64,000 nt of DNA, taken from the NCBI RefSeq assembly GCF_000585995.1, contig NZ_CP007410.1:5883001-5947000 (forward strand), written 5' to 3'. The notes beneath the pieces were generated by a model, which was not told where the DNA came from, ran no database searches, and was given only the letters and a program-made list of their open reading frames with translations. This stretch comes from Pseudomonas brassicacearum (lineage in GTDB: Bacteria; Pseudomonadota; Gammaproteobacteria; Pseudomonadales; Pseudomonadaceae). The translations under genes and the position numbers were made by a program. Each line of letters begins with the position of its first letter. Position 1 is the first letter of the stretch. This document shows positions 1-64,000 of this stretch, in pieces.

Positions 1-2
1 GC

Positions 3-1550
3 CACGGCCAGTCCCCCGGCGCCCGTGGCGACAGCCCGAGTTTTGCCACCAGTGCGCGGGATGTGCAGACCTTCTGCGATCACATCGGCGCCACGCACCA
101 GATCGACGAGGCGAACATCGCGGTAGTGGCGCAAAGCGTCGGCGCGGTGATCGCGTCGACTTGGGTCCATGACTACGCGCCGCGCATTCGCTCGCTGGTG
201 CTGGCCTCGCCGGCGTTCAAGGTCAAGCTCTACGTGCCCTTCGCCCGTCCGGGCCTGGCGTTGATGCGCAAGTTTCGCGGCAATTTTTTCGTCAACAGCT
301 ACGTCAAGGCGAAGTTCCTCAGCCATGACCCGGAGCGGGTGGCGTCCTATGACAGCGATCCGCTGATCACCAAGGCGATTTCGGTGAACGTGCTGCTGGG
401 CCTGTACGAAGCCGCCGACCGCGTGGTCGCCGATGCCCAGGCGATCCAGGTGCCAACCCAGCTGTTGATCTCCGGTTCCGACTTTGTCGTGCACCGCAAA
501 CCCCAGGAGCAGTTCTTCGAACGCCTGGGCAGTTTGCATAAGGAGAAGCACATTCTGCCGGGGTTCTTCCACGACACCCTCGGCGAGAAGAACCGTGCGC
601 CGGCCATTGCCAGTGCCCGCCGCTTCATCCTGCAGAACTTCGAGCGGCCGCTGGACCGCCCTTCCCTGCTGGACGCCGATCGCCTGGGCGCGACCTGCGC
701 CGAAGCCGAAACCCTGGCCACGCCGCTGCCGCACAACTCGTTGCGTGACCTGTACTGGCGCATGACCCGTGCCAGCATGCGCTTTGGCAGCAAGCTGTCG
801 GCCGGGGTGAAGCTGGGCTTCGACACCGGTTTCGACTCCGGTAGCACGCTGGATTACGTCTACCGCAATCGCCCCACCGGCACCTCGGCGCTGGGCAAGA
901 TGATTGACCAGAATTACCTGAACTCCATCGGCTGGCGCGGCATTCGCCAGCGCAAGTTGAACGTCGAAGAACTGCTGCGCCTGGCCATGGGCAAGTTGCG
1001 CGAAGAGAACCGCGAGGTGCGCATCGTCGACATCGCCGCCGGCCATGGCCGCTACATTCTCGAAGCGCTGCAAGGCGTCAGTCCGTTGCCGGAGTCGATC
1101 CTGCTTCGCGACTACAGCGACATCAACGTGCGCGATGGCAGTGCGCTAATCCTCGAAAAAGGGTTGGGTGACATTGCCCAGTTCGTCAAAGGTGATGCCT
1201 TCGACCGCCAGGACCTGGCGGCACTGGAGCCAAAGCCGACGCTCGCCGTGGTCTCCGGTTTGTATGAGTTGTTTGCCGATAACCAGATGGTCGGCGGTTC
1301 CCTCGCGGGCCTGGCCGAAGCGGTGGAGCCTGGCGGTTTCCTGGTCTACACCGGCCAACCGTGGCACCCGCAGCTGGAACTGATCGCCCGCGCCCTCACC
1401 AGCCACCGCGCCGGACAGGCTTGGGTGATGCGTCGGCGCACCCAGGCGGAAATGGACCAATTGGTTGAAGCGGCGGGCTTCCGTAAGATCACCTTGCGGG
1501 TCGATGAATGGGGCATCTTCAGCGTTTCGCTGGCTCAGCGAGTGCAGTAA
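3..1550 (+). CDS. Bifunctional alpha/beta hydrolase / SAM methyltransferase, YnbC-like (5' end missing)
   Basis: The reading frame is open from the left window edge, so the true start lies upstream; a GTG at 63 is internal. The N-terminal part looks like an alpha/beta hydrolase: an HGQS segment at the very edge and the nucleophile elbow AQSVG about 45 residues in. From about residue 330 a class I SAM-binding motif appears (VDIAAGHGRY). This two-domain architecture matches E. coli YnbC and Pseudomonas proteins annotated as bifunctional hydrolase/methyltransferase. The stop codon overlaps the ATG of the next gene, so the two are translationally coupled. Downstream genes are lipid enzymes, which suggests a lipid or lipid-headgroup substrate; that is inference. 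The family has no firmly established reaction that I know of. Confidence 0.85.
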   Translation, partial: HGQSPGARGDSPSFATSARDVQTFCDHIGATHQIDEANIAVVAQSVGAVIASTWVHDYAPRIRSLVLASPAFKVKLYVPFARPGLALMRKFRGNFFVNSYVKAKFLSHDPERVASYDSDPLITKAISVNVLLGLYEAADRVVADAQAIQVPTQLLISGSDFVVHRKPQEQFFERLGSLHKEKHILPGFFHDTLGEKNRAPAIASARRFILQNFERPLDRPSLLDADRLGATCAEAETLATPLPHNSLRDLYWRMTRASMRFGSKLSAGVKLGFDTGFDSGSTLDYVYRNRPTGTSALGKMIDQNYLNSIGWRGIRQRKLNVEELLRLAMGKLREENREVRIVDIAAGHGRYILEALQGVSPLPESILLRDYSDINVRDGSALILEKGLGDIAQFVKGDAFDRQDLAALEPKPTLAVVSGLYELFADNQMVGGSLAGLAEAVEPGGFLVYTGQPWHPQLELIARALTSHRAGQAWVMRRRTQAEMDQLVEAAGFRKITLRVDEWGIFSVSLAQRVQ

Positions 1551-2893
1551 TGAGCGCCGTCATCGCCCCGGCCCGCGAGCCTGCCCTGCTGAAACCGGCG
1601 GTGCTGTGGCTGCTGTTGTTGGCGCCGCTGTTCTTCAGCACCTATGGCTACGCCACCTGGGTGACGGCGCAGCGTGACGACGTCGGCACGCTGGTGTTCG
1701 ACTGGGAGCGTCATATGCCGTTCATGGCCTGGACCATCGTGCCGTATTGGTCGATTGATCTGCTGTACGGCCTGTCCCTGTTGCTGCCCACCAGCCGCGA
1801 AGAACTCAAGCGCCATGCCTTGCGCCTGCTCACGGCCCAGGTGATCGCGGTCAGTTGCTTTCTCCTCTGGCCGTTGCGCTTCACCTTCCCCCGGCCAGAA
1901 ATGGATGGGGTATTCGGTTGGTTGTTCGAGGTGCTGGCCGGTTTCGACAAGCCGTTCAATCAGGCGCCGTCGCTGCACATTGCGTTGCTGGTGGTGCTTT
2001 GGGTTTGTTATCAGCGACACCTGCGGGGAATCTGGCGTTGGGTGATGCACGGTTGGTTCGCGCTGATCGGTGTGTCGGTGTTGACCACTTACCAGCACCA
2101 TTTCGTTGACCTGCCTACCGGTGCCTTGGCCGGTTGGCTGTGTGTTTGGTTGTGGCCGCTGGATCGACCCAGTCCACTGCTGAGTGCGCGTCTGGCGGCG
2201 GATCCTGCTCGCCGACGCTTGGCCTTGCGTTATGGCCTGGGCGCGGCGGCGCTGTTCATTCCGGCGTTTGCTCTGGGCGGCGCGTGGCTCTGGCTGATCT
2301 GGCCGGCGGTCGCGGTGCTCAAGGTGGCGCTGAATTACCTGGTGTTCGGTGCCGACGGTTTCCAGAAGCGTGCCGACGGTCGCTTGAGTCCGGCAGCGCG
2401 CTGGTTGCTGGCGCCTTATCTGGCGGCGGCGTGGATCAATTCTCGCGGGTGGACGCGCAAGCATCCGCAGCCGGATCAGGTGGCGGATAACGTCTGGCTG
2501 GGGCGAATCCCCACGCCGATGGAATTGAAGGACAGTGCGTTTACCGGAGTGCTCGACCTCTGCGCGGAACTGTCCATGGACAGCTCGGGCATCGCCTATC
2601 GCTCATTGCCGGTGCTCGACCTGACGGCGCCGACCGCCGAACAATGCCTGAAAGCGGCAGAAGCCATTGAAAGCCTGCGCCAGCACGGGCCGGTGCTGGT
2701 CTGCTGCGCCTTGGGTTATTCGCGTAGCGCCACGGCGGTGGTGGCCTGGCTGCTGCACAGCGGCCGGGCGGCGAACGTTGATGCGGCGATCGTGCAAATC
2801 CAGCGCGCCCGGCCGCGCATTGTCTTGCATGCGGCGCACCGTTGGGCGCTGGAACAGTTATCCACAACCCGGGGAATTGTCCATGATCAGTGA
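1550..2893 (+). CDS. PAP2 / dual-specificity phosphatase fusion, YnbD-like
   Basis: This 447-residue membrane protein starts at the ATG overlapping the preceding stop (TAATG). The first half has several hydrophobic segments and the three PAP2 phosphatase signatures in degenerate form: FPRP, PSLH in place of PSGH, and HHFVDLP. The C-terminal 120 residues form a dual-specificity phosphatase domain with the CX5R loop CALGYSR; the histidine usually before the catalytic Cys is Cys here. The architecture matches E. coli YnbD. PAP2 enzymes dephosphorylate lipid phosphates, and the eukaryotic DSP PTPMT1 acts on phosphatidylglycerophosphate, so a lipid-phosphate substrate is plausible. It overlaps the following gene by 11 bases. 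Confidence 0.88.
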   Translation: MSAVIAPAREPALLKPAVLWLLLLAPLFFSTYGYATWVTAQRDDVGTLVFDWERHMPFMAWTIVPYWSIDLLYGLSLLLPTSREELKRHALRLLTAQVIAVSCFLLWPLRFTFPRPEMDGVFGWLFEVLAGFDKPFNQAPSLHIALLVVLWVCYQRHLRGIWRWVMHGWFALIGVSVLTTYQHHFVDLPTGALAGWLCVWLWPLDRPSPLLSARLAADPARRRLALRYGLGAAALFIPAFALGGAWLWLIWPAVAVLKVALNYLVFGADGFQKRADGRLSPAARWLLAPYLAAAWINSRGWTRKHPQPDQVADNVWLGRIPTPMELKDSAFTGVLDLCAELSMDSSGIAYRSLPVLDLTAPTAEQCLKAAEAIESLRQHGPVLVCCALGYSRSATAVVAWLLHSGRAANVDAAIVQIQRARPRIVLHAAHRWALEQLSTTRGIVHDQ

Positions 2894-3338
2894 TATGGAA
2901 CTGCACACCGTGGCGAGTCTGTTGCGTCGGGGTCACTCGCTGGATCAGCTTTCCACCGGGCTGACGCTGCTGGCGGTGCTGCTGGGGTTCGGGCAGTGGC
3001 TGGTGGGCGTTATCGATCCGTGGTTGCTGCTGTTGAGTGCCACACTGATCGTCCTCGGCGTGCTGGAAAAATACTGGGCGTTGCGCGTGGCGTTCGATGC
3101 CGATCTGTTCCAGCGCATGGCTGACAGTACGCAATCGCTGGCCGAGCGCACCTACACCTTGGATCAGGCCCTCACCTCCCTGGGCCTGCAACCGGCCGCA
3201 CGTGCAGGGCGTCTGTGGACCGAACGCCGGCACGGCGCGTTGTTGCTGCTACGTCGGCAGTCGCGATTGCTGGCGGCACAAGTTGTCTTGACGCTGGGCT
3301 TCATCCTGGCCAGTCCCTGGCTAGCCTTTTCAGGATAA
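2883..3338 (+). CDS. Small membrane protein of the ynb-like lipid cassette, function unknown
   Basis: The 151-residue protein has two adjacent hydrophobic segments near the N terminus (about residues 24-65), a soluble middle rich in Arg/Leu, and a final hydrophobic segment (about 128-148). I recognise no enzymatic motif. The ATG at 2883 sits inside the end of the preceding phosphatase gene, so expression is probably coupled to it. The acyltransferase gene follows after 9 bases. Position between a lipid-phosphate phosphatase and an acyltransferase suggests an accessory role in the same membrane-lipid pathway; nothing in the sequence proves this. Confidence 0.75.
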   Translation: MISDMELHTVASLLRRGHSLDQLSTGLTLLAVLLGFGQWLVGVIDPWLLLLSATLIVLGVLEKYWALRVAFDADLFQRMADSTQSLAERTYTLDQALTSLGLQPAARAGRLWTERRHGALLLLRRQSRLLAAQVVLTLGFILASPWLAFSG

Positions 3339-3347
3339 GGAATCCTC

Positions 3348-3968
3348 ATGTTCGAACCCGTGGTCGCCAACCTCATCACCTCCGCCGCCCGCATGGTCAC
3401 CGGCGCTCGCAGCCTGTGGCTCGGCTGCGCGCCGCAACCGGTGCAGCGGATCTACTTCGCCAACCACAGCAGCCACGGAGACTTCGTGTTGCTCTGGGCT
3501 TCGCTGCCACCGGCGCTGCGCAAGCTCACCCGCCCGGTCGCAGGCGCCGATTACTGGCAAACCAGCCCAGTGCGCCGCTACATCATCAACCGCGTGTTCA
3601 ACGGTGTGTTGGTGGACCGCGAGCGCAAGGATCCTTCCTACAGCCCATTGCAGCCGATGCTCGAAGCGCTGGAGAACGGCGACTCGCTGATCATCTTCCC
3701 CGAGGGTACGCGCAATCCGGACGAAGGCCTGTTGCCCTTCAAGAGCGGGATCTACCACTTGATGAAGGCTCATCCCGAGGTCGAGGTGATCCCGGTGTGG
3801 ATCGCCAACCTCAACCGCGTCATGCCCAAGGGCCGCGTGTTGCCTTTGCCGCTGTTGTGCACCACCAGTTTCGGTGCGCCGCTGTGCATCGAAGAGGATG
3901 AAAGCAAAGCGGATTTTCTAGAACGCAGCCGCGCCGCGCTGCTGGCACTGGCCCCGGAGCACGTCTGA
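3348..3968 (+). CDS. Lysophospholipid acyltransferase family protein (PlsC-like)
   Basis: The 206-residue protein carries the glycerolipid acyltransferase signatures HX4D at residues 40-45 (NHSSHGD) and FPEGTR further on, which in PlsC-type enzymes hold the catalytic dyad and bind the acceptor phosphate. Known members transfer a fatty acyl group to a lysophospholipid such as lysophosphatidic acid. It lacks a long N-terminal membrane domain and is shorter than housekeeping PlsC. An ATG follows an AAGGAAT ribosome-binding site. It lies 9 bases after the small membrane protein and one base before the cytidylyltransferase gene, so a phosphatidic acid branch feeding CDP-diacylglycerol is a reasonable inference. 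Confidence 0.88.
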   Translation: MFEPVVANLITSAARMVTGARSLWLGCAPQPVQRIYFANHSSHGDFVLLWASLPPALRKLTRPVAGADYWQTSPVRRYIINRVFNGVLVDRERKDPSYSPLQPMLEALENGDSLIIFPEGTRNPDEGLLPFKSGIYHLMKAHPEVEVIPVWIANLNRVMPKGRVLPLPLLCTTSFGAPLCIEEDESKADFLERSRAALLALAPEHV

Positions 3969-3969
3969 C

Positions 3970-4901
3970 ATGGATCGATATACCCTGATGTTGTTTGGCG
4001 GGATTGGCGCCATCCTGGTGCTCGCTTCGCTGATCGGTTTCATTCTCAAGCTGCGGACTAAAGGCGCGCCGAATTCGGTCATTGAAAACCTCAATGCGCG
4101 GATCAACGCCTGGTGGATCATGGTGCTGGTGATCGGCGTGGCGTTCTGGCTCGGCAATGCCGCGGTCATCCTGTTGTTCTACGCGGTGTCGTTCTACGCC
4201 CTGCGGGAATTCCTCACCCTGACGCCAACCCGACGCAGCGACTACCCCGCGTTGGTGGCCGCGTTCTACCTGGCGCTGCCGCTGCAATACCTGCTGATCT
4301 ACTACGACTGGTACGGGCTGTTTTCGATCTTTATCCCGGTGTACGTGTTCCTGCTGCTGCCGATCCTGGCGTCCTTGGGGGCGACAGCACGCACTTTTTG
4401 GAGCGCGCTTCCAAGGTCCAGTGGGGCTTGATGATCGCGGTGTTCTGCATCTCCTTCGTCCCGGCGCTGCTGACGCTGGACATCGCCGGTTTCGAAGGGC
4501 GCAACCTGTTGCTGATCGCGTACCTGGTGATCGTGGTGCAGCTCTCGGATGTGCTGCAGTACGTGTGCGGCAAGCTGTTCGGCAAACACAAGATCGCGCC
4601 GAACCTGTCGCCCTCGAAAACCGTGGAAGGGTTTGCCGGCGGTATTTTCCTGGCCTCGCTGATCGGTGGCGCGCTGTGGTGGATCACGCCGTTCAATCCC
4701 TGGCAGTCATTCCTCATCGCCTTGCTGATCAACCTGCTGGGGTTTGCCGGCGGCATCGTCATGTCGGCGATCAAGCGCGACCGCGGCGTCAAGGACTGGG
4801 GCCACATGATCGAGGGCCATGGTGGCATGCTCGATCGGTTGGACTCGGTGTGCTTCGCCGCGCCGATCTTCTTCCATCTGGTGCGGTACTGGTGGACCTG
4901 A
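3970..4901 (+). pseudogene. CDP-diglyceride synthase family (phosphatidate cytidylyltransferase, YnbB-like), frameshifted
   Basis: Two reading frames together encode one complete membrane enzyme. The first (from ATG 3970) runs through several hydrophobic helices to LLLPILASLG. It then continues out of frame to a TGA at 4429-4431. The frame shifted by one base resumes with GGDSTHFLER and reaches the family signature near the C terminus (SAIKRDRGVKDWG...GHGGMLDRLDS) before the stop at 4899-4901. The break lies in a run of five G at 4377-4381; six G would restore a 310-residue protein of normal family length. The enzyme class converts phosphatidic acid and CTP to CDP-diacylglycerol. A base-calling error in the G run is as likely as a real mutation. 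The essential cdsA is expected elsewhere in the genome. Confidence 0.85.
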
Positions 4902-4926
4902 AAAAGCCTGCGGCGAACATCTAAAC

Positions 4927-5018
4927 CTGTGGGAGCGAGCTTGCTCGCGATAGCGTCAGGTCAGTCAACATCGATGTCGGCTGATCCACCGCTATCGCGA
5001 GCAAGCTCGCTCCCACAG
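4927..5018. repeat. REPIN, type A (GGGAGCGAGCTTGCTC)
   Basis: Two inverted REP copies of about 29 bases (4927-4955 and 4990-5018), with arms GTGGGAGCGAGC and GCTCGCTCCCAC, form a doublet. Together with the next REPIN it fills the 306-base spacer between the frameshifted lipid gene and the convergent yjfC-like gene; I see nothing else there. Confidence 0.93.
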
Positions 5019-5062
5019 AAGTTCGTCGCTTGAGCTTGGCACTTCAGCTGGACACATAACCC

Positions 5063-5193
5063 GTGGCGAGGGAGCTTGCTCCCGCTGGGGCGCGCAGCGG
5101 CCCCTAAACCAGCCGCTGCGGTGTGTCAGTCAGAACGGCATTCAGCTTGGAGGGGCTGCTGCGCAGCCCAGCGGGAGCAAGCTCCCTCGCCAC
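5063..5193. repeat. REPIN, type B (GGCGAGGGAGCTTGCTCCCG)
   Basis: Inverted doublet with outer arms GTGGCGAGGGAGC and GCTCCCTCGCCAC and inner GC-rich inverted arms (cagcggcccc against ggggctgctg, imperfect). It ends 14 bases before the stop codon of the yjfC-like gene. Confidence 0.92.
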
Positions 5194-5207
5194 AGGTGTG
5201 CAGTCAA

Positions 5208-6365
5208 TCAGTCAAGGATCAGATGCGGCAGGAACCGGCTGGAATCCTTGGTGATCAGGCTGTTGTCTTCCCGCACGCCAATGCCGGCCGCCTGGTCGCC
5301 AATAACCCAGGAGCCGATCAGCGTGTAGCTGTCGTCAAACTTCGGCAACGGCGCGAATTCCTGGAGGATGAACGGGGCGTCGGTGTAGGGGCCGTCTTCT
5401 TTGACGATCAAGCCGTCGGCGGTTTGTAGCTCGATGTTGGCGCCTTCCCGGGAAAAGAACGGCTTGCGCACCCAGCCCTTGGGCACGGCTTTGCTGGTGT
5501 CGGTATCCAGGTGAGCCGCAAGCAGGTTCGGGTGACCTTTGTTGAATTCCCAGAGCAGCGGCAGGATGCCTTTGTTCGAGATGATCGACTTCCAGGCCGG
5601 CTCGAAAAACTGCGTATCGCACTGGGCAATCGCGGCGCCAAAGGGCTCGTGGAAGATGAACTCCCAGGCATGCAGCTTGAACAGGTGCGGAATCCAACGC
5701 TCTTGCAGGTCGACAAACCGCCCTTCGCTGTTGAGGCCGATGTCCTCGATATCGATATGCCGCGACTCGATGCCGACTTTTTCCGCGATCAGCCGCAAGT
5801 AGTCCGTGGTGCCTTTGTCTTCGACCGAGTCTTTCATCGAGGCGAAATAAAACGGCTGGGTGAGCTGCAACTGGGCGAAAGCCTGGTGCAGCTTGGTGTC
5901 GATGCTGTTGAACTGGTCGGCATGGGCCGGCAGTAAACCGCGTTCGATGCATTGTTCCAGCCAGCCCCACTGGAACGCCGCCGCTTCGTAGAGGCTGGTC
6001 GGCGTGTCGTAGTTGAGTTCCAACAGCTTGGCCGGGCCGCTGCCGTTGTAGGAGAAATCCATGCGCCCATACAGGTGCGGGTGGCCTTCAAGCCATGAAG
6101 TGCGCACCAGGTCGAAGAACGGCGCGGGAATGCTCAGGCGCTCCAGCAGCTCTTCGCTCTGGACCACGCGGGCCACCAGGTCCATGCACATGTCATGGAT
6201 CTCGGTGGTCGGGTCTTCCAGGTCGTCCTCGATCTGCTTGAGGGTGAACTGGTAGTACGCGCTTTCGTCCCAATAGGGTTCGTCGTCGATGGTGTGGAAC
6301 AGAAAGCCGAGCTGCTCGGCGGTCTGCTTCCAATCAGGACGCTCGGCGCAATGGATCTTCTTCAT
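5208..6365 (-). CDS. yjfC: Glutathionylspermidine synthase family ATP-grasp protein (YjfC/YgiC-like)
   Basis: The 385-residue protein belongs to the glutathionylspermidine synthase preATP-grasp family. Visible family segments include LLELNYDTPTSLYE near residue 115, and KPFFSREGANI near 310, part of the ATP-grasp nucleotide site. It is the short, synthetase-only form, without the amidase domain of E. coli Gsp, as in YgiC and YjfC. The real product of YgiC/YjfC is not established to my knowledge; a peptide-amine ligase is the family expectation. It is the last gene of the yjf operon and directly follows the lipoprotein gene (12-base gap), the same pairing as E. coli ygiB-ygiC and yjfM-yjfC. 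Confidence 0.88.
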   Translation of the reverse strand: MKKIHCAERPDWKQTAEQLGFLFHTIDDEPYWDESAYYQFTLKQIEDDLEDPTTEIHDMCMDLVARVVQSEELLERLSIPAPFFDLVRTSWLEGHPHLYGRMDFSYNGSGPAKLLELNYDTPTSLYEAAAFQWGWLEQCIERGLLPAHADQFNSIDTKLHQAFAQLQLTQPFYFASMKDSVEDKGTTDYLRLIAEKVGIESRHIDIEDIGLNSEGRFVDLQERWIPHLFKLHAWEFIFHEPFGAAIAQCDTQFFEPAWKSIISNKGILPLLWEFNKGHPNLLAAHLDTDTSKAVPKGWVRKPFFSREGANIELQTADGLIVKEDGPYTDAPFILQEFAPLPKFDDSYTLIGSWVIGDQAAGIGVREDNSLITKDSSRFLPHLILD

Positions 6366-6377
6366 GGCGCTGGTTCC

Positions 6378-7082
6378 TCAACCGCCGGAGCTGCTCGAAC
6401 CGCCCCAACCGCTGCGGGCGCTGGACTTGCTGCCGAAGCCGCCACGGGAGGTGGATGAGGCAACGGACATCGGCTTGCTGCTGGACTTGATGGAGTCGGT
6501 GTAGCTGCCGTATCGCGCCTGGTTGGACTTGGTAAACGTCGAGCCAGTCGACACCCGCTGGCTGAGCGTGGAGGAGCCGAAGCTGCCACGATCATCGCGG
6601 TAACGGTAGACCGGCTCGGAGAAATAGCTGTTGCGGTTGCCGCTCAGCATGTTGCCGATCAGCAGTCCGGTCAGCAGGTTACTGAAACCTCCACCGGTGT
6701 TCATCGCTTCCGAGGCCGGCAATTGGGCCTTGGCCGCGTCCACTTCCGATTGCGTAACCTCACCCTCGGCGCTCAGTTCGAAACCACCCAGCTTGGGGAT
6801 GAACTTGCCGGCGGAGTCCTGCTGGCACCAATCGGGGACAAAATCGGCATCGCAATCGGCCTGGTTGTCGTACACCGGCGCAATGCGGCGATGCTCCGTC
6901 ATGGCGGTCATGTAGGCGTCGGCGCAGATGTCGACCGGCAGCTTTTCATCGACACATTGCTGCACGGACTGGAAGTTGTACTTCTTTTTCAACTCGTAGG
7001 TTTTTTCCGTCGGCCCGCAGCCTGATATCGCCATGGCGACCGACGCGGCCAGCGAAAGCTGAACGTACTTGCTTCGTTTCAT
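6378..7082 (-). CDS. yjfM: DUF1190 lipoprotein, YjfM/YgiB-like
   Basis: The 234-residue protein has a lipoprotein signal peptide with a lipobox ISGC at about residues 19-22, so it is probably anchored in an envelope membrane. The middle part has conserved Cys-containing segments typical of DUF1190 (QCVDEKLPVDICADAY; ADFVPDWCQQ). The C-terminal third is low complexity, rich in Ser, Gly and Arg, ending in a Gly-Ser tail. The neighbour yjfC is the usual genomic partner of this family. Function is unknown; a role in the envelope together with the ATP-grasp ligase is inferred from the constant pairing. Confidence 0.87.
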   Translation of the reverse strand: MKRSKYVQLSLAASVAMAISGCGPTEKTYELKKKYNFQSVQQCVDEKLPVDICADAYMTAMTEHRRIAPVYDNQADCDADFVPDWCQQDSAGKFIPKLGGFELSAEGEVTQSEVDAAKAQLPASEAMNTGGGFSNLLTGLLIGNMLSGNRNSYFSEPVYRYRDDRGSFGSSTLSQRVSTGSTFTKSNQARYGSYTDSIKSSSKPMSVASSTSRGGFGSKSSARSGWGGSSSSGG

Positions 7083-7101
7083 CGGGTTCTCCGTGGCGCA
7101 A

Positions 7102-7530
7102 TCAGTTCGTGGAAGGCGTCATGCATGCGGCGTTCAACAGGCCGACGCTGATGGCCACGGCGGCGATGTAGATACCAGCGGCGATTTCACCCTTCTTGAT
7201 CCGCTCGGACGCGCCCTTGAGCACCAGGCTGGTCACCAGGAACGCCAACAACTGAACGACAGCGGCGATCACCGTCCAGACGACGAAATCCAGCATGCTG
7301 ATCGAGTAGGCAATCACGTTGCTGGCCGGGATGGCGAAACCAATGAGGGCACCGCTCAGGGCGATCGCCGCCGCCACGTTGCCCGAGCGGATCAGTTCGA
7401 ACTCTTTGTGCGGCGTGACATGGATGTAGATGAACTGAAACAGCGCGAACAGCACGGCGGCGCCGAGGATGTACAGGGCGAAGCCAAACACGGCGGCCTT
7501 GTTCAGGGAAATGGAGAGCGCTTCAAGCAT
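7102..7530 (-). CDS. yjfL: DUF350 inner-membrane protein, YjfL-like
   Basis: The 142-residue protein is mostly hydrophobic with about four transmembrane segments, consistent with the DUF350/YjfL family: a helix at about 10-32, a pair at about 50-90, and a C-terminal helix ending in NAACMTP. A charged loop (PHKEFELIRSGN) follows the first helix. It lies between yjfK-like and yjfM-like genes on the same strand with gaps of about 15-20 bases, so co-transcription is expected. The biochemical role is not established; the neighbouring PspA-like and channel genes hint at membrane homeostasis. Confidence 0.87.
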   Translation of the reverse strand: MLEALSISLNKAAVFGFALYILGAAVLFALFQFIYIHVTPHKEFELIRSGNVAAAIALSGALIGFAIPASNVIAYSISMLDFVVWTVIAAVVQLLAFLVTSLVLKGASERIKKGEIAAGIYIAAVAISVGLLNAACMTPSTN

Positions 7531-7545
7531 GGACTTCTTCCTTAT

Positions 7546-8208
7546 TCAAAGAGTGTTCAGGTCAGTGGTGTACAGCGAAATACCCAGCGAAGTGCTCAAG
7601 CTGACGCTGCCTTCGGCGTCCTCTTCGACGGAGAACAACAGGAACTCGCGGCGATCCGTCAGGCCAGTGTCGCGGGCGTACAGCATCGAACGGTGCTCGA
7701 CGCTGTAGGACTCGTCCGGATTGCTCACGCGCTCGCTCAACGTTACCAATTCTGTCTGGCCCGCCTCGGTGCCCCATTCGCGGGTGTACTCGACGCCGTC
7801 GTGGGTGTAGGTCGGCAGGCCGATCAGGCTTTCAGGGCCGGCCAGGCGACGCAACTCCGCTTCACTGTTGATCGTGACGTAGCTGAGGTAGTTGAACAGG
7901 ATCACCGACTCGACCTGCCCGGCGATGTCGCCGCTGGTGTGCACTTGCAGCCAGTAGTCTTCGTCGTTCATGTAGCAGCGTGACAGCCAGTTCGACTGCC
8001 CGAGGTCGACGATGCCCAGGCTCCAGATCTGTTGGGAACCCGGGATGACCACGGTGCTGTTACCGTCGAGCAACAACTTGAGCGTGGCATCGAACATGAC
8101 CTGCTTGCCGGAGGCCAGGCCCAACGGCCCGGCAACGGGCGCGCCATGGCTGGCTGTCGTGTTCGCGTTCGGGGCCTCAAGCCCCATCAACTGTTTAAAC
8201 CACCCCAT
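7546..8208 (-). CDS. yjfK: DUF2491 family protein, YjfK-like
   Basis: The 220-residue protein matches the DUF2491/YjfK family by length, operon position and the start MGWFKQLMG. It has no signal peptide or membrane helix and is predicted cytoplasmic, with many acidic and aromatic residues. Its first 14 bases overlap the end of the potassium-channel gene, indicating translational coupling. No catalytic motif is recognisable. The constant association with a PspA-like protein suggests a role at the cytoplasmic face of the membrane; this is inference. Confidence 0.87.
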   Translation of the reverse strand: MGWFKQLMGLEAPNANTTASHGAPVAGPLGLASGKQVMFDATLKLLLDGNSTVVIPGSQQIWSLGIVDLGQSNWLSRCYMNDEDYWLQVHTSGDIAGQVESVILFNYLSYVTINSEAELRRLAGPESLIGLPTYTHDGVEYTREWGTEAGQTELVTLSERVSNPDESYSVEHRSMLYARDTGLTDRREFLLFSVEEDAEGSVSLSTSLGISLYTTDLNTL

Positions 8209-9229
8209 GGGAAATTTCCTTCAGACGCGTGGAGGCGATGTAGAAGAGATCTCCGCCCACGACGCGCGTGGCGCCGGGCGGGTTGATCGCTGGGTGTCGG
8301 GCGCCCTGGGCGCGGTAGCCGATCAGCGTAGCGTTGTGCTGCTCTTTCATTCGGGCGTAGAGGTCGCCGAACGTCGCTTCAAACGCCTCGGGCAGTTTCA
8401 TCAGGTACTGGGTGGCGCCTTGACCGACGCAGAGCAGTTCATTGATGACCACTGACGAGCCCGGATCCTGGGAGGCGCGTACCAACATTTCGATGGCCAT
8501 GCTTGAAGTGCATTCCAGGCTGGGCGCATAGGCGCTGGCGAGGGCGGCGATCTCACTGTCATTGAAGTGGGCGACCACATGCCCGGTCGGCCCCAGTTGA
8601 TTGACCGCCAGCACGGTGGCCAGGGTCAGGTCGTCGGAATGGGTGCGCACCAGCACGCGTTCGGCGCCCGGCACGCCGGCACGCTGCAACAGCGCAACGG
8701 AGGACAGGCTGTCGCCCTTGATGAAGGATGTCTTGCCGGGCATGGGGTTTTCTTCGAGATCGCAATCGCAGATGACGATCAGGTTGTCGTTCGACGTTTC
8801 GTCCTGCAGCAGCAATTCAATGACCCGCTCGCTGGAGGCGCCCTCCCAGCCGATGAGAACGGTGTGGCCGGTCTTGCCGGTGAAATCGCCCTTGCCCTTC
8901 ATGCCTTTTCTCCAAACATCGATGACGCTGCTGGTGGTTTTGCCGATGGCTGCCGTCAGCAGCGCAATGCCCCCGAGCATGACCCAGGACGCGACGAAAA
9001 TTCGCCCGGCGGATGTCTGTGGCAACAGATCGCCATAGCCGACGGTGAGCGTGGTGGTGAGATAGAAGTAGATAAACGTGGCGGCGGCGATGAGGTGCTG
9101 CTCGCCCAGGAGCACCAGGCCGATCCAGGCCGTCGACAAGTGCACGCCCAACGCAATGACCAGGCCCGCCCAACCGAACCGATGGAAGAAGGACGATGCG
9201 TACGTGCGCAACAAAAGGAAAATCGACAT
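8195..9229 (-). CDS. Two-helix potassium channel with RCK (TrkA-N) domain
   Basis: With the ATG at 9229 the protein has 344 residues. Two membrane helices (about 16-42 and 72-95) flank the K+ selectivity filter TVGYGD at residues 62-67. A Rossmann-like RCK/TrkA-N domain follows (HTVLIGWEGAS; VICDCDLEEN) and then a C-terminal regulatory part. This is the architecture of ligand-gated bacterial K+ channels such as MthK. A longer in-frame start at 9355 exists, but AGGG just before 9229 and the hydrophobic N terminus favour 9229. E. coli yjf lacks this gene; here it sits between yjfJ and yjfK and overlaps yjfK. A REPIN and a hairpin separate it from yjfJ. Confidence 0.87.
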   Translation of the reverse strand: MSIFLLLRTYASSFFHRFGWAGLVIALGVHLSTAWIGLVLLGEQHLIAAATFIYFYLTTTLTVGYGDLLPQTSAGRIFVASWVMLGGIALLTAAIGKTTSSVIDVWRKGMKGKGDFTGKTGHTVLIGWEGASSERVIELLLQDETSNDNLIVICDCDLEENPMPGKTSFIKGDSLSSVALLQRAGVPGAERVLVRTHSDDLTLATVLAVNQLGPTGHVVAHFNDSEIAALASAYAPSLECTSSMAIEMLVRASQDPGSSVVINELLCVGQGATQYLMKLPEAFEATFGDLYARMKEQHNATLIGYRAQGARHPAINPPGATRVVGGDLFYIASTRLKEISHGVV

Positions 9230-9418
9230 TTCGTCCCTGACTCCGTGGGGCTTTGTTCCTGGCGGGAAATCGCTCTGGTGTCTGAATGCTTGAGCGTAGT
9301 GGCCGGACAGCATTAAACCTGTTGCGGGGCTTGGATAAAAGTACTTCGGTGACAATAAACCCGGTGACTTCCAGGAAAGCAGGACTCACGCACAAAACCT
9401 GATGACGAGCACAAACCT

Positions 9419-9548
9419 GTGGCGAGGGGATTTATCCCCGCTGGGCTGCGTAGCAGCCCCAAAGCAGCGAACACCATCCAACTGACACACTGAGGCGTCA
9501 GGTTTTAGGGCTGCTGCGCAGCCCAGCGGGGATAAATCCCCTCGCCAC
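9419..9548. repeat. REPIN, type B variant (GAGGGGATTTATCCCC)
   Basis: Inverted doublet with arms GTGGCGAGGGGATTTATCCC and its complement, a variant in which AGCTTGCT is replaced by GATTTATC. It lies inside the yjf operon, in the 389-base spacer between the channel and yjfJ (9230-9618). The rest of that spacer holds only the hairpin at 9577-9610 and no open gene. Confidence 0.9.
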
Positions 9549-9576
9549 AAGGTGTGTGCCTGGTCTGCCTTAGCTT

Positions 9577-9610
9577 GCCTTGCCTTGGCTGGTCTTCACC
9601 AAGGCAAGGC
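9577..9610 (-). other. Perfect 12-bp stem hairpin just downstream of yjfJ
   Basis: Arms GCCTTGCCTTGG (9577-9588) and CCAAGGCAAGGC (9599-9610) enclose a 10-base loop, 9 bases after the yjfJ stop codon. There is no T run on the minus-strand exit side, so it is not a classical intrinsic terminator. It could be a 3'-end stabiliser or a weak attenuator between yjfJ and the channel gene. Confidence 0.6.
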
Positions 9611-9618
9611 CCAGCCCG

Positions 9619-10317
9619 TTACTCAGCCGATTTTTTCTTCAGGCGTTCCAGGATCGCATTGGCGCTGCCTTCGTTCGGCGTGATGCCGGCGTCGCGCAGC
9701 TTGCGCTCCAGGTCGGTGCCGGTCGAAGCGTCGGCCAATTCGTCCTGGGCTTGCAGTTCAGCCGCGCGTTGCTGTTGCTTGGCCTGCAGGCGGTTGAGCG
9801 TGCCGACAGCCGTTTCCAGCTTGCCGTTGGCACCGCCACTGGCGATTGAAGCACTGACCTGGGCTTTCTGTACGCTTTCACGGGCCTTGGCCATGTCCAC
9901 CTGCTGACGCAGGCTTTTGATGCGGCTTTCGGCCTTGGTGATGTCTTTGCGCATGTTGTCCGCGTAACCACCGAATTCGGTCGCGTGCTTTTGCTCGGCG
10001 TCCAGTTCATTGGTCAGGGTCGAAATGGCTTCGGCCACTTCCAGCGCCAGGTCTTCACGGTTGGCCTGGATCGCGGCCAGGGCCTTGGCTTCCAGGTCCT
10101 TGATCTTGGCGTTGTACTCGCCCACGCGATCCGTCGACAGTTTGTGCTTGGCCATGATGGTGACCAGCTCACGCTTGGCGTTGGCCAGCGCGGTGTCGGC
10201 ATCGCGAATTTCCTGGTCGAGGATGCGCAAGGCCTGTTGGTCGACGATCGATTCGCCGACTTCGTTGGCACCGCCACGCAGGGCGGTGAACAATTTGCTC
10301 CAGATGGACTGAGTCAT
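9619..10317 (-). CDS. yjfJ: PspA/IM30 family protein, YjfJ-like
   Basis: The 232-residue protein is predicted almost wholly alpha-helical with long heptad-like segments, and shows the PspA/IM30 pattern: an amphipathic N terminus (MTQSIWSKLFTALRGG), then DQEIRDADTALANAKREL and later helices rich in Gln, Ala and Lys. PspA/IM30 proteins assemble into large ESCRT-III-like rods or rings and protect stressed membranes. This one is the YjfJ subtype by context. An AGGAA ribosome-binding site precedes the ATG at 10317, and yjfI ends 23 bases upstream. It is probably not the Psp-response PspA, because no pspB/pspC genes are adjacent. Confidence 0.92.
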   Translation of the reverse strand: MTQSIWSKLFTALRGGANEVGESIVDQQALRILDQEIRDADTALANAKRELVTIMAKHKLSTDRVGEYNAKIKDLEAKALAAIQANREDLALEVAEAISTLTNELDAEQKHATEFGGYADNMRKDITKAESRIKSLRQQVDMAKARESVQKAQVSASIASGGANGKLETAVGTLNRLQAKQQQRAAELQAQDELADASTGTDLERKLRDAGITPNEGSANAILERLKKKSAE

Positions 10318-10340
10318 GGGACAGTTCCTGTTCGGCGAAA

Positions 10341-11030
10341 TTAAATGAAGAAGCGTTCGAAGGCTTCGCTGGCGCGCTGGACGTTGTCGACGAGGGTTTT
10401 CACCTCGGTCACGACGTTGGTCAGGCTGGAATCGGAGCTCAAGGCGCCGAACATGTTGTAGACGACCTGCCCGTTGGGCATGGACTCGATACCGATCGAG
10501 GACAGCGGGAACATTTCCCGGCTACGCAGCACGGCATCATTGAAGGCCGCAACGTCGTTGATCGACTCGACATCCACCAGGACGGTATCGACGATGACTT
10601 GATCGCCCACCACCGCGATGTAAATCGGCAAACCACCAAAATCGTTCATTTCCAGCTTGATGCTGGACTCGGAACCTTGAACGAGGGAGAGGGTGATTTC
10701 GTTCGCCACCACTTCATCCAGGGCCTGAAGGGCGCTGTAGAGGCGGTCGATGTTCCAATTGTTACCTGCGCTCATGTAATTCTCCGACATGAATGAGCCA
10801 GCCAGAATCGGTTGGCGTAGCTGTTTCTCCATCTGCTTGAGCAGGCTTCGGTTTTCGGGAAGCACCCAAGTCTCGTGTTTCACATACCCGGCGGCACTCA
10901 AGCCCGCGCGCATCTGCTTCATGTAGAAGCTCGACGGTTTTTTCGCGGAGGATTTCGATCGCTCTCCCTTGCGGCTCGCTGAATCGGTCACAGGTCCGTC
11001 TGGCGGATCTGCTGGAGAGCTACTTGGCAT
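10341..11030 (-). CDS. yjfI: DUF2170 family protein, YjfI-like
   Basis: The 229-residue protein is the first gene of the operon. A basic, Ser-rich, probably disordered N terminus (about residues 1-35) precedes a helical segment, and the DUF2170 domain begins near residue 90 (NNWNIDRLYSALQALDEV). A GAGG ribosome-binding site lies 8 bases before the ATG. No enzymatic residues are recognisable. In E. coli yjfI is also the first gene before the PspA-like yjfJ. A promoter with flanking palindromes lies directly upstream, so this region probably controls the whole operon. Confidence 0.88.
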   Translation of the reverse strand: MPSSSPADPPDGPVTDSASRKGERSKSSAKKPSSFYMKQMRAGLSAAGYVKHETWVLPENRSLLKQMEKQLRQPILAGSFMSENYMSAGNNWNIDRLYSALQALDEVVANEITLSLVQGSESSIKLEMNDFGGLPIYIAVVGDQVIVDTVLVDVESINDVAAFNDAVLRSREMFPLSSIGIESMPNGQVVYNMFGALSSDSSLTNVVTEVKTLVDNVQRASEAFERFFI

Positions 11031-11053
11031 GGTGCGGACCTCACTGTGAAAAA

Positions 11054-11111
11054 CTCACGCGTGAGAAACACTACAGGTAGTTTTAAAAGCCCACAATAGC
11101 TCACGCGTGAG
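11054..11111 (-). promoter_or_regulatory. Promoter of the yjf operon with two identical 12-bp palindromic operators
   Basis: The palindrome CTCACGCGTGAG occurs twice, at 11054-11065 and 11100-11111, 46 bases apart. Read on the minus strand, a sigma-70-like promoter lies exactly between: -35 TTGTGG (11091-11096), a 17-base spacer, and -10 TAGTGT (11068-11073). The upstream palindrome touches the -35 region and the downstream one covers the expected start site. This geometry is typical of a repressor bound as two dimers. The regulator is not identifiable from the window. Confidence 0.72.
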
Positions 11112-11142
11112 ATTTTATTGATCACAAGCACCGACCGCTCTT

Positions 11143-11275
11143 GTGGCGAGGGAGCTTGCTCCCGCTGGGGCGCGAAGCGGCCCCTAAGCCCAGTACCGCG
11201 GTGTGTCAGTTAAACGTGCACTCAGCTTTTGATGGGGCTGCTGCGCAGCCCAGCGGGAGCAAGCTCCCTCGCCAC
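11143..11275. repeat. REPIN, type B
   Basis: Inverted doublet with arms GTGGCGAGGGAGCTTGCTCC and its complement and inner arms gggcgcgaagcggcccc / ggggctgctgcgcagccc. It separates the yjf promoter from the 3' end of magF. Confidence 0.92.
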
Positions 11276-11292
11276 AGGGGACCGGGATGGCC

Positions 11293-12126
11293 TTATGGGT
11301 AACTGAAGCTCTTGACCAGCGTCAGCTCGCCCACTGCCCGCATCGGCACCAGGAAGGTTTCCATCTTTTCGTTTGGCGTGCCTTCTTCCGTGATGATGGT
11401 CACCTGCGCCGTGGTCAGGGCTTGTTGCGCTTGCTCTCCACCGCCCTCACCCTCTTCGTCGCCCTCCTCACTGCGATAACCGCCGCCGTAGTAGTTCACG
11501 TACACCAAGTACTGGCCTTTGATCGGCGCGGGCATGGCGAAGATTTCCGGGCCGTAGCCGGTGGTGACGTCAACATCGAGCGCGGCGCCGTTGGGAACGA
11601 CGCGGTCGCCGTACCAGATGTGGGCGCCGTCGGGGGTGACGAGGTGCAAGTCCAGGTCGGTGCCATCGCTGTCCCAGGTCAGCAAGACCCGCAGCTTGGC
11701 CGGGGTGGCGCCACCGCTGGTGTTGAGGAACTGCGTACGGTGGCGCTGCTGGCCATCGGGGCTGCGCACTTCAACGCTGTTGCTGCCGTTGGGGAACGAG
11801 AACGGCCGGTCGAAGCGACCTTCCTCATCCAGCTTCAGCGGCAGGCTGACGCCGTTGACGATCAACTGGCCCGGCGCATTGCTGTCCTTGGGCGCGCTTT
11901 TGATCTGCCCAGTGATGCGGGCGGTGTTGGCCTGGCCTGGGGGCGTATTGACCGACGAGGCCGGGTAGTTGACGGTCTGGCTGAAGCTTTCGCCTTCACC
12001 GCCCGGCGCCCCGCTGCGCCAGCCGCCAATGGGGGTGTCGAGCTTGATGGAGTCAGCGGCCATGGCCGGTGGCAACGCGGTCAGGGCGCAGAGCAACAGC
12101 AAGACCTGTGGATAACGGAGTGTCAT
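11293..12126 (-). CDS. magF: MagF: secreted DUF2135 protein of the alpha-2-macroglobulin operon
   Basis: The 277-residue protein has a cleavable signal peptide ending in PAMAA and is predicted periplasmic. The DUF2135 region (LDLHLVTPDGAHIWYG, then GQYLVYVNYYGG) is shared with MagA at the other end of the operon, as are the GSNSVEVRS and C-terminal VKSFSY segments. An acidic Glu/Gly-rich insertion (about residues 221-234) is absent from MagA. The start lies 3 bases after the magE stop. The operon corresponds to P. aeruginosa magA-F and E. coli yfaP, -Q, -S, -T, -A. A supporting or scaffold role for the macroglobulin MagD is the likely job; no enzymatic residues are visible. Confidence 0.85.
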   Translation of the reverse strand: MTLRYPQVLLLLCALTALPPAMAADSIKLDTPIGGWRSGAPGGEGESFSQTVNYPASSVNTPPGQANTARITGQIKSAPKDSNAPGQLIVNGVSLPLKLDEEGRFDRPFSFPNGSNSVEVRSPDGQQRHRTQFLNTSGGATPAKLRVLLTWDSDGTDLDLHLVTPDGAHIWYGDRVVPNGAALDVDVTTGYGPEIFAMPAPIKGQYLVYVNYYGGGYRSEEGDEEGEGGGEQAQQALTTAQVTIITEEGTPNEKMETFLVPMRAVGELTLVKSFSYP

Positions 12127-12129
12127 GGT

Positions 12130-13749
12130 CTATTCCAGCAAGAGGTGACGGGCGAGCCCTTCGATATAGGTTTCGTCCTGGCCGTTGGGGTGAGCTTCAA
12201 AGGCCAGGTGCAGATATTCATGGGTCAGGTCGAGGCGGTCCTGCAGCGACAGCACGCCGCGCACATAGATGCGCTGGCGCTCGCGGTCGACGTAAGGCCG
12301 GCCGAAGGCGACGCGGCAGACGGCGAAAGAACTGATTTCGTTGTAGCCCACTTCGCTTTCCAACCGCGAACGCCAGCCGCGCCGTTGTTTCAGCAGCCAA
12401 TCCTGGGCGGCGGGCAATGCCTCGCAAGACGCCACCGGATTGTCCCAGCGGCTGAGGCTGGCGCGTGGGTAGGCATGCAGCAGGATGGCGTCGTAACGCT
12501 GGCCGCCGTTGGCCTGTTCGACGGCTTGCAGCCAGGACAGCTTGTCCGGGCCGGCCTGGTCGGAGTGATAGGTGACATCGGTGCCGGCCAGGACCAGATC
12601 ACTGGTCCAGGCCGCAATCGCACGGGTTTCAGCCGTCGCCGGGCGTGGCGCGACGCGCTGGCGATGGCTGCTGTCGTCGATGCTCAGGCAATCGCCGTGG
12701 CGCTGGGCGTTTTGCAGCAGGTAGGTGCGGATCGCCACGGCCAAGGCCTTGGCGGCTTCGACGGGCTCGGCCTTGGCTTCGCGTTGCAGGACCCGGGCGA
12801 CGTATTCCTCCCGGTCCAATCGCGCCACCAGCTTGCCGGGCATCAGGAACAGCTCGCCGTCGCTGTGGATATCCAACTGATTGCCGTTGGCGAATTCGAC
12901 GCGGTAGTCACCGCGCAGTTGCCCCGGCGCGGCCGGGCGGTCGCCCGACATCACCCGTTGCAAGGGATAACGGGCAAACAGCCCCACTTCCACGCAACGC
13001 CCGGTTTCCGCTGGCCAACGCGACGGTAGCGCCGCCGCCAAACCCTCACCATAGACCTTCAGCACCTGCTGGCTGGTGCCGCGTCCACCGGCCCACACCG
13101 GAGTACCGTCCGCCAGCCAACCGGCGAAACCGCCCTGACGGGACGACGGCCCCTGATTACCCAGCCAGCTCCAGGTCTTGACCCGCAGACGGCTGCCCAA
13201 CTCGCCGACCAGTCGCCCGTCCGCCGCGTTGAGCACCACGTCCAGCAGCACCCGCCGCGCTTGATCCTGGGCCGGCAGCGTGGCCAGGGTCTTGAGCAGT
13301 TCAACGACGGGCACCTGGGTCTGGGGTTGCAAGGCCGGCAAGTCCAACAGCCATGCCGGCGCCTGGCGGGCCTGCCAATAGTCGCGCCAGTTCGAGGCCG
13401 AAAGCCCGAGCCGCTGAGGTTCGAAATACAAGCCGCAGGATTTCACCAGCGCCTGGTCGCGTCCAATGCTCTGCCCGGCATTGCAGCAGTAGACCTCTTC
13501 CTTGGACTCACCCCGGCATTCATAGACCGGTTCACGGGCGTCGGTGTCCACCAGCCAGGCGTAGACAAAGATCTTCCACAGACTGCCCAACGGCGCCTGC
13601 AAGGAATCCGGCAGCGGCTGGCGGTCGAGCACCTGGGTCTGGCTGACCCGCAACAGTTGCCCGTCGAAGGCCAGGCGCAACGGCTCGTCCTGCGCTGTCG
13701 CCAGCGCAGGAATCAAGCACAACAACCACCCAAGCCACCGCCTGCGCAT
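12130..13749 (-). CDS. magE: MagE: secreted DUF2300 protein with PBP-like, SpoIID-like and HExxH regions
   Basis: Started at ATG 13749, one base after the magD stop, the protein has 539 residues and a signal peptide (about 1-20, cleavage after ATA-Q). I see three notable regions. Residues 56-59 read SLWK inside PLGSLWKIF, like the SxxK of penicillin-binding proteins, with KSC at 103-105 and KTW at 191-193 as possible SxN and KTG equivalents. Residues 312-350 (DREEYVARVLQREA, then EAAKALAVAIRTY) resemble SpoIID/LytB proteins. Near the C terminus HEYLH at 510-514 with Glu530 looks like a zinc-peptidase HExxH site. E. coli YfaQ is the DUF2300 prototype and is uncharacterised. The three-part reading is mine and needs structural confirmation. 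Confidence 0.83.
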   Translation of the reverse strand: MRRRWLGWLLCLIPALATAQDEPLRLAFDGQLLRVSQTQVLDRQPLPDSLQAPLGSLWKIFVYAWLVDTDAREPVYECRGESKEEVYCCNAGQSIGRDQALVKSCGLYFEPQRLGLSASNWRDYWQARQAPAWLLDLPALQPQTQVPVVELLKTLATLPAQDQARRVLLDVVLNAADGRLVGELGSRLRVKTWSWLGNQGPSSRQGGFAGWLADGTPVWAGGRGTSQQVLKVYGEGLAAALPSRWPAETGRCVEVGLFARYPLQRVMSGDRPAAPGQLRGDYRVEFANGNQLDIHSDGELFLMPGKLVARLDREEYVARVLQREAKAEPVEAAKALAVAIRTYLLQNAQRHGDCLSIDDSSHRQRVAPRPATAETRAIAAWTSDLVLAGTDVTYHSDQAGPDKLSWLQAVEQANGGQRYDAILLHAYPRASLSRWDNPVASCEALPAAQDWLLKQRRGWRSRLESEVGYNEISSFAVCRVAFGRPYVDRERQRIYVRGVLSLQDRLDLTHEYLHLAFEAHPNGQDETYIEGLARHLLLE

Positions 13750-13750
13750 G

Positions 13751-16700
13751 TCAGTTAACCGTGATCTGACCAAGCGCCGGTTTCTGTTCCCGTGCCTGAT
13801 GCTGTGGCGCGTAGACCTGGGTGAAGCGCACCGGCGGCAAAGTGAACTGGCCCTTCTGGGAGAAGCGCACCAAGTGCCGCAGGCGCAGCTCGCCACTGAG
13901 GGCATCCACCGGCACTGCATACGCCATCTGGCCCGGTTCGAAGCGCGCCCTTTCCAGGGAAGTCGGTTCGCTGTCGGCCTTGCCCATCAACTGGATGCCC
14001 CAAGTGGTGCGCTCCACATCGGCGCCCGGCGGCAACGGCACTTCAAGCATGCCGTAGCGCAGCGGTGTCGGCGCCTTGCTGTTGATGATGACTTCATCCA
14101 AGTAGAGGCTGTCGCTGGACAACGGCTTGTTGCCCACGGCTTCGAGCTTGAAGGTGAACGCCTCGTCGCCCGGCACCAAACGCGACAGGCGCCGGGTAAT
14201 GGACACGGCCATCGGCGCCAGCGGCGGTTGCTGGCTCTGGAAGCTCAGTGCGGCTTGCAGTGGACGCTCCTGGGCACCGGTGAGGGTCAGTTGGGTCGGC
14301 AACTGCGCGCCTTGCCATTGCCAGTAGGTTTCACCGGTCGCGCCTTGCTGGGCTTTCCAGCCTTCGCCCGGGGCCAGGGCCACGGCTGGCGCGGCCTGTT
14401 CGATGCTGCGCTGCAGCCAGGTCAAGGCCAGGGCCCGTTCCAGGGTCGACTGTTGCGGCAGCACACGTTCCAGCAAGGCGCTGGCGCGGGCCTGGTCGAA
14501 GGTTTGCAACGACAGGACCAGGGCTTCGACGAATGGCTGCGAGCTGAGTTCCAGCTGCTGTTGCGCGGCGTCCACCTGACGGCTGAAGGCGGCCGGCAAC
14601 GGCACCTTCGCCTGCTTGGCGAGGGACGCGGTCAGTACGCGGGCGCTAGCCAAGCCAAGGGCTGAATCCGGCGCGCTCATGACCAGGCTGTCTTCACCGC
14701 TGTCCAGCACGCTTTCGGTAGTGTCTTCACTGGCCTTGGCCAGATCGTCCATCAGCCCGCTGAGCAGGGTGTTCACCGGCAATTGCATCTGCTTGGCGAA
14801 CGACAGGATCAACGCCCGTTGCAGCAGCGGCGTATCACCGGCCTGCTTGGCGTAGACCTCCAGCACCCGCTGCCAGTGTTCCGGCGGTAGGCTCAGGTCC
14901 AGGGCCTTGCTGGCGTGCCAGTCGGCGTAATAGGCGTAGGCCGTGAGGAACGCATCCGGCTCACCGTCCTGGCCCCACCAGGTGAAGCTCGCCGACGGCC
15001 CGGCCATTTGCACCAGGCGCAAGCGGCTGTTTTGCATGATCAGGCGCAAGCGATCGCGGATCTGCGGGTTCGCCGCCAGGGTCGGGTAGGCGATGCTCAA
15101 TGGCAGCAGACGGCTGGCGGTCTGCTCGACGCCACCGTAGGGGTAGCTCAACAAGTCATCCAGGGCCGAACGGAACAACGCTTGCGGGCTGTCATCCAGG
15201 CGCAGGCGGATGTCGCTGGCGTCGGCCGGCAGGGTCAGCGGGGTCTCGCCACTCGCTACGTCGAAGCGCTGGCTCTGGGTGACTTGCCAACCATTGCCGC
15301 TGGCGTTCAGGCGCACCGCCAAGGTGTCCTGGGTTTCGCCGTTCACTTGCAACTGCACGCTCAGGTCGCCGCTGCTCAGTTCGATTGCCGGCAGCGCCAC
15401 ATAGTTGATGCCGTTTTTCAGCTCTGCCACCACCCGTTGTTCAGTACCGGCATAGCGGATCAGCAGTTCAGTGGTCAGCGGCTTTTCCGCCTGGCTGAAG
15501 GCGAACAGGCCCAGTTGCGGCTTATCGCCCGTGCGGAAGCGGGTCGGGCCGCTCCACTTCAGGTACAGCGGTTTTTCCGAGGCGATGAATTGTTTCTTCT
15601 GCCCCACCTGGCCGTCGTCAGAGATGGCCCGGGCGGTGATGCGCCAGCGGGTCAGGGAATCCGGCATCTTGAAGGTGAAGCGGACCTTGCCGCTGGCGTC
15701 GGTGACCAGCTCCGGTTGCCACGCAGCCGTGTCGACGTCTTCACGCCGCGGCCGCTCCAGCACCTTGACGCCACGCTCGCTGCGGTTGGCCTTGCCCGGC
15801 GCGCCAGGGCTGCCCGGCAGCGCCACGTCGTAGCTGATGAACGACAGGCTGGCGCTAGTGCGCACGTTATTGCGACGCGGGTGATAGAAGAACTGGTCGA
15901 TGGTCGGCGCCACTTCCGGTTGCAAGGCATAGACCATTTCGTCGACGACGCTGACGGTCAGGTGCGCCGGAATCGCCTTGCCGGCGAACTGGGTGCTCAG
16001 GTCCACGGTCACCGTGTCGCCAGGGCGGTAGGTGGCTTTGTCAGTGACGACCGCCACATCGATCTGCGGTGCAACCACCTTGATACCGGCGTTCTGGAAG
16101 CTGTACTGGCCGCCCTTGGTGTAGAGCACCGAGAACGTCAGGTTCGGGGCGAAGGCGTCCTTCACTGGAATGCGCGCGCGATATTGGGTGTCGCTGAGTT
16201 TTTCCATCTTCAGCCAGTCACTGCCCTTGGACAACAGCGCCGTGGCCTCGACCTTGTCCCGCTCAAGGGACAGCAGCGCATCGCTGACCGGTTCCGGGAA
16301 GGTGATCAGGGCCAGCGCTTCGTCACCGGCCTTGTATTCGGCTTTATCGAGGACGATCTCGACCGTGCCCGGCACGGCCTTGATGCCTTCACCGGTCACC
16401 GCATGGGCGGCGGCGCCGATGACCCGGCCGTGGTCGTCCTTGAGCGTCAGGTTGTAGGTGCCGGGACGATCGAAGGTCAGGCTGAAGCCCTTGTCCTTGG
16501 CCGTCAGCTTGCCTTCACCCGTAGTCTGGTCTTCCAGGCGCACCCAGGCGTAGCTGCCCGGGGTCACGGCTTTGGCTTGTTCGTTGCCGCCTTCGTTGGC
16601 GTAGCTGAACGCCACTTTCTGGCCAACGGCGCTGAAGCGCTGGGGTGCGCTCAGGCGGAAATTCGCCGCGCCACGGTCGATGAGGATTTCCTTGGTGGTC

Positions 16701-18319
16701 TTGACCCGATACGCCGCGCCATCGCTGGCGAACACGGTGAGGGTGTAGCGGCTCGGCTTGTCGGCGGCCGGCAGGTCGAGGGTCGCGTTGCCCTTGGCGT
16801 CGGTGGTCACTTCGCTACTGGTCAGCTCGACCGGGAATTGCCCCAGGTATTGCAGCTCGTTGTCCACCATCGACAGTTGCTGGGCCCGCAGGCTCAGGCT
16901 CACCGTGGCGTTGACCACCGGCTTGCCATCCGGGTATAGCAGCACCAGGTTGCCCTTGACCGGCTCGCCAGTGCGGTAATCCTGCTTGGCCAGGTTCAAG
17001 GCGATTTCAAAGTGCGGCTTGATGTACTCAGCCACGCGGAAGGCGCTGCTGTAGAGCTGGTCCTTATAGCTGAAGCGCAGCTCGTAGCCGCCGGCCACGG
17101 CGTTTTCCGGCAGTTGGAAACGGCCCTGGGTACCGGCCTTGGAATCCAGCTTCAGAGCCAGGGTTTGCAGGGCGGTGCCGGTGGCATCCAACACGCTGAC
17201 ATTGACGTCGGCGGCCGCCGGTTGCACCGAATCACGGGCGTTCTTGAACTCACGGCCGACGATTTTCAGCGACACCCAATCCCCCGGGCGATACAGCGGC
17301 CGGTCGGTGAAGGCATAGAGCTTGGTGTCGTAGATTTCGCTGTCGTAGTAGAAGTTCTCGGAGACGAATACGCCGCCCTCCTCGTCTTCGCCAATGACGA
17401 ACGAGCGTTCCGGACTGACGTGCTTGAGGCGCAGCAAACCGTCTTCATCGGTGGCACCGCTGCTCATCACACCCAGGCCGTCGGTCCACAGCACATTGAC
17501 CTTGGGCACCGAACGCCCTTCATGCTTGCGTGCGGCCCAGACCAGCAACTCGTCGCCGGCAATCTTGCTCACCGCCACGGTGTTGGAAACGAAGACCATG
17601 GTGGTCGCGCGGTACTTACCAATCAACGCCTCCACCAGGTACAGGCCCGGTTTCAACTGGCCCAGCGGCACATAGACATTGCCCGGCGCGACACTGACGA
17701 ACTCACTGGACGAACCGGCCAGGTTGACGCCCGCCGGCGGCTGGATCGGCTTGGCCTGCCACAATGGATAACGGAACTGGCTGACCACCGGCAAACCCGG
17801 GATCAAGGCAAATTGTGCCGGTGCGTCGTACGGCGTCGGCGCCACCAGGGCGTCGCCGATCTTCAGCTCCGGCACTTCTTCGGTCACTTGCTGGCGGGAC
17901 TCGTAGGAGAACGCCCGCTGCATCACCCGACGGGACTTGCGGTACCAGTTGTCCCACAGGTACGCGAGGGTGTTCGACAGGCCTTCGCCTTTGAACTGGC
18001 CGTCGCTGACCACGCGGTGCAGGTTCTTCTGGCGCTTGAGAAAGTCCAGCGGCTTGTCGATGCGATAGACGCGGATATCGGCACCGCCATAGGGCTCCAT
18101 GCGGAACCGGCGATAGTCGCGGCCCGGCGCTTCGAGGCGAACCATGGCCTGCTCATCGCTGGCAAAGCTGCTGTCGGCCAGCAGGAAGAAGCTTTCACCG
18201 GCCACCGGCGTGTAGCCGCTGGGCTCCACCGTGTCTTCGGCGTTCACGAGAGGGGCCAGCAACAGGGCAAACAGCAGGGGCAATTTTGAACACAAGCGCA
18301 GCATGCGGGCACCGGTCAT
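13751..18319 (-). CDS. magD: MagD: bacterial alpha-2-macroglobulin, YfaS-like, without thioester Cys
   Basis: The start chosen is ATG 18319, which overlaps the magC stop as ATGA; ATG 18304 is an alternative. The 1522-residue protein has a signal peptide ending in LVNA and is predicted periplasmic. It has the macroglobulin order: MG-like beta domains (for example [19 protein letters not shown]), a bait-like middle, the alpha-2-macroglobulin family segment ([20 protein letters not shown]) and the thioester-domain helices. At the thioester position it reads GVEQ (residues 1063-1066) where CxEQ would be found, so no thioester can form; this fits the YfaS/MagD class. Macroglobulins trap proteases. 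This class is thought to protect the periplasm, alongside the partner genes of the operon. Confidence 0.93.
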
Positions 18320-18975
18320 TGGGAGAGAAAGTTGAGTCGATAGACGCCGATGAAGTTGGGGTTGGCTGCGTCGGGTATCCATCGGGTGTCCTTCCAGTTC
18401 ATGAGTTGTTGCAGGCTTGCGGAGCGCATGCCGTTGTCGGTAGGGGTTGTGGTGCCGGTGTGATAGGCGATGTAGCGGCCCATCCAGATCATCAGGTGCT
18501 GGTCGTCGCCCTGATCGAAGAACATCAGGTCGCCGGGACGGGCCTGGGCGACATCGCGGCCCACCAGGCGACTGTTGAACTGGATCAGCTTGATGGCGTT
18601 GACGTAGGGCCCGACCTTGCCGCCGCCCTGCTGCCATTGCTGGGCGAGGCGCCGTTGCGCATCGCTGAGGGGCAATTCCGGTGGCAGGTAGCGATTGGAC
18701 AGGCCATTGCTGCGCAGCCATTTGTCATCGTGGACCTTCAGCGCTTCATTGGCGGCAAAGCGCACCAGCCCGGCGCAGTCTTGCTGATACCAACGCGGGC
18801 TCGGGCCTTTGGTCAGCTGTTCCTGGGCAATGCGCACGAACCAGGCACGAAACACCTGGGACTGCTGCACATCCAGCGACGGTGCCTCGACGGCCAACGC
18901 CGGCCCGCCCAGCAGCAGCGCCAGCAGCAGCGCCCATCCGGGATTTCGAATCAGTCCTGTCACAGGGCTTTCCAT
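18316..18975 (-). CDS. magC: MagC: DUF1175 protein with NlpC/P60-like Cys-His residues
   Basis: From ATG 18975 the protein has 219 residues; a GTG at 18963 overlapping the magB stop and preceded by GGAAA is an equally plausible start. A signal peptide covers about residues 8-28. The segment [10 protein letters not shown] (Cys67) resembles the DCSGLV nucleophile motif of NlpC/P60 peptidoglycan hydrolases, and PGDLMFF followed by QHLMIWMG (His160) resembles the second half of that active site. DUF1175 (E. coli YfaT) is therefore probably a papain-like cysteine hydrolase or amidase acting in the periplasm. The gene overlaps magB at one end and magD at the other. Confidence 0.85.
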
Positions 18976-20675
18976 TCCAGCGGCAGCCATTGCCAGTGAC
19001 CGTCCGGCTCGCTGCCTTCGGGCAACGTCAGGGCGTATTTGCCGTAGCCGCCGAGGGTGCGCAGTTTCGGGATCAGGTAGGTTTGCGCGGCGTTGTAGAA
19101 CACCGGTTCCATGTCCTGGGGCAGGCTGTCGAGGGTTTCGCGCTGCATCAGTTGCGCCATGGAATCCGGGCCGAAGTAGAACGGCATCAGCAGGTCCTTG
19201 GGCACCACGTCAGCCATGGGCGGGAAGCGCTTGTCGAGGGTGCCGAGGGCTTTGTCCACCAGCTTGTCGTCGAGGGAAAACAGCAACGTCGAACCGTGGC
19301 GCGCCAGACTGACCCGCAGGAACGCCTTGCCGGTAATCGCGTCAGGCTGCTCCGCTTCCTTGGCCAGGTAGGGGCCGAAGTTGGAGCTGACCTGGCGCAG
19401 CCACTGGTGCGTCGGGCCTTGCTGCTTCTCGACCACCGGGAAGGCATGTTCGGCGACGTTGTTTTCATAGGCGCCCACCATCGAACCGAACAGGTTGCCC
19501 AGGTCGGCGTCGAGCTTGCCGTCGTCTTCGTTCAGGCTCGCCACCAGCAGCGGCGTGTACAGGCGCGAATCGGCGTACCAGCACAGGCCCGCCGCGCCGG
19601 CCATATGGTCGACCATGGCCTGGGCGGCCTTGTCGTCGGCGCCGAGTTTTACCAGCAGCGGCTTCTGTTGTTCGGCCGCCAGGGGCAAGGTTACGCAGGC
19701 ACTGGCGCCCATGGGCATGGCTTGCCAGATCGGCTTGAAGTCGAAGTCCGGCTGGTTTTCCAGCTCGTCCATGGCCAGGAAGCTGTGCCAGCCCTTGTCG
19801 TCCATGTCGAAACGCAACCCGGCGAAGTTCGGGATGAAACGCTGGTAGCCCATGGCGAGCACGCTGGCGTTGACCGAGATGCGTTGCTTGACCTCCGGTG
19901 CCTTGGACGGCAGGCCGAAGGCTTCGGGGAAGAGTTTGTCGCCGTTGAGCAAGGCGGCCAGGGCGGTCGTCGAAACGCTGCCCGGTTCAACTGCGGACCC
20001 GCTGGCCGGGTCGTACAGCTTGGTCGGGTTGGACAGCACGACCAGCTTGTCGCCATGGGAGGCGAAGAGCAGGGATTTGCTGGCGTTGTAGCTGAGTTGG
20101 TAGAGCGCGACGTCATCGCCGCCGACTTTCAGGTCGCTGAGTTTGCTCAGCTGCGTATCGTCCAGGGCAACTTTCGCCAACGGTTCGAGCATCTTGGCCA
20201 GGCCACCGCGGTCCATCACCAGCAGGAAATCCTTGAGACGACCGTCGGCACCGCGCCACAGCGCCACATCGGCCGGCTGGTCGAAAATCTCCTCGATCAG
20301 GCTGTCCTGCAACTTGAGGTCATGCTCGTAGATGATCCGGCGCAGGCTGCCGATCAGCCCCAGGCGGTCGGCGTGGGCCTCGTAATAGAAGACGAAGTCC
20401 TCGGTGAGCGTGGCCTTGAGGAACGGCACCGCCAACAGGTCCTTGGGCAACTGGCTCAGGGAATGCGCCTCGAGCAAGCCGTCGGGCCGGCTCAGGCCGA
20501 GCTTGTCCAACGCCAACTCCATGGGCGGCGCCTTGGGCTTGGTCATGAACCAGCCCAACCCGGCGGCGACACCGGCCACCAGGCACAGCCCGATCAGCAG
20601 CGCCGGCCAGCGGCGTACAGGTTTGGCGACAGGGGTCGGCGTGGTCGGGGAAGCAGTGTTGTCGCTCATATTCAC
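18960..20675 (-). CDS. magB: MagB: membrane-anchored DUF2138 protein
   Basis: The 571-residue protein has one transmembrane helix at about residues 23-45 after a short cytoplasmic tail, so its large domain (about 500 residues, no further hydrophobic helix) faces the periplasm. It fits DUF2138, the family of E. coli YfaA, by length and operon position. The start is GTG 20675; an ATG two codons later is possible, but AGG spacing favours the GTG. No catalytic motif is recognisable. As the only clearly membrane-anchored product, it could tether the Mag complex to the inner membrane. In P. aeruginosa Mag proteins are reported to interact; assignment here rests on synteny. Confidence 0.86.
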
Positions 20676-20704
20676 AAGGGCCTGTTCATCCGTGGAGCGG
20701 ATAC

Positions 20705-21493
20705 TTAGTAGTTGAAAGTCTTGACCAGCAACAGATCGCCAATGGCGCGCAGGGGCACGACAAAGGTCTCGCGTTTTTCATTGACGGTGTTTTCGTTGAG
20801 CACCAGGTTGATCTGCGAGGTAATGACCTCGTTCTCGTTGCTGGTTTCGTCGAAGTTATAGCCGCCGTTGCCGTAGTTGCCCCAATAGTTCACGTAGACC
20901 AGGTAAGTGCCGTGCATCGGCGCGGTCATGGTGAACATTTCAGGGCCGGGGCCATCGACACCATCCGGGTCAAGGCCGCCGCCGTTGGTCAGCGCCGGTT
21001 GGCCGAAGAACGCATGCTGGCCGTCGGGTGTAATGATGTGCAGGTCCAGTTCGGCCTTGGGGTCGTCCCAGCCCAGCACCACGCGGATCTGCGCCGGGGT
21101 CCGCAGGTTGTTGGCCTCATAGAACTGCACCCGCTTGAGGGACTGGCCCTCGGAGCTGCGCACTTCGACGCTGTTGGAACCGGCACCGAACGCATACGGT
21201 CGAGCGAAACGCCCCTCGTCGTCGGTGTAGAGATTAAGTGGATTGCCGTTGACCGCCAGGCTGTGGGGCGGACGGGCGGCGCCCATAGCCTTGAGTCGGC
21301 CCTCGATCATCGTGCGGTTGCGCTGCACGCCCCGGTCGATGGGCGGTGTGGGGTAGGCAACTTGCGGGTTTTCAGTGCGATCGAGCAGGCCGCTGTAGCG
21401 CCAGCCCCCCACCGGTTCCGACAGCTCAGCCGAAGGCTGCGCCCACGCCATCGGCGCGCCCATGAGCACGATCAACAATGAAAGAAAACGCAC
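20705..21493 (-). CDS. magA: MagA: secreted DUF2135 protein, first gene of the mag operon
   Basis: The 262-residue protein starts at GTG 21493, seven bases after a perfect AGGAGG ribosome-binding site (21501-21506), and has a signal peptide ending in AWA. DUF2135 segments are LDLHIITPDGQHAFFG and TYLVYVNYWGNYG, both closely paralleled in MagF. It lies 29 bases before magB and heads the operon magA-F. E. coli YfaP is the nearest named relative. It is probably a periplasmic beta-sandwich partner of the macroglobulin. The strong ribosome-binding site and long leader suggest that translation of this first gene is a control point. Confidence 0.86.
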   Translation of the reverse strand: MRFLSLLIVLMGAPMAWAQPSAELSEPVGGWRYSGLLDRTENPQVAYPTPPIDRGVQRNRTMIEGRLKAMGAARPPHSLAVNGNPLNLYTDDEGRFARPYAFGAGSNSVEVRSSEGQSLKRVQFYEANNLRTPAQIRVVLGWDDPKAELDLHIITPDGQHAFFGQPALTNGGGLDPDGVDGPGPEMFTMTAPMHGTYLVYVNYWGNYGNGGYNFDETSNENEVITSQINLVLNENTVNEKRETFVVPLRAIGDLLLVKTFNY

Positions 21494-21603
21494 GTATGCC
21501 TCCTGCCATGCATGACGCCACCCGGCGCCAATCCTCAGCGCAGCTTGTCATTATTCGGGTTTCGTCTGAAGGCCCCGTCGCAAGGGGGCCGTAGATGGCG
21601 CGA

Positions 21604-21632
21604 AGATTAGCTATTCGGCAGTTTTTCCACAA
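21604..21632 (-). promoter_or_regulatory. Candidate sigma-70 promoter of the mag operon
   Basis: On the minus strand TTGTGG (21627-21632), a 17-base spacer and TAATCT (21604-21609) form a plausible promoter with a start near 21597. That would give magA a leader of about 100 bases containing a GC hairpin (21571-21590, GGCCCC against GGGGCC). The match to consensus is moderate and no start site is known. Confidence 0.45.
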
Positions 21633-21679
21633 TCGGTGAACGCGCGATTATGTGTGGGAAATCACGTACTGAAAGGTGC

Positions 21680-21725
21680 GTGAGCCGAATAGAGCCGTTA
21701 TTCGGCTCACGAAATGAGCCGAATA
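21680..21725. promoter_or_regulatory. Perfect 12-bp inverted repeat plus a third half-site upstream of magA
   Basis: GTGAGCCGAATA (21680-21691) and TATTCGGCTCAC (21699-21710) form a perfect inverted repeat with a 7-base loop, and TGAGCCGAATA recurs at 21715-21725. The centre lies about 98 bases upstream of the candidate magA start site, a place typical for activators. No T run follows, so it is not a terminator. Confidence 0.6.
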
Positions 21726-21757
21726 CGGAAACTGACGTTTATTTCGCAGGCAAACCC

Positions 21758-21865
21758 GCGGCGAGGGAGCTTGCTCCCGCTGGGCTACGAAGCAGCCCCA
21801 ACCTGCTGGGGTTGAACCGGATTGCGACTGCTGCGCAGTCGAGCGGGAGCAAGCTCCCTCGCCAC
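21758..21865. repeat. REPIN, type B
   Basis: Inverted doublet with arms GGCGAGGGAGCTTGCTCCCG and its complement. The left end reads GCGG instead of GTGG. It lies between the divergent mag operon and xseB; apart from this and the mag regulatory sites the 488-base spacer (21494-21981) shows no gene. Confidence 0.9.
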
Positions 21866-21981
21866 AAAAGCAGGTCGGTGCAAGCCCACCGTCGCGCTTC
21901 GGTTTGCCCCGCCCTGATTTGCCCCAAAACCCCATGTCTGCTAGTGTCGCGCCCGTTTAACAGTCAACCGGAATCGCCGCC

Positions 21982-22224
21982 ATGGCCCGTAAAAAAGCTG
22001 CACTGGACTTCGAACAATCTCTGGCCGACCTGCAAACGCTGGTCGAACGGCTGGAGAACGGCGAATTGTCGCTGGAAGACTCGCTGACCGCCTTCGAGCA
22101 AGGCATCGGCTTGACTCGCGACTGCCAGGCGGCGCTGGCCCAGGCCGAACAGAAGGTGCAATTGCTGCTCGAACGTGACGGTGAATTGACCGAAGAGCCT
22201 TTCGACGCGGAACAGCCTGAATGA
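21982..22224 (+). CDS. xseB: Exodeoxyribonuclease VII small subunit
   Basis: The 80-residue acidic protein has the XseB pattern [35 protein letters not shown], a two-helix coiled coil that binds the long stalk of XseA. Exonuclease VII degrades single-stranded DNA from both ends into oligonucleotides. Length is normal. The stop overlaps the ispA start (ATGA), and dxs follows, the usual order xseB-ispA-dxs in gamma-proteobacteria. The large subunit gene is not in the window. Confidence 0.97.
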
Positions 22225-23108
22225 TCGGCGCTTATCAGGCCGGCAGTCAGGCCCGGGTCAATGCTGCACTGGACACCTTGTTCAGCGCCCCGAGCCCTGA
22301 GCTTTCGCGGCTGTACGAAGCCATGCGCTACAGCGTGATGAACGGCGGCAAGCGGGTGCGTCCACTATTGGTCTACGCCGCGTGCGAAGCCTTGGGCGGT
22401 CAGGCCGAACAGGGCAATGGCGCGGCCTGTGCGGTGGAGCTGATCCACGCCTATTCGCTGGTCCACGATGATTTGCCGGCCATGGACGACGACGACCTGC
22501 GCCGCGGCCAGCCCACCACCCACAAGCAATTCGACGAAGCCTGCGCGATCCTCGCCGGCGACGGCTTGCAGAGCCTGGCCTTCAGCGCCCTGGTGGACCC
22601 GGCCCTGAGCGATTGCCCGGCGCAGATTCGCCTGGACATGGTCAGCACCCTGGCGCTGGCGGCGGGCCCCGCCGGAATGGTCGGCGGCCAGGCCATCGAC
22701 CTCGGTTCAGTGGGCCTGAAGCTGGACCAAAGCGCCCTGGAGTACATGCACCGGCACAAGACCGGCGCCTTGATCGAGGCGAGCGTGCGCCTCGGCGCCC
22801 TGGCCAGCGGTCGGGCCACGCCGGCACAATTGCAAGCCTTGCAGACCTACGCCCGGGCCATCGGCCTGGCGTTCCAGGTGCAGGACGACATCCTCGACGT
22901 CGAAAGCGATACCCAAACCCTGGGCAAGCGCCAGGGCGCCGACATCGCCCGGGATAAACCGACCTACCCAGCCCTCCTCGGCCTCGACGCAGCCAAGGCC
23001 TACGCCCTGGAATTGCGCGACCTGGCCCTGGCGGCGCTGCGACCCTTTGACGCGGCGGCCGAGCCGTTGCGCGACCTGGCGCGCTATATCGTCGAACGAC
23101 GCAGCTGA
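22221..23108 (+). CDS. ispA: (2E,6E)-farnesyl diphosphate synthase
   Basis: The 295-residue enzyme condenses isopentenyl diphosphate with dimethylallyl and geranyl diphosphate to farnesyl diphosphate, precursor of undecaprenyl phosphate and quinone side chains. Both aspartate-rich motifs are present: [10 protein letters not shown] starting at residue 83 and DDILD near 218. GGKRVRP (42-48) binds the diphosphate. It overlaps xseB by 4 bases. A small GGGG-TCAA-CCCC hairpin follows the stop (23112-23123), without a strong T run. Confidence 0.97.
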
Positions 23109-23222
23109 TACGGGGTCAACCCCTTTAGACTGCGTATCGGCCAAGTTCCGGCCAACGCGTGGGCAGCTTGCGATGCATAAGGTAAACTGCCGCCTCTTTC
23201 TATACCTATAACGATTCGCCTG

Positions 23223-25121
23223 ATGCCCACGACGTTTCAAGAGATTCCCCGCAAGCGCCCGACCACGCCCCTGCTGGACCGCGCCAACACGCCGGACGGC
23301 TTGCGTCGCCTGGGTGAAGCCGAGCTGGAAACCCTGGCCGATGAGTTGCGCCTGGAACTGCTCTACACGGTCGGCCAGACCGGCGGGCACTTCGGTGCCG
23401 GCCTGGGCGTCATCGAGCTGACGATCGCGTTGCATTACGTGTTCGACACCCCGGACGACCGGCTGGTATGGGACGTCGGGCATCAGGCCTACCCGCACAA
23501 GATCCTCACCGGTCGGCGCGAGCGCATGGGCACGCTGCGTCAGAAGGACGGCATTGCCGCCTTCCCGCGCCGTTCCGAGAGCGAGTACGACACCTTTGGC
23601 GTCGGCCATTCCAGCACCTCCATCAGCGCCGCCCTGGGCATGGCGATTGCCGCCCGCCTGCAAAACAGCGAGCGCAAGGCCATTGCCGTGATCGGCGACG
23701 GCGCACTGACGGCAGGCATGGCCTTCGAGGCGCTGAACCATGCGCCGGAAGTCAACGCCAACATGTTGGTGATCCTCAACGACAACGACATGTCGATCTC
23801 GCGCAACGTCGGCGGGCTGTCCAACTACCTGGCGAAAATCCTCTCCAGCCGCACCTACGCCAGCATGCGCGAAGGCAGCAAGAAGGTCCTGTCGCGCCTG
23901 CCCGGCGCCTGGGAAATCGCCCGTCGCACCGAGGAATACGCCAAGGGCATGCTGGTGCCCGGCACGCTGTTCGAAGAACTCGGCTGGAACTACATCGGCC
24001 CCATCGACGGCCATGATTTGCCCACCCTGATCGCCACCTTGCGCAACATGCGCGATCTCAAGGGCCCGCAGTTCCTGCATGTGGTCACCAAGAAAGGCAA
24101 AGGCTTCGCCCCGGCGGAAGTCGATCCCATCGGCTACCACGCCATCACCAAGCTCGAACCCCTGGACGCCCCGGCCGCCGCGCCGAAAAAGGCCAGTGGA
24201 CCGAAGTACTCCAGCATTTTCGGCCAATGGCTGTGCGACATGGCCGCCGCCGATCCACGCCTGGTGGGCATTACCCCGGCGATGAAGGAAGGCTCGGACC
24301 TGGTGGCCTTCAGCGAACGCTACCCGCAACGCTATTTCGACGTGGCGATTGCCGAGCAGCATGCCGTGACCCTTGCCGCCGGCATGGCCTGCGAAGGCGC
24401 GAAACCGGTGGTGGCGATCTATTCGACCTTCCTGCAACGCGGCTACGACCAGTTGATTCATGACGTCGCGGTGCAGAACCTCGACGTGCTGTTCGCCATC
24501 GACCGCGCCGGCCTGGTGGGCGAAGACGGCCCGACCCACGCTGGCAGCTTCGACCTGTCGTTCCTGCGCTGCATCCCCGGCATGCTGGTGATGACCCCGA
24601 GCGATGAAAACGAATTGCGCAAAATGCTCACCACCGGCCACCTGTTCAATGGCCCGGCGGCGGTGCGCTACCCTCGTGGCACTGGCCCGAACGCGACCCT
24701 TTCGACCGACCTCGAACCCATCGAGATCGGCAAGGGCGTGATCCGCCGCCAGGGCAAGCAGACCGCCCTGCTGGTGTTCGGCGTGCAACTGGCCGAGGCC
24801 TTGAAAGTCGCCGAAACCCTGGACGCCACCGTGGTGGACATGCGTTTCGTCAAACCTTTGGACGAAGCCCTGGTGCGCGAGATGGCCGGCAGCCATGACC
24901 TGCTGGTGACCATCGAGGAAAACGCCATCATGGGCGGCGCCGGTGCGGCGGTCAGCGAATTCCTGGCCCGGGAGAACATCCTCAAGTCGGTGCTGCACCT
25001 GGGCCTGCCGGACCACTACGTCGAACACGCCAAGCCTGCGCAGATGCTGGCCGAATGCGGGCTGGACGAGGCTGGGATCGAAGCGGCGGTGCGGCTGCGT
25101 TTGCAGTTGTTGGGCCGGTAA
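23223..25121 (+). CDS. dxs: 1-deoxy-D-xylulose-5-phosphate synthase
   Basis: The 632-residue thiamine-diphosphate enzyme joins pyruvate and glyceraldehyde 3-phosphate, the first step of the MEP isoprenoid pathway, and also supplies the thiamine and pyridoxal precursor. The ThDP motif runs from GDGALTAG to NDNDMSIS (about residues 158-198), the transketolase pyrimidine-binding part includes [12 protein letters not shown], and the C-terminal domain is complete. Full family length. ispA lies just upstream. The long open frames antisense to this gene are codon-bias shadows. Confidence 0.98.
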
Positions 25122-25158
25122 TTTCCAGACCACACAAGCCCCTGTGGGACACAATCCC

Positions 25159-25250
25159 CTGTGGGAGCGAGCTTGCTCGCGATAGCGGAAGATCAGTCAA
25201 GTAATCCATTGGCTGACACACCGCTATCGCGAGCAAGCTCGCTCCCACAG
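25159..25250. repeat. REPIN, type A
   Basis: Doublet with arms CTGTGGGAGCGAGCTTGCTC and its complement, separated by about 35 bases, between dxs and btuB. It occupies most of the 164-base spacer, leaving no room for a full-length cobalamin riboswitch. Confidence 0.93.
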
Positions 25251-25285
25251 GGGTTCTGTGCGAACCAGAAATTTGCGGAACGCCC

Positions 25286-27166
25286 ATGAAACTGCGCCTC
25301 ACCCTCGCCCTTTCCCTACTCCCCGCCCCCGATCTGCTCGCCGACACCTTCGAACGCGACCAGGCCCTGAAGCTCCCGGACGTGGTCATCAGCGCCAACC
25401 GCCAGGTCGAAGCGCGCAACGACAGCAGCGCCGCCAATACGGTGTTCACCCGCGACGACATCGAGCGCCTGCAACCGGTCAGCGTCACGGACCTGCTCAG
25501 CCGCGTGCCGGGGGTGCAAGTGGCGCCGCTGGGCGGACGTGGCAGCCTGCCGGGGATTTACATACGCGGCACCAAATCGGCCCAGAGCCTGGTGCTGGTG
25601 GACGGCCAGCGCATCGGCAATTCCACCTCCGGCGACAGCAACCTGCAACGCCTGAACATCAACCAGATCGAACGGGTGGAAGTGCTGCGCGGTTCACGCT
25701 CGGTGATCTACGGCGCCGATGCGGTGGGCGGGGTAATTCAGATCTTCACTCGGCGCGGCAACGAACAAGGCCTGCAACCGCGCCTGCATGTCGGGTTCGG
25801 TAGCCACCAGACCTGGGAGCGCAGCCTGGGCCTGTCCGGCGGCGATGACCAGACCCGCTTCAACCTCGGCGCCAGCCTGGATGACTCCGCCGGCGCCAAT
25901 CGTACCCATGAGTCCTATGCCAGCGACCGCGACGACGATGCCTCCCGCAACCAGTCTTTCAGCCTGAGCCTGAGCCACAACGTCAACGATGACCTGGAAG
26001 TCGGCCTGAACCTGCTGGATAACCGCGGCAAAAGCGAGTTCGACAACCCGTTCGGCCGCTTCGACCCGACCACCTTCGAATCCCTGCCCCAGCAGCCCTA
26101 CAGTGAGTTTGCCGTGAGCAGTTTCAGCAGTTATGTGGACGGAAGGATCAACGACGCCTGGAAATCCCGCCTGGAGCTGGGCCACAGCGAGAACCGCGAG
26201 AAAACCTTCGACAAACTCAGCGACGTCCGCGAAGTGTTCAACACCTACCGCGACTCGCTGACCTGGCAGAACGACGTGACGCTGGACGATCGCAACAGCC
26301 TGATCGTCGGTGGCGATTGGTATCAGGACCGGGTCAACAGCAGCACGCCGTTCGATGAAGACAGCCGCTGGAACCGTGCGGCGTTTATCCAGCACCGGTT
26401 CCAGGCCGAAACCTTCTCCACCGAACTGGGCCTGCGCCGCGACCAGAACCAGCAGTTCGGCGGCCAGAACAGTTGGAGCGGCACCTTCACCCTGCCGGTG
26501 AACCCGGACAACGACCTGTTGCTGACCTACAGCGAAAGCTTTCGTGCACCGACCTTCAACGACCTGTATTACCCGGAGTTCAGCAACCCGAACCTCAAGC
26601 CCGAGACGGCCAAAAGCTACGAGCTGCAATGGCGTAGCCAACTGACCGACAACGCCCGCCTGGAGGCTTCGCTGTACCGTACGGACTTGGAAGACGCGAT
26701 CATTTTTGGCAGCAACTCACGCCCGCAGAACGTCGCCTCGGCGCGGATCAACGGGTTTGAAATGGCCCTCATGCAGGATTTGTTCGGTTGGCAGAGCAAC
26801 CTGGGCCTGGCCATCATCGACCCGCGAGACCGCGACAGCGGCCATACCCTCGCCCGCCGCGCTCGCCGGACTTTGAGCCTGGACCTGGACCGGCAATTCG
26901 ACCGCCTGGGCCTGGGCGCCACCTGGCAAGCGGTGAGCAGCAGCTACGACGATGAAAACAATCGCAATGCCCTGGGCGGCTATGCCCTGCTCGGGTTGCG
27001 CGGCAGTTGGGCACTGACCCGCGAAGTGAAGCTGGAAATGAAGCTGGATAACCTGCTGGACAAGGGTTACAACCGGGCGCTGTACAGCCATGACGGGGCG
27101 CAGTATGGGTATCGGGAAGAGGGGCGGACCTGGTTGTTTGGGGTGACTTGGACGCCCGCACTATGA
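25286..27166 (+). CDS. btuB: TonB-dependent outer-membrane receptor, BtuB-like (vitamin B12)
   Basis: The 626-residue protein has a short signal peptide (cleavage near LLA-DT), a TonB-box-like LPDVVISA at about 30-37, a plug domain (IERLQPVSVTDLLSRVPGV, GIYIRGTKSAQSLVLVDGQRI, IERVEVLRGSRSVIYGADAVGGVI), and a beta-barrel ending in a C-terminal aromatic-containing strand. Length and sequence pattern match BtuB. The cobalamin-binding protein gene btuF lies just downstream on the other strand, supporting corrinoid uptake. The 5' spacer is filled by a REPIN and I see no cobalamin riboswitch, which often controls btuB. Confidence 0.87.
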   Translation: MKLRLTLALSLLPAPDLLADTFERDQALKLPDVVISANRQVEARNDSSAANTVFTRDDIERLQPVSVTDLLSRVPGVQVAPLGGRGSLPGIYIRGTKSAQSLVLVDGQRIGNSTSGDSNLQRLNINQIERVEVLRGSRSVIYGADAVGGVIQIFTRRGNEQGLQPRLHVGFGSHQTWERSLGLSGGDDQTRFNLGASLDDSAGANRTHESYASDRDDDASRNQSFSLSLSHNVNDDLEVGLNLLDNRGKSEFDNPFGRFDPTTFESLPQQPYSEFAVSSFSSYVDGRINDAWKSRLELGHSENREKTFDKLSDVREVFNTYRDSLTWQNDVTLDDRNSLIVGGDWYQDRVNSSTPFDEDSRWNRAAFIQHRFQAETFSTELGLRRDQNQQFGGQNSWSGTFTLPVNPDNDLLLTYSESFRAPTFNDLYYPEFSNPNLKPETAKSYELQWRSQLTDNARLEASLYRTDLEDAIIFGSNSRPQNVASARINGFEMALMQDLFGWQSNLGLAIIDPRDRDSGHTLARRARRTLSLDLDRQFDRLGLGATWQAVSSSYDDENNRNALGGYALLGLRGSWALTREVKLEMKLDNLLDKGYNRALYSHDGAQYGYREEGRTWLFGVTWTPAL

Positions 27167-27196
27167 TCCGGGATTTTCGGTGCTTGGACTGGCCTC

Positions 27197-27277
27197 TTCG
27201 CGGGCAAGCCCGCTCCCACAGTTGATCGATGTTGCCCGCTAGTACGCGGTCAAATGTGGGAGCGAGCTTGCTCGCGA
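27197..27277. repeat. REPIN, type A
   Basis: Inverted REP copies (GCGGGCAAGCCCGCTCCCAC at the left, GTGGGAGCGAGCTTGCTCGC at the right) between the convergent btuB and btuF genes. The left copy is a divergent variant. I see no separate T-rich terminator, so the doublet may be the only structure ending both transcripts. Confidence 0.85.
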
Positions 27278-27293
27278 TTGGCCGCGCCGCGGT

Positions 27294-28091
27294 CTACCGG
27301 TCCGGCGCAATCAATCCGCACAACCGCGCCGTCGCCTCGATCATCTGCCCACTGGGCCGCTCCAGCCCTTTGTCACTGACTAACAACAACCGCCCTTGCG
27401 CTACCGCCGCCAACTGCGGCCAGGCTTTCCAGGCGTCGAGCTGGGCCTGGTCCGTCGCCAGGATAATCTGCGGATTGCGCTGCAACACCGACTCCACACT
27501 CACCTGAGGTGCCGGCAGGTTCAAGTCGGCAAAGACATTACGCGCCCCGCACACCGCCAGCGCATCGCTGATGATCTGTCCGCCACCCACGGTATACAAC
27601 GGCCGATCCCAGACCTGATAGAACACCGACAACGGCGTGTCACGCCGGTAACGCTGACGCAACGCCTCAAGGCGTACGCGCAGTTGTGCCGCTCGCGCCA
27701 CGCCCCGCTCCGGACGACCGAGTTGCCCAGCGATGTCTTCGATTTGCGTGATGAGTGCGTCGAGGCCTCGGGGGTCGGCGACGTAGACAGGGATGTTCAA
27801 GCCCTTGAGCTGCTCGCGCTGGGCCTGCCCCACACCGCCGGGCCAGAGCAGCAATAGATCAGGCTTTAGACTGAGCAAACGCTCCATGTCCAATTGCCCG
27901 TAACGGCCTACCGAGGGCAGATCTTTCAAGGCTTCGGGGCGATCACCGGCATCCAGCACGCCCACCAGCAGGTCGGCAGAGTCCAGTTCAACGACGATTT
28001 CAGAGAGCGACGGCGCCAGGCTGACGACACGCGGGGCCGCCACCGCCGAGACGCTGACGGCCAGCAGTAGGACCGCCAGCCAGCGGTTCAT
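27294..28091 (-). CDS. btuF: Cobalamin-binding periplasmic protein, BtuF-like
   Basis: The 265-residue protein has a signal peptide (cleavage after AVA) and the class III solute-binding fold typical of BtuF: RVVSLAPSLSEIVVELDSADLLVGV at the N terminus and DLLLLWPGG in the first lobe. BtuF hands vitamin B12 to the BtuCD importer; no btuCD genes are in the window. It is the last gene of ribA-membrane protein-btuF, with its ATG overlapping the preceding stop by one base. It faces btuB. A related metal-chelate substrate cannot be ruled out. Confidence 0.87.
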   Translation of the reverse strand: MNRWLAVLLLAVSVSAVAAPRVVSLAPSLSEIVVELDSADLLVGVLDAGDRPEALKDLPSVGRYGQLDMERLLSLKPDLLLLWPGGVGQAQREQLKGLNIPVYVADPRGLDALITQIEDIAGQLGRPERGVARAAQLRVRLEALRQRYRRDTPLSVFYQVWDRPLYTVGGGQIISDALAVCGARNVFADLNLPAPQVSVESVLQRNPQIILATDQAQLDAWKAWPQLAAVAQGRLLLVSDKGLERPSGQMIEATARLCGLIAPDR

Positions 28092-28510
28092 CAGCCGAGT
28101 TGACGCGGAATACGATACAGGTAGAACAACACCACGGTGGACAACGCCAGCAGCATCAACGGCACCGCCTCCAGACCGACGAATACGGCCAGTGCGCCAA
28201 TCCAGGCCGGCAAACCGGCGACCAGGAAGGCGGCACGGCGGCGAGCGGCCAGGGTAATCCAGGCCTGGGGCTCTTCCGGTGTGTCGAGGGCTTTCTGGGT
28301 GGCAACCAAGGCGTGCTTATAGGGCCCGAAGAATCGCAGGCTGACAAACATCGAGGCCACGCCAGCAATGAACAGCGGCATCGCCAGCACGGGAAGAATC
28401 GCTTCGCCCTGGCCAAACACCGCGTTGATCACAAACAGTGGCACCACGGCCAGCGCCAGGTATTGCCACCAACTGACGGCCAGTCGCCGCCGAACCTGGC
28501 CGCGCGTCAC
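28091..28510 (-). CDS. Small membrane protein between ribA and btuF, function unknown
   Basis: The 139-residue protein has four hydrophobic segments (about 15-31, 38-57, 92-110 and 113-131) and a soluble loop containing PEEPQAW. It starts at a GTG overlapping the ribA stop (GTGA) and ends overlapping btuF, so the three genes form a tightly coupled unit. I do not recognise the family. It is far too short to be a complete major-facilitator transporter. Confidence 0.82.
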
Positions 28511-29124
28511 GCCCGGTCGACCTCGCCCTGGTGCTCGTTACCCATCATGTGGTCGAGCTTGCTGGCCTTGGTCGCCAGATACAGTTTGTTGTGCGGGTTG
28601 TGACCGGTGTGCAGCGGCACACGCTCGGCGACCACGATACCCATGTCGGTCAACGCCTTGACCTTGCGTGGGTTATTGGTCATCAAGCGCAACGACTGGA
28701 TGCCCAGGTGCTCGAGCATCGGCAGGCAGATGCTGTAGTCACGCATGTCGGCGGCAAACCCGAGGCGCTCGTTAGCCTCCACGGTATCGGCGCCACCGTC
28801 TTGCAACTCATAGGCGCGGATCTTGTTCAACAGGCCAATGCCGCGGCCTTCCTGGCGCAAGTACAGCAACACGCCACGGCCTTCGCGGGCGATGGCCCGC
28901 AGTGCGGCTTCGAGTTGCGAACCGCAGTCGCAGCGCTGGCTGAACAGGGCATCGCCCGTCAGGCATTCGGAGTGCAGGCGGCCAAGTACCGGGGCTCCGT
29001 CGGCGAAATCACCCAGGCTCAACACAACGTGCTCGCGGCCGGTGGCTTCATCGAGAAAACCATGCATGGTGAATTGCGCAAAGGGCGTTGGCAGCTTGGA
29101 AGCGGCAACAAAAACGACAGGCAC
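28507..29124 (-). CDS. ribA: GTP cyclohydrolase II
   Basis: The 205-residue enzyme opens the imidazole ring of GTP to start riboflavin synthesis. The zinc ligands are intact: Cys54, Cys65 and Cys67 in [17 protein letters not shown], and the catalytic region [20 protein letters not shown] follows. Because the GCH II-like domain of RibBA in this window lacks its zinc cysteines, this stand-alone protein is the functional cyclohydrolase. It stands apart from the rib operon and is coupled to a membrane protein gene and btuF. Confidence 0.97.
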
Positions 29125-29219
29125 CGGTGTGCTCCTGATCTAGTACTGGAGTTTCGCAGAGGCGGGCATTGTAACAGCACGTCCCGACAGACGCTTAGGC
29201 TGAATTGTCGGCCATAAGA

Positions 29220-29978
29220 TTACGGCTTCGGTGGCTTGCCATGCTCGTCGAAAGGATAAGGTTGGTCCCAGCGTTCGAAAATCGGTTTCAGTTGGCCAGT
29301 TTTCACCAGCACCTCCATGCGCCGGTCAAACAGCGCCATCAACGCCTTTCCATTTTCGGTGTTGGCAAAGCCCAGGTACAACGGCAGATTGATCAGCGGC
29401 GAGAGCCTGAACTGATGGGGATTGTCGGCCTTGGAAAGCACCTCTTCGATTTCCGTCGACGCATCGATATAAAAATCCGCCCGCTCATGAATCAGCATCG
29501 GCAAGATACCCACAGAGCGGTGGATTTCATTGAAACGGCGGATGTTGGGCAGGTAGTTGTTGTATTCGTATCCGCGCATCCACACCAGGCGATAATTGCC
29601 AATTGTCGCCAGCGTGGGCGTCGGCTTGGAGGCCAGCCCCAGGGCATACAGGTGATCGACGTCGTAGTGCCACTTCGGGTAAAGCACACCTTCGGACTCA
29701 TCACGATAGGCACCGACCTGCACCTCGACTTCGCCGCGCTGCACCAACCCGATCGAGCGGGTATAGGGCACGCTACGGACTTCCAGCTTGACGCCTTCAG
29801 GCTCGAACACCTCGCGCAAAATGTCCCAGGCCATGCCCCGGCCGTCGGCCTGGGTGTAATCGGTCCATTCCTCGCTGGCTGCCCGGATCTTGCCCGGCAG
29901 CGGCGCGGCGTCTGCCACCCGGGCACCGAGGAAGCCCCCCAGACACAGCAATAGCAACAGTGCGCGGCTTACGCCCAT
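29220..29978 (-). CDS. Periplasmic solute-binding protein, amino-acid type (SBP family 3)
   Basis: From ATG 29978, which has GAGG eight bases upstream, the protein has 252 residues and a signal peptide (cleavage after ADA). It has the pattern of family 3 solute-binding proteins (IRAASEEWTDYTQADGRGMAWDILREVFEPEG), as in amino-acid ABC receptors and in orphan sensors. No transporter permease or ATPase is adjacent, so it may be an orphan or serve a distant system. It is 11 bases downstream of pgpA and may be the last gene of that operon. Ligand unknown. Confidence 0.83.
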   Translation of the reverse strand: MGVSRALLLLLCLGGFLGARVADAAPLPGKIRAASEEWTDYTQADGRGMAWDILREVFEPEGVKLEVRSVPYTRSIGLVQRGEVEVQVGAYRDESEGVLYPKWHYDVDHLYALGLASKPTPTLATIGNYRLVWMRGYEYNNYLPNIRRFNEIHRSVGILPMLIHERADFYIDASTEIEEVLSKADNPHQFRLSPLINLPLYLGFANTENGKALMALFDRRMEVLVKTGQLKPIFERWDQPYPFDEHGKPPKP

Positions 29979-29989
29979 TCCTGGATCCC

Positions 29990-30493
29990 TCAGGTAAAAC
30001 ACCACACCAACCCCTGCATTGCCAGCCAGGCGAAGACCCCGGCCAGTACATCGTCAAGCATGATGCCGACGCCTCCGTGCACATGCCGGTCTATCCAGCG
30101 GATCGGCCATGGTTTGAGGATATCGAAGAAGCGGAACACCAGGAAACCCGCCAGCAGCCAGTACCAACCTTCCGGTACCAGCCACAGGGTGATCCACATG
30201 CCGACCATTTCATCCCAGACAATGCCTTCATGATCGTGCACCCTCAGGTCATCCGCCACTTTGCCGCACAGCCAGAAGCCGAAGAGCATGGTGATGCCCA
30301 GCATCACCCAATAGCCCCAGTCCGGCAACATCTGCCACAACGGTATGAAGGGTAGCGCAACCAGCGAACCCCAGGTGCCCGGCGCTTTAGGCAATGTACC
30401 CGAACCGAAGCCAAATGCCAGGAAATGCCAGGGATTGCGCCAGACCGAGGGTGGAACGAACTCTGCCGGGACCTGGTTGGGATGATCTGTCAC
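29990..30493 (-). CDS. pgpA: Phosphatidylglycerophosphatase A
   Basis: The 167-residue inner-membrane enzyme removes the phosphate from phosphatidylglycerophosphate to give phosphatidylglycerol. The PgpA signature is clear: GFGSGTLPKAPGTWGSL near residue 27, then HDHEGIVWDEMVGMWI, and RFFDILKPWPIRWIDR towards the end. The GTG start overlaps the thiL stop (GTGA). thiL-pgpA adjacency is conserved in gamma-proteobacteria. Length is normal. Confidence 0.95.
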   Translation of the reverse strand: MTDHPNQVPAEFVPPSVWRNPWHFLAFGFGSGTLPKAPGTWGSLVALPFIPLWQMLPDWGYWVMLGITMLFGFWLCGKVADDLRVHDHEGIVWDEMVGMWITLWLVPEGWYWLLAGFLVFRFFDILKPWPIRWIDRHVHGGVGIMLDDVLAGVFAWLAMQGLVWCFT

Positions 30494-31455
30494 GGTGTCT
30501 CCCGAAAATGTTGATAGCCCCGTACTTTCGGGGTGATGTTGCGCCCGTCGCAGTCGAGCAGCATGACACCTTGCCCGGCCATGACGCTGCCGATCACATG
30601 GATCGGCCAGCCTGCGGCTTGTAACGCCGACAATCGGACCGGTGGCAAGGTGAATAGCAACACGTAATCGTCACCACCGCTCAGTGCGGCCTGGGCAGCC
30701 CCCGGCCGGCCAAGGAAGGTTATCAAAGCGTTGGACAGCGGCAGTCGGTCCCGTTCAACGTTTAATGCCACGCCGGATGCCTGGGCGATATGCCCGCAAT
30801 CGGCCAACAGGCCATCGGAAATATCCATCGCCGCAGTGGCTTTGCCCCGCAACGCCAGGCCCAGCTCGATCTGCGGTCGCGGCGACCAATAATGCGCCAG
30901 CAAGGGTTCGGCGACGGCAGGTTCGGCGTGCCGCTGGCCGAGCACCAGCGGCAATGCGCCGGCGGCATTGCCCAGTTCGCCGCCGACACACAGCAAATCG
31001 CCAGGCTGCGCGCCGCTCCGGGTCAGGGCCTGGCCGGACGGTACACGACCGAACACGGTCAGGGTCAGGCTCAACGGCCCACGGGTGGTGTCACCGCCCA
31101 CCAGCGCCACGCCGCAGGCCTGGGCCATGAGGTCAAGGCCCCGGGCATAGGCTTGCAGCCAATCGGCGGTCACCGTCGGCAAGGTCAGGGCAAGGGTAAA
31201 CGCAACAGGAGTGGCGCCCATGGCGGCCAGGTCGCTGACCGCCACGGCCAGCGAGCGCTGGCCGAGCAGGAACGGGTCGCAAGGGTCTGGAAAATGCACA
31301 CCGGCCACCAGCGTGTCGGTGGACACCGCCAGCTGCTCCCCGGGAGGCACGGCCAGCACGGCGCAGTCGTCGCCAATCCCCAGTGCAACGCCCTCGCCGC
31401 CCTGCGCACATGGCGCGGCGGCGAAGTAATTACGGATCAGCTCAAACTCACCCAT
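30490..31455 (-). CDS. thiL: Thiamine-monophosphate kinase
   Basis: The 321-residue enzyme phosphorylates thiamine monophosphate to the active diphosphate. Family features are GEFELIRNYF at the N terminus, GIGDDCAVL (Mg/ATP binding), TDTLVAGVHF, SVAVSDLAAMGA-type helices and AMDISDGLL. It belongs to the PurM-like kinases. It sits between nusB and pgpA, the standard order, and its stop overlaps pgpA. Confidence 0.97.
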   Translation of the reverse strand: MGEFELIRNYFAAAPCAQGGEGVALGIGDDCAVLAVPPGEQLAVSTDTLVAGVHFPDPCDPFLLGQRSLAVAVSDLAAMGATPVAFTLALTLPTVTADWLQAYARGLDLMAQACGVALVGGDTTRGPLSLTLTVFGRVPSGQALTRSGAQPGDLLCVGGELGNAAGALPLVLGQRHAEPAVAEPLLAHYWSPRPQIELGLALRGKATAAMDISDGLLADCGHIAQASGVALNVERDRLPLSNALITFLGRPGAAQAALSGGDDYVLLFTLPPVRLSALQAAGWPIHVIGSVMAGQGVMLLDCDGRNITPKVRGYQHFRETP

Positions 31456-31473
31456 TGGGATAACAAGCGCCGA

Positions 31474-31974
31474 TCAGCGCTTGAACGCCTTCACTTCAGC
31501 TTCACGCAGACGCGGGGCGAGTTTGTCGAGCACACCGTTGACGAATTTGTGGCCATCGGTGGAACCGAAGACTTTCGCCAATTCGATCCCTTCGTTGATC
31601 ACCACGCGGTATGGTACGTCGACGCGCTGCATCAACTCCCAGGTGGACAGGCGCAACACCGCCAGTTCAACCGGGTCCAGCTCTTCGATGGTCAGGTCCA
31701 GGCAAGGTGCCAGGGCAATGTCGATCTCGGTCTTGTGGGCCGGGACGCCGTGGAGGATCTCGCGGAAATACGCGCTATCGACATCACTGAAATCGTTGTC
31801 GACCCGAAACTGCGCTTCGATCTCGTTCAGCGACTGCTTGGCCATGTGCCATTGATACAGCGCCTGGGTCGCGAGCTGACGGGCTTCGCGACGCTTGACG
31901 CTCTTGGACGGCTTTCCGGCATCGGCGGGCTTGGGATCGCGCGGGTTGAAACGATCGCTTTCGTCGCTAATCAC
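31474..31974 (-). CDS. nusB: Transcription antitermination factor NusB
   Basis: The 166-residue all-helical protein binds boxA RNA with NusE (S10) for rRNA antitermination. It has the NusB pattern [15 protein letters not shown] near residue 28 and the C-terminal [31 protein letters not shown]. The start is a GTG overlapping the ribH stop. It is longer than E. coli NusB by a charged N-terminal extension, usual in Pseudomonas. Confidence 0.97.
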
Positions 31975-32447
31975 TTGGCCTCCAACTGCGCCAGCAGGCT
32001 GACCATTTCCAGGGCGGACAGGGCAGCTTCGGCACCTTTGTTACCGGCCTTGGTGCCGGAACGTTCGATGGCTTGTTCGATGGAATCAACGGTCAGCACG
32101 CCGAAGGCGACCGGCACGCCGAATTCCATGGACACCTGGGCCAGGCCCTTGGTGCATTCGCCGGCCACGTATTCGAAGTGCGGAGTACCGCCACGAATGA
32201 CCGCGCCGAGGGCGATGATCGCCGCATATTCGCCCTTTTGAGCGACTTTCTGCGCAACCAGCGGAATTTCGAAGGCGCCAGGCGCGCGGATGATGGTGAT
32301 GTCGCTTTCGCTCACGCCATGGCGAACCAGGGCATCGACCGCACCGCCGACCAGGCTTTCAACCACGAAGCTGTTGAAACGGCCCACTACCAGAGCGTAG
32401 CGGCCTTTGGGGGCGATGAAGGTACCTTCGATGGTCTTCAGGGTCAT
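31971..32447 (-). CDS. ribH: 6,7-dimethyl-8-ribityllumazine synthase
   Basis: The 158-residue enzyme condenses 5-amino-6-ribitylaminouracil with 3,4-dihydroxy-2-butanone 4-phosphate in the penultimate step of riboflavin synthesis; in Pseudomonas it is also called ribE. Signatures: [26 protein letters not shown] and the [15 protein letters not shown] segment with the catalytic His. nusB overlaps its end. A 249-base gap with a REPIN separates it from ribBA. Confidence 0.97.
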
Positions 32448-32558
32448 TCGTCAGATCTCTTAAAGAGCCAGAGCGCGTTCTATACGCGCTCCTTCAGTGA
32501 TATTAGCCACGAATTACAGCACTCGCAGATCCCGTCATGCTGTTCATTTCAAGCTTTT

Positions 32559-32645
32559 GTGGCGAGGGAGCTTGCTCCCGCTGGGCTGCGAAGCGGCCCT
32601 ATTGTGGGTGCTGCGCACCCAAGCGGGAGCAAGCTCCCTCGCCAC
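32559..32645. repeat. REPIN, type B, inside the riboflavin operon
   Basis: Doublet with arms GTGGCGAGGGAGCTTGCTCC and its complement, in the 249-base spacer between ribBA and ribH. The rest of the spacer holds no gene. It could separate expression of ribH-nusB-thiL-pgpA from the upstream rib genes. Confidence 0.92.
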
Positions 32646-32696
32646 AATGAATCTAACAAGCCTCAAGTGAACAATAATGCCGGAATCCGCAGGCCA

Positions 32697-33788
32697 TTAT
32701 TCGGAGGGCACGTATTCTACAACTTCCAGATCGAAACCGGATATCGCATTAAATTTCATCGGTGCGCTCATCAGGCGCATTTTACGCACGCCCAGGTCCC
32801 GAAGGATCTGCGAACCAGCACCGACGATGCTGTAGGTGGTCGGTTTTTTCACGGCGGTTTGATCCGCGGTTTCGCGGATGTGCGCCAGCAGCACGTCGCC
32901 ATCGAGCGGGTGCCCGAGCAGCAGCACCACGCCGCTGCCGGCCTCGGCCACCGCGACCATGGCGGCCCGCAGGCTCCAGCGGCCGGGCTGCTTGACCATC
33001 AGCAGGTCGCGCAGCGGGTCCATGTTGTGCACGCGCACCAGGGTCGGTTCTTCGGCGCACACGGTGCCCAGGGTCAGCGCCATGTGAACGTCGCCTTCCA
33101 CCGAATCACGGTAGGTCACCAGGTTGAACTGGCCCAGTTCGCTGTCCAGGGGCTGCTCGGCAATCCGCTGAACGGTACGTTCGTGGATCATCCGATAGTG
33201 GATCAGGTCGGCGATGGTGCCGATCTTGATGTTGTGTTCGGCGGCGAAGGTTTCCAGTTCCGCACGACGGGACATGGTGCCGTCGTCGTTCATCACTTCA
33301 CAGATCACGCCGCTGGGCTCGAAACCGGCCATGCGGGCCAGGTCGCACGCCGCTTCGGTGTGGCCGGCGCGGGCCAGGGTGCCGCCGGCCTGGGCCATCA
33401 GCGGGAAGATGTGGCCGGGGCTGACGATGTCCTCGGCCTTGGCGTCTTTCGCGGCGGCGGCCTGGACGGTGCGCGCACGGTCAGCGGCGGAGATACCGGT
33501 GGTCACGCCCTCGGCGGCCTCGATGGACACGGTGAACTTGGTGCCGAAACCGGAGCCATTACGCGGCGCCATCAGCGGCAGCCTCAACAGCTCGCAGCGC
33601 TCGCGGGTCATTGGCATGCAGATCAACCCACGGGCATGCTTGGCCATGAAGTTGATGTGTTCGGCCTTGCAGCACTCGGCGGCCATGATCAGGTCGCCTT
33701 CGTTCTCGCGGTCTTCGTCATCCATGAGGATGACCATCTTGCCTTGGCGGATGTCTTCTACCAGTTCTTCGATGCTATTGAGCGCCAC
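32697..33788 (-). CDS. ribBA: 3,4-dihydroxy-2-butanone-4-phosphate synthase with degenerate GTP cyclohydrolase II domain
   Basis: Started at GTG 33788 behind AAGGGGG, the 363-residue protein has an intact N-terminal DHBP synthase domain (DDEDRENEGDL at about 23-33, GHTEAACDL near 142), which makes the four-carbon unit from ribulose 5-phosphate. The C-terminal half, from about residue 200, has the GTP cyclohydrolase II fold but not its zinc site. The segment VRVHNMDPLRDLLM (251-264) stands where [11 protein letters not shown] and CDC are found in active enzymes. The cyclohydrolase half is therefore probably inactive, with RibA supplying that activity. The gene lies 16 bases after ribC. Confidence 0.95.
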   Translation of the reverse strand: MALNSIEELVEDIRQGKMVILMDDEDRENEGDLIMAAECCKAEHINFMAKHARGLICMPMTRERCELLRLPLMAPRNGSGFGTKFTVSIEAAEGVTTGISAADRARTVQAAAAKDAKAEDIVSPGHIFPLMAQAGGTLARAGHTEAACDLARMAGFEPSGVICEVMNDDGTMSRRAELETFAAEHNIKIGTIADLIHYRMIHERTVQRIAEQPLDSELGQFNLVTYRDSVEGDVHMALTLGTVCAEEPTLVRVHNMDPLRDLLMVKQPGRWSLRAAMVAVAEAGSGVVLLLGHPLDGDVLLAHIRETADQTAVKKPTTYSIVGAGSQILRDLGVRKMRLMSAPMKFNAISGFDLEVVEYVPSE

Positions 33789-33804
33789 GCGGCACCCCCT
33801 TGGG

Positions 33805-34467
33805 TCAGGATTTGAGGTAGCCGTTGGCGGCCAGAAAACTTTCGGTGATGTTACCCGCAGCAGGCTCTGCGGCCTTGTCACCCAACAGCAGACGTTCCAG
33901 GTAACGGGCCAGCAAGTCGACTTCCAGGTTGACCCGGCGACCGGGCCGATACGAAGCCATGATGGTTTCGCTCAGGGTATGGGGAATGATCGTCAGCAGG
34001 AATTCGGCGCCATCCACTGCGTTGACCGTCAGGCTGGTGCCGTCGACGGTGATCGAGCCTTTATGGGCGATGTACTTGGCCAGTTCTTTCGGGGCGCGGA
34101 TGCGAAACTCCACGGCCCGGGCGTTATCGCTGCGCGAGACCACTTCGCCAACGCCGTCGACATGGCCGCTGACCAGGTGGCCGCCCAGGCGAGTGGTGGG
34201 GGTCAGGGCTTTTTCCAGGTTGACCGGGCTGCCACTCTTGAGGTCGTTCATGGCCGTGCAGTCGAGGGTTTCACGGCTGACATCCGCCAGGAAACCATTG
34301 CCCGGCAGTTCGACGGCGGTCAGGCACACGCCGTTGACCGCGATGCTGTCGCCCAGCTTGACGTCGCTCAGGTCGAGCTTGCCGGTTTCGACGTAGACCC
34401 GCACATCGCCGCCCTTGGGGGTGAGTGCACGGATGCTGCCGATGGATTCGATGATGCCGGTAAACAT
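33805..34467 (-). CDS. ribC: Riboflavin synthase alpha subunit
   Basis: From ATG 34467 behind GAGGAGG the enzyme has 220 residues. It converts two lumazine molecules to riboflavin and the pyrimidine. The protein starts MFTGIIESIG, the invariant N terminus of the family, and contains the two lumazine-binding repeats (each with a GDSIAVNGVCLT or GSITVDGTSLTVN type segment). It is called ribE or ribC depending on the species. It lies between ribD and ribBA. Confidence 0.97.
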   Translation of the reverse strand: MFTGIIESIGSIRALTPKGGDVRVYVETGKLDLSDVKLGDSIAVNGVCLTAVELPGNGFLADVSRETLDCTAMNDLKSGSPVNLEKALTPTTRLGGHLVSGHVDGVGEVVSRSDNARAVEFRIRAPKELAKYIAHKGSITVDGTSLTVNAVDGAEFLLTIIPHTLSETIMASYRPGRRVNLEVDLLARYLERLLLGDKAAEPAAGNITESFLAANGYLKS

Positions 34468-34513
34468 GGAGTCCTCCTCGAGAACGGGCCGCCGCTTGAG
34501 CGAAAGCCGGGAA

Positions 34514-35647
34514 TTATACGCTCGCCTGCGCGACGGGAACGGCGATGACTCGCCAGTCATCGCCCACGGCACGAATTTCGATGATTTTCAGTTCTGGAGC
34601 GTCTTTCATCTGCGCCAGCGGCCAGTCCAGCAACGGCCGCGCCGAAGAGCCTAGGAACTTGCCGGCGATGAAAATCTGGAATTCGTCCACCAACCCTTGC
34701 CGGGCGAAAGCCCCCGCCAGGCGCGGACCGGCTTCCACCAGCACTTCATTGACATCCCGGGCCGCCAACGCCATCAGCAGCCGATGCAGATCGACCTGTC
34801 CGTCATCGCCAGCCACGATCATGCATTCGGGGCCGTTGGCGTACTGTTCTTCCACCGCCATGCAAGTAGCGACCAGCGCCGGGCCAGCCTTGAAGAACGG
34901 CGCATCCAGCGGCACCCGCAGGCGACCGTCCACCAGCACCCGCAGCGGCGGGCGACTCATGACCAGCGCGGTCTGCTCGGCATCCAGGCCGAGTTCATCG
35001 GCGCGCACGGTCAGCCGGGCATTGTCGGCCAGCACCGTATCGGCGCCGGTCAGTACCACATCGGCCTGGGCTCGCAGGCGTTGCACCGCCGAACGTGCGG
35101 CGGGGCCGGTGATCCACTGGCTTTCGCCGCTTTCCATGGCCGTGCGGCCATCCAGGCTCATGGCCAGCTTGACCCGCACGTACGGCAAGCCGTGCTCCAT
35201 GCGCTTGAGGAAACCCTGGTTGAGCAGGCGCGCCTCGCCTTCCAGCACGCCACTTTCGGTAGCGATACCGGCCTGGGCCAAGCGTTGCAGGCCGCGACCG
35301 GCGACATCCGGGTTCGGGTCCTGCATCGCCGCCACCACCCGCGCCAGGCCCGCGTTGACCAACGCATCGGCACACGGCGGCGTACGCCCGTGATGGCTGC
35401 AGGGTTCGAGGGTCACGTAGGCCGTGGCGCCCCGGGCCTGCTCACCAGCGGCGCGCAGGGCATGGACTTCGGCATGGGGCTCGCCGGCGCGGATGTGCCA
35501 GCCTTCGCCGACAATCTGCCCGTCACGCACGATCACGCAACCGACCCGGGGATTGGGGTGGGTGGTGTAGTGACCGCGCCGCGCCAACTCCAGGGCACGG
35601 GCCATGTAGTGGGCGTCGAGGACGGCCTGCTGCGCCGAGACGGTCAT
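34514..35647 (-). CDS. ribD: Bifunctional diaminohydroxyphosphoribosylaminopyrimidine deaminase / reductase
   Basis: The 377-residue protein carries out the second and third steps of riboflavin synthesis. The N-terminal deaminase has the zinc motif HAEVHAL and [11 protein letters not shown] (about residues 58-93). The C-terminal reductase has the NADPH-binding part ([15 protein letters not shown]). Its ATG overlaps the nrdR stop (ATGA), so ribD is coupled to the regulator gene. The length is typical. Confidence 0.97.
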
Positions 35648-36108
35648 GGTTTCACCGGTTCGCGGGCCAAGCGGTCGATTTCTTCACGGAATTCGTTCAA
35701 GTCCTGGAAGCGCCGGTACACCGAGGCGAAACGGATGTAGGCGACTTCATCGAGCTTCTGCAGCTCGGCCATCACCAACTCACCGACCACGAGGGATTTG
35801 ACCTCGCGCTCGCCGGTGGCCCGCAGTTTGTGCTTGATGTGCACCAGCGCCGCCTCCAGGCGCTCGACGCTCACCGGGCGTTTTTCCAGGGCGCGCTGCA
35901 TGCCGGCGCGCAGTTTTTCTTCGTCGAACGGCTGGCGGCTGCCGTCGGTTTTGATCAGGCGCGGCAACACCAGTTCAGCGGTTTCGAACGTCGTGAAACG
36001 TTCGCCGCAGGCCAGGCATTCGCGCCGGCGGCGGACCTGTTCGCCCTCGGCGACCAGTCGCGAGTCGATGACCTTGGTGTCGTTGGCACCGCAGAAGGGA
36101 CAGTGCAT
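35644..36108 (-). CDS. nrdR: Transcriptional repressor NrdR
   Basis: The 154-residue protein represses ribonucleotide reductase genes in response to dATP/ATP. It has the zinc ribbon Cys3, Cys6, Cys31 and Cys34 (MHCPFC...ECLACG) and then the ATP-cone domain (residues about 48-140). A longer in-frame open frame to 36648 exists, but MHCPFCG at 36108 is the invariant start. nrdR heads the rib operon, as in many gamma-proteobacteria. Confidence 0.97.
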
Positions 36109-36235
36109 GGTGGCAGGCAACAAAAAAAGGGAGGGCCATGGTAGCGCATCCCACTGGCAAGACAAGCCATAGGGTTTACGGTATACAGACGGGCTTACCG
36201 TCAGATCCATGGAATTCACCTTGCTGGAGCCACAC

Positions 36236-36700
36236 ATGCCGCTACGATCGCTCGTTTTGCTCAGTCTTTTCAGCCTGCTGATGGCGTGCAGCAGCGACGC
36301 CCCCAAGCCCGCGGCGCCCGCACCGGCCCCGGCGCCGAAACAGGCCCAGGAAAAAGCCCGCCAGGCCGCCGAGCTGGGGCCGTTGCCGGCGTACCAGCGC
36401 GAAATCAGCGGCACCTTGCAGGGCGTTCCGGCCGGGGCCGAGGTCGAACTGGCGTTGCTGGTGATCGATGACAAGGACCGTCCGCAACAATTGCTCGCCA
36501 GTTCCAGCCTGATCGGTACCCACCAGGCCCTGCCCTTCCGCCTGCGCTTCAACCCCGACGCCTTCCCGGTTGGCGCTCGCGTGGAACTGCGTGGCCGCGC
36601 CAGCCAGTCCGGCCAGTTGATCCTGCACTTGCCGGAACAACGCATCACTCAACCGACCACCCAGGTGCTGGGCGCCCTGCAATTCGTCAAAGCACCATGA
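36236..36700 (+). CDS. YbaY-like lipoprotein
   Basis: From ATG 36236 the protein has 154 residues with a lipoprotein signal peptide and lipobox LMAC (Cys at about 18). A Pro/Ala-rich linker (about 22-40) leads to a beta-rich domain ([25 protein letters not shown]) like the YbaY/HslJ-type lipoprotein domain. Function unknown. The stop overlaps the next gene start (ATGA). Confidence 0.83.
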
Positions 36701-37356
36701 CGGCACCGCAGGACCTGCAACACGCGTTGGGTGAGTTGCTGGGCGACGCGCGCCTGGTGGCCTGCCCGCTACCCGGCACCGACCTGAAACTGTGGCTGAT
36801 CGACGGCGACAACATGGACCGTGCCTTCAGCCCGGAGGAAACCCGCCGCATCCTCCATGAACCGCCTTACTGGAGTTTCTGCTGGGCCAGCGGCCTGTCG
36901 ATGGCCCGCTACCTAGCCGAACAGCCGCAGTGGGTCGAAGGCAAGCGGGTGCTGGATTTCGGCGCCGGTTCCGGCGTCGCGGGCATCGCGGCGATCAAGG
37001 CCGGAGCGTCGGAAGTGGTGGCCTGCGACTTGGATCCGCTGGCGATTGCCGCGTGCCAGGCCAATGCCGCGCTCAATGGCGTAGAACTGGGTTACTCGAC
37101 GGATTTCTTCGCCGAAGCCGACCGCTTCGACCTGATCCTGGTCGCCGACGTACTCTACGACCGAGCCAACCTGCCACTGCTCGATCACTTCCTCAGCCGC
37201 GGCCGTGAGGCGCTGGTGGCCGATTCCCGGGTGCGGGACTTCCAGCATCCACTGTACCGGCGCATCGCAATGCTGGAAGCCATGACCTTGCCGGACCTGG
37301 CCGAGCCTGAAGAGTTTCGCCATGTGAGCCTGTACCACGCGCGGCGCTGGCCCTGA
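36697..37356 (+). CDS. Class I SAM-dependent methyltransferase (ETFB/nicotinamide N-methyltransferase-like)
   Basis: The 219-residue protein has a clear SAM-binding motif I, VLDFGAGSGVAGIAAIKAG (about residues 85-103), followed by VACDLDPLAIAACQANAALNG and a VADVLYDR segment. This pattern resembles lysine methyltransferases of the ETF-beta/PrmA-like group. The substrate cannot be read from sequence. It overlaps the lipoprotein gene by 4 bases. Confidence 0.87.
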   Translation: MTAPQDLQHALGELLGDARLVACPLPGTDLKLWLIDGDNMDRAFSPEETRRILHEPPYWSFCWASGLSMARYLAEQPQWVEGKRVLDFGAGSGVAGIAAIKAGASEVVACDLDPLAIAACQANAALNGVELGYSTDFFAEADRFDLILVADVLYDRANLPLLDHFLSRGREALVADSRVRDFQHPLYRRIAMLEAMTLPDLAEPEEFRHVSLYHARRWP

Positions 37357-37359
37357 AAG

Positions 37360-37437
37360 CATCGCGAGCAGGCTCGCTCCCACAGGGGGGCGCATGAGCA
37401 CTTGAGATCCCTTGTGGGAGCGAGCTTGCTCGCGATG
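37360..37437. repeat. REPIN, type A
   Basis: REP doublet (ATCGCGAGCAGGCTCGCTCC left, GTGGGAGCGAGCTTGCTCGC right), between the methyltransferase and thioredoxin genes, followed by about 100 bases with the presumed promoter. Confidence 0.9.
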
Positions 37438-37536
37438 GGGCCCTGCCAATCAACACATCTCTTACCGCCGCCCCGCTTTCAGCCACCCCCACCACGCCGT
37501 ATAGTTGCCCCATTCAAGCGTTCTACGAGATCCCCC

Positions 37537-38409
37537 ATGACCCAGGACACGCCCTACATCTTCGACGCCACCACCGCCGATTTCGACCAGTCGGTGATCG
37601 CGAACTCCTTCCACAAACCGGTACTGGTGGATTTCTGGGCCGAGTGGTGCGCACCGTGCAAGGCCCTGATGCCGATGCTGCAAACCATTGCCGAGAGCTA
37701 TCAAGGTGAGTTGCTGCTGGCCAAGGTCAACTGCGACCTCGAGCAAGACATCGTCGCCCGCTTCGGCATTCGCAGCTTGCCCACCGTGGTGCTGTTCAAG
37801 GACGGCCAGCCGGTCGATGGCTTTGCCGGGGCCCAGCCGGAATCGGCGGTGCGCACGATGCTCGAGCCTCATGTGCAGATGCCGCCACCGGCCGCCGCCG
37901 ACCCGTTCGAACAGGCCCAGGCGCTGTTCGACGATGGCCGCTTCGCCGACGCCGAAGCCCTGCTCAAAGTCTTGCTGAGTGAAGACAACACCAACGCCAA
38001 GGCCCTGATCCTGTACGCCCGTTGCCTGACCGAACGCGGCGAGCTGGACGAAGCGCAGACAGTACTGGACGCAGTGAAAAGCGATGAGCATAAAGCCGCG
38101 CTGGCCGGCGCCAAGGCGCAGATCCAGTTCCTCGGCCTGGCCAAGCACCTGCCGGACGCCGCCGACCTCAAGGCGCGCCTGGCGAAAGACCCGCAGGACG
38201 ATGAAGCGGTGTACCAACTGGCGATCCAGCAACTGGCGCGCCAGCAGTACGAAGCGGCCCTGGATGCGCTGCTCAAGCTGTTCATGCGTAACCGCAGCTA
38301 CAGCGAAGGCCTGCCTCACAAGACCTTGCTGCAAGTCTTCGAACTGCTGGGCAACGATCACCCGTTGGTGACGACCTATCGCCGTAAGCTGTTTGCGGCG
38401 TTGTATTAG
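37537..38409 (+). CDS. Thioredoxin-TPR protein, CnoX/YbbN-like
   Basis: The 290-residue protein has an N-terminal thioredoxin domain with active site WCAPC (Cys38, Cys41) and a C-terminal tetratricopeptide-like helical domain (about residues 115-290). This is the architecture of YbbN/CnoX, which binds chlorine-damaged proteins and passes them to GroEL. Unlike E. coli CnoX, which lacks one of the two cysteines, this one has both, so redox activity is likely. The start at 37537 is the only one that gives a normal thioredoxin N terminus. Confidence 0.92.
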   Translation: MTQDTPYIFDATTADFDQSVIANSFHKPVLVDFWAEWCAPCKALMPMLQTIAESYQGELLLAKVNCDLEQDIVARFGIRSLPTVVLFKDGQPVDGFAGAQPESAVRTMLEPHVQMPPPAAADPFEQAQALFDDGRFADAEALLKVLLSEDNTNAKALILYARCLTERGELDEAQTVLDAVKSDEHKAALAGAKAQIQFLGLAKHLPDAADLKARLAKDPQDDEAVYQLAIQQLARQQYEAALDALLKLFMRNRSYSEGLPHKTLLQVFELLGNDHPLVTTYRRKLFAALY

Positions 38410-38413
38410 AGGA

Positions 38414-38478
38414 GCAGCTACAAGCTACAAGCTACAAGCGGCAAGATTGCTTCAGCTTGAAGCTTGCGGCTTGTGGCT
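38414..38478. repeat. Imperfect palindromic repeat of the GCTACAAGC/GCTTGCGGCTTG type
   Basis: Tandem GCTACAAGC units (38417-38440) are followed by an imperfect inverse (agcttgaagcttgcggcttg). This is a second kind of short Pseudomonas repeat, unlike the REP classes above; a similar segment lies at 60410-60450. It reaches into the 3' end of the minus-strand gene at 38452. Confidence 0.7.
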
Positions 38479-38832
38479 TACTGCTTCTTCTCCCACCCAA
38501 CTATAGAGCGGCGTGTCCCCGCCGCTCAGCACCTTGACCTCGGCGCAGTGACGCAGGCGCACCAACAAGCGCTTGCCCGCCGAGGCACCGCCGGTCAGGC
38601 CTTCGAGCTGTTCCAGCAGGTCCGGACCGCTCAGTTGCCCGGCCTTGCGCAGCAAATCCTTGGCGATCTGCCACTGGGCATCGTCCTGGTTCGCCGGCTT
38701 GGCCGCCGGTGTCGCCGTGCCTTCGGATTTGGCTACTTGCAACTGCGCGCCAAGCTGCGCCCAGTCGCCTTCATCCATTTCGATCGACAAGTCCACCGGC
38801 CAATCGCCGACCGTTCCGCGTATCCGCAACAT
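38452..38832 (-). CDS. Small cytoplasmic protein, function unknown
   Basis: The 126-residue protein starts at ATG 38832, with GGGAG upstream; a start 13 codons earlier is possible but lacks a ribosome-binding site. The N-terminal part reads MLRIRGTVGDWPVDLSIEMD; the rest is charged and helical (KDLLRKAGQLSGPDLLEQLEGL). No domain is recognised. The last eight or so codons and the stop lie in the palindromic repeat at 38414-38478, so the C terminus is probably repeat-derived. Confidence 0.72.
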   Translation of the reverse strand: MLRIRGTVGDWPVDLSIEMDEGDWAQLGAQLQVAKSEGTATPAAKPANQDDAQWQIAKDLLRKAGQLSGPDLLEQLEGLTGGASAGKRLLVRLRHCAEVKVLSGGDTPLYSWVGEEAVSHKPQASS

Positions 38833-38917
38833 CACCGTGCTCCCGAAGATTTCATGTACCCATGCTCCCATGGGCCTTGCGCGACGCCAAGCAGACGGTC
38901 AAACTCTCCGCACTTTC

Positions 38918-38935
38918 GTTATGAGATTACATAAC
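38918..38935 (+). promoter_or_regulatory. Fur-family-like palindrome (candidate Zur box)
   Basis: GTTATG-N6-CATAAC is a perfect palindrome 27 bases upstream of the zinc-linked gene start. Zur boxes in Pseudomonas are built from GTTAT/ATAAC half-sites. The spacing here is wider than the classic GTTATA-N-TATAAC, so the assignment is tentative, supported mainly by the downstream gene content. Confidence 0.5.
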
Positions 38936-38962
38936 ACAACTTGTACTTCCTGGAGACTCGTC

Positions 38963-39544
38963 ATGCGTCGTCTGCTTCTCGCCCTGCCGTTCGCCCTGCT
39001 GCCCTTGGCTGTCGCTCACGCGGCCGTCGAGCATGACCACGACCATGAGCACGGCAGCCTCGGCGCCCATGAACACGGCGTTGCTCGACTGAACGCTGCA
39101 CTGGACGGCCAGACCCTGGAGCTGGAACTGGAAAGCCCGGCGATGAACCTGGTGGGCTTCGAACACGCCGCCACCAGCGATGCCGACAAAGCCAAGGTCG
39201 CCGCTGCCCGTGCCCAACTGGAAAAACCCCTGGCGCTGTTCAACCTGCCGGCCGCCGCCAAATGCACCGTGGCCCAACAGGAACTGGAAAGCCCGTTGTT
39301 TGGCGATGAGCCGGACCACGAAGACCACGATGAAGACGCCGATGGCGACGAACACCACGAGCACAGTGAAATCCATGCCCACTATCAATTCACCTGCGCC
39401 GTCCCTGGCGCCCTGAAGAACCTGGACTTGGCGACACTGTTCAAAACCTTCCCGGCCACCCAGAAAATTCAGGTACAACTGATCAGCCCGAGCGGCCAGC
39501 AAGGCGTGGAAGTGACGGCCAAGGCGCCAGCCCTGAAATTCTGA
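38963..39544 (+). CDS. Histidine-rich periplasmic DUF2796 protein, zinc-linked (ZrgA-like)
   Basis: The 193-residue protein has a signal peptide (cleavage after AHA) and His-rich clusters right after it (EHDHDHEHGSLGAHEHG) and in the middle (EDHDEDADGDEHHEH), which suit zinc binding. DUF2796 includes ZrgA of Vibrio. In Pseudomonas this gene begins a block with an ABC transporter and a DUF3299 protein that has been linked to zinc limitation. GGAG precedes ATG 38963. The Fur-like palindrome upstream is consistent with zinc control. Confidence 0.87.
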   Translation: MRRLLLALPFALLPLAVAHAAVEHDHDHEHGSLGAHEHGVARLNAALDGQTLELELESPAMNLVGFEHAATSDADKAKVAAARAQLEKPLALFNLPAAAKCTVAQQELESPLFGDEPDHEDHDEDADGDEHHEHSEIHAHYQFTCAVPGALKNLDLATLFKTFPATQKIQVQLISPSGQQGVEVTAKAPALKF

Positions 39545-39567
39545 TTCACCGCAAAACCCAAACCCAA

Positions 39568-39658
39568 TGTGGGAGCGAGCTTGCTCGCGATGAGGCCGGC
39601 ACATCCAATGCAGATGCAGCCTGACACACCGCCATCGCGAGCAAGCTCGCTCCCACAG
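39568..39658. repeat. REPIN, type A, inside the zinc-linked operon
   Basis: Doublet with arms GTGGGAGCGAGCTTGCTCGC and its complement in the spacer between the DUF2796 gene and the ABC ATPase gene. It may partly uncouple the two. Confidence 0.92.
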
Positions 39659-39685
39659 GGTTCACCTTGATCTGACCGGTTTCAT

Positions 39686-40396
39686 ATGACCCAAGCACTC
39701 ATCGAACTGTCCGACCTGACCTTCAGCTGGCCCGGGCATCCGCCGCTGCTGGATATCCCGGCGTTTCGCCTGGAGGCCGGCGAAACCTTGTTCCTCAAGG
39801 GCCCGAGCGGCAGTGGCAAGACCACCCTGCTGGGGTTGCTGGGCGGTGTGCAGACGCCGGATCGCGGCAGCATCCGCCTGCTCGGCCAGGAACTCAGCGA
39901 ACTGGGCGCCGGCAGTCGCGACCGGTTTCGCGTGGACCACACCGGCTACATCTTCCAACAATTCAACCTGCTGCCGTTTCTCTCGGTGCGCGAGAACGTC
40001 GAGCTGCCTTGTCACTTTTCCAAGCTGCGTGCACAACGGGCCATGCAGCGCCACGGCAGCATCGATCAAGCCGCCGCCACGCTGCTGGCCCACCTGGGGC
40101 TGACAGATCCGAACCTGCTGGAGCGCCGCGCCGACTCGCTGTCCATCGGCCAACAGCAACGGGTCGCCGCCGCCCGGGCCCTGATCGGCCAGCCGGAACT
40201 GGTGATCGCCGACGAGCCAACTTCGGCCCTGGATTACGATGCCCGGGAAAACTTCCTGCGGCTGTTGTTCGCCGAATGCCGCGAGGCCGGCTCGAGCCTG
40301 TTGTTCGTCAGCCACGACCAGAGCCTGGCGCCGCTGTTCGACCGCAACCTCTCGCTGGCCGATCTCAATCGCGCCGCCACGCCACTCGAGGTCTGA
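39686..40396 (+). CDS. ABC transporter ATP-binding protein, MacB/LolD type
   Basis: The 236-residue ATPase has Walker A GPSGSGKTT (about residues 37-45), a Q-loop in YIFQQFNLLPFLSV, signature LSIGQQQRVAAAR and Walker B LVIADEPTSAL. It is of the MacB/LolD/FtsE group. The FtsX-like permease follows one base after its stop, so both form a mechanotransmission-type ABC system, probably not an importer. The zinc-linked neighbours suggest a role in metal limitation. Confidence 0.92.
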   Translation: MTQALIELSDLTFSWPGHPPLLDIPAFRLEAGETLFLKGPSGSGKTTLLGLLGGVQTPDRGSIRLLGQELSELGAGSRDRFRVDHTGYIFQQFNLLPFLSVRENVELPCHFSKLRAQRAMQRHGSIDQAAATLLAHLGLTDPNLLERRADSLSIGQQQRVAAARALIGQPELVIADEPTSALDYDARENFLRLLFAECREAGSSLLFVSHDQSLAPLFDRNLSLADLNRAATPLEV

Positions 40397-40397
40397 G

Positions 40398-41663
40398 ATG
40401 TATTTGTTCCGTCTAGCCATGGCCAGCCTGGCGAACCGCCGCTTCACCGCGATCCTCACCGCTTTCGCCATCGCCCTTTCGGTATGCCTGCTGCTGGCGG
40501 TGGAACGGGTGCGCACCGAGGCGCGAAACAGTTTTGCCAGCACCATCAGCGGCACCGACCTGATCGTCGGCGCCCGCTCCGGCTCGGTGAACCTGCTGCT
40601 GTATTCGGTGTTTCGCATCGGCAATGCCACCAACAACATCCGCTGGGACAGCTTCGAACACTTCGCCAGCAACCCGAAAGTGAAGTGGGCGATCCCCATG
40701 TCCCTGGGCGATTCCCATCGTGGCTACCGGGTGATGGGCACCACCGAGGCCTACTTCGAGCACTACCAGTACGGCCGCCAGCAACACCTGGAACTGGCCG
40801 ATGGCCGGGCTTTCGCCAGCGATCCGTTCGAAGTGGTGCTCGGTGCCGAAGTGGCCGAGGCGCTGCACTACAAACTCGGCGACAAACTGGTGCTGGCCCA
40901 CGGCGTGGCGGTGGTCAGCCTGGTCAAGCATGACGACAAGCCCTTCACCGTGGTTGGGATTCTCAAGCGCACCGGCACCCCGGTGGACCGCACGCTGCAC
41001 ATTAGCCTCGGCGGCATGGAAGCGATCCACATCGACTGGAAAAATGGCGTACCCGCCCAGGGCAACGGCCGCATCAGCGCCGACCAGGCCCGTAACATGG
41101 ACCTCACGCCCCAAGCGATCACCGCGTTCATGCTCGGCCTCAACAGCAAGATTTCCACGTTTGCCTTGCAGCGCGAGATCAATGAGTTCCGCGGCGAACC
41201 GTTGCTGGCGATTCTGCCCGGCGTGGCGCTGCAGGAGTTGTGGAGCCTGATGGGCACGGCGGAAAAGGCCCTGTTCGTGATTTCACTGTTCGTGGTGCTG
41301 ACGGGCTTGATCGGCATGCTCACGGCGATCCTCACCAGCCTCAACGAACGCCGCCGGGAAATGGCGATCCTGCGTTCGGTGGGTGCACGGCCGTGGCACA
41401 TCGCGACCCTGCTGGTGCTCGAAGCCTTTGCCCTGTCGCTGGCCGGGGTGAGCGCCGGGCTGGCCTTGCTATACATCGGCATCGCCGCGGCCCAGGGTTA
41501 TGTGCAGTCGGCCTATGGTTTGTATCTGCCGCTGAGCTGGCCGAGCGAATATGAATGGACGCTCATGGCTGGCATCCTGCTCGCTGCCCTGCTGATGGGC
41601 AGCGTGCCGGCCTGGCGCGCCTATCGCCAATCGCTGGCCGATGGCCTGTCGATCCGTTTATGA
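40398..41663 (+). CDS. ABC transporter permease, FtsX/MacB type
   Basis: From ATG 40398 the protein has 421 residues: one N-terminal helix (about 16-36), a large periplasmic domain (MacB core-like, about 37-290) and three C-terminal helices. The cytoplasmic coupling segment ERRREMAILRSVGARPW is typical of FtsX/MacB permeases. Its ATPase is encoded directly upstream, and the DUF3299 protein follows. Likely substrate-handling at the periplasmic side without classical transport; the substrate is unknown. Confidence 0.92.
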   Translation: MYLFRLAMASLANRRFTAILTAFAIALSVCLLLAVERVRTEARNSFASTISGTDLIVGARSGSVNLLLYSVFRIGNATNNIRWDSFEHFASNPKVKWAIPMSLGDSHRGYRVMGTTEAYFEHYQYGRQQHLELADGRAFASDPFEVVLGAEVAEALHYKLGDKLVLAHGVAVVSLVKHDDKPFTVVGILKRTGTPVDRTLHISLGGMEAIHIDWKNGVPAQGNGRISADQARNMDLTPQAITAFMLGLNSKISTFALQREINEFRGEPLLAILPGVALQELWSLMGTAEKALFVISLFVVLTGLIGMLTAILTSLNERRREMAILRSVGARPWHIATLLVLEAFALSLAGVSAGLALLYIGIAAAQGYVQSAYGLYLPLSWPSEYEWTLMAGILLAALLMGSVPAWRAYRQSLADGLSIRL

Positions 41664-41674
41664 GGACCGTGAAA

Positions 41675-42193
41675 ATGCCCCGCGCCCTGCTTGCGCTGTT
41701 GATGATGGTCGCCCTGCCGCTGTGGGCGGCCGAGCCGAGGGACCTGGCCTGGTCGGAAATGATCCCGCCGGACGCGCCACCGGAAGTGCCGAACATGACC
41801 CCGCTGCACGACTTGTCGAAGATGAGCGATGCCCTCGCCGCCGAATCCGCCCCGGCGGCCAAGCAGGATTTGCCCAACGCCCCGGTGGTCAAGGCCCTCG
41901 ACGGCCAGCAGATTCGTTTGCCGGGCTACATCGTGCCGCTGGAAGTCAGCGAGGAAGGCCGCACCACCGACTTTTTGCTGGTGCCGTACTTCGGCGCCTG
42001 CATCCACGTGCCGCCACCGCCGTCGAATCAGATCGTGCATGTGAAAAGCGAGGTCGGCGTGAAGCTCGACGAGTTGTATCAGCCGTATTGGGTCGAGGGG
42101 CCGATGCAGGTCAAGCCGTCTACCAGTGAGCTGGCCGACGCCGGGTATCAGATGGAGGCGCAGAAGATTTATGTGTATGAGCTGCCGGAGTGA
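41675..42193 (+). CDS. Secreted DUF3299 protein
   Basis: The 172-residue protein has a signal peptide (cleavage after LWA) and the DUF3299 segment RLPGYIVPLEVSEEG, then LLVPYFGACIHVPPPPSNQIV. Start ATG 41675 follows GAGG by 9 bases; ATG 41660 overlapping the permease stop is an alternative without ribosome-binding site. A conserved Cys/His pair (GACIH) could bind metal. It ends the block of four zinc-linked genes. Confidence 0.87.
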   Translation: MPRALLALLMMVALPLWAAEPRDLAWSEMIPPDAPPEVPNMTPLHDLSKMSDALAAESAPAAKQDLPNAPVVKALDGQQIRLPGYIVPLEVSEEGRTTDFLLVPYFGACIHVPPPPSNQIVHVKSEVGVKLDELYQPYWVEGPMQVKPSTSELADAGYQMEAQKIYVYELPE

Positions 42194-42223
42194 ACCCGGT
42201 AGTGATGTGCAGTCAGTCAGATA

Positions 42224-42313
42224 GCTATCGCGAGCAAGCTCGCTCCCACAGTTGATCGTGTTTCTTCAGAAAGAATGCGGTCGAATGATGTGGGAGCGAG
42301 CTTGCTCGCGATG
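42224..42313. repeat. REPIN, type A
   Basis: Doublet with arms TATCGCGAGCAAGCTCGCTC and the inverted copy GTGGGAGCGAGCTTGCTCGC, between the DUF3299 gene and the oprG control region. Confidence 0.92.
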
Positions 42314-42344
42314 GTTCCCTCAAATTTTCTCATCGGCGCTTTTA

Positions 42345-42391
42345 TTGAGCTGAGTCAATTAAACACCCCCTGACTCATTGAGCTGGGTCAA
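42345..42391 (+). promoter_or_regulatory. Two Anr/FNR-like boxes in front of oprG
   Basis: TTGAGCTGAGTCAA (42345-42358) and TTGAGCTGGGTCAA (42378-42391) each match the TTGAT-N4-ATCAA consensus at 8 of 10 positions and lie 33 bases apart. A -10-like TACCAT (42414-42419) would place transcription start near 42426, putting the second box at -41.5, the classical activating position. In P. aeruginosa oprG is reported to be Anr-dependent. Confidence 0.65.
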
Positions 42392-42453
42392 AAGACCGGA
42401 CCAGACGGCTTCGTACCATGAGACATCAAATTTCGATGCCCTCTGGAGCCCTC

Positions 42454-43152
42454 ATGAACAAGTCCTTGCTCTGCGCTTCCCTCGCCGCCCTCGCGCTCGC
42501 CGCCCCACTCGCCCAGGCCCACACGGCCGGCGATATTATCGTTCGCGCCGGTGCCATTACCGTCAATCCCGAAGCCGACAGTTCCAGCGTCAAGGTCGAC
42601 CGTGGCCCGCTGGCCGGTGCCGATCTGGGCGGCAAGGCGACCATGAGCAGCGACACGCAACTGGGCCTGAACTTCGCCTACATGATCACCAACAACCTGG
42701 GCATCGAACTGCTGGCGGCCTCGCCGTTCGAGCACGATGTGAAGATCAAAGGCACCGCCCTGGGCGCGGCCAACAACAAGCTCGGCACCCTCAAGCACCT
42801 GCCGCCGACCCTGAGCCTGGTCTACTACCCGCTCGACGCCAAGTCGGCCTTCCAGCCTTATGTCGGCGCCGGCATCAACTACACCTGGATCTACGACGAA
42901 CACGTCGGCAGCACAGCCAGCGCCAACGGCTTCAGCAACTTTCAAGCGAGCAACAGCTGGGGCATGGCGTGGCAAGTGGGCGCAGACTACATGCTGACCG
43001 ACAACGTGATGATCAACGGCCAGATTCGCTACATCGACATCGACACCACTGCTTATGTCGACAACAACGCCGTGGCCGGCGGGACCCGGGCCAAGGTAAA
43101 TGTCGAAGTGGACCCATGGATCTACATGGTGGGGTTGGGCTACAAGTTTTAA
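42454..43152 (+). CDS. oprG: OmpW family outer-membrane protein OprG
   Basis: From ATG 42454 with GGAG upstream the protein has 232 residues. A signal peptide ends in AQA and the mature part has the OmpW pattern: HTAGDIIVRAGAITVNPEADSS, then LGLNFAYMITNNLGIELLAASPF and GLGYKF at the C-terminal Phe. OmpW proteins are eight-stranded barrels proposed to pass small hydrophobic compounds. The Anr-like boxes upstream suggest low-oxygen induction. A longer in-frame start at 42418 would overlap the -10 region. Confidence 0.93.
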   Translation: MNKSLLCASLAALALAAPLAQAHTAGDIIVRAGAITVNPEADSSSVKVDRGPLAGADLGGKATMSSDTQLGLNFAYMITNNLGIELLAASPFEHDVKIKGTALGAANNKLGTLKHLPPTLSLVYYPLDAKSAFQPYVGAGINYTWIYDEHVGSTASANGFSNFQASNSWGMAWQVGADYMLTDNVMINGQIRYIDIDTTAYVDNNAVAGGTRAKVNVEVDPWIYMVGLGYKF

Positions 43153-43186
43153 CCTGCTGCACAATGGCAAGTTGATAACACATCCT

Positions 43187-43279
43187 GTGGCGAGGGAGCT
43201 TGCTCCCGTTGGGCTGCGAAGCAGACCCAAAGAGGTTGCGACCGCTTCGCGCTCGAGCGGGAGCAAGCTCCCTCGCCAC
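43187..43279. repeat. REPIN, type B
   Basis: Doublet with arms GTGGCGAGGGAGCTTGCTCC and its complement between oprG and the following terminator. Confidence 0.91.
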
Positions 43280-43306
43280 AGTGTTCACTCCAGCACTGTG
43301 TAGCTC

Positions 43307-43340
43307 ATGAAAAAGGCGCCTCGAAAGGCGCCTTTTTCAT
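43307..43340. terminator. Bidirectional intrinsic terminator between oprG and the epimerase gene
   Basis: ATGAAAAAGGCGCC (43307-43320), loop TCGAAA, GGCGCCTTTTTCAT (43327-43340): a perfect stem with a T run on both strands. It ends immediately before the stop codon of the minus-strand epimerase. Confidence 0.93.
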
Positions 43341-44270
43341 TCAGCGGCCCAGCAACCGCGCCAATCCCACACTCATCGGCGTTTGCGGGGGAAAGCTGAA
43401 GCGCTCCAACAAGCGACGATTGTCGGCCCGGGAATGGCGGATATCGCCGGAGCGTGCCGGGCCATAGCTGATCGGCGGCAGGTCACCGACCACCGCGGCC
43501 AGGGCCTGGAGCATCTGCTTGAGGGTCGTGGCCTGGTTCCAGCCGACGTTCACCGCCCCCACTTCCACCTCAGGCTTTTCGATGGCTTGCACCAGCAAGT
43601 CCACCAGGTCTTCGACGTAGACAAAGTCCCGGGTCTGCTCACCGTCGCCAAACACGGTGATCGGCAGGCCTTTGTGTGCCCGTTCGCTGAAGATGCTGAT
43701 GACCCCGGAATACGGCGAGGACGGATCCTGGCGCGGGCCGTAGATGTTGAAGAAGCGGAACACCACCGGTTCCAGCGCGTGCTGGCGGCGATAGAAGTCG
43801 AAGTAGAACTCGCTGGCCAACTTATCGGAGGCATAAGGCGTGAGCGGCGCCTTGGGGGTTTCTTCGTCGATCGACTCGCCTTCGCCATTGTTGCCATAGA
43901 CCGCTGCGCTGGAAGCGAACAGCACCCGCTTCACACCGGCCTGGCGCATGGCTTCGCAGACATTCAGGGTGCCGATGAAGTTGCTCTGGTGCGTGCGCAC
44001 CGGGTCGTCCACCGAGGCTTGTACCGAAGCCACGGCGGCCAGGTGCGCTACGGCGCTGCAACCGGCCATGGCCCGGGCCACCAGCGCGGCATCGGCGACG
44101 TCGCCTTCGATCAGTTCGACAGCAGGGTTATCCAGCGGCAGGTTGCTGCGCTTGCCGGTGGACAGGTCATCGAGGATGCGTACCGAATGTCCCTTGGCAA
44201 GCAGAGCGTCGGTCAGGTGCGAACCAATGAAACCCGCGCCGCCGGTGATTAAAACAGGGCCTTCAGCCAT
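43341..44270 (-). CDS. NAD-dependent epimerase/dehydratase, UDP-glucose 4-epimerase-like
   Basis: The 309-residue extended short-chain dehydrogenase has the NAD motif TGGAGFIGSHL (residues about 9-19) and the catalytic YASDK, preceded by SSAAVYG. It is of the GalE/WbpP type and acts on a nucleotide sugar, probably interconverting UDP-hexoses for surface polysaccharide. Its start overlaps the end of the second sugar-nucleotide gene by 8 bases. Whether the substrate is UDP-glucose or the N-acetyl form cannot be told. Confidence 0.88.
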   Translation of the reverse strand: MAEGPVLITGGAGFIGSHLTDALLAKGHSVRILDDLSTGKRSNLPLDNPAVELIEGDVADAALVARAMAGCSAVAHLAAVASVQASVDDPVRTHQSNFIGTLNVCEAMRQAGVKRVLFASSAAVYGNNGEGESIDEETPKAPLTPYASDKLASEFYFDFYRRQHALEPVVFRFFNIYGPRQDPSSPYSGVISIFSERAHKGLPITVFGDGEQTRDFVYVEDLVDLLVQAIEKPEVEVGAVNVGWNQATTLKQMLQALAAVVGDLPPISYGPARSGDIRHSRADNRRLLERFSFPPQTPMSVGLARLLGR

Positions 44271-45147
44271 GGCGATAAAACCTATCCAGTAAGCCCGGGA
44301 GGGCGGCGCGCCAGGCGCGGGGCTTGATCCCGAAGGTGTGCAGTATTTTCTTGCAGGCCAGCACCGCGTGCTGCGGTTCTTCCGCGGCGTCCGGCCGTGC
44401 GGCGTGAGCCTGGGGCGTGGGTGACTCGACCGCCAGGGGATGCAGGGCGCGGGCTTCGGTGAGGATCGCCTGGCCCAGCGCCAGCGGCGTGGTCGCCTCG
44501 TGTCCGGCGTAATGATAGGTGCCCCACAGCGGAGCGGCGCAATCGAGTTGCTTGAGCACCGAGATAATCACCCGTGCCGCATCGTCCACCGGCGTCGGAT
44601 TACCCCGACGGTCATCGGCCAGCAGCAGCTCTTCGGGTTGTTCGGCCCGGGCCAGGAAACGTCCAAGGATGCCATCGACGCTGTCGTCCAGCAGCCAGCC
44701 GAAACGCAGCAGCACATGCTGTGGGCAGGTGGCGCGCACGCTTTGCTCGATCCGCCACAACGCCTGGCCACGCAAGCCCAGGGGCACAGGTTCGTCCTTT
44801 TCGCTGTAGGCGGTGGCACGGGAACCGTCGAACACGCGATAGCTCGACGGTTGCAGCAAGACGATGTTGTGATGCTGGCACAGCTCGGCCAGGCGCTCGA
44901 CAGCGCGCTCCTGGCCGGCCAGGCGCTGCTCGCTGACGGCCTCGGCTTGAAACCAGTCGAAGTAGTACGCCAGGTTGATCAAGGCGTCCGGGCGGGTGTC
45001 GTCGAGCAGTTGCGTCAGGCTCGCGGCATCCCAACCGTCTTCGGGTGGGCGGGGGGCAAGAAAACCGATGTCTTCTTCTGCACCGAGGCGAATCAGCGCC
45101 TGCCCAAGGGCATTTCCGCCGCCCAGTAACATAAGGCGCATTCGCAT
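44263..45147 (-). CDS. RmlD-like sugar-nucleotide-binding protein lacking the YxxxK pair
   Basis: The 294-residue protein resembles dTDP-4-dehydrorhamnose reductases (RmlD): GGGNALGQALI at the N terminus, PSSYRVFDG after a hydrophobic strand, and ALINLAYYFDWFQAEAV. At the catalytic site, where RmlD has YxxxK, the sequence reads LGLRGQALWRIEQ, so the Tyr and Lys are missing. It is probably a non-catalytic or altered member. It overlaps the epimerase gene by 8 bases and is likely co-transcribed with it. The 311-base spacer upstream (45148-45458) holds only a REPIN. Confidence 0.82.
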   Translation of the reverse strand: MRMRLMLLGGGNALGQALIRLGAEEDIGFLAPRPPEDGWDAASLTQLLDDTRPDALINLAYYFDWFQAEAVSEQRLAGQERAVERLAELCQHHNIVLLQPSSYRVFDGSRATAYSEKDEPVPLGLRGQALWRIEQSVRATCPQHVLLRFGWLLDDSVDGILGRFLARAEQPEELLLADDRRGNPTPVDDAARVIISVLKQLDCAAPLWGTYHYAGHEATTPLALGQAILTEARALHPLAVESPTPQAHAARPDAAEEPQHAVLACKKILHTFGIKPRAWRAALPGLLDRFYRHG

Positions 45148-45292
45148 AAAGTCAGCAGGCCCAGTCTATTGGCACAAGAATTTGGTCGATAACGCCCGCA
45201 GGCGTTGTCGGAATCGTTGCATTTTGCGGGTTTAGTGCGCAACCGTCATCCGTAAAGTGTGGATCCGAGGTCGGTTGGACACCTTGAGGCCG

Positions 45293-45386
45293 CCATCGCG
45301 AGCAAGCTCGCTCCCACAGGGTTCGGTTGTGAACGCAAAATCTGTTGCTACAAAAAACAATTGTGGGAGCGAGCTTGCTCGCGATG
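45293..45386. repeat. REPIN, type A
   Basis: Doublet with arms CATCGCGAGCAAGCTCGCTC and the inverted copy GTGGGAGCGAGCTTGCTCGC, in the spacer between the divergent sugar-nucleotide operon and lhr. Confidence 0.91.
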
Positions 45387-45458
45387 AGGCCCTGACAGGC
45401 GACAGAGATCTTAGCCGATACTTGCGTCCTCCCCACCTCGCCCGCATAAACTGATCCT

Positions 45459-48400
45459 ATGAATCTGCCCCTTGCAGCCGACCACGCCATGGCAGGCTTT
45501 CACCCCGCCGTTCGCGCCTGGTTCAGCCAGACCTTCCCGGCGGTCACGGCCGCCCAGGCCCAGGCGTGGCCGTTGATCGGCCAGCGCCGTTCGACCCTGG
45601 TGGCCGCGCCCACCGGTTCGGGCAAGACCCTGACCGCGTTTCTCGCTGTGCTCGATGACCTGGTGCATCGTGGCCTGGAACAGGGCGGCCTGCCGGACCA
45701 GACCCTGGTGGTCTACGTCTCGCCGCTCAAGGCGCTGAGCAACGACATCCAGATCAACCTGCAAAACCCGCTGGCCGGCATTACCGAACAGCTGCGGCAA
45801 ATGCACTTGCCGCCCCTGCACATCACCACCGCCGTGCGCACCGGCGACACGCCGCAGAAAGAACGCACGGCGATGCGCAAGACCGCGCCACACATCCTGG
45901 TGACCACCCCCGAATCGCTCTACGTGCTGCTCGGTTCCGACTCCGGCCGGCAGATGCTCGCCAGCACCCGCACAGTGATCGTCGACGAAATCCACGCGAT
46001 CGCCGCCAGCAAGCGTGGCAGCCACCTGGCCTTGAGCCTGGAGCGCTTGCAGGCGCTGTGTGCCGAACCACTGATGCGCATTGGCCTGTCGGCCACGCAA
46101 AAGCCTATCGAAGCGGTGTCACGGTTTCTCGTCGGTGAAGGCCGCGTCTGTGAAATCGTCGACATTGGCCACGCTCGCCCCCGGGACTTGGACATCGAGG
46201 TGCCGCCGGTGCCGCTCTCGGCGGTAATGGCCAACGACGTGTGGGAGCTGGTCTACAACCGCCTCGCCGAGCTGGCCCGGGAACACCGCACCACCCTGGT
46301 GTTCGTCAACACCCGGCGCCTGGCCGAACGCCTGAGTCGGCATTTGAGCGAGCGTCTGGGCAAGGACGCCGTGGCGGCCCATCACGGCAGCCTGGCCAAG
46401 GAGTTTCGCCTCGACGCCGAACAACGTCTCAAGCGCGGCGAATTGCAGGTGTTGATCGCCACCGCCTCCCTGGAACTGGGCATCGATATCGGCGATGTCG
46501 ACCTGGTGTGCCAGATCGCCTCGCCCCGTTCAATCTCGGCGTTCCTGCAAAGAGTTGGGCGCTCTGGGCACCAGGTCGGCGGCACGCCCAAGGGCCGCCT
46601 GTTCGCCACCACCCGCGACGACTTGATCGAGTGCGCCGCCCTCCTCGACTGCGTGCGCCGTGGCGAGCTGGATATTTTGCACATTCCCAAGGCACCCCTG
46701 GACGTATTGGCCCAGCAGATCGTCGCCGAGGTCAGTTGCCAGGAATGGCAGGAACAGGCACTGCTGGAAACCTTGCGCCGCGCATCGCCCTACGCGGAAC
46801 TGGATGAAGGGCATTACCAGGCGCTGTTGCAGATGCTCGCCGAAGGCCTCAACGGTCGCCAGGGTGTACGCAGTGCCTACCTGCACCGGGACGCCGTGAC
46901 CCGCACCTTGCGCGGGCGCCGGGGCAGCAAGCTGACGGCGGTGACCAGCGGCGGCACCATCCCGGATAACGCCGACTACAGCGTGCTGCTCGAACCCCAG
47001 GGCCTGAACATCGGCAGCGTCAACGAAGACTTCGCGGTGGAGAGCATTGCCGGCGATGTGTTCCAACTGGGCAATACGTCCTACCGCATCATCCGCGTCG
47101 AGAGCGGTCGCGTGCGGGTCGAGGACGCCCAGGGCCAACCGCCGACCATTCCGTTCTGGCTCGGCGAAGCCCCAGGGCGCAGCGACGAATTGTCCCTGGC
47201 CGTGGCACGCCTGCAAGCCCAGCTCGATCAATTGCTCGGCGCCACCCCGGGCAATCTGCAACCGGCCCTGGATTGGCTGACCGGCACCTTGCAACTGAAC
47301 CTGGCCAGCGCCGAGCAATTGCTGGATTACCTGGCGCCAGCACGCCTGGCCTTCGGCGCCCTGCCGTCCCAGGACACGCTGCTGATGGAGCGATTTTTCG
47401 ATGAGTCCGGCGGCACGCAACTGATCATCCACACGCCGTTCGGCAGCCGCATCAACCGCGCCTGGGGCCTGGCCTTGCGCAAGCGTTTCTGCCGCACCTT
47501 CAATTTCGAACTGCAAGCGGCCGCCAGCGAGGACGCCATCGTGCTGTCGCTGTCCACCAGCCACAGCTTCGAGCTGGACGAGGTCTGGCGCTACCTCAAC
47601 AGCCACAGCGCCGAGCAGATCCTGATTCAGGCGGTGCTGGATGCGCCGCTGTTCGGTGTGCGCTGGCGCTGGAATGCCGGCGTGGCCCTGGCCTTGCCGC
47701 GCTACACCGGCGGGCGCAAAGTCGCCCCGCAGATTCAGCGGATGAAAAGCGAAGACCTGATCGCCAGTGTGTTTCCCGACCAGATCGCCTGCCTCGAGAA
47801 CCTCGCTGGCGAGCGGGAGATTCCCGACCATCCGCTGGTGGAACAGACCCTCGACGATTGCCTGCACGAGGCCATGGACAGCGAAGGCTGGCTGGCGCTG
47901 TTGCGGCGCATGGAGGCCGGCGAGATTCGCCTGATCAGCCGCGACCTGCCGGCGCCCTCGCCCCTGGCAGCGGAAATCCTCAGCGCCCGGCCCTACACCT
48001 TTCTCGACGACGCGCCGCTGGAAGAACGTCGCACCCAGGCGGTGATCAACCGGCGCTGGAGCGATCCACATTCCACCGATGACCTGGGCGCGCTGGACGC
48101 CGAGGCTATCCAATCGGTCCGGGACGAAGCCTGGCCGAGCCCCGCCAATCTCGATGAAATGCACGAAGCCCTGATGAGCCTGGCCTGCATCGCCGACAGC
48201 GAGGCCAGCGCCCACGCGCCGTGGCTGGATTGGTTGCAGGCCCTGGCCGAACACGGGCGCGCCAGCCATGTGCAGATCAGCGCCGAGCGCGGCCTGTGGG
48301 TGGCGTTGGAGCGGCTGACCTGCCTGCAAGCGGTTTATCCACAGGCCCAATGGAAGCCATCGCTGACACCCCTGGCCGGTTTCGATGAAGCCTGGGATGG

Positions 48401-49772
48401 CGACGAAGCCCTGGTGGAAGTGCTCCGCGCCCGGCTCAGCGCCTTTGGCCCGCTGCCGTTGAAAGCCATCGCCTACCCGTTGGGGTTGTCGACACCGCAG
48501 GTCACCCAGGCCCTGGCGCTGCTCGAGCAGCAGGGTTACGTGCTGCGTGGCCGTTTCACGCCGGGCACCGGCCAGGAGGAATGGTGCGAGCGGCATTTGT
48601 TGGCGCGCATCCATCGCTACACCGTCAAGCGCCTGCGCCGGGAAATCGAGCCGGTGATGCTGCAGGATTTCATGCGCTTCCTGTTCGACTGGCAGCACCT
48701 GTCGCCCACCACCCAGGGCCGGGGCAGCGCTGTGCTGCCATCGATCATCAGCCAGTTCGAAGGCTACCCGGCCGCTGCCTCGGCCTGGGACAGCGATTTA
48801 CTGTCGGCGCGGATCAAGGACTATTCGCCAAGTTGGCTCGATGAGTTGTGTCGCAGCGGCAAGCTGGTGTGGACGCGCCTGAGCGCTCGCCAGAAGCTCT
48901 CGGCCAGCGCCCTGCGCAGTACGCCGGTGGTGTTGCTGCCGCGCAGCCAGGTGGCGCTGTGGAGCAGCCTGGCCGAGCAAACCCCGGTCAGCGAACTGTC
49001 GCCCAAGACGCAGAAAGTCCATCAAGCCCTCAGCGAGCATGGCGCGTTGTTTTTTGACGAACTGCTGCACGAAGCCCACCTGCTGCGCAGCGAACTGGAA
49101 ATCGCCTTGCAGGAACTGGTGGGCGCCGGGTTGGTGAACGCCGACAGCTTCGCCGGCCTGCGCGCGCTGATCACCCCCGCCAGCAAACGCCAGGCCCGCA
49201 GCAGTCGGCGCGGGCGCGGGGCGTTTGTCGGTGGCATGGACGACGCCGGGCGCTGGGCCTTGTTGCGCCGCAGCCAACCCGCACCCGCGCAAGGCAACCG
49301 CCCGGCGCCGACACCGCCCGAGACACTGGAACACATTGCCATGACCCTGTTGCGCCGCTACGGCGTGGTGTTCTGGCGCTTGCTGGAGCGGGAGGCCGAC
49401 TGGTTGCCGAGCTGGCGCGAACTGCTGCGCACCTTTCATCGGTTGGAGGCCCGGGGCGAGATTCGGGGCGGGCGGTTCGTCAGCGGGCTGGCGGGCGAAC
49501 AATTCGCCCTGCCCGAAGCCATTCCATTGCTGCGCGAAGTGCGCCGCCGCCCCACCGACGGCAGCCTGGTGGCGGTGTGCGGCGTCGACCCGCTGAACCT
49601 GGCCGGCACCCTGCTGCCGGGGGCGAAGGTGCCGGCGCTGGCAAGTAATCGGCTGGTGTATCGCGATGGGTTGCCGGTGGCGGCGCAGATTGCTGGCAAG
49701 CAGCAGTTGTGGGTGGAGTTGGATGGGCTGGGGATGACTGAGGTCAGGAATAAGCTGATCCAACACCATTAG
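45459..49772 (+). CDS. lhr: Large ATP-dependent helicase, Lhr family
   Basis: The 1437-residue superfamily 2 helicase has Walker A PTGSGKT (51-57), DEIH (176-179), and the motif SATQKP, with the helicase C domain ending in QRVGRSGHQVGG. A long C-terminal part follows, including winged-helix-like and Lhr-specific domains. Lhr proteins are 3'-to-5' DNA/RNA helicases linked to DNA repair. The start at 45459 lacks a clear ribosome-binding site; an ATG at 45489 is possible. It is read alone from a REPIN-flanked region. Confidence 0.96.
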   Translation: MNLPLAADHAMAGFHPAVRAWFSQTFPAVTAAQAQAWPLIGQRRSTLVAAPTGSGKTLTAFLAVLDDLVHRGLEQGGLPDQTLVVYVSPLKALSNDIQINLQNPLAGITEQLRQMHLPPLHITTAVRTGDTPQKERTAMRKTAPHILVTTPESLYVLLGSDSGRQMLASTRTVIVDEIHAIAASKRGSHLALSLERLQALCAEPLMRIGLSATQKPIEAVSRFLVGEGRVCEIVDIGHARPRDLDIEVPPVPLSAVMANDVWELVYNRLAELAREHRTTLVFVNTRRLAERLSRHLSERLGKDAVAAHHGSLAKEFRLDAEQRLKRGELQVLIATASLELGIDIGDVDLVCQIASPRSISAFLQRVGRSGHQVGGTPKGRLFATTRDDLIECAALLDCVRRGELDILHIPKAPLDVLAQQIVAEVSCQEWQEQALLETLRRASPYAELDEGHYQALLQMLAEGLNGRQGVRSAYLHRDAVTRTLRGRRGSKLTAVTSGGTIPDNADYSVLLEPQGLNIGSVNEDFAVESIAGDVFQLGNTSYRIIRVESGRVRVEDAQGQPPTIPFWLGEAPGRSDELSLAVARLQAQLDQLLGATPGNLQPALDWLTGTLQLNLASAEQLLDYLAPARLAFGALPSQDTLLMERFFDESGGTQLIIHTPFGSRINRAWGLALRKRFCRTFNFELQAAASEDAIVLSLSTSHSFELDEVWRYLNSHSAEQILIQAVLDAPLFGVRWRWNAGVALALPRYTGGRKVAPQIQRMKSEDLIASVFPDQIACLENLAGEREIPDHPLVEQTLDDCLHEAMDSEGWLALLRRMEAGEIRLISRDLPAPSPLAAEILSARPYTFLDDAPLEERRTQAVINRRWSDPHSTDDLGALDAEAIQSVRDEAWPSPANLDEMHEALMSLACIADSEASAHAPWLDWLQALAEHGRASHVQISAERGLWVALERLTCLQAVYPQAQWKPSLTPLAGFDEAWDGDEALVEVLRARLSAFGPLPLKAIAYPLGLSTPQVTQALALLEQQGYVLRGRFTPGTGQEEWCERHLLARIHRYTVKRLRREIEPVMLQDFMRFLFDWQHLSPTTQGRGSAVLPSIISQFEGYPAAASAWDSDLLSARIKDYSPSWLDELCRSGKLVWTRLSARQKLSASALRSTPVVLLPRSQVALWSSLAEQTPVSELSPKTQKVHQALSEHGALFFDELLHEAHLLRSELEIALQELVGAGLVNADSFAGLRALITPASKRQARSSRRGRGAFVGGMDDAGRWALLRRSQPAPAQGNRPAPTPPETLEHIAMTLLRRYGVVFWRLLEREADWLPSWRELLRTFHRLEARGEIRGGRFVSGLAGEQFALPEAIPLLREVRRRPTDGSLVAVCGVDPLNLAGTLLPGAKVPALASNRLVYRDGLPVAAQIAGKQQLWVELDGLGMTEVRNKLIQHH

Positions 49773-49832
49773 CCCTACACACCAAACTGTTTGGTCCGGG
49801 GACTTGGGTCCGGGAACATGCATGGTTAACCT

Positions 49833-49955
49833 GTGGCGAGGGAGCTTGCTCCCGCTGGGCTGCGTAGCAGCCCCAAAACACACATCCGCACGATGCAATA
49901 TCCGCCCAAAAGCGACGACTGCTGCGCAGCCGAGCGGGAGCAAGCTCCCTCGCCA
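49833..49955. repeat. REPIN, type B
   Basis: Doublet with arms GTGGCGAGGGAGCTTGCTCC and its complement between the convergent lhr and mscS genes. Confidence 0.91.
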
Positions 49956-49980
49956 CAGGTGACCGAGCCGGCCTTTCGAA

Positions 49981-52056
49981 TCAAGACTCCTCTCCCGCTT
50001 CCTTCGGCTCATCCACGAACCGCTTGGGCAACATCACCTGCTGTGGATAAGTCTGCGCAAAATGCACCGCCGGATGGTTATCCACAAGCTTCTTCAAGCG
50101 CTGGTTGAACGCCCGGCTCACCGCGTACTGCCCACCCGACACCGTACGGAACTGCGCCGTGAGCACCACGCCGTTGAGGTCCATCTTGTCCACGCCGAAC
50201 ACATCCAGCGGTCCTTGCAGGTTGAACTTGAGGAACGGGTCTTCGGAGATCGAGTGTCCGGCTTCGCGAATCAGCTCGATGGCCTGGTCCACGTCGGTGT
50301 CGTAGGTGAACTGCACCGAGAAGAACGCGAAGGCAAATTGCCGGGATTGGTTGGTCACGGCCTTGATCTGACCGAACGGCACCGAATGCACGAAGCCCTT
50401 GCCGTCGCGCAGGCGCAGGGTGCGGATGGTCAGGCCTTCGACAGTGCCGGCATGGCCGGAGTCGAGCACCACCCAGTCGCCGATGGACAGCGTGTCCTCG
50501 ATGATGATGAACAGCCCGGTGATCACGTCCTGCACCAATTGCTGCGAACCGAAACCGATCGCCAGCCCCACCACCCCGGCACCTGCCAGCAACGGCGCGA
50601 CGTTGATGCCCAGGTTGGCCATGGTGGTGATCGCGCAGATCACCACCAGGATGATTTTCGCCGCGTTGCGCAGCAGCGGCAGGATGGTCTTGATCCGCGT
50701 GCTGGGCTGGCGGGCCCCGCGTTTGTTCAGCGGTGGTTTCAAGGCTTCCTGGATCGCCGTGTCGAGCACCACCCACGTGAGCCAGGTCATCAGGAAGATC
50801 AGGCCGATGCGGCTCAAGGAATCACTGATCGCCCGGCCTATGGCATTGCGCGAGGCGAACTCGAACAGCGAAATCCCCCAGATCCGCCCGAGGATTTCAA
50901 TGAACGCAACTGCCATGACGATCCGCAACAACGCATGCAGCAAGCTCAACAGGCGGCCTTTATAGGCACTGTTACGCTGGATGGCCTCGGCCTTGGGCGA
51001 CTTGAAGATGTGCTGGAATACCGTGCTGAGAAACACCATCGCAATCAGCAGGATCGTGGTGAACAACGCGCACCGCAGGGCTTTCTGGTTGTCTTCGCCA
51101 ACGCCAATCAGGCTCACCGCCGACACCAGCACCATCAGCAGGATCGGCCAGTACCAGAGCCCGGAAAAAATCCGCAGCGACTCTTGCAGGGCCGGCTGCT
51201 TCAAGCGCTGGGCCAATGGCCGGTTGCGGATCAGGTGCGCCACCGGCCGGCGCAGGCGAATCACCAGCCAGCCGAAGATCACCGAGGCGAACAAGCCGGT
51301 GAATACCGCGATGCTGCTGGTGATGTTGCCACCCAATTGCCGGGCGATCTGCGGGCTGGTCAGGGCATCGCTGAGGGCGGCGAGAAAGCCGATCATGAAC
51401 AGCGGCCTGGGGCTGAAGTGACGGATCATCGCCACCGCCCGGCGTTTGTGACCGGCGTTGAACATCACGATCACACACAGCAGCACTGACGTGGAGAAAA
51501 TACCGCTGCTGGTGGCGTAGGCGAAACACAGCGCCAAGGCGCGCCCCACCGAGACTTGCAGGAAATGGCTGACGTACAGGGTCAGCGGCAGGCAGACCAA
51601 CGCCGGTACGGTATAGGGCAGCAGGTAACCGAGCAGGTCCCGGACCCGCTGGCGGGTGCGCAGCCAACGGCGCGGGCCCAAGTGTTGCACCAGCAGCCGC
51701 GCCGCTGTCCAGATCAGCGCGAAGGCCCCGATCCAGACGCCGGACAGCAAGAGGAAATCCCCCGCTATGCGCCAGGATGAACGGGAAGTCTGGTTCACCA
51801 ACCGGTCCACCTCATCCGCCGCCCGATCCGCCCGCAGGCGCCAGGCGTCCACCAGGCTCTGGTTGAGGTCGAGTTTGTCCTGGACGTCGTCGATGCTCGA
51901 ACTGATGGCCCCCAATAAACCGCCCTGCACCAGCGGCTCGGGTTCGGCGGGGGCTTCATTGGGGTTTGAGGTGCCGGGGATAGCGGCGGTCCCGTGGGCG
52001 TCCGTGCCGGTCAATGCCAACAAAACCAGCAACAATGCGGTACTCAATCGAGACAA
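49981..52056 (-). CDS. Mechanosensitive channel of the MscS family, large form
   Basis: Started at TTG 52056, which has GGAG nine bases upstream, the protein has 691 residues with a signal peptide (cleavage near TGTDA-HG); GTG 52074 without a ribosome-binding site is the alternative. A periplasmic helical region is followed by many transmembrane helices. The MscS pore helix and beta domain are clear: AGAGVVGLAIGFGSQQLVQDVITGLFIIIEDTLSIGDWVVL. The extra helices are typical of MscK/YbdG/YnaI-type channels. It opens upon membrane tension. Divergent from the DUF72 gene; the 329-base spacer (52057-52385) holds one REPIN and no gene. Confidence 0.92.
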   Translation of the reverse strand: MSRLSTALLLVLLALTGTDAHGTAAIPGTSNPNEAPAEPEPLVQGGLLGAISSSIDDVQDKLDLNQSLVDAWRLRADRAADEVDRLVNQTSRSSWRIAGDFLLLSGVWIGAFALIWTAARLLVQHLGPRRWLRTRQRVRDLLGYLLPYTVPALVCLPLTLYVSHFLQVSVGRALALCFAYATSSGIFSTSVLLCVIVMFNAGHKRRAVAMIRHFSPRPLFMIGFLAALSDALTSPQIARQLGGNITSSIAVFTGLFASVIFGWLVIRLRRPVAHLIRNRPLAQRLKQPALQESLRIFSGLWYWPILLMVLVSAVSLIGVGEDNQKALRCALFTTILLIAMVFLSTVFQHIFKSPKAEAIQRNSAYKGRLLSLLHALLRIVMAVAFIEILGRIWGISLFEFASRNAIGRAISDSLSRIGLIFLMTWLTWVVLDTAIQEALKPPLNKRGARQPSTRIKTILPLLRNAAKIILVVICAITTMANLGINVAPLLAGAGVVGLAIGFGSQQLVQDVITGLFIIIEDTLSIGDWVVLDSGHAGTVEGLTIRTLRLRDGKGFVHSVPFGQIKAVTNQSRQFAFAFFSVQFTYDTDVDQAIELIREAGHSISEDPFLKFNLQGPLDVFGVDKMDLNGVVLTAQFRTVSGGQYAVSRAFNQRLKKLVDNHPAVHFAQTYPQQVMLPKRFVDEPKEAGEES

Positions 52057-52142
52057 AACGCGAGGCTCCTTCACACAGGTTCGGTAAGGAACTGATCAAT
52101 TATGGGCTGGCAAGTTCGCCCGCAAGACCAATACCAAACCCC

Positions 52143-52231
52143 GTGGCGAGGGAGCTTGCTCCCGCTGGGCTGCGCAGCAGCCCCAAAACAGGGCCGCTGC
52201 GCGCCCCAGCGGGAGCAAGCTCCCTCGCCAC
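52143..52231. repeat. REPIN, type B
   Basis: Doublet with arms GTGGCGAGGGAGCTTGCTCC and its complement, in the divergent spacer between mscS and the DUF72 gene. It may lie between the two promoters. Confidence 0.91.
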
Positions 52232-52385
52232 AAAAAAACAAAAGTGCTCTCCCTCATGTGGGAATACCCCCTCCCCACAATGACCGCCCCGCCCCCACCG
52301 CCGGTAAGCCCATCGAAACTTTCTACGCCCCCGGCAGTCATCACAAAACAGAGGCTGCACGAGGTCATTGGCACGGGAGGGACAC

Positions 52386-53312
52386 ATGACGGCGATCCAC
52401 ATTGGCATTTCCGGTTGGCGTTACACGCCTTGGCGGGGCGATTTCTACCCCAAGGGGCTGACCCAGAAACGGGAATTGCAATTTGCTTCGCGAGCGGTCA
52501 ACAGCATCGAAATCAACGGATCGTTCTACGCCCTGCAACGCCCCGAACGGTATGCCCAGTGGTACGCCGAGACGCCGCCCGGCTTTGTGTTCAGCGTCAA
52601 GGCGCCGCGTTTCATCACCCACATCAAGCGCCTGCGGGACATCCGCAAGCCGCTGGCCAATTTCTTCGCCTCCGGCGTGCTGGAGCTCAAGGAGAAACTG
52701 GGCGCCATCCTCTGGCAGTTTCCGCCCAGCTTCAAATTCGACCCCGAGCTGTTCGAAGACTTTCTCAAGCAACTGCCCCACGACACCGAAGGCGCTGCCG
52801 CCCTGGCCGGCGAGCACGAACCGCGCCTGGACGGCCACGCCAGCACCAAGACCGATAAAAAACGCCCGCTGCGCCACGCCGTCGAAATCCGTCATGAGAG
52901 TTTCATCGACCCGCACTTCATCACCTTGCTCAAGCGCTACGACATTGCCCTGGTGATCGCCGACACCGCCGGCAAGTGGCCCTATCGCGAAGACGTCACC
53001 AGCGATTTCGTCTACCTGCGCCTGCACGGCGCCGAGGAGCTGTACGCCAGCGGTTATACCGAGGCGGCGTTGAAACGCTGGGGTGACCGGATCCAGGCCT
53101 GGAGCCAAGGCAAGCAGCCCGCCGACGCGCACCTGATCGACCCGAAAAAGAAACCCCGGGCACGCAAGAGCCGGGAAGTGTTCTGCTATTTCGACAACGA
53201 CATCAAAGTCCGCGCGCCCTATGACGCACGCCACTTACTGGAGCGCTTCGACCTGGACAAGGACCTCGCCACCACACCCGGTGAACGCCCGGCCGAGGGA
53301 GTATTGCCATGA
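52386..53312 (+). CDS. DUF72 family protein (YecE-like)
   Basis: The 308-residue protein has the DUF72 pattern: IHIGISGWRYTPWRGDFYPKG, EINGSFYALQRPERYAQWY and FSVKAPRFITHI, and near the C-terminal part YLRLHG. DUF72 has a TIM-barrel-like fold with unknown chemistry. GGGAGGG precedes ATG 52386. The stop overlaps the next gene (ATGA), so it heads an operon with ybhP-, clsB- and ybhN-like genes. Confidence 0.9.
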   Translation: MTAIHIGISGWRYTPWRGDFYPKGLTQKRELQFASRAVNSIEINGSFYALQRPERYAQWYAETPPGFVFSVKAPRFITHIKRLRDIRKPLANFFASGVLELKEKLGAILWQFPPSFKFDPELFEDFLKQLPHDTEGAAALAGEHEPRLDGHASTKTDKKRPLRHAVEIRHESFIDPHFITLLKRYDIALVIADTAGKWPYREDVTSDFVYLRLHGAEELYASGYTEAALKRWGDRIQAWSQGKQPADAHLIDPKKKPRARKSREVFCYFDNDIKVRAPYDARHLLERFDLDKDLATTPGERPAEGVLP

Positions 53313-54121
53313 GCATTCCAGAATCCACCGAAGCGACCCACGATCCGACCCAGCACCTGGCCCAGGATGTCGGGCGGATCAACCGTTTCACCGTGCTGAC
53401 GGTCAACACCCATAAGGGTTTCACCGCCCTGAACCGGCGTTTCATCCTGCCGGAACTGCGCGAAGCGGTGCGCAGCGTGTCCGCCGACGTGGTGTTTTTG
53501 CAGGAAGTGCACGGCACCCACGAACACCACCCGCAGCGCTACAACAACTGGCCAAGCATGCCCCAATACGAATTTCTCGCCGACAGCCTCTGGCCGCAGT
53601 TCGCCTACGGGCGCAACGCGGTCTACCCGGCAGGCGACCACGGCAATGCGCTGTTGTCGAAATTCCAGATCATCCGCCACGACAACATCGACATGTCCAT
53701 CAGCGGCCATGAAAACCGCGGCATGCTCCACAGCGTGCTGCGCCTGCCGGGTGGCGACGGGCTGCACATCCATGCCATTTGCGTGCACCTGGGGCTGCGC
53801 GAAGGTCATCGCGTCGAGCAATTGAAACTGCTTTGCCAGCGTTTGAGTGAACTGCCGCCCGAGGCGCCCGTGATCGTCGCCGGGGACTTCAACGACTGGC
53901 GCGGCAAGGCCAGTGAGCTGCTCGAGCCCTGTGGCCTGCGGGAAGTGTTTGCCGAGCAGTTGGGCAAGCCGGCCCGCAGCTTTCCAGCGCGCTTGCCGAT
54001 CCTGCGCCTGGACCGCATCTACGTGCGCAACCTCAAGGCCCATCACCCCAAAGTGCTGAGCGTACGTCCCTGGTCGCACCTGTCCGACCATGCACCGCTG
54101 TCGGTGGAGATCGAATTATGA
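53309..54121 (+). CDS. ybhP: Endonuclease/exonuclease/phosphatase family protein, YbhP-like
   Basis: The 270-residue protein has the EEP fold pattern: LTVNTHKGF, DVVFLQEVHG (metal-binding Glu), PVIVAGDFNDWR and SDHAPLSVEI (catalytic His). It is the neighbour of clsB in E. coli (ybhP-ybhO-ybhN). No signal peptide is seen. Likely a metal-dependent phosphodiesterase or phosphatase for a lipid or nucleotide substrate. Its start and stop both overlap neighbours by 4 bases. Confidence 0.89.
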   Translation: MSIPESTEATHDPTQHLAQDVGRINRFTVLTVNTHKGFTALNRRFILPELREAVRSVSADVVFLQEVHGTHEHHPQRYNNWPSMPQYEFLADSLWPQFAYGRNAVYPAGDHGNALLSKFQIIRHDNIDMSISGHENRGMLHSVLRLPGGDGLHIHAICVHLGLREGHRVEQLKLLCQRLSELPPEAPVIVAGDFNDWRGKASELLEPCGLREVFAEQLGKPARSFPARLPILRLDRIYVRNLKAHHPKVLSVRPWSHLSDHAPLSVEIEL

Positions 54122-55416
54122 GCGCGACGATGAACAAGGCGACGGTGGAACAGATCGAAGTTCCGCCCACCGAGCGCAACCCGGCGCTCGCCGACATCGA
54201 GTACGGCTGGCACGGCAACAACCGGGTCACGCTGTTGGAAAACGGCGAGGAATATTTCCCCCGGGTTTTCGAGGCCATTCGCCGCGCCGAGAGCGAAATT
54301 CTGCTGGAAACCTTCATCCTGTTCGAGGACAAGGTCGGCAATGAACTGCGGGATCTGCTGGTAGATGCCGCCCAGCGCGGCGTGCGCATCACCGTCAGCC
54401 TCGACGGCTTCGGTTGCGGTGAGCTGACCACCGAGTTCCTGGCGTCGTTGAGCGAGGCCGGCGTGCGCCTGCAAATGTTCGATCCCGCCCCCCGGCACTT
54501 GGGGATCCGTACCAACTGGTTCCGCCGCCTGCACCGCAAGATCGTGGTGGTGGACGGGGTGATTGCGTTTATCGGCGGAATCAATTTTTCCGCTGATCAC
54601 CTGGGTGATTTCGGCCCCGAGGCCAAGCAGGATTACTCCGTGGAGGTCAAAGGCCCGGCGGTGGTGGATATCCATCACTTCGCGCTGTTGCAGAGCGGCC
54701 GGCCTTCGCGGGCCAAATATTGGTGGCAACGGCGCCGCAGCCGTCGCAACGAGCTGGCTTTCAACGATCATGACGGCCAGGTGCGCCTGGTCTATCGCGA
54801 CAATCATGAGCATCAGACCGACATCGAAGAGGTTTACCTGCAAGTGCTGCGCAGCGCCCAGCGGCGGGTGGTGATCGCCAATGCCTATTTCTTCCCTGGC
54901 TACCGGTTGCTGCGGGAAATCCGTAATGCGGCGCGGCGTGGCGTGGAAGTGCGGCTGATCCTGCAGGGCCAGCCGGACATGATGGTGGCCAAGCTCGCGG
55001 CGCGGATGCTTTACCACTACCTGCTCAAGGCCGGCGTGGTGATCTACGAGTACTGCGAGCGACCGTTGCACGGCAAAGTCGCGCTGGTGGATGAGGATTG
55101 GAGCACTGTCGGCTCAAGCAACCTCGACCCGCTGAGCCTGTCCCTGAACCTGGAAGCCAACGTACTGATCCGCGACCGGGGCTTCAACCGCGAACTGTTC
55201 CAGCGACTCGATCATCTGAGCCGCAACCACTGCACCGTCATGCCCGAGAATCACGCCCCACGGGGCCTGCTGTGGCGCATGACCATCGGTTTCATGGTGT
55301 TCCACTTCCTGCGCCACTTTCCGGCCTGGGCCGGCTGGCTGCCGGCCCATAAACCGCGTCTGAAACCTTTTTCGCCGCCGACGGCGGTTCGGAGCGAGCC
55401 CCATGAACCACTCTGA
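54118..55416 (+). CDS. clsB: Cardiolipin synthase B, phospholipase D superfamily
   Basis: The 432-residue protein has two HKD motifs: His139-x-Lys141-x4-Asp146 (LHRKIVVVD) and His318-x-Lys320-x4-Asp325 (LHGKVALVD). No N-terminal membrane helices are present, as in ClsB (YbhO) and unlike ClsA. ClsB makes cardiolipin from two phosphatidylglycerols and can make phosphatidylglycerol from phosphatidylethanolamine and glycerol. It is coupled to ybhP and overlaps ybhN. Confidence 0.93.
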   Translation: MSATMNKATVEQIEVPPTERNPALADIEYGWHGNNRVTLLENGEEYFPRVFEAIRRAESEILLETFILFEDKVGNELRDLLVDAAQRGVRITVSLDGFGCGELTTEFLASLSEAGVRLQMFDPAPRHLGIRTNWFRRLHRKIVVVDGVIAFIGGINFSADHLGDFGPEAKQDYSVEVKGPAVVDIHHFALLQSGRPSRAKYWWQRRRSRRNELAFNDHDGQVRLVYRDNHEHQTDIEEVYLQVLRSAQRRVVIANAYFFPGYRLLREIRNAARRGVEVRLILQGQPDMMVAKLAARMLYHYLLKAGVVIYEYCERPLHGKVALVDEDWSTVGSSNLDPLSLSLNLEANVLIRDRGFNRELFQRLDHLSRNHCTVMPENHAPRGLLWRMTIGFMVFHFLRHFPAWAGWLPAHKPRLKPFSPPTAVRSEPHEPL

Positions 55417-56407
55417 AGCGCACACCGCGCCGAGAGACGCCCACGCGCCGGAACAGGCCAAACCGGCGTCGCGCTGGAGCCGCTGGAAAAGACCGCTGAC
55501 CCTGGCCTTCTTCCTGCTGCTGATCGTGCTGTTCACGACCCTGGCCCGACGCATCGACTGGTCGGAAGTATTCGCCACCCTGGCGGACTTCAAGGTGCGC
55601 ACCTTGATCATCGCTGGCGCGTTGACCATTACCAGTTTCATTACCTACGCCTGCTTCGACCTGATCGGCCGCACCTACATCCGGCAGAAACTGGGCTGGC
55701 GACAAATCTTGCCGGTGGGGGTGATCAGCTACGCCTTCAACCTCAACCTCAGCGCCTGGGTCGGCGGCATCGCCATGCGCTATCGGCTGTATTCGCGGCT
55801 CGGGGTCAGCACCGGCAACATCGCCAAGATCCTTGGCCTGAGCCTGGCCACCAACTGGTTCGGCTACATGACCCTGGCCGGCGTGGTGTTCAGCAGCGGC
55901 CTGGTGACGATGCCGCCAGGCTGGAAACTGAGCAGCGGTGCGCTGCAAGGCGTGGGTGCACTGTTGCTGCTGGTGAGCGCCGGTTACCTGGTGGCCTGTC
56001 GGTTCTCCAAGCGGCGGGCCTGGACGATTCGCGGCATGGAAATCAATCTGCCATCGCTGCGCATGGCCATGCTGCAACTGGCCCTGGGGGCGCTGAACTG
56101 GTCGTTGATGGCTGCGGTGATCTTCACCTTGCTGCCCGGCAAACTGGATTATCCAATGGTGCTCGGCGTGTTGCTGATCAGCAGCATTGCCGGGGTCATT
56201 ACCCACATTCCGGCGGGGCTCGGGGTGCTGGAAGCGGTGTTTATCGCGGTGTTGCAGCATGAGGTGTCGCGGGGCAGCCTGTTGGCGGGGCTGATTGCGT
56301 ACCGGGCGATCTACTTCATCTTGCCGCTGTTGATTACGGTGGTGATGTATCTGGTGATCGAGGCGAAGGCCAAGGCGCTGCGGGTCAAGCCAGGGCTCAA
56401 GCGCTGA
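55403..56407 (+). CDS. ybhN: UPF0104 family membrane protein, YbhN-like
   Basis: The 334-residue protein has about eight hydrophobic segments and the lysylphosphatidylglycerol-synthase transmembrane-domain pattern (YAFNLNLSAWVGGIAMRYRLYSRLGVS, and GVITHIPAGLGVLEAVFIAVL). It lacks the aminoacyl-transfer domain of MprF, so it may be a flippase-like or lipid-handling protein. It ends the clsB operon, with a 14-base overlap with clsB. Confidence 0.9.
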   Translation: MNHSEAHTAPRDAHAPEQAKPASRWSRWKRPLTLAFFLLLIVLFTTLARRIDWSEVFATLADFKVRTLIIAGALTITSFITYACFDLIGRTYIRQKLGWRQILPVGVISYAFNLNLSAWVGGIAMRYRLYSRLGVSTGNIAKILGLSLATNWFGYMTLAGVVFSSGLVTMPPGWKLSSGALQGVGALLLLVSAGYLVACRFSKRRAWTIRGMEINLPSLRMAMLQLALGALNWSLMAAVIFTLLPGKLDYPMVLGVLLISSIAGVITHIPAGLGVLEAVFIAVLQHEVSRGSLLAGLIAYRAIYFILPLLITVVMYLVIEAKAKALRVKPGLKR

Positions 56408-56423
56408 GGTGCCACGCCTGGCC

Positions 56424-56520
56424 CTATCGCGAGCAAGCTCGCTCCCACAGGGGATGTGCAGTGGACATGGGTTTTGTGTTCACAGGAGATCCAAGGTGGG
56501 AGCGGGCTTGCTCGCGATAG
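56424..56520. repeat. REPIN, type A
   Basis: Doublet with arms CTATCGCGAGCAAGCTCGCT and an inverted copy GTGGGAGCGGGCTTGCTCGC between the convergent ybhN and hydrolase genes. Confidence 0.91.
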
Positions 56521-56543
56521 GGCCCGCACCAGCACCACAAAAA

Positions 56544-57302
56544 TCAGCGCTCCTGGATAATGCTCAACCGCTCTCCCACCACCATTTCCGTGATCCAGTC
56601 CACCAGGATCGAGGTGTAGGCCTGTTGTGATACAGGGTCGCTCAGGGCATGGTCGGCGCCGTCGATGATCCGGTGGGTCAACGAATGGGTCTGCTGGCAC
56701 GCGGCGCGGTAGCTCATGATGGTGGCATGGGGGACGTGATCGTCGGTCTCCGACTCCACCAGCAGCACATCACCAGTGAACTGCGAACAGGCATGCAAGG
56801 CGCGGTTGGTGTCGGCGTGCACCAGGGTGCTGCGATAATCCAGCAGGTCGCTCTTGTCCAGGTCGCGCTTGGGCGTGTGCCATTGCTCGTCGCGGTACAG
56901 CGCCGGGACCCGCAAGGCCAACCAGCGCACAGGCCGCAGCGATGTCAGAATCGAGGCCAGGTAACCGCCATAACTGGTGCCCACCACCGCAATCGCCGAG
57001 GTGTCCAGGGCCGGGTGCGCGAGCAGCCGGTCGTAGGCCGTCAGCAGATCCCGCAAGTTGTCCTCCCGCGTCACCCGTGACAGCGGAATGCCCGCCCCGC
57101 CGGTGTGCCCGCGCAAGTCAAAGGTCAAACACACGCAGCCCAGGCCGGCGATGCCTTTGGCCCGTTCCAGATCACGTTCCTGACTGCCGCCCCAGCCGTG
57201 CACAAATAACACGCCGGGCACCTTCGACTTGGGGCTCAGGAATGTCCCGTTCATGTGTTCATCGTCGATCTCAATCTGAATGGTTTCGCTTCTAGCCGTC
57301 AT
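56544..57302 (-). CDS. Alpha/beta hydrolase
   Basis: The 252-residue protein has the oxyanion-hole region LFVHGWGG and the nucleophile elbow GTSYGG, followed by Asp (ETDDHV) and His (GADHAL), the complete catalytic triad of an alpha/beta hydrolase. No signal peptide. Its start overlaps the end of the DUF3182 gene by 11 bases, so the two are coupled and may act on the same molecule. The substrate is not known. Confidence 0.89.
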   Translation of the reverse strand: MTARSETIQIEIDDEHMNGTFLSPKSKVPGVLFVHGWGGSQERDLERAKGIAGLGCVCLTFDLRGHTGGAGIPLSRVTREDNLRDLLTAYDRLLAHPALDTSAIAVVGTSYGGYLASILTSLRPVRWLALRVPALYRDEQWHTPKRDLDKSDLLDYRSTLVHADTNRALHACSQFTGDVLLVESETDDHVPHATIMSYRAACQQTHSLTHRIIDGADHALSDPVSQQAYTSILVDWITEMVVGERLSIIQER

Positions 57303-58401
57303 AGGAATGAACCGTTACGTATTTAAGAAGGAAGTCTCCATTGTGCGCCTCGCCGCGATACACCTCGGTGGCCCCGGGGGGCAGCGGCTGGTCGGTGTAG
57401 GTTTCCACCGAGGACACGCGAACCGCGTTGGTCGATGGGTCCTCGACGAACACTTGCAACGCCGCCAGCTCCGCACTGCTGGCCCCACCCATGCGCCACG
57501 ACTGCTCCAGCACGCCGCCCCGGGGCTGGCCGGCGGCGTCGAGGCCCTGGGCAATGTCGTAATTGCGCCGCGAGGCGAAGAAGCCCGGGTAGGCCTGGTT
57601 GGCGGCGTCATCAAACACCTGGGCCAGGCGCACTGCTTCACGCACGTCGTCAGGCAACTCAAGCCTGAGCAATTCGATGTAGCCGCCCTGCACCACCAGC
57701 AGATCCGAGCCGCCGTAGACTTCCAGGCCTTCGCTGTCGCGGGTCAGGTGTTGCACGCCGCAATAGCTGACGACCTTGCCGCTGATGAAGCTCTGGCCAA
57801 CGCTCTGGGTCTGGACCTCACTGAGGTTCTGTTCCAGCACCACCCCGTCGCGAAACAGCGCCTGGGCATCGGGCCTGGCGACGATTTCGTCGAACTGCGC
57901 CAAGCTCTTGATCACCCGCTGGTCGCGCCCGGCACAGGCATGCACAGGCTTGAGGCGGATCGCTCCCGAGTAAAGCAACTGCTCGGCGGCCTGGCGTGCG
58001 TCCTGGAGCGCAAAGACACTCACGCCATCAAGCACCGCGCCACGGGTGAGCTTGGCAAACAATGGCGACCAGCCTTTGGGCGCCACGGCATCCTTATTCA
58101 ACAGACCGTGGGTAATCGCCTTGGTGCAGATAAAATCATGCTCGACATAACCGCCCCATAAATCCTCCGGACCCTTGATGCCCAAGCGCAACGCGGCCTC
58201 GGCGCCGATCAGGGTTTGCGTAGGCACCAGATACACATCACGCCCGGTATGTTGTTGGTCGTCATAACTGCCGCCGTACTCAAAGCCCAGGATCTGCGCC
58301 AGCCAACGGGCCAGTGCGCGATTGGTTTCGACTTCATGGAGCGGTGCGTGAGGGTTGACCGAGTGGGCCACTACCGTTTTGTTGCGATTGACTGACGTCA
58401 T
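57292..58401 (-). CDS. DUF3182 family protein, possible ATP-grasp fold
   Basis: The 369-residue protein has segments seen in DUF3182 proteins: RALARWLAQILGFEYGGSYD, GIKGPEDLWGGYVEHDFICTKAITHGL and RLKPVHACAGRDQRVI (possible nucleotide-binding part), and EQNLSEVQTQSVGQSFI. The pattern is loosely ATP-grasp-like; the fold assignment is mine. No membrane helix. It overlaps the hydrolase gene. AAGGG precedes ATG 58401. Confidence 0.82.
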   Translation of the reverse strand: MTSVNRNKTVVAHSVNPHAPLHEVETNRALARWLAQILGFEYGGSYDDQQHTGRDVYLVPTQTLIGAEAALRLGIKGPEDLWGGYVEHDFICTKAITHGLLNKDAVAPKGWSPLFAKLTRGAVLDGVSVFALQDARQAAEQLLYSGAIRLKPVHACAGRDQRVIKSLAQFDEIVARPDAQALFRDGVVLEQNLSEVQTQSVGQSFISGKVVSYCGVQHLTRDSEGLEVYGGSDLLVVQGGYIELLRLELPDDVREAVRLAQVFDDAANQAYPGFFASRRNYDIAQGLDAAGQPRGGVLEQSWRMGGASSAELAALQVFVEDPSTNAVRVSSVETYTDQPLPPGATEVYRGEAHNGDFLLKYVTVHSYDG

Positions 58402-58432
58402 GCGATGCCCTTTTACCTGTGCTCGATGGCGG

Positions 58433-58461
58433 TAGATAGAGGGGTGCAGAGATCAGGCCAA
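58433..58461 (-). promoter_or_regulatory. Candidate sigma-70 promoter for the DUF3182-hydrolase operon
   Basis: On the minus strand TTGGCC (58456-58461), a 17-base spacer and TATCTA (58433-58438) are seen about 35 bases upstream of the DUF3182 start. The match is moderate. The remainder of the 302-base spacer (58402-58703) holds a REPIN and no gene. Confidence 0.35.
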
Positions 58462-58588
58462 CGGTGTGTCGAGCCGGGAGGAGCAGGGAAACGGGCGTAT
58501 CGGAGGGAGTTGATAGCACCTGGCCTGTTTCATTCTGCACGACCCGCGGCCGTCATCCCGCAAATTGCACGATGGAGTGCAAATCCCC

Positions 58589-58692
58589 GTGGCGAGGGAG
58601 CTTGCTCCCGCTGGGGTGCGAAGCGCCCCCATAAAACCGACGCTTGCAATGGGACTGCTGCGCAGTCCAGCGGGAGCAAGCTCCCTCGCCAC
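58589..58692. repeat. REPIN, type B
   Basis: Doublet with arms GTGGCGAGGGAGCTTGCTCC and its complement just downstream of the GlxA-type regulator gene, upstream of the DUF3182 promoter. Confidence 0.91.
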
Positions 58693-58703
58693 AGGTGTCA
58701 GTC

Positions 58704-59699
58704 TCAGCTTTTTGAAACAGCCGGCGGATTCACCCCAAACTTCGCCCGATAATCACTCGGCGCCAACCCGGTGATCTTCTTGAACGTCGCTCGAAAAGCG
58801 CTTGGGTCTTGATAGCCGACGGTCCAGGCAATGTGGTCGATGGTGCCATTGGTGAACTCCAGCATTTCCCGAGCCTTGCCGACGCGCAGGTGCTGGCAGT
58901 ATTCAGTGGGCTTGAGTCCGGTGGCGGCGCGAAACCGGCGCAGGAAGGTGCGTTCTTCCAGACCGGCCCGTTCAGCCATCGCGCCGAGGGATACGTCTAC
59001 CGCGCCGCTGCTTTGCAACCAATGCTGGACCTTGAGAATCGCCGCATCGCCATGTCCGAGAATGGGGGCAAAGTTACTGCCGCACTGGCTCGCGCTATCG
59101 CTGTGTTCGATCACCAGAAATTGCGCCGTGCGCGTGGCGATGCTGGGCCCGAGCAGGCGGTCCACCAAGCGCAGCCCGAGCTCCGACCACGCCATCAACC
59201 CGGCCGTGGTAATCAGGTCGCCGTCGTCGACGATGGGTTTGTCGGCGTTGAGTTTGATCTTGGGGTAACGCGCGGCGAAGCTCTTGGCCGAGGTCCAATG
59301 GGTGGTGGCGCTGCGGCCGTCGAGCAAGCCGCTTTCGGCCAGCAGGATCGAGCCTACGCACACCCCGCCCAACACCGTGCCGCCGGCATGCTGGGCACGC
59401 AGCCAAGCCATCAGTGCCCGGGAAATCTGGCCCTCACTGAAGCCGGCGAGGGACGGCGGAATCAGCAACGCAACCAGCTTGCCCGCGGGGCCGGTAGCAC
59501 TGTCGAACACACGCTGCGGTGCCTCATCACCCTCTGCTTGCCAGTGGCTCACCCGCAGCTGTGGCAGTTGCGCGCTGGCCTGCTCGGCGGCGATCCGCTG
59601 TGCCACCGCAAACAGATCGGTCAGGCCGTGCACCGCCGCCAGTTGCGCACCGGGATAAATCAGTACCCCGAGTTCGGCGACTGCCCTTTCCTGCACCAT
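58704..59699 (-). CDS. GlxA-family AraC-type transcriptional regulator
   Basis: From ATG 59699, with GAGGGA nine bases upstream, the protein has 331 residues. The N-terminal DJ-1/PfpI-like domain has the elbow GGVCVGSILLAESGLLDG; the C-terminal AraC helix-turn-helix domain is intact (SLGAMAERAGLEERTFLRRFRAATGLKP, then IAWTVGYQDPSAFRATFKKITG). It probably activates the divergent cysteine hydrolase gene, 98 bases away. The longer start at 59735 lacks a ribosome-binding site. Confidence 0.92.
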   Translation of the reverse strand: MVQERAVAELGVLIYPGAQLAAVHGLTDLFAVAQRIAAEQASAQLPQLRVSHWQAEGDEAPQRVFDSATGPAGKLVALLIPPSLAGFSEGQISRALMAWLRAQHAGGTVLGGVCVGSILLAESGLLDGRSATTHWTSAKSFAARYPKIKLNADKPIVDDGDLITTAGLMAWSELGLRLVDRLLGPSIATRTAQFLVIEHSDSASQCGSNFAPILGHGDAAILKVQHWLQSSGAVDVSLGAMAERAGLEERTFLRRFRAATGLKPTEYCQHLRVGKAREMLEFTNGTIDHIAWTVGYQDPSAFRATFKKITGLAPSDYRAKFGVNPPAVSKS

Positions 59700-59797
59700 T
59701 GTCAGTTTTCCCTCGCTTATTGTCGTTGCGGCCAATCCTCGAACCGGCGGTAAAGGCCAATACTGGCGCCCTACCCCATCCGATCAAGGAAGCCCTC

Positions 59798-60361
59798 ATG
59801 TCCAAGCAAGCGCTCATCGTAGTCGATATCCAGAACGACTACTTCCCCCAAGGAAAATGGCCGTTGGTCGGCGCCGAAGCTGCTGCCGACAACGCCGCGA
59901 AGCTGATTGAAGCTTTTCGCCAGGCCGGCGATCAGGTGGTGCACATCCGCCACGAGTTCACCTCCGACGACGCGCCGTTCTTCACGCCGGGCTCCGAAGG
60001 CGCCAAGTTGCACCCCAAGGTGCTCAACCGCGCCGACGAACCGGTGGTACTCAAACATTTCGTCAATTCGTTTCGCGAAACCGAACTGCAAGCCCTCCTC
60101 GACCACCACGGCATCGAACAACTGGTGGTGGTCGGCAGCATGAGCCACATGTGCGTCGACGGCGTCGTGCGGGCGGCGGCAGACCTGGGCTACGACGTCA
60201 CGGTGATCCATGATGCCTGCGCCACCCTCGACCTGGAATTCAATGGTGTCGTCGTTCCAGCCGTCCAAGTGCATGCGGCGTTCATGGCGGCGCTGGGGTT
60301 TGCTTATGCGAGCGTGGTGAGTGCTGAGCAATTTCTGACTGCCGGCCGGACGCAGCCATAA
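59798..60361 (+). CDS. Isochorismatase-family cysteine hydrolase
   Basis: The 187-residue protein has the catalytic triad Asp10 (VVDIQNDY), Lys86 (VVLKHFVNSF) and Cys119 (MSHMCVDG) typical of nicotinamidase-like hydrolases. Members cut amides or vinyl ethers; the substrate is not known. The start is ATG 59798; the longer open frame to 59519 is an upstream extension. It is divergent from the GlxA-type regulator. Confidence 0.91.
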   Translation: MSKQALIVVDIQNDYFPQGKWPLVGAEAAADNAAKLIEAFRQAGDQVVHIRHEFTSDDAPFFTPGSEGAKLHPKVLNRADEPVVLKHFVNSFRETELQALLDHHGIEQLVVVGSMSHMCVDGVVRAAADLGYDVTVIHDACATLDLEFNGVVVPAVQVHAAFMAALGFAYASVVSAEQFLTAGRTQP

Positions 60362-60375
60362 GCTCCAAGCGAAAA

Positions 60376-60408
60376 AAAACCGCGCCTCGGAAACCGAAGC
60401 GCGGTTTT
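60376..60408. terminator. Bidirectional terminator between the cysteine hydrolase and ssb
   Basis: AAAACCGCGC (60376-60385) pairs with GCGCGGTTTT (60399-60408); the loop contains a smaller stem TCGG-AAA-CCGA. A runs lead in and T runs lead out on both strands. The convergent genes end 15 bases to the left and 43 bases to the right. Confidence 0.9.
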
Positions 60409-60409
60409 G

Positions 60410-60450
60410 TCTTTAGCTTGAAGCTAGCGACTTGAAGCTATGAGCTGCAT
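60410..60450. repeat. AGCTTGAAGCTAGCGACTTG-type repeat
   Basis: AGCTTGAAGCTAGCGACTTG followed by AAGCTATGAGCTGC resembles the repeat at 38414-38478. It lies between the terminator and the ssb stop codon. Function unknown. Confidence 0.5.
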
Positions 60451-60975
60451 TTAGAACGGAATATCGTCATCAAAGCTGTCGAAATCCGGAGCCGGTTGCG
60501 GCGCGGCCTGTTGTGGGGCCGGGCGCTCGCGTTGTGGCTGTGGAGCCGACTGCTGTGGACGAGGCGCCTGCTGACGTGGGGCTGGGGCCGATTGCTGGTA
60601 GTTGTTGCCACCTTGTTGCTGGTCGCCCTGTGGACGGCCGCCCAGCAGTTGCATGGTGCCTTGCATGTCGACCACGATTTCGGTGGTGTAGCGCTTGATA
60701 CCGTCTTTTTCCCACTCGCGGGTCTGCAGCTTGCCTTCGATGTACACCTGCGAACCCTTGCGCAGGTATTCGCCGGCGATCTCGGCCACCTTGCCGAACA
60801 TCGACACGCGGTGCCATTCGGTCTTCTCGACCTTCTGGCCGGTCTGCTTGTCGGTCCACTGTTCGCTGGTCGCCAGACTCAGGTTGGTCACGGCGTTGCC
60901 GTTCGGCAGGTAGCGAACTTCGGGATCCTGGCCGCAAGTACCGACCAATATGACTTTGTTAACCCCACGGGCCAT
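60451..60975 (-). CDS. ssb: Single-stranded DNA-binding protein
   Basis: The 174-residue protein has the OB-fold part ([38 protein letters not shown]), a long Gln/Pro-rich linker (about residues 112-165), and the acidic C-terminal tip DDDIPF that binds partner proteins. AGGAG precedes ATG 60975. It lies 9 bases after the MFS gene on the same strand, so the two may share transcripts. The linker is longer and more Gln-rich than in E. coli. Confidence 0.97.
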
Positions 60976-60984
60976 AACGTTCTC

Positions 60985-62382
60985 CTAGGCTTCGCACGCG
61001 TTCGGGGCCGGGTTGTTCACCAGGCGCTCGAGCGTCGCGCGATCCAATAATTCGGTGTCCAGTTTGATATATACGGCCGCCTCGTCGGCGACCACCACTG
61101 CATCGGTTACTCCAACGACGGCCTTCAGACGCTCGGTCAGGCCAGCCTCACGAATCGCCTCGGGCGATAAGGGCAAGCGCAGGCTCGTCACATAGGGAGG
61201 TTCGCGCATGGTAACAGCAAAGGCTAGCCAAAGTGCAGCCAGCGCGGCACATCCCAGGAACACAACCGACAAACCGCCATGCTGGAACAACCAGCCGCCG
61301 AGAATCCCGCCCAACGCCGAACCCAGGAATTGGCTGGTGGAGTAGACCCCCATCGCCGTGCCCTTGCCCCCCGCCGGTGAAACCTTGCTGATCAGCGACG
61401 GCAGTGACGCCTCCAGCAGATTGAACGCGGTGAAGAACACCACCGTGCCGATCACCAGGGCCCGCAGGCTATCGCCGAACTGCCAGAAGAATAGCTCAGT
61501 GAGCATCAGCGTCAGGACGGCGCCGAGCAAAACTCGTTTCATTTTGCGTCGCTTCTCGCCATAGATGATGAACGGGATCATGGCGAAGAACGAAATCAGC
61601 AGCGCAGTCAGGTAGACCCACCAGTGCTGTTCCTTGGGCAGGCCGGCCTTCTCGACCAGCGCCAGCGGCAAGGCCACGAAGCTGGACATCAGCATGGCGT
61701 GAAGCACGAAAATGCCCAGGTCCAGGCGCAACAGGTCCGGGTGCTTGAGCGTCGGGATCAGCGCTTGGCGCGCCACCCCGGACTCACGGTGCTGCAACGG
61801 CCCGGTGGAGTGCGGCACCATGAACGCCACGATCAGGATGCCCACCAACGCCATGGCACCGGTCGCCAGGAACAGCCCCGACAAGCCAAAGGCACGGGTC
61901 AGCAACGGTCCTACGACCATGGCGACAGCGAACGACAGACCGATGGTCATGCCGATCATGGCCATGGCCTTGGTCCGATGTTGTTCACGGGTCAAGTCTG
62001 ACAACAGCGCCATGACGGCGGCGGAAATAGCCCCCGCACCTTGCAGGATTCGTCCGGCGATCACGCCCCAGATCGAATCGGCATTGGCCGCCAACACGCT
62101 GCCCAGGGCGAAGACGATCAGCCCCAGGTAAATCACGGGACGTCGCCCGATGCGGTCGGAAATGACCCCGAACGGAATCTGGAAAATCGCCTGGGTCAGG
62201 CCGTAAGCGCCAATCGCCAACCCGATGAGGGCCGGGGTCGCGCCCGCCAAGTCCATGCCATAGGTCGCCAGCACCGGCAACACCATGAACATGCCCAGCA
62301 TACGGAAGGCGAACACCAGGGCCAGACCGCTTGCCGCGCGGGTCTCACCACTACTCATGCGTTCGCTGTGGGGATCGTGCAT
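60985..62382 (-). CDS. Major facilitator superfamily transporter, YajR-like
   Basis: The 465-residue protein has 12 predicted helices, the MFS loop motif [16 protein letters not shown] (about residues 77-92) and a small C-terminal soluble domain (about 395-465) like the YAM domain of YajR. The N-terminal part is [20 protein letters not shown]. Substrate unknown. GAGG precedes ATG 62382. It is divergent from uvrA and upstream of ssb, the usual Pseudomonas order. Confidence 0.91.
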
Positions 62383-62521
62383 GGAAAAACCTCATGTGAA
62401 CCGGCGGCGATTCTACCAGTCCCATCGATTGAGGGGGTATATGGCGACCGTTTGCCGCGCAGTCTTCATGTATGGCTGCAAACGCACTCTCAATAGTGTG
62501 CATCCATCCAGTATTTGCCCG

Positions 62522-62527
62522 TATACT
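62522..62527 (+). promoter_or_regulatory. Possible -10 element of uvrA (TATACT)
   Basis: TATACT lies 35 bases before the uvrA TTG start and fits a sigma-70 -10 element; no good -35 is seen at 17 or 18 bases spacing. I see no CTG-N10-CAG LexA box between 62383 and 62561. Confidence 0.35.
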
Positions 62528-62561
62528 CCTACGTTTTCGACGCCCGCCGAGCGAGGCCACT

Positions 62562-64000
<1,439 letters not shown>

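Follow-up and report, generated by a model that had tools for sequence, protein, structure and literature searches.

The mag locus and its distribution

The window (the whole 64 000-nucleotide stretch of Pseudomonas brassicacearum DNA that was analysed, in a genome of 6.65 Mb) carries magE within a magABCDEF-type operon, which encodes, in order, a DUF2135 protein, a DUF2138 protein, a DUF1175 protein, a macroglobulin with a bait region, MagE and a further DUF2135 protein (Table 1). The gap between magD and magE is 1 base and that between magE and magF is 3 bases. An earlier, sequence-only reading had placed MagE in an operon built around a macroglobulin, and magE does lie directly downstream of magD. 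The thioester site of MagD reads YGGVEQ, with Gly replacing Cys (ORF residue 1191), and CXEQ is absent from the magD ORF (window 13751-18721); type II bacterial macroglobulins are described as lacking the thioester. The magC product matches PDB entry 7bk8 ('MagC') with E = 1.1e-115, a solved structure to which a paper title in a reference list also refers. MagE, MagC and MagD gave no match to the PADLOC defence models at E 0.01.

Table 1. Features of the mag locus, in window coordinates
Feature	Position	Strand	Basis or remark
magA, DUF2135	20705..21493	minus	Pfam
magB, DUF2138	18960..20675	minus	Pfam
magC, DUF1175, NlpC/P60-like	18316..18990	minus	DUF1175 over cut-off; NLPC_P60 E 0.0013, below cut-off
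magD, type II alpha-2-macroglobulin	13751..18400, start codon approximate	minus	Pfam MG2, A2M_BRD, A2M
magE/yfaQ ORF	12130..13749	minus	539 aa; ATG at 13749, stop 12130-12132; 55% identity to E. coli YfaQ
MagE putative signal peptide, residues 1-19 (MRRRWLGWLLCLIPALATA)	13693..13749	minus	By eye; low pLDDT at N-terminus
Class D beta-lactamase/BlaR-sensor type domain, residues 20-244	13018..13692	minus	Model fold
SxxK, S56-L-W-K59	13573..13584	minus	S and K in 347/347
SxN position, S104-C-G106	13432..13440	minus	347/347
KTG position, K191-T192-W193, aromatic third residue	13171..13179	minus	K and T in 347/347
SpoIID-type lytic transglycosylase domain, residues 250-437	12439..13002	minus	Model fold
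E324, counterpart of C. difficile SpoIID E101	12778..12780	minus	Alignment to 5i1t and 5txu; 347/347
Minimal HExxH (gluzincin-like) domain, residues 438-539	12133..12438	minus	Model of 430-539 (pLDDT 91.3), structural neighbours, stand-alone homologues
H510-E-Y-L-H514	12208..12222	minus	H, E, H in 347/347
E526 and E530, candidate third zinc ligands	12160..12174	minus	347 and 346 of 347
magF, DUF2135	11293..12126	minus	Pfam

The nearest named relatives of MagE, among the matches listed, are from Pseudomonas. E. coli YfaQ (PF10062) is an orthologue over its full length, encoded in the same order (yfaA-yfaT-macroglobulin-yfaQ-yfaP) and differing in nothing basic; a Sec signal peptide is reported for it (PMC12282094).

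magE is present in 26 of the 59 genomes of the genus, one of which has it as two overlapping matches, broken near the 3' end (G034:C1:230540-232155), and another of which contains an additional, incomplete match limited to residues 369-491 (G018:C1:2284401-2284772). At family level, 29 of 148 genomes had a Pfam DUF2300 match, 28 of them over cut-off; at order level, 7 of 293 had one, with 6 over cut-off. Of 398 genomes sampled from the phylum, 16 gave a match, 15 of these over cut-off; the sixteenth is below cut-off and contains 5 stops. DUF1175 (magC) was found in 15 of the 398 phylum genomes, the same 15 that have DUF2300 over cut-off. Both families were detected in the E. coli control. The Thermotoga maritima control yielded DUF1175 and no DUF2300; the operon may show a different partner there.

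The gene neighbourhood was surveyed at 80 named loci, those of the 80 best among 365 relatives. All 80 have a DUF2135 gene downstream of magE, and 78 have a co-directional magD upstream, the other two loci beginning near a contig end. magC was found in 74 and magB in 73, and the seven loci lacking magB or magC have little DNA upstream. Many Burkholderiales loci (L053, L054, L085 and others) have two DUF2135 genes downstream of magE; in the window one of the two is upstream of magB.

Three predicted domains in MagE

The full-length structure model of MagE was confident (pLDDT 89). The PBP-like, SpoIID-like and HExxH regions proposed in the sequence-only reading, for which it had advised fold prediction and comparison, appeared as three modelled domains, the zincin neighbours of the third being weak. 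Conservation was assessed over 347 distinct relatives, a redundant set that reduces to 23 representatives under 70% identity. Among the 539 columns, 64 are invariant, including eight Cys divided 4, 2 and 2 over the three domains, which fits the periplasmic disulfides of an exported protein. E. coli YfaQ, outside this set, has Tyr at H520 and Thr at A533 and keeps the other conserved residues listed below.

Part of this architecture is already in print, as a 2025 paper describes YfaQ as an N-terminal transpeptidase-like plus a C-terminal SpoIID-like protein (PMC12282094). No passage was found that describes the HExxH domain: the main text of PMC12282094 does not mention zinc, peptidase or HExxH, the available passages of PMC5764988 do not mention zinc or a metalloprotease, and no paper was found under the name DUF2300.

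The first domain has the fold and the SxxK motif of the penicillin-binding/serine beta-lactamase superfamily, and resembles class D beta-lactamases and the BlaR1 sensor domain in these and in the K-T of motif 3. SLWK, noticed from the sequence at 56-59, is the only SxxK in MagE. Such a motif is present in 47% of 20,000 shuffles of the protein, so that SxxK alone is not surprising and conservation is the better test; S56, K59, S104, C105, G106, K191 and T192 are invariant (347/347). In canonical members the second motif is SxN, SxV or YxN and the third is KTG or KSG. The equivalents of SxN and KTG suggested earlier do occupy the right places in MagE, as SCG and KTW, but neither is canonical: SCG, with the Ser kept, stands at the second position in all 347 relatives, and the third residue of motif 3 is W in 339, Y in 6 and F in 2, never G. 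Since two of the three motifs fail, this domain, judged by its sequence, is PBP-like only and is not classed as a PBP. It is further set apart from class D enzymes by its four invariant Cys. The site seems likelier to be an acyl-serine site that has been altered, with an aromatic residue next to it, than a dead one.

The second domain shares with the SpoIID/SleC lytic transglycosylases both the fold and the catalytic Glu, here built into a larger exported protein as one of its domains. The SpoIID/LytB-like helix pair that had been read at 312-350 corresponds to modelled helices at 313-324 and 330-347, with E324 at the catalytic position. E324 is the candidate catalytic Glu because it aligns with C. 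difficile SpoIID E101, whose Ala mutant is inactive (PMC6221140). R323, E324, D359, S361, Q364 and R365 are invariant (347/347). MagE passes the Pfam SpoIID cut-off (34 bits against 23); the NCBIfam SpoIID/LytB domain model gave 25.7 bits against a cut-off of 83.3, matched over positions 2-67 of its 270. SleC was the sole SpoIID-type entry among the 50 structural matches listed, which did not include 4rwr or 5i1t. In a Gram-negative, Waddlia SpoIID is reported to be a lytic transglycosylase that acts on Gram-negative peptidoglycan (PMC6635528).

The third domain holds the only HExxH in MagE, HEYLH, which together with a downstream Glu had been pointed out at 510-530. HExxH arose in 0.7% of 20,000 shuffles, and its presence is therefore surprising where that of SxxK is not. 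H510, E511, H514, P521, E526, A533 and R534 are invariant (347/347) and E530 (346), D525 (345) and H520 (344) nearly so; H510 and H514 are the sole invariant His among the nine in MagE. Thus, the residues singled out beforehand for a conservation check (S56, K59, H510, E511, H514 and E530) all withstood it, the last with one exception. Each of the 29 rows of the C-terminal-domain alignment retains both E526 and E530, and the HExxH is also present in six stand-alone homologues described below. The structural neighbours of the domain are weak and nearly all zincins. Its profile gave chance-level matches only against the PDB (angiogenin, E 0.05; selecase, E 0.63), and Pfam placed DUF2300 on 29 of the 29 rows, the other matches being weak (e.g. 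Peptidase_M78 in 2 rows, best E 0.062).

In minigluzincin-type families, a domain of about 100 residues places a Glu-bearing helix after the HExxH helix. This is the arrangement modelled for MagE, as in abylysin, selecase, IrrE and the M1 aminopeptidases; MagE differs from these in having no significant sequence match to them and in Cys442 and Cys478, invariant in MagE. A metzincin assignment was rejected. The metzincin signature is HExxHxxGxxH with His as the third ligand, and here Phe or Leu replaces the Gly in 347/347 while H520 is Tyr in 3 of the 347 and in E. coli.

These boundaries bear on the label 'tandem DUF2300'. Both DUF2300 stretches of MagE score over the Pfam model. The first covers the helical portion of the SxxK domain, and the second comprises the end of the SpoIID domain and the HExxH domain. 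Profile comparison of 80-201 with 402-522 found no relation (probability 0.6%, E 0.096; the profiles are shallow, Neff about 3), and the two stretches differ in modelled secondary structure. On both grounds a tandem repeat of two homologous copies is not supported. The name is thus misleading: it hides the architecture and should not be read as a duplication, and the Pfam model would appear to mix two unrelated stretches.

A stand-alone HExxH domain in Magnetococcia

Six Magnetococcia genomes have a mag operon with the C-terminal domain alone, as a protein of 125-158 amino acids that keeps HEYxH, HP and both Glu; three of the six are matched by proteins named Magnetococcales. The gene lies between magD and magF in four of the six; in the other two the contig breaks off next to the gene, and magF is still present. 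magC is found in all six, and neither gene occurs in the rest of the 48 genomes of the class. A profile of the first two MagE domains gave one weak match among the 48 genomes and none in the six. Because the Magnetococcia mag operon retains the HExxH domain in the absence of the other two, this domain is, on the sequences compared, the constant part of the protein, and the wall-type domains would be a fused addition or else have been lost in Magnetococcia. New here are this stand-alone form, the occurrence of DUF1175 and DUF2300 in the same 15 phylum genomes, and the finding that 'tandem DUF2300' gives no indication of a duplication.

The MagF of Magnetococcia has an N-terminal LprI lysozyme-inhibitor domain, over the Pfam cut-off in three of the four scanned (L135:8296-9363, L138:10030-11100, L136:9894-10985, L134:7143-8435). 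This is a hint that the operon protects peptidoglycan from enzymes of the lysozyme type.

Possible roles of MagE

MagD is reported to undergo a 165 to 100 kDa processing or maturation, with MagB needed for the 100 kDa form, and ΔmagE cells contain MagD in higher-mass forms (PMC5764988); the available passages of the macroglobulin papers mention no protease responsible for the 100 kDa form. Our favoured, though tentative, reading is that MagE is an exported three-domain protein (SxxK acyl-serine, SpoIID-type and C-terminal minimal gluzincin-like metalloprotease) with the predicted activity of a periplasmic, wall-directed protease that processes MagD. The HExxH domain would be a zinc protease with MagD as its substrate in the 165 to 100 kDa step, and the two wall-type domains would direct it to damage sites in the peptidoglycan or make it responsive to the peptidoglycan there. 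The modelled folds, the invariant sites, the Glu alignment, the Magnetococcia form, the co-occurrence of DUF1175 and DUF2300 and the position of magD upstream all point in this direction. So do the protection that MagD gives against VgrG3, said to be lysozyme-like, and to a limited extent Tae1, both peptidoglycan-targeting T6SS effectors (PMC12663445), and the phenotype of ΔyfaQ E. coli, whose cells are wider and whose phenotype is linked to those of ΔmepK, ΔmepS and ΔnlpI (PMC12282094). MagD does not protect against TseH (PMC12663445).

On a second, somewhat unlikely reading, MagE is a multi-enzyme for peptidoglycan remodelling, in which the SpoIID part would cut glycan, the SxxK part would act on stem peptides or esters, the HExxH part would be a wall endopeptidase or amidase, and the effects on MagD would be indirect. 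Two of the three domains have wall-acting folds, the ΔyfaQ phenotype is linked to those of ΔmepK, ΔmepS and ΔnlpI in a network of wall and envelope genes, from which report a role in peptidoglycan turnover or assembly has been proposed (PMC12282094), the title of a cited reference calls MagC peptidoglycan-interacting, and the LprI domain of Magnetococcia MagF is consistent with the same idea. However, the HExxH domain persists in the Magnetococcia mag operon without the other two, and deletion of magE is reported to alter MagD itself.

We consider it improbable that MagE, as an assembly of three degenerate enzyme folds, has no catalytic role and serves MagD as a wall-binding scaffold or chaperone. 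The KT-aromatic in place of KTG and the SCG in place of SxN would suit such a role, as would the description of the MagC family as inactive and a published suggestion of a chaperone; yet the invariance of S56, K59, E324, H510, E511 and H514 in 347/347 would be unusual for a dead enzyme. The published suggestion that MagE works in the cytoplasm, cleaving off the MagD signal peptide or helping MagD to be exported, is hardly credible: it draws on the higher-mass MagD of ΔmagE and an earlier localisation cited in PMC5764988, but MagE, like E. coli YfaQ (PMC12282094), has a signal peptide of its own, its eight invariant Cys are those expected of periplasmic disulfides, and its folds are typical of exported enzymes.

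A more specific version of the MagD-processing protease, decidedly less probable than the general one, takes MagE as a soluble analogue of BlaR1, gated by wall damage. The acyl-serine and SpoIID domains would sense peptidoglycan broken by T6SS effectors and switch on the gluzincin, which would cleave MagD, the bait region being one conceivable site, and thereby arm or release the thioester-less macroglobulin. Both parts of BlaR1 are among the structural neighbours of the MagE domains, and BlaR1 likewise unites a sensor domain of class D type with a protease of gluzincin type in a single polypeptide. In BlaR1, which sits in the membrane, the domains come in reverse order, whereas MagE is exported and has the SpoIID domain between the two parts.

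The pairing itself, an acyl-serine sensor fold and a gluzincin-like domain joined in an exported protein, recalls BlaR1. The stand-alone Magnetococcia protein reveals which part forms the core of MagE, and is small and convenient for structure and assay. If the HExxH domain makes the 100 kDa form of MagD, the question would become one of mutating two residues.
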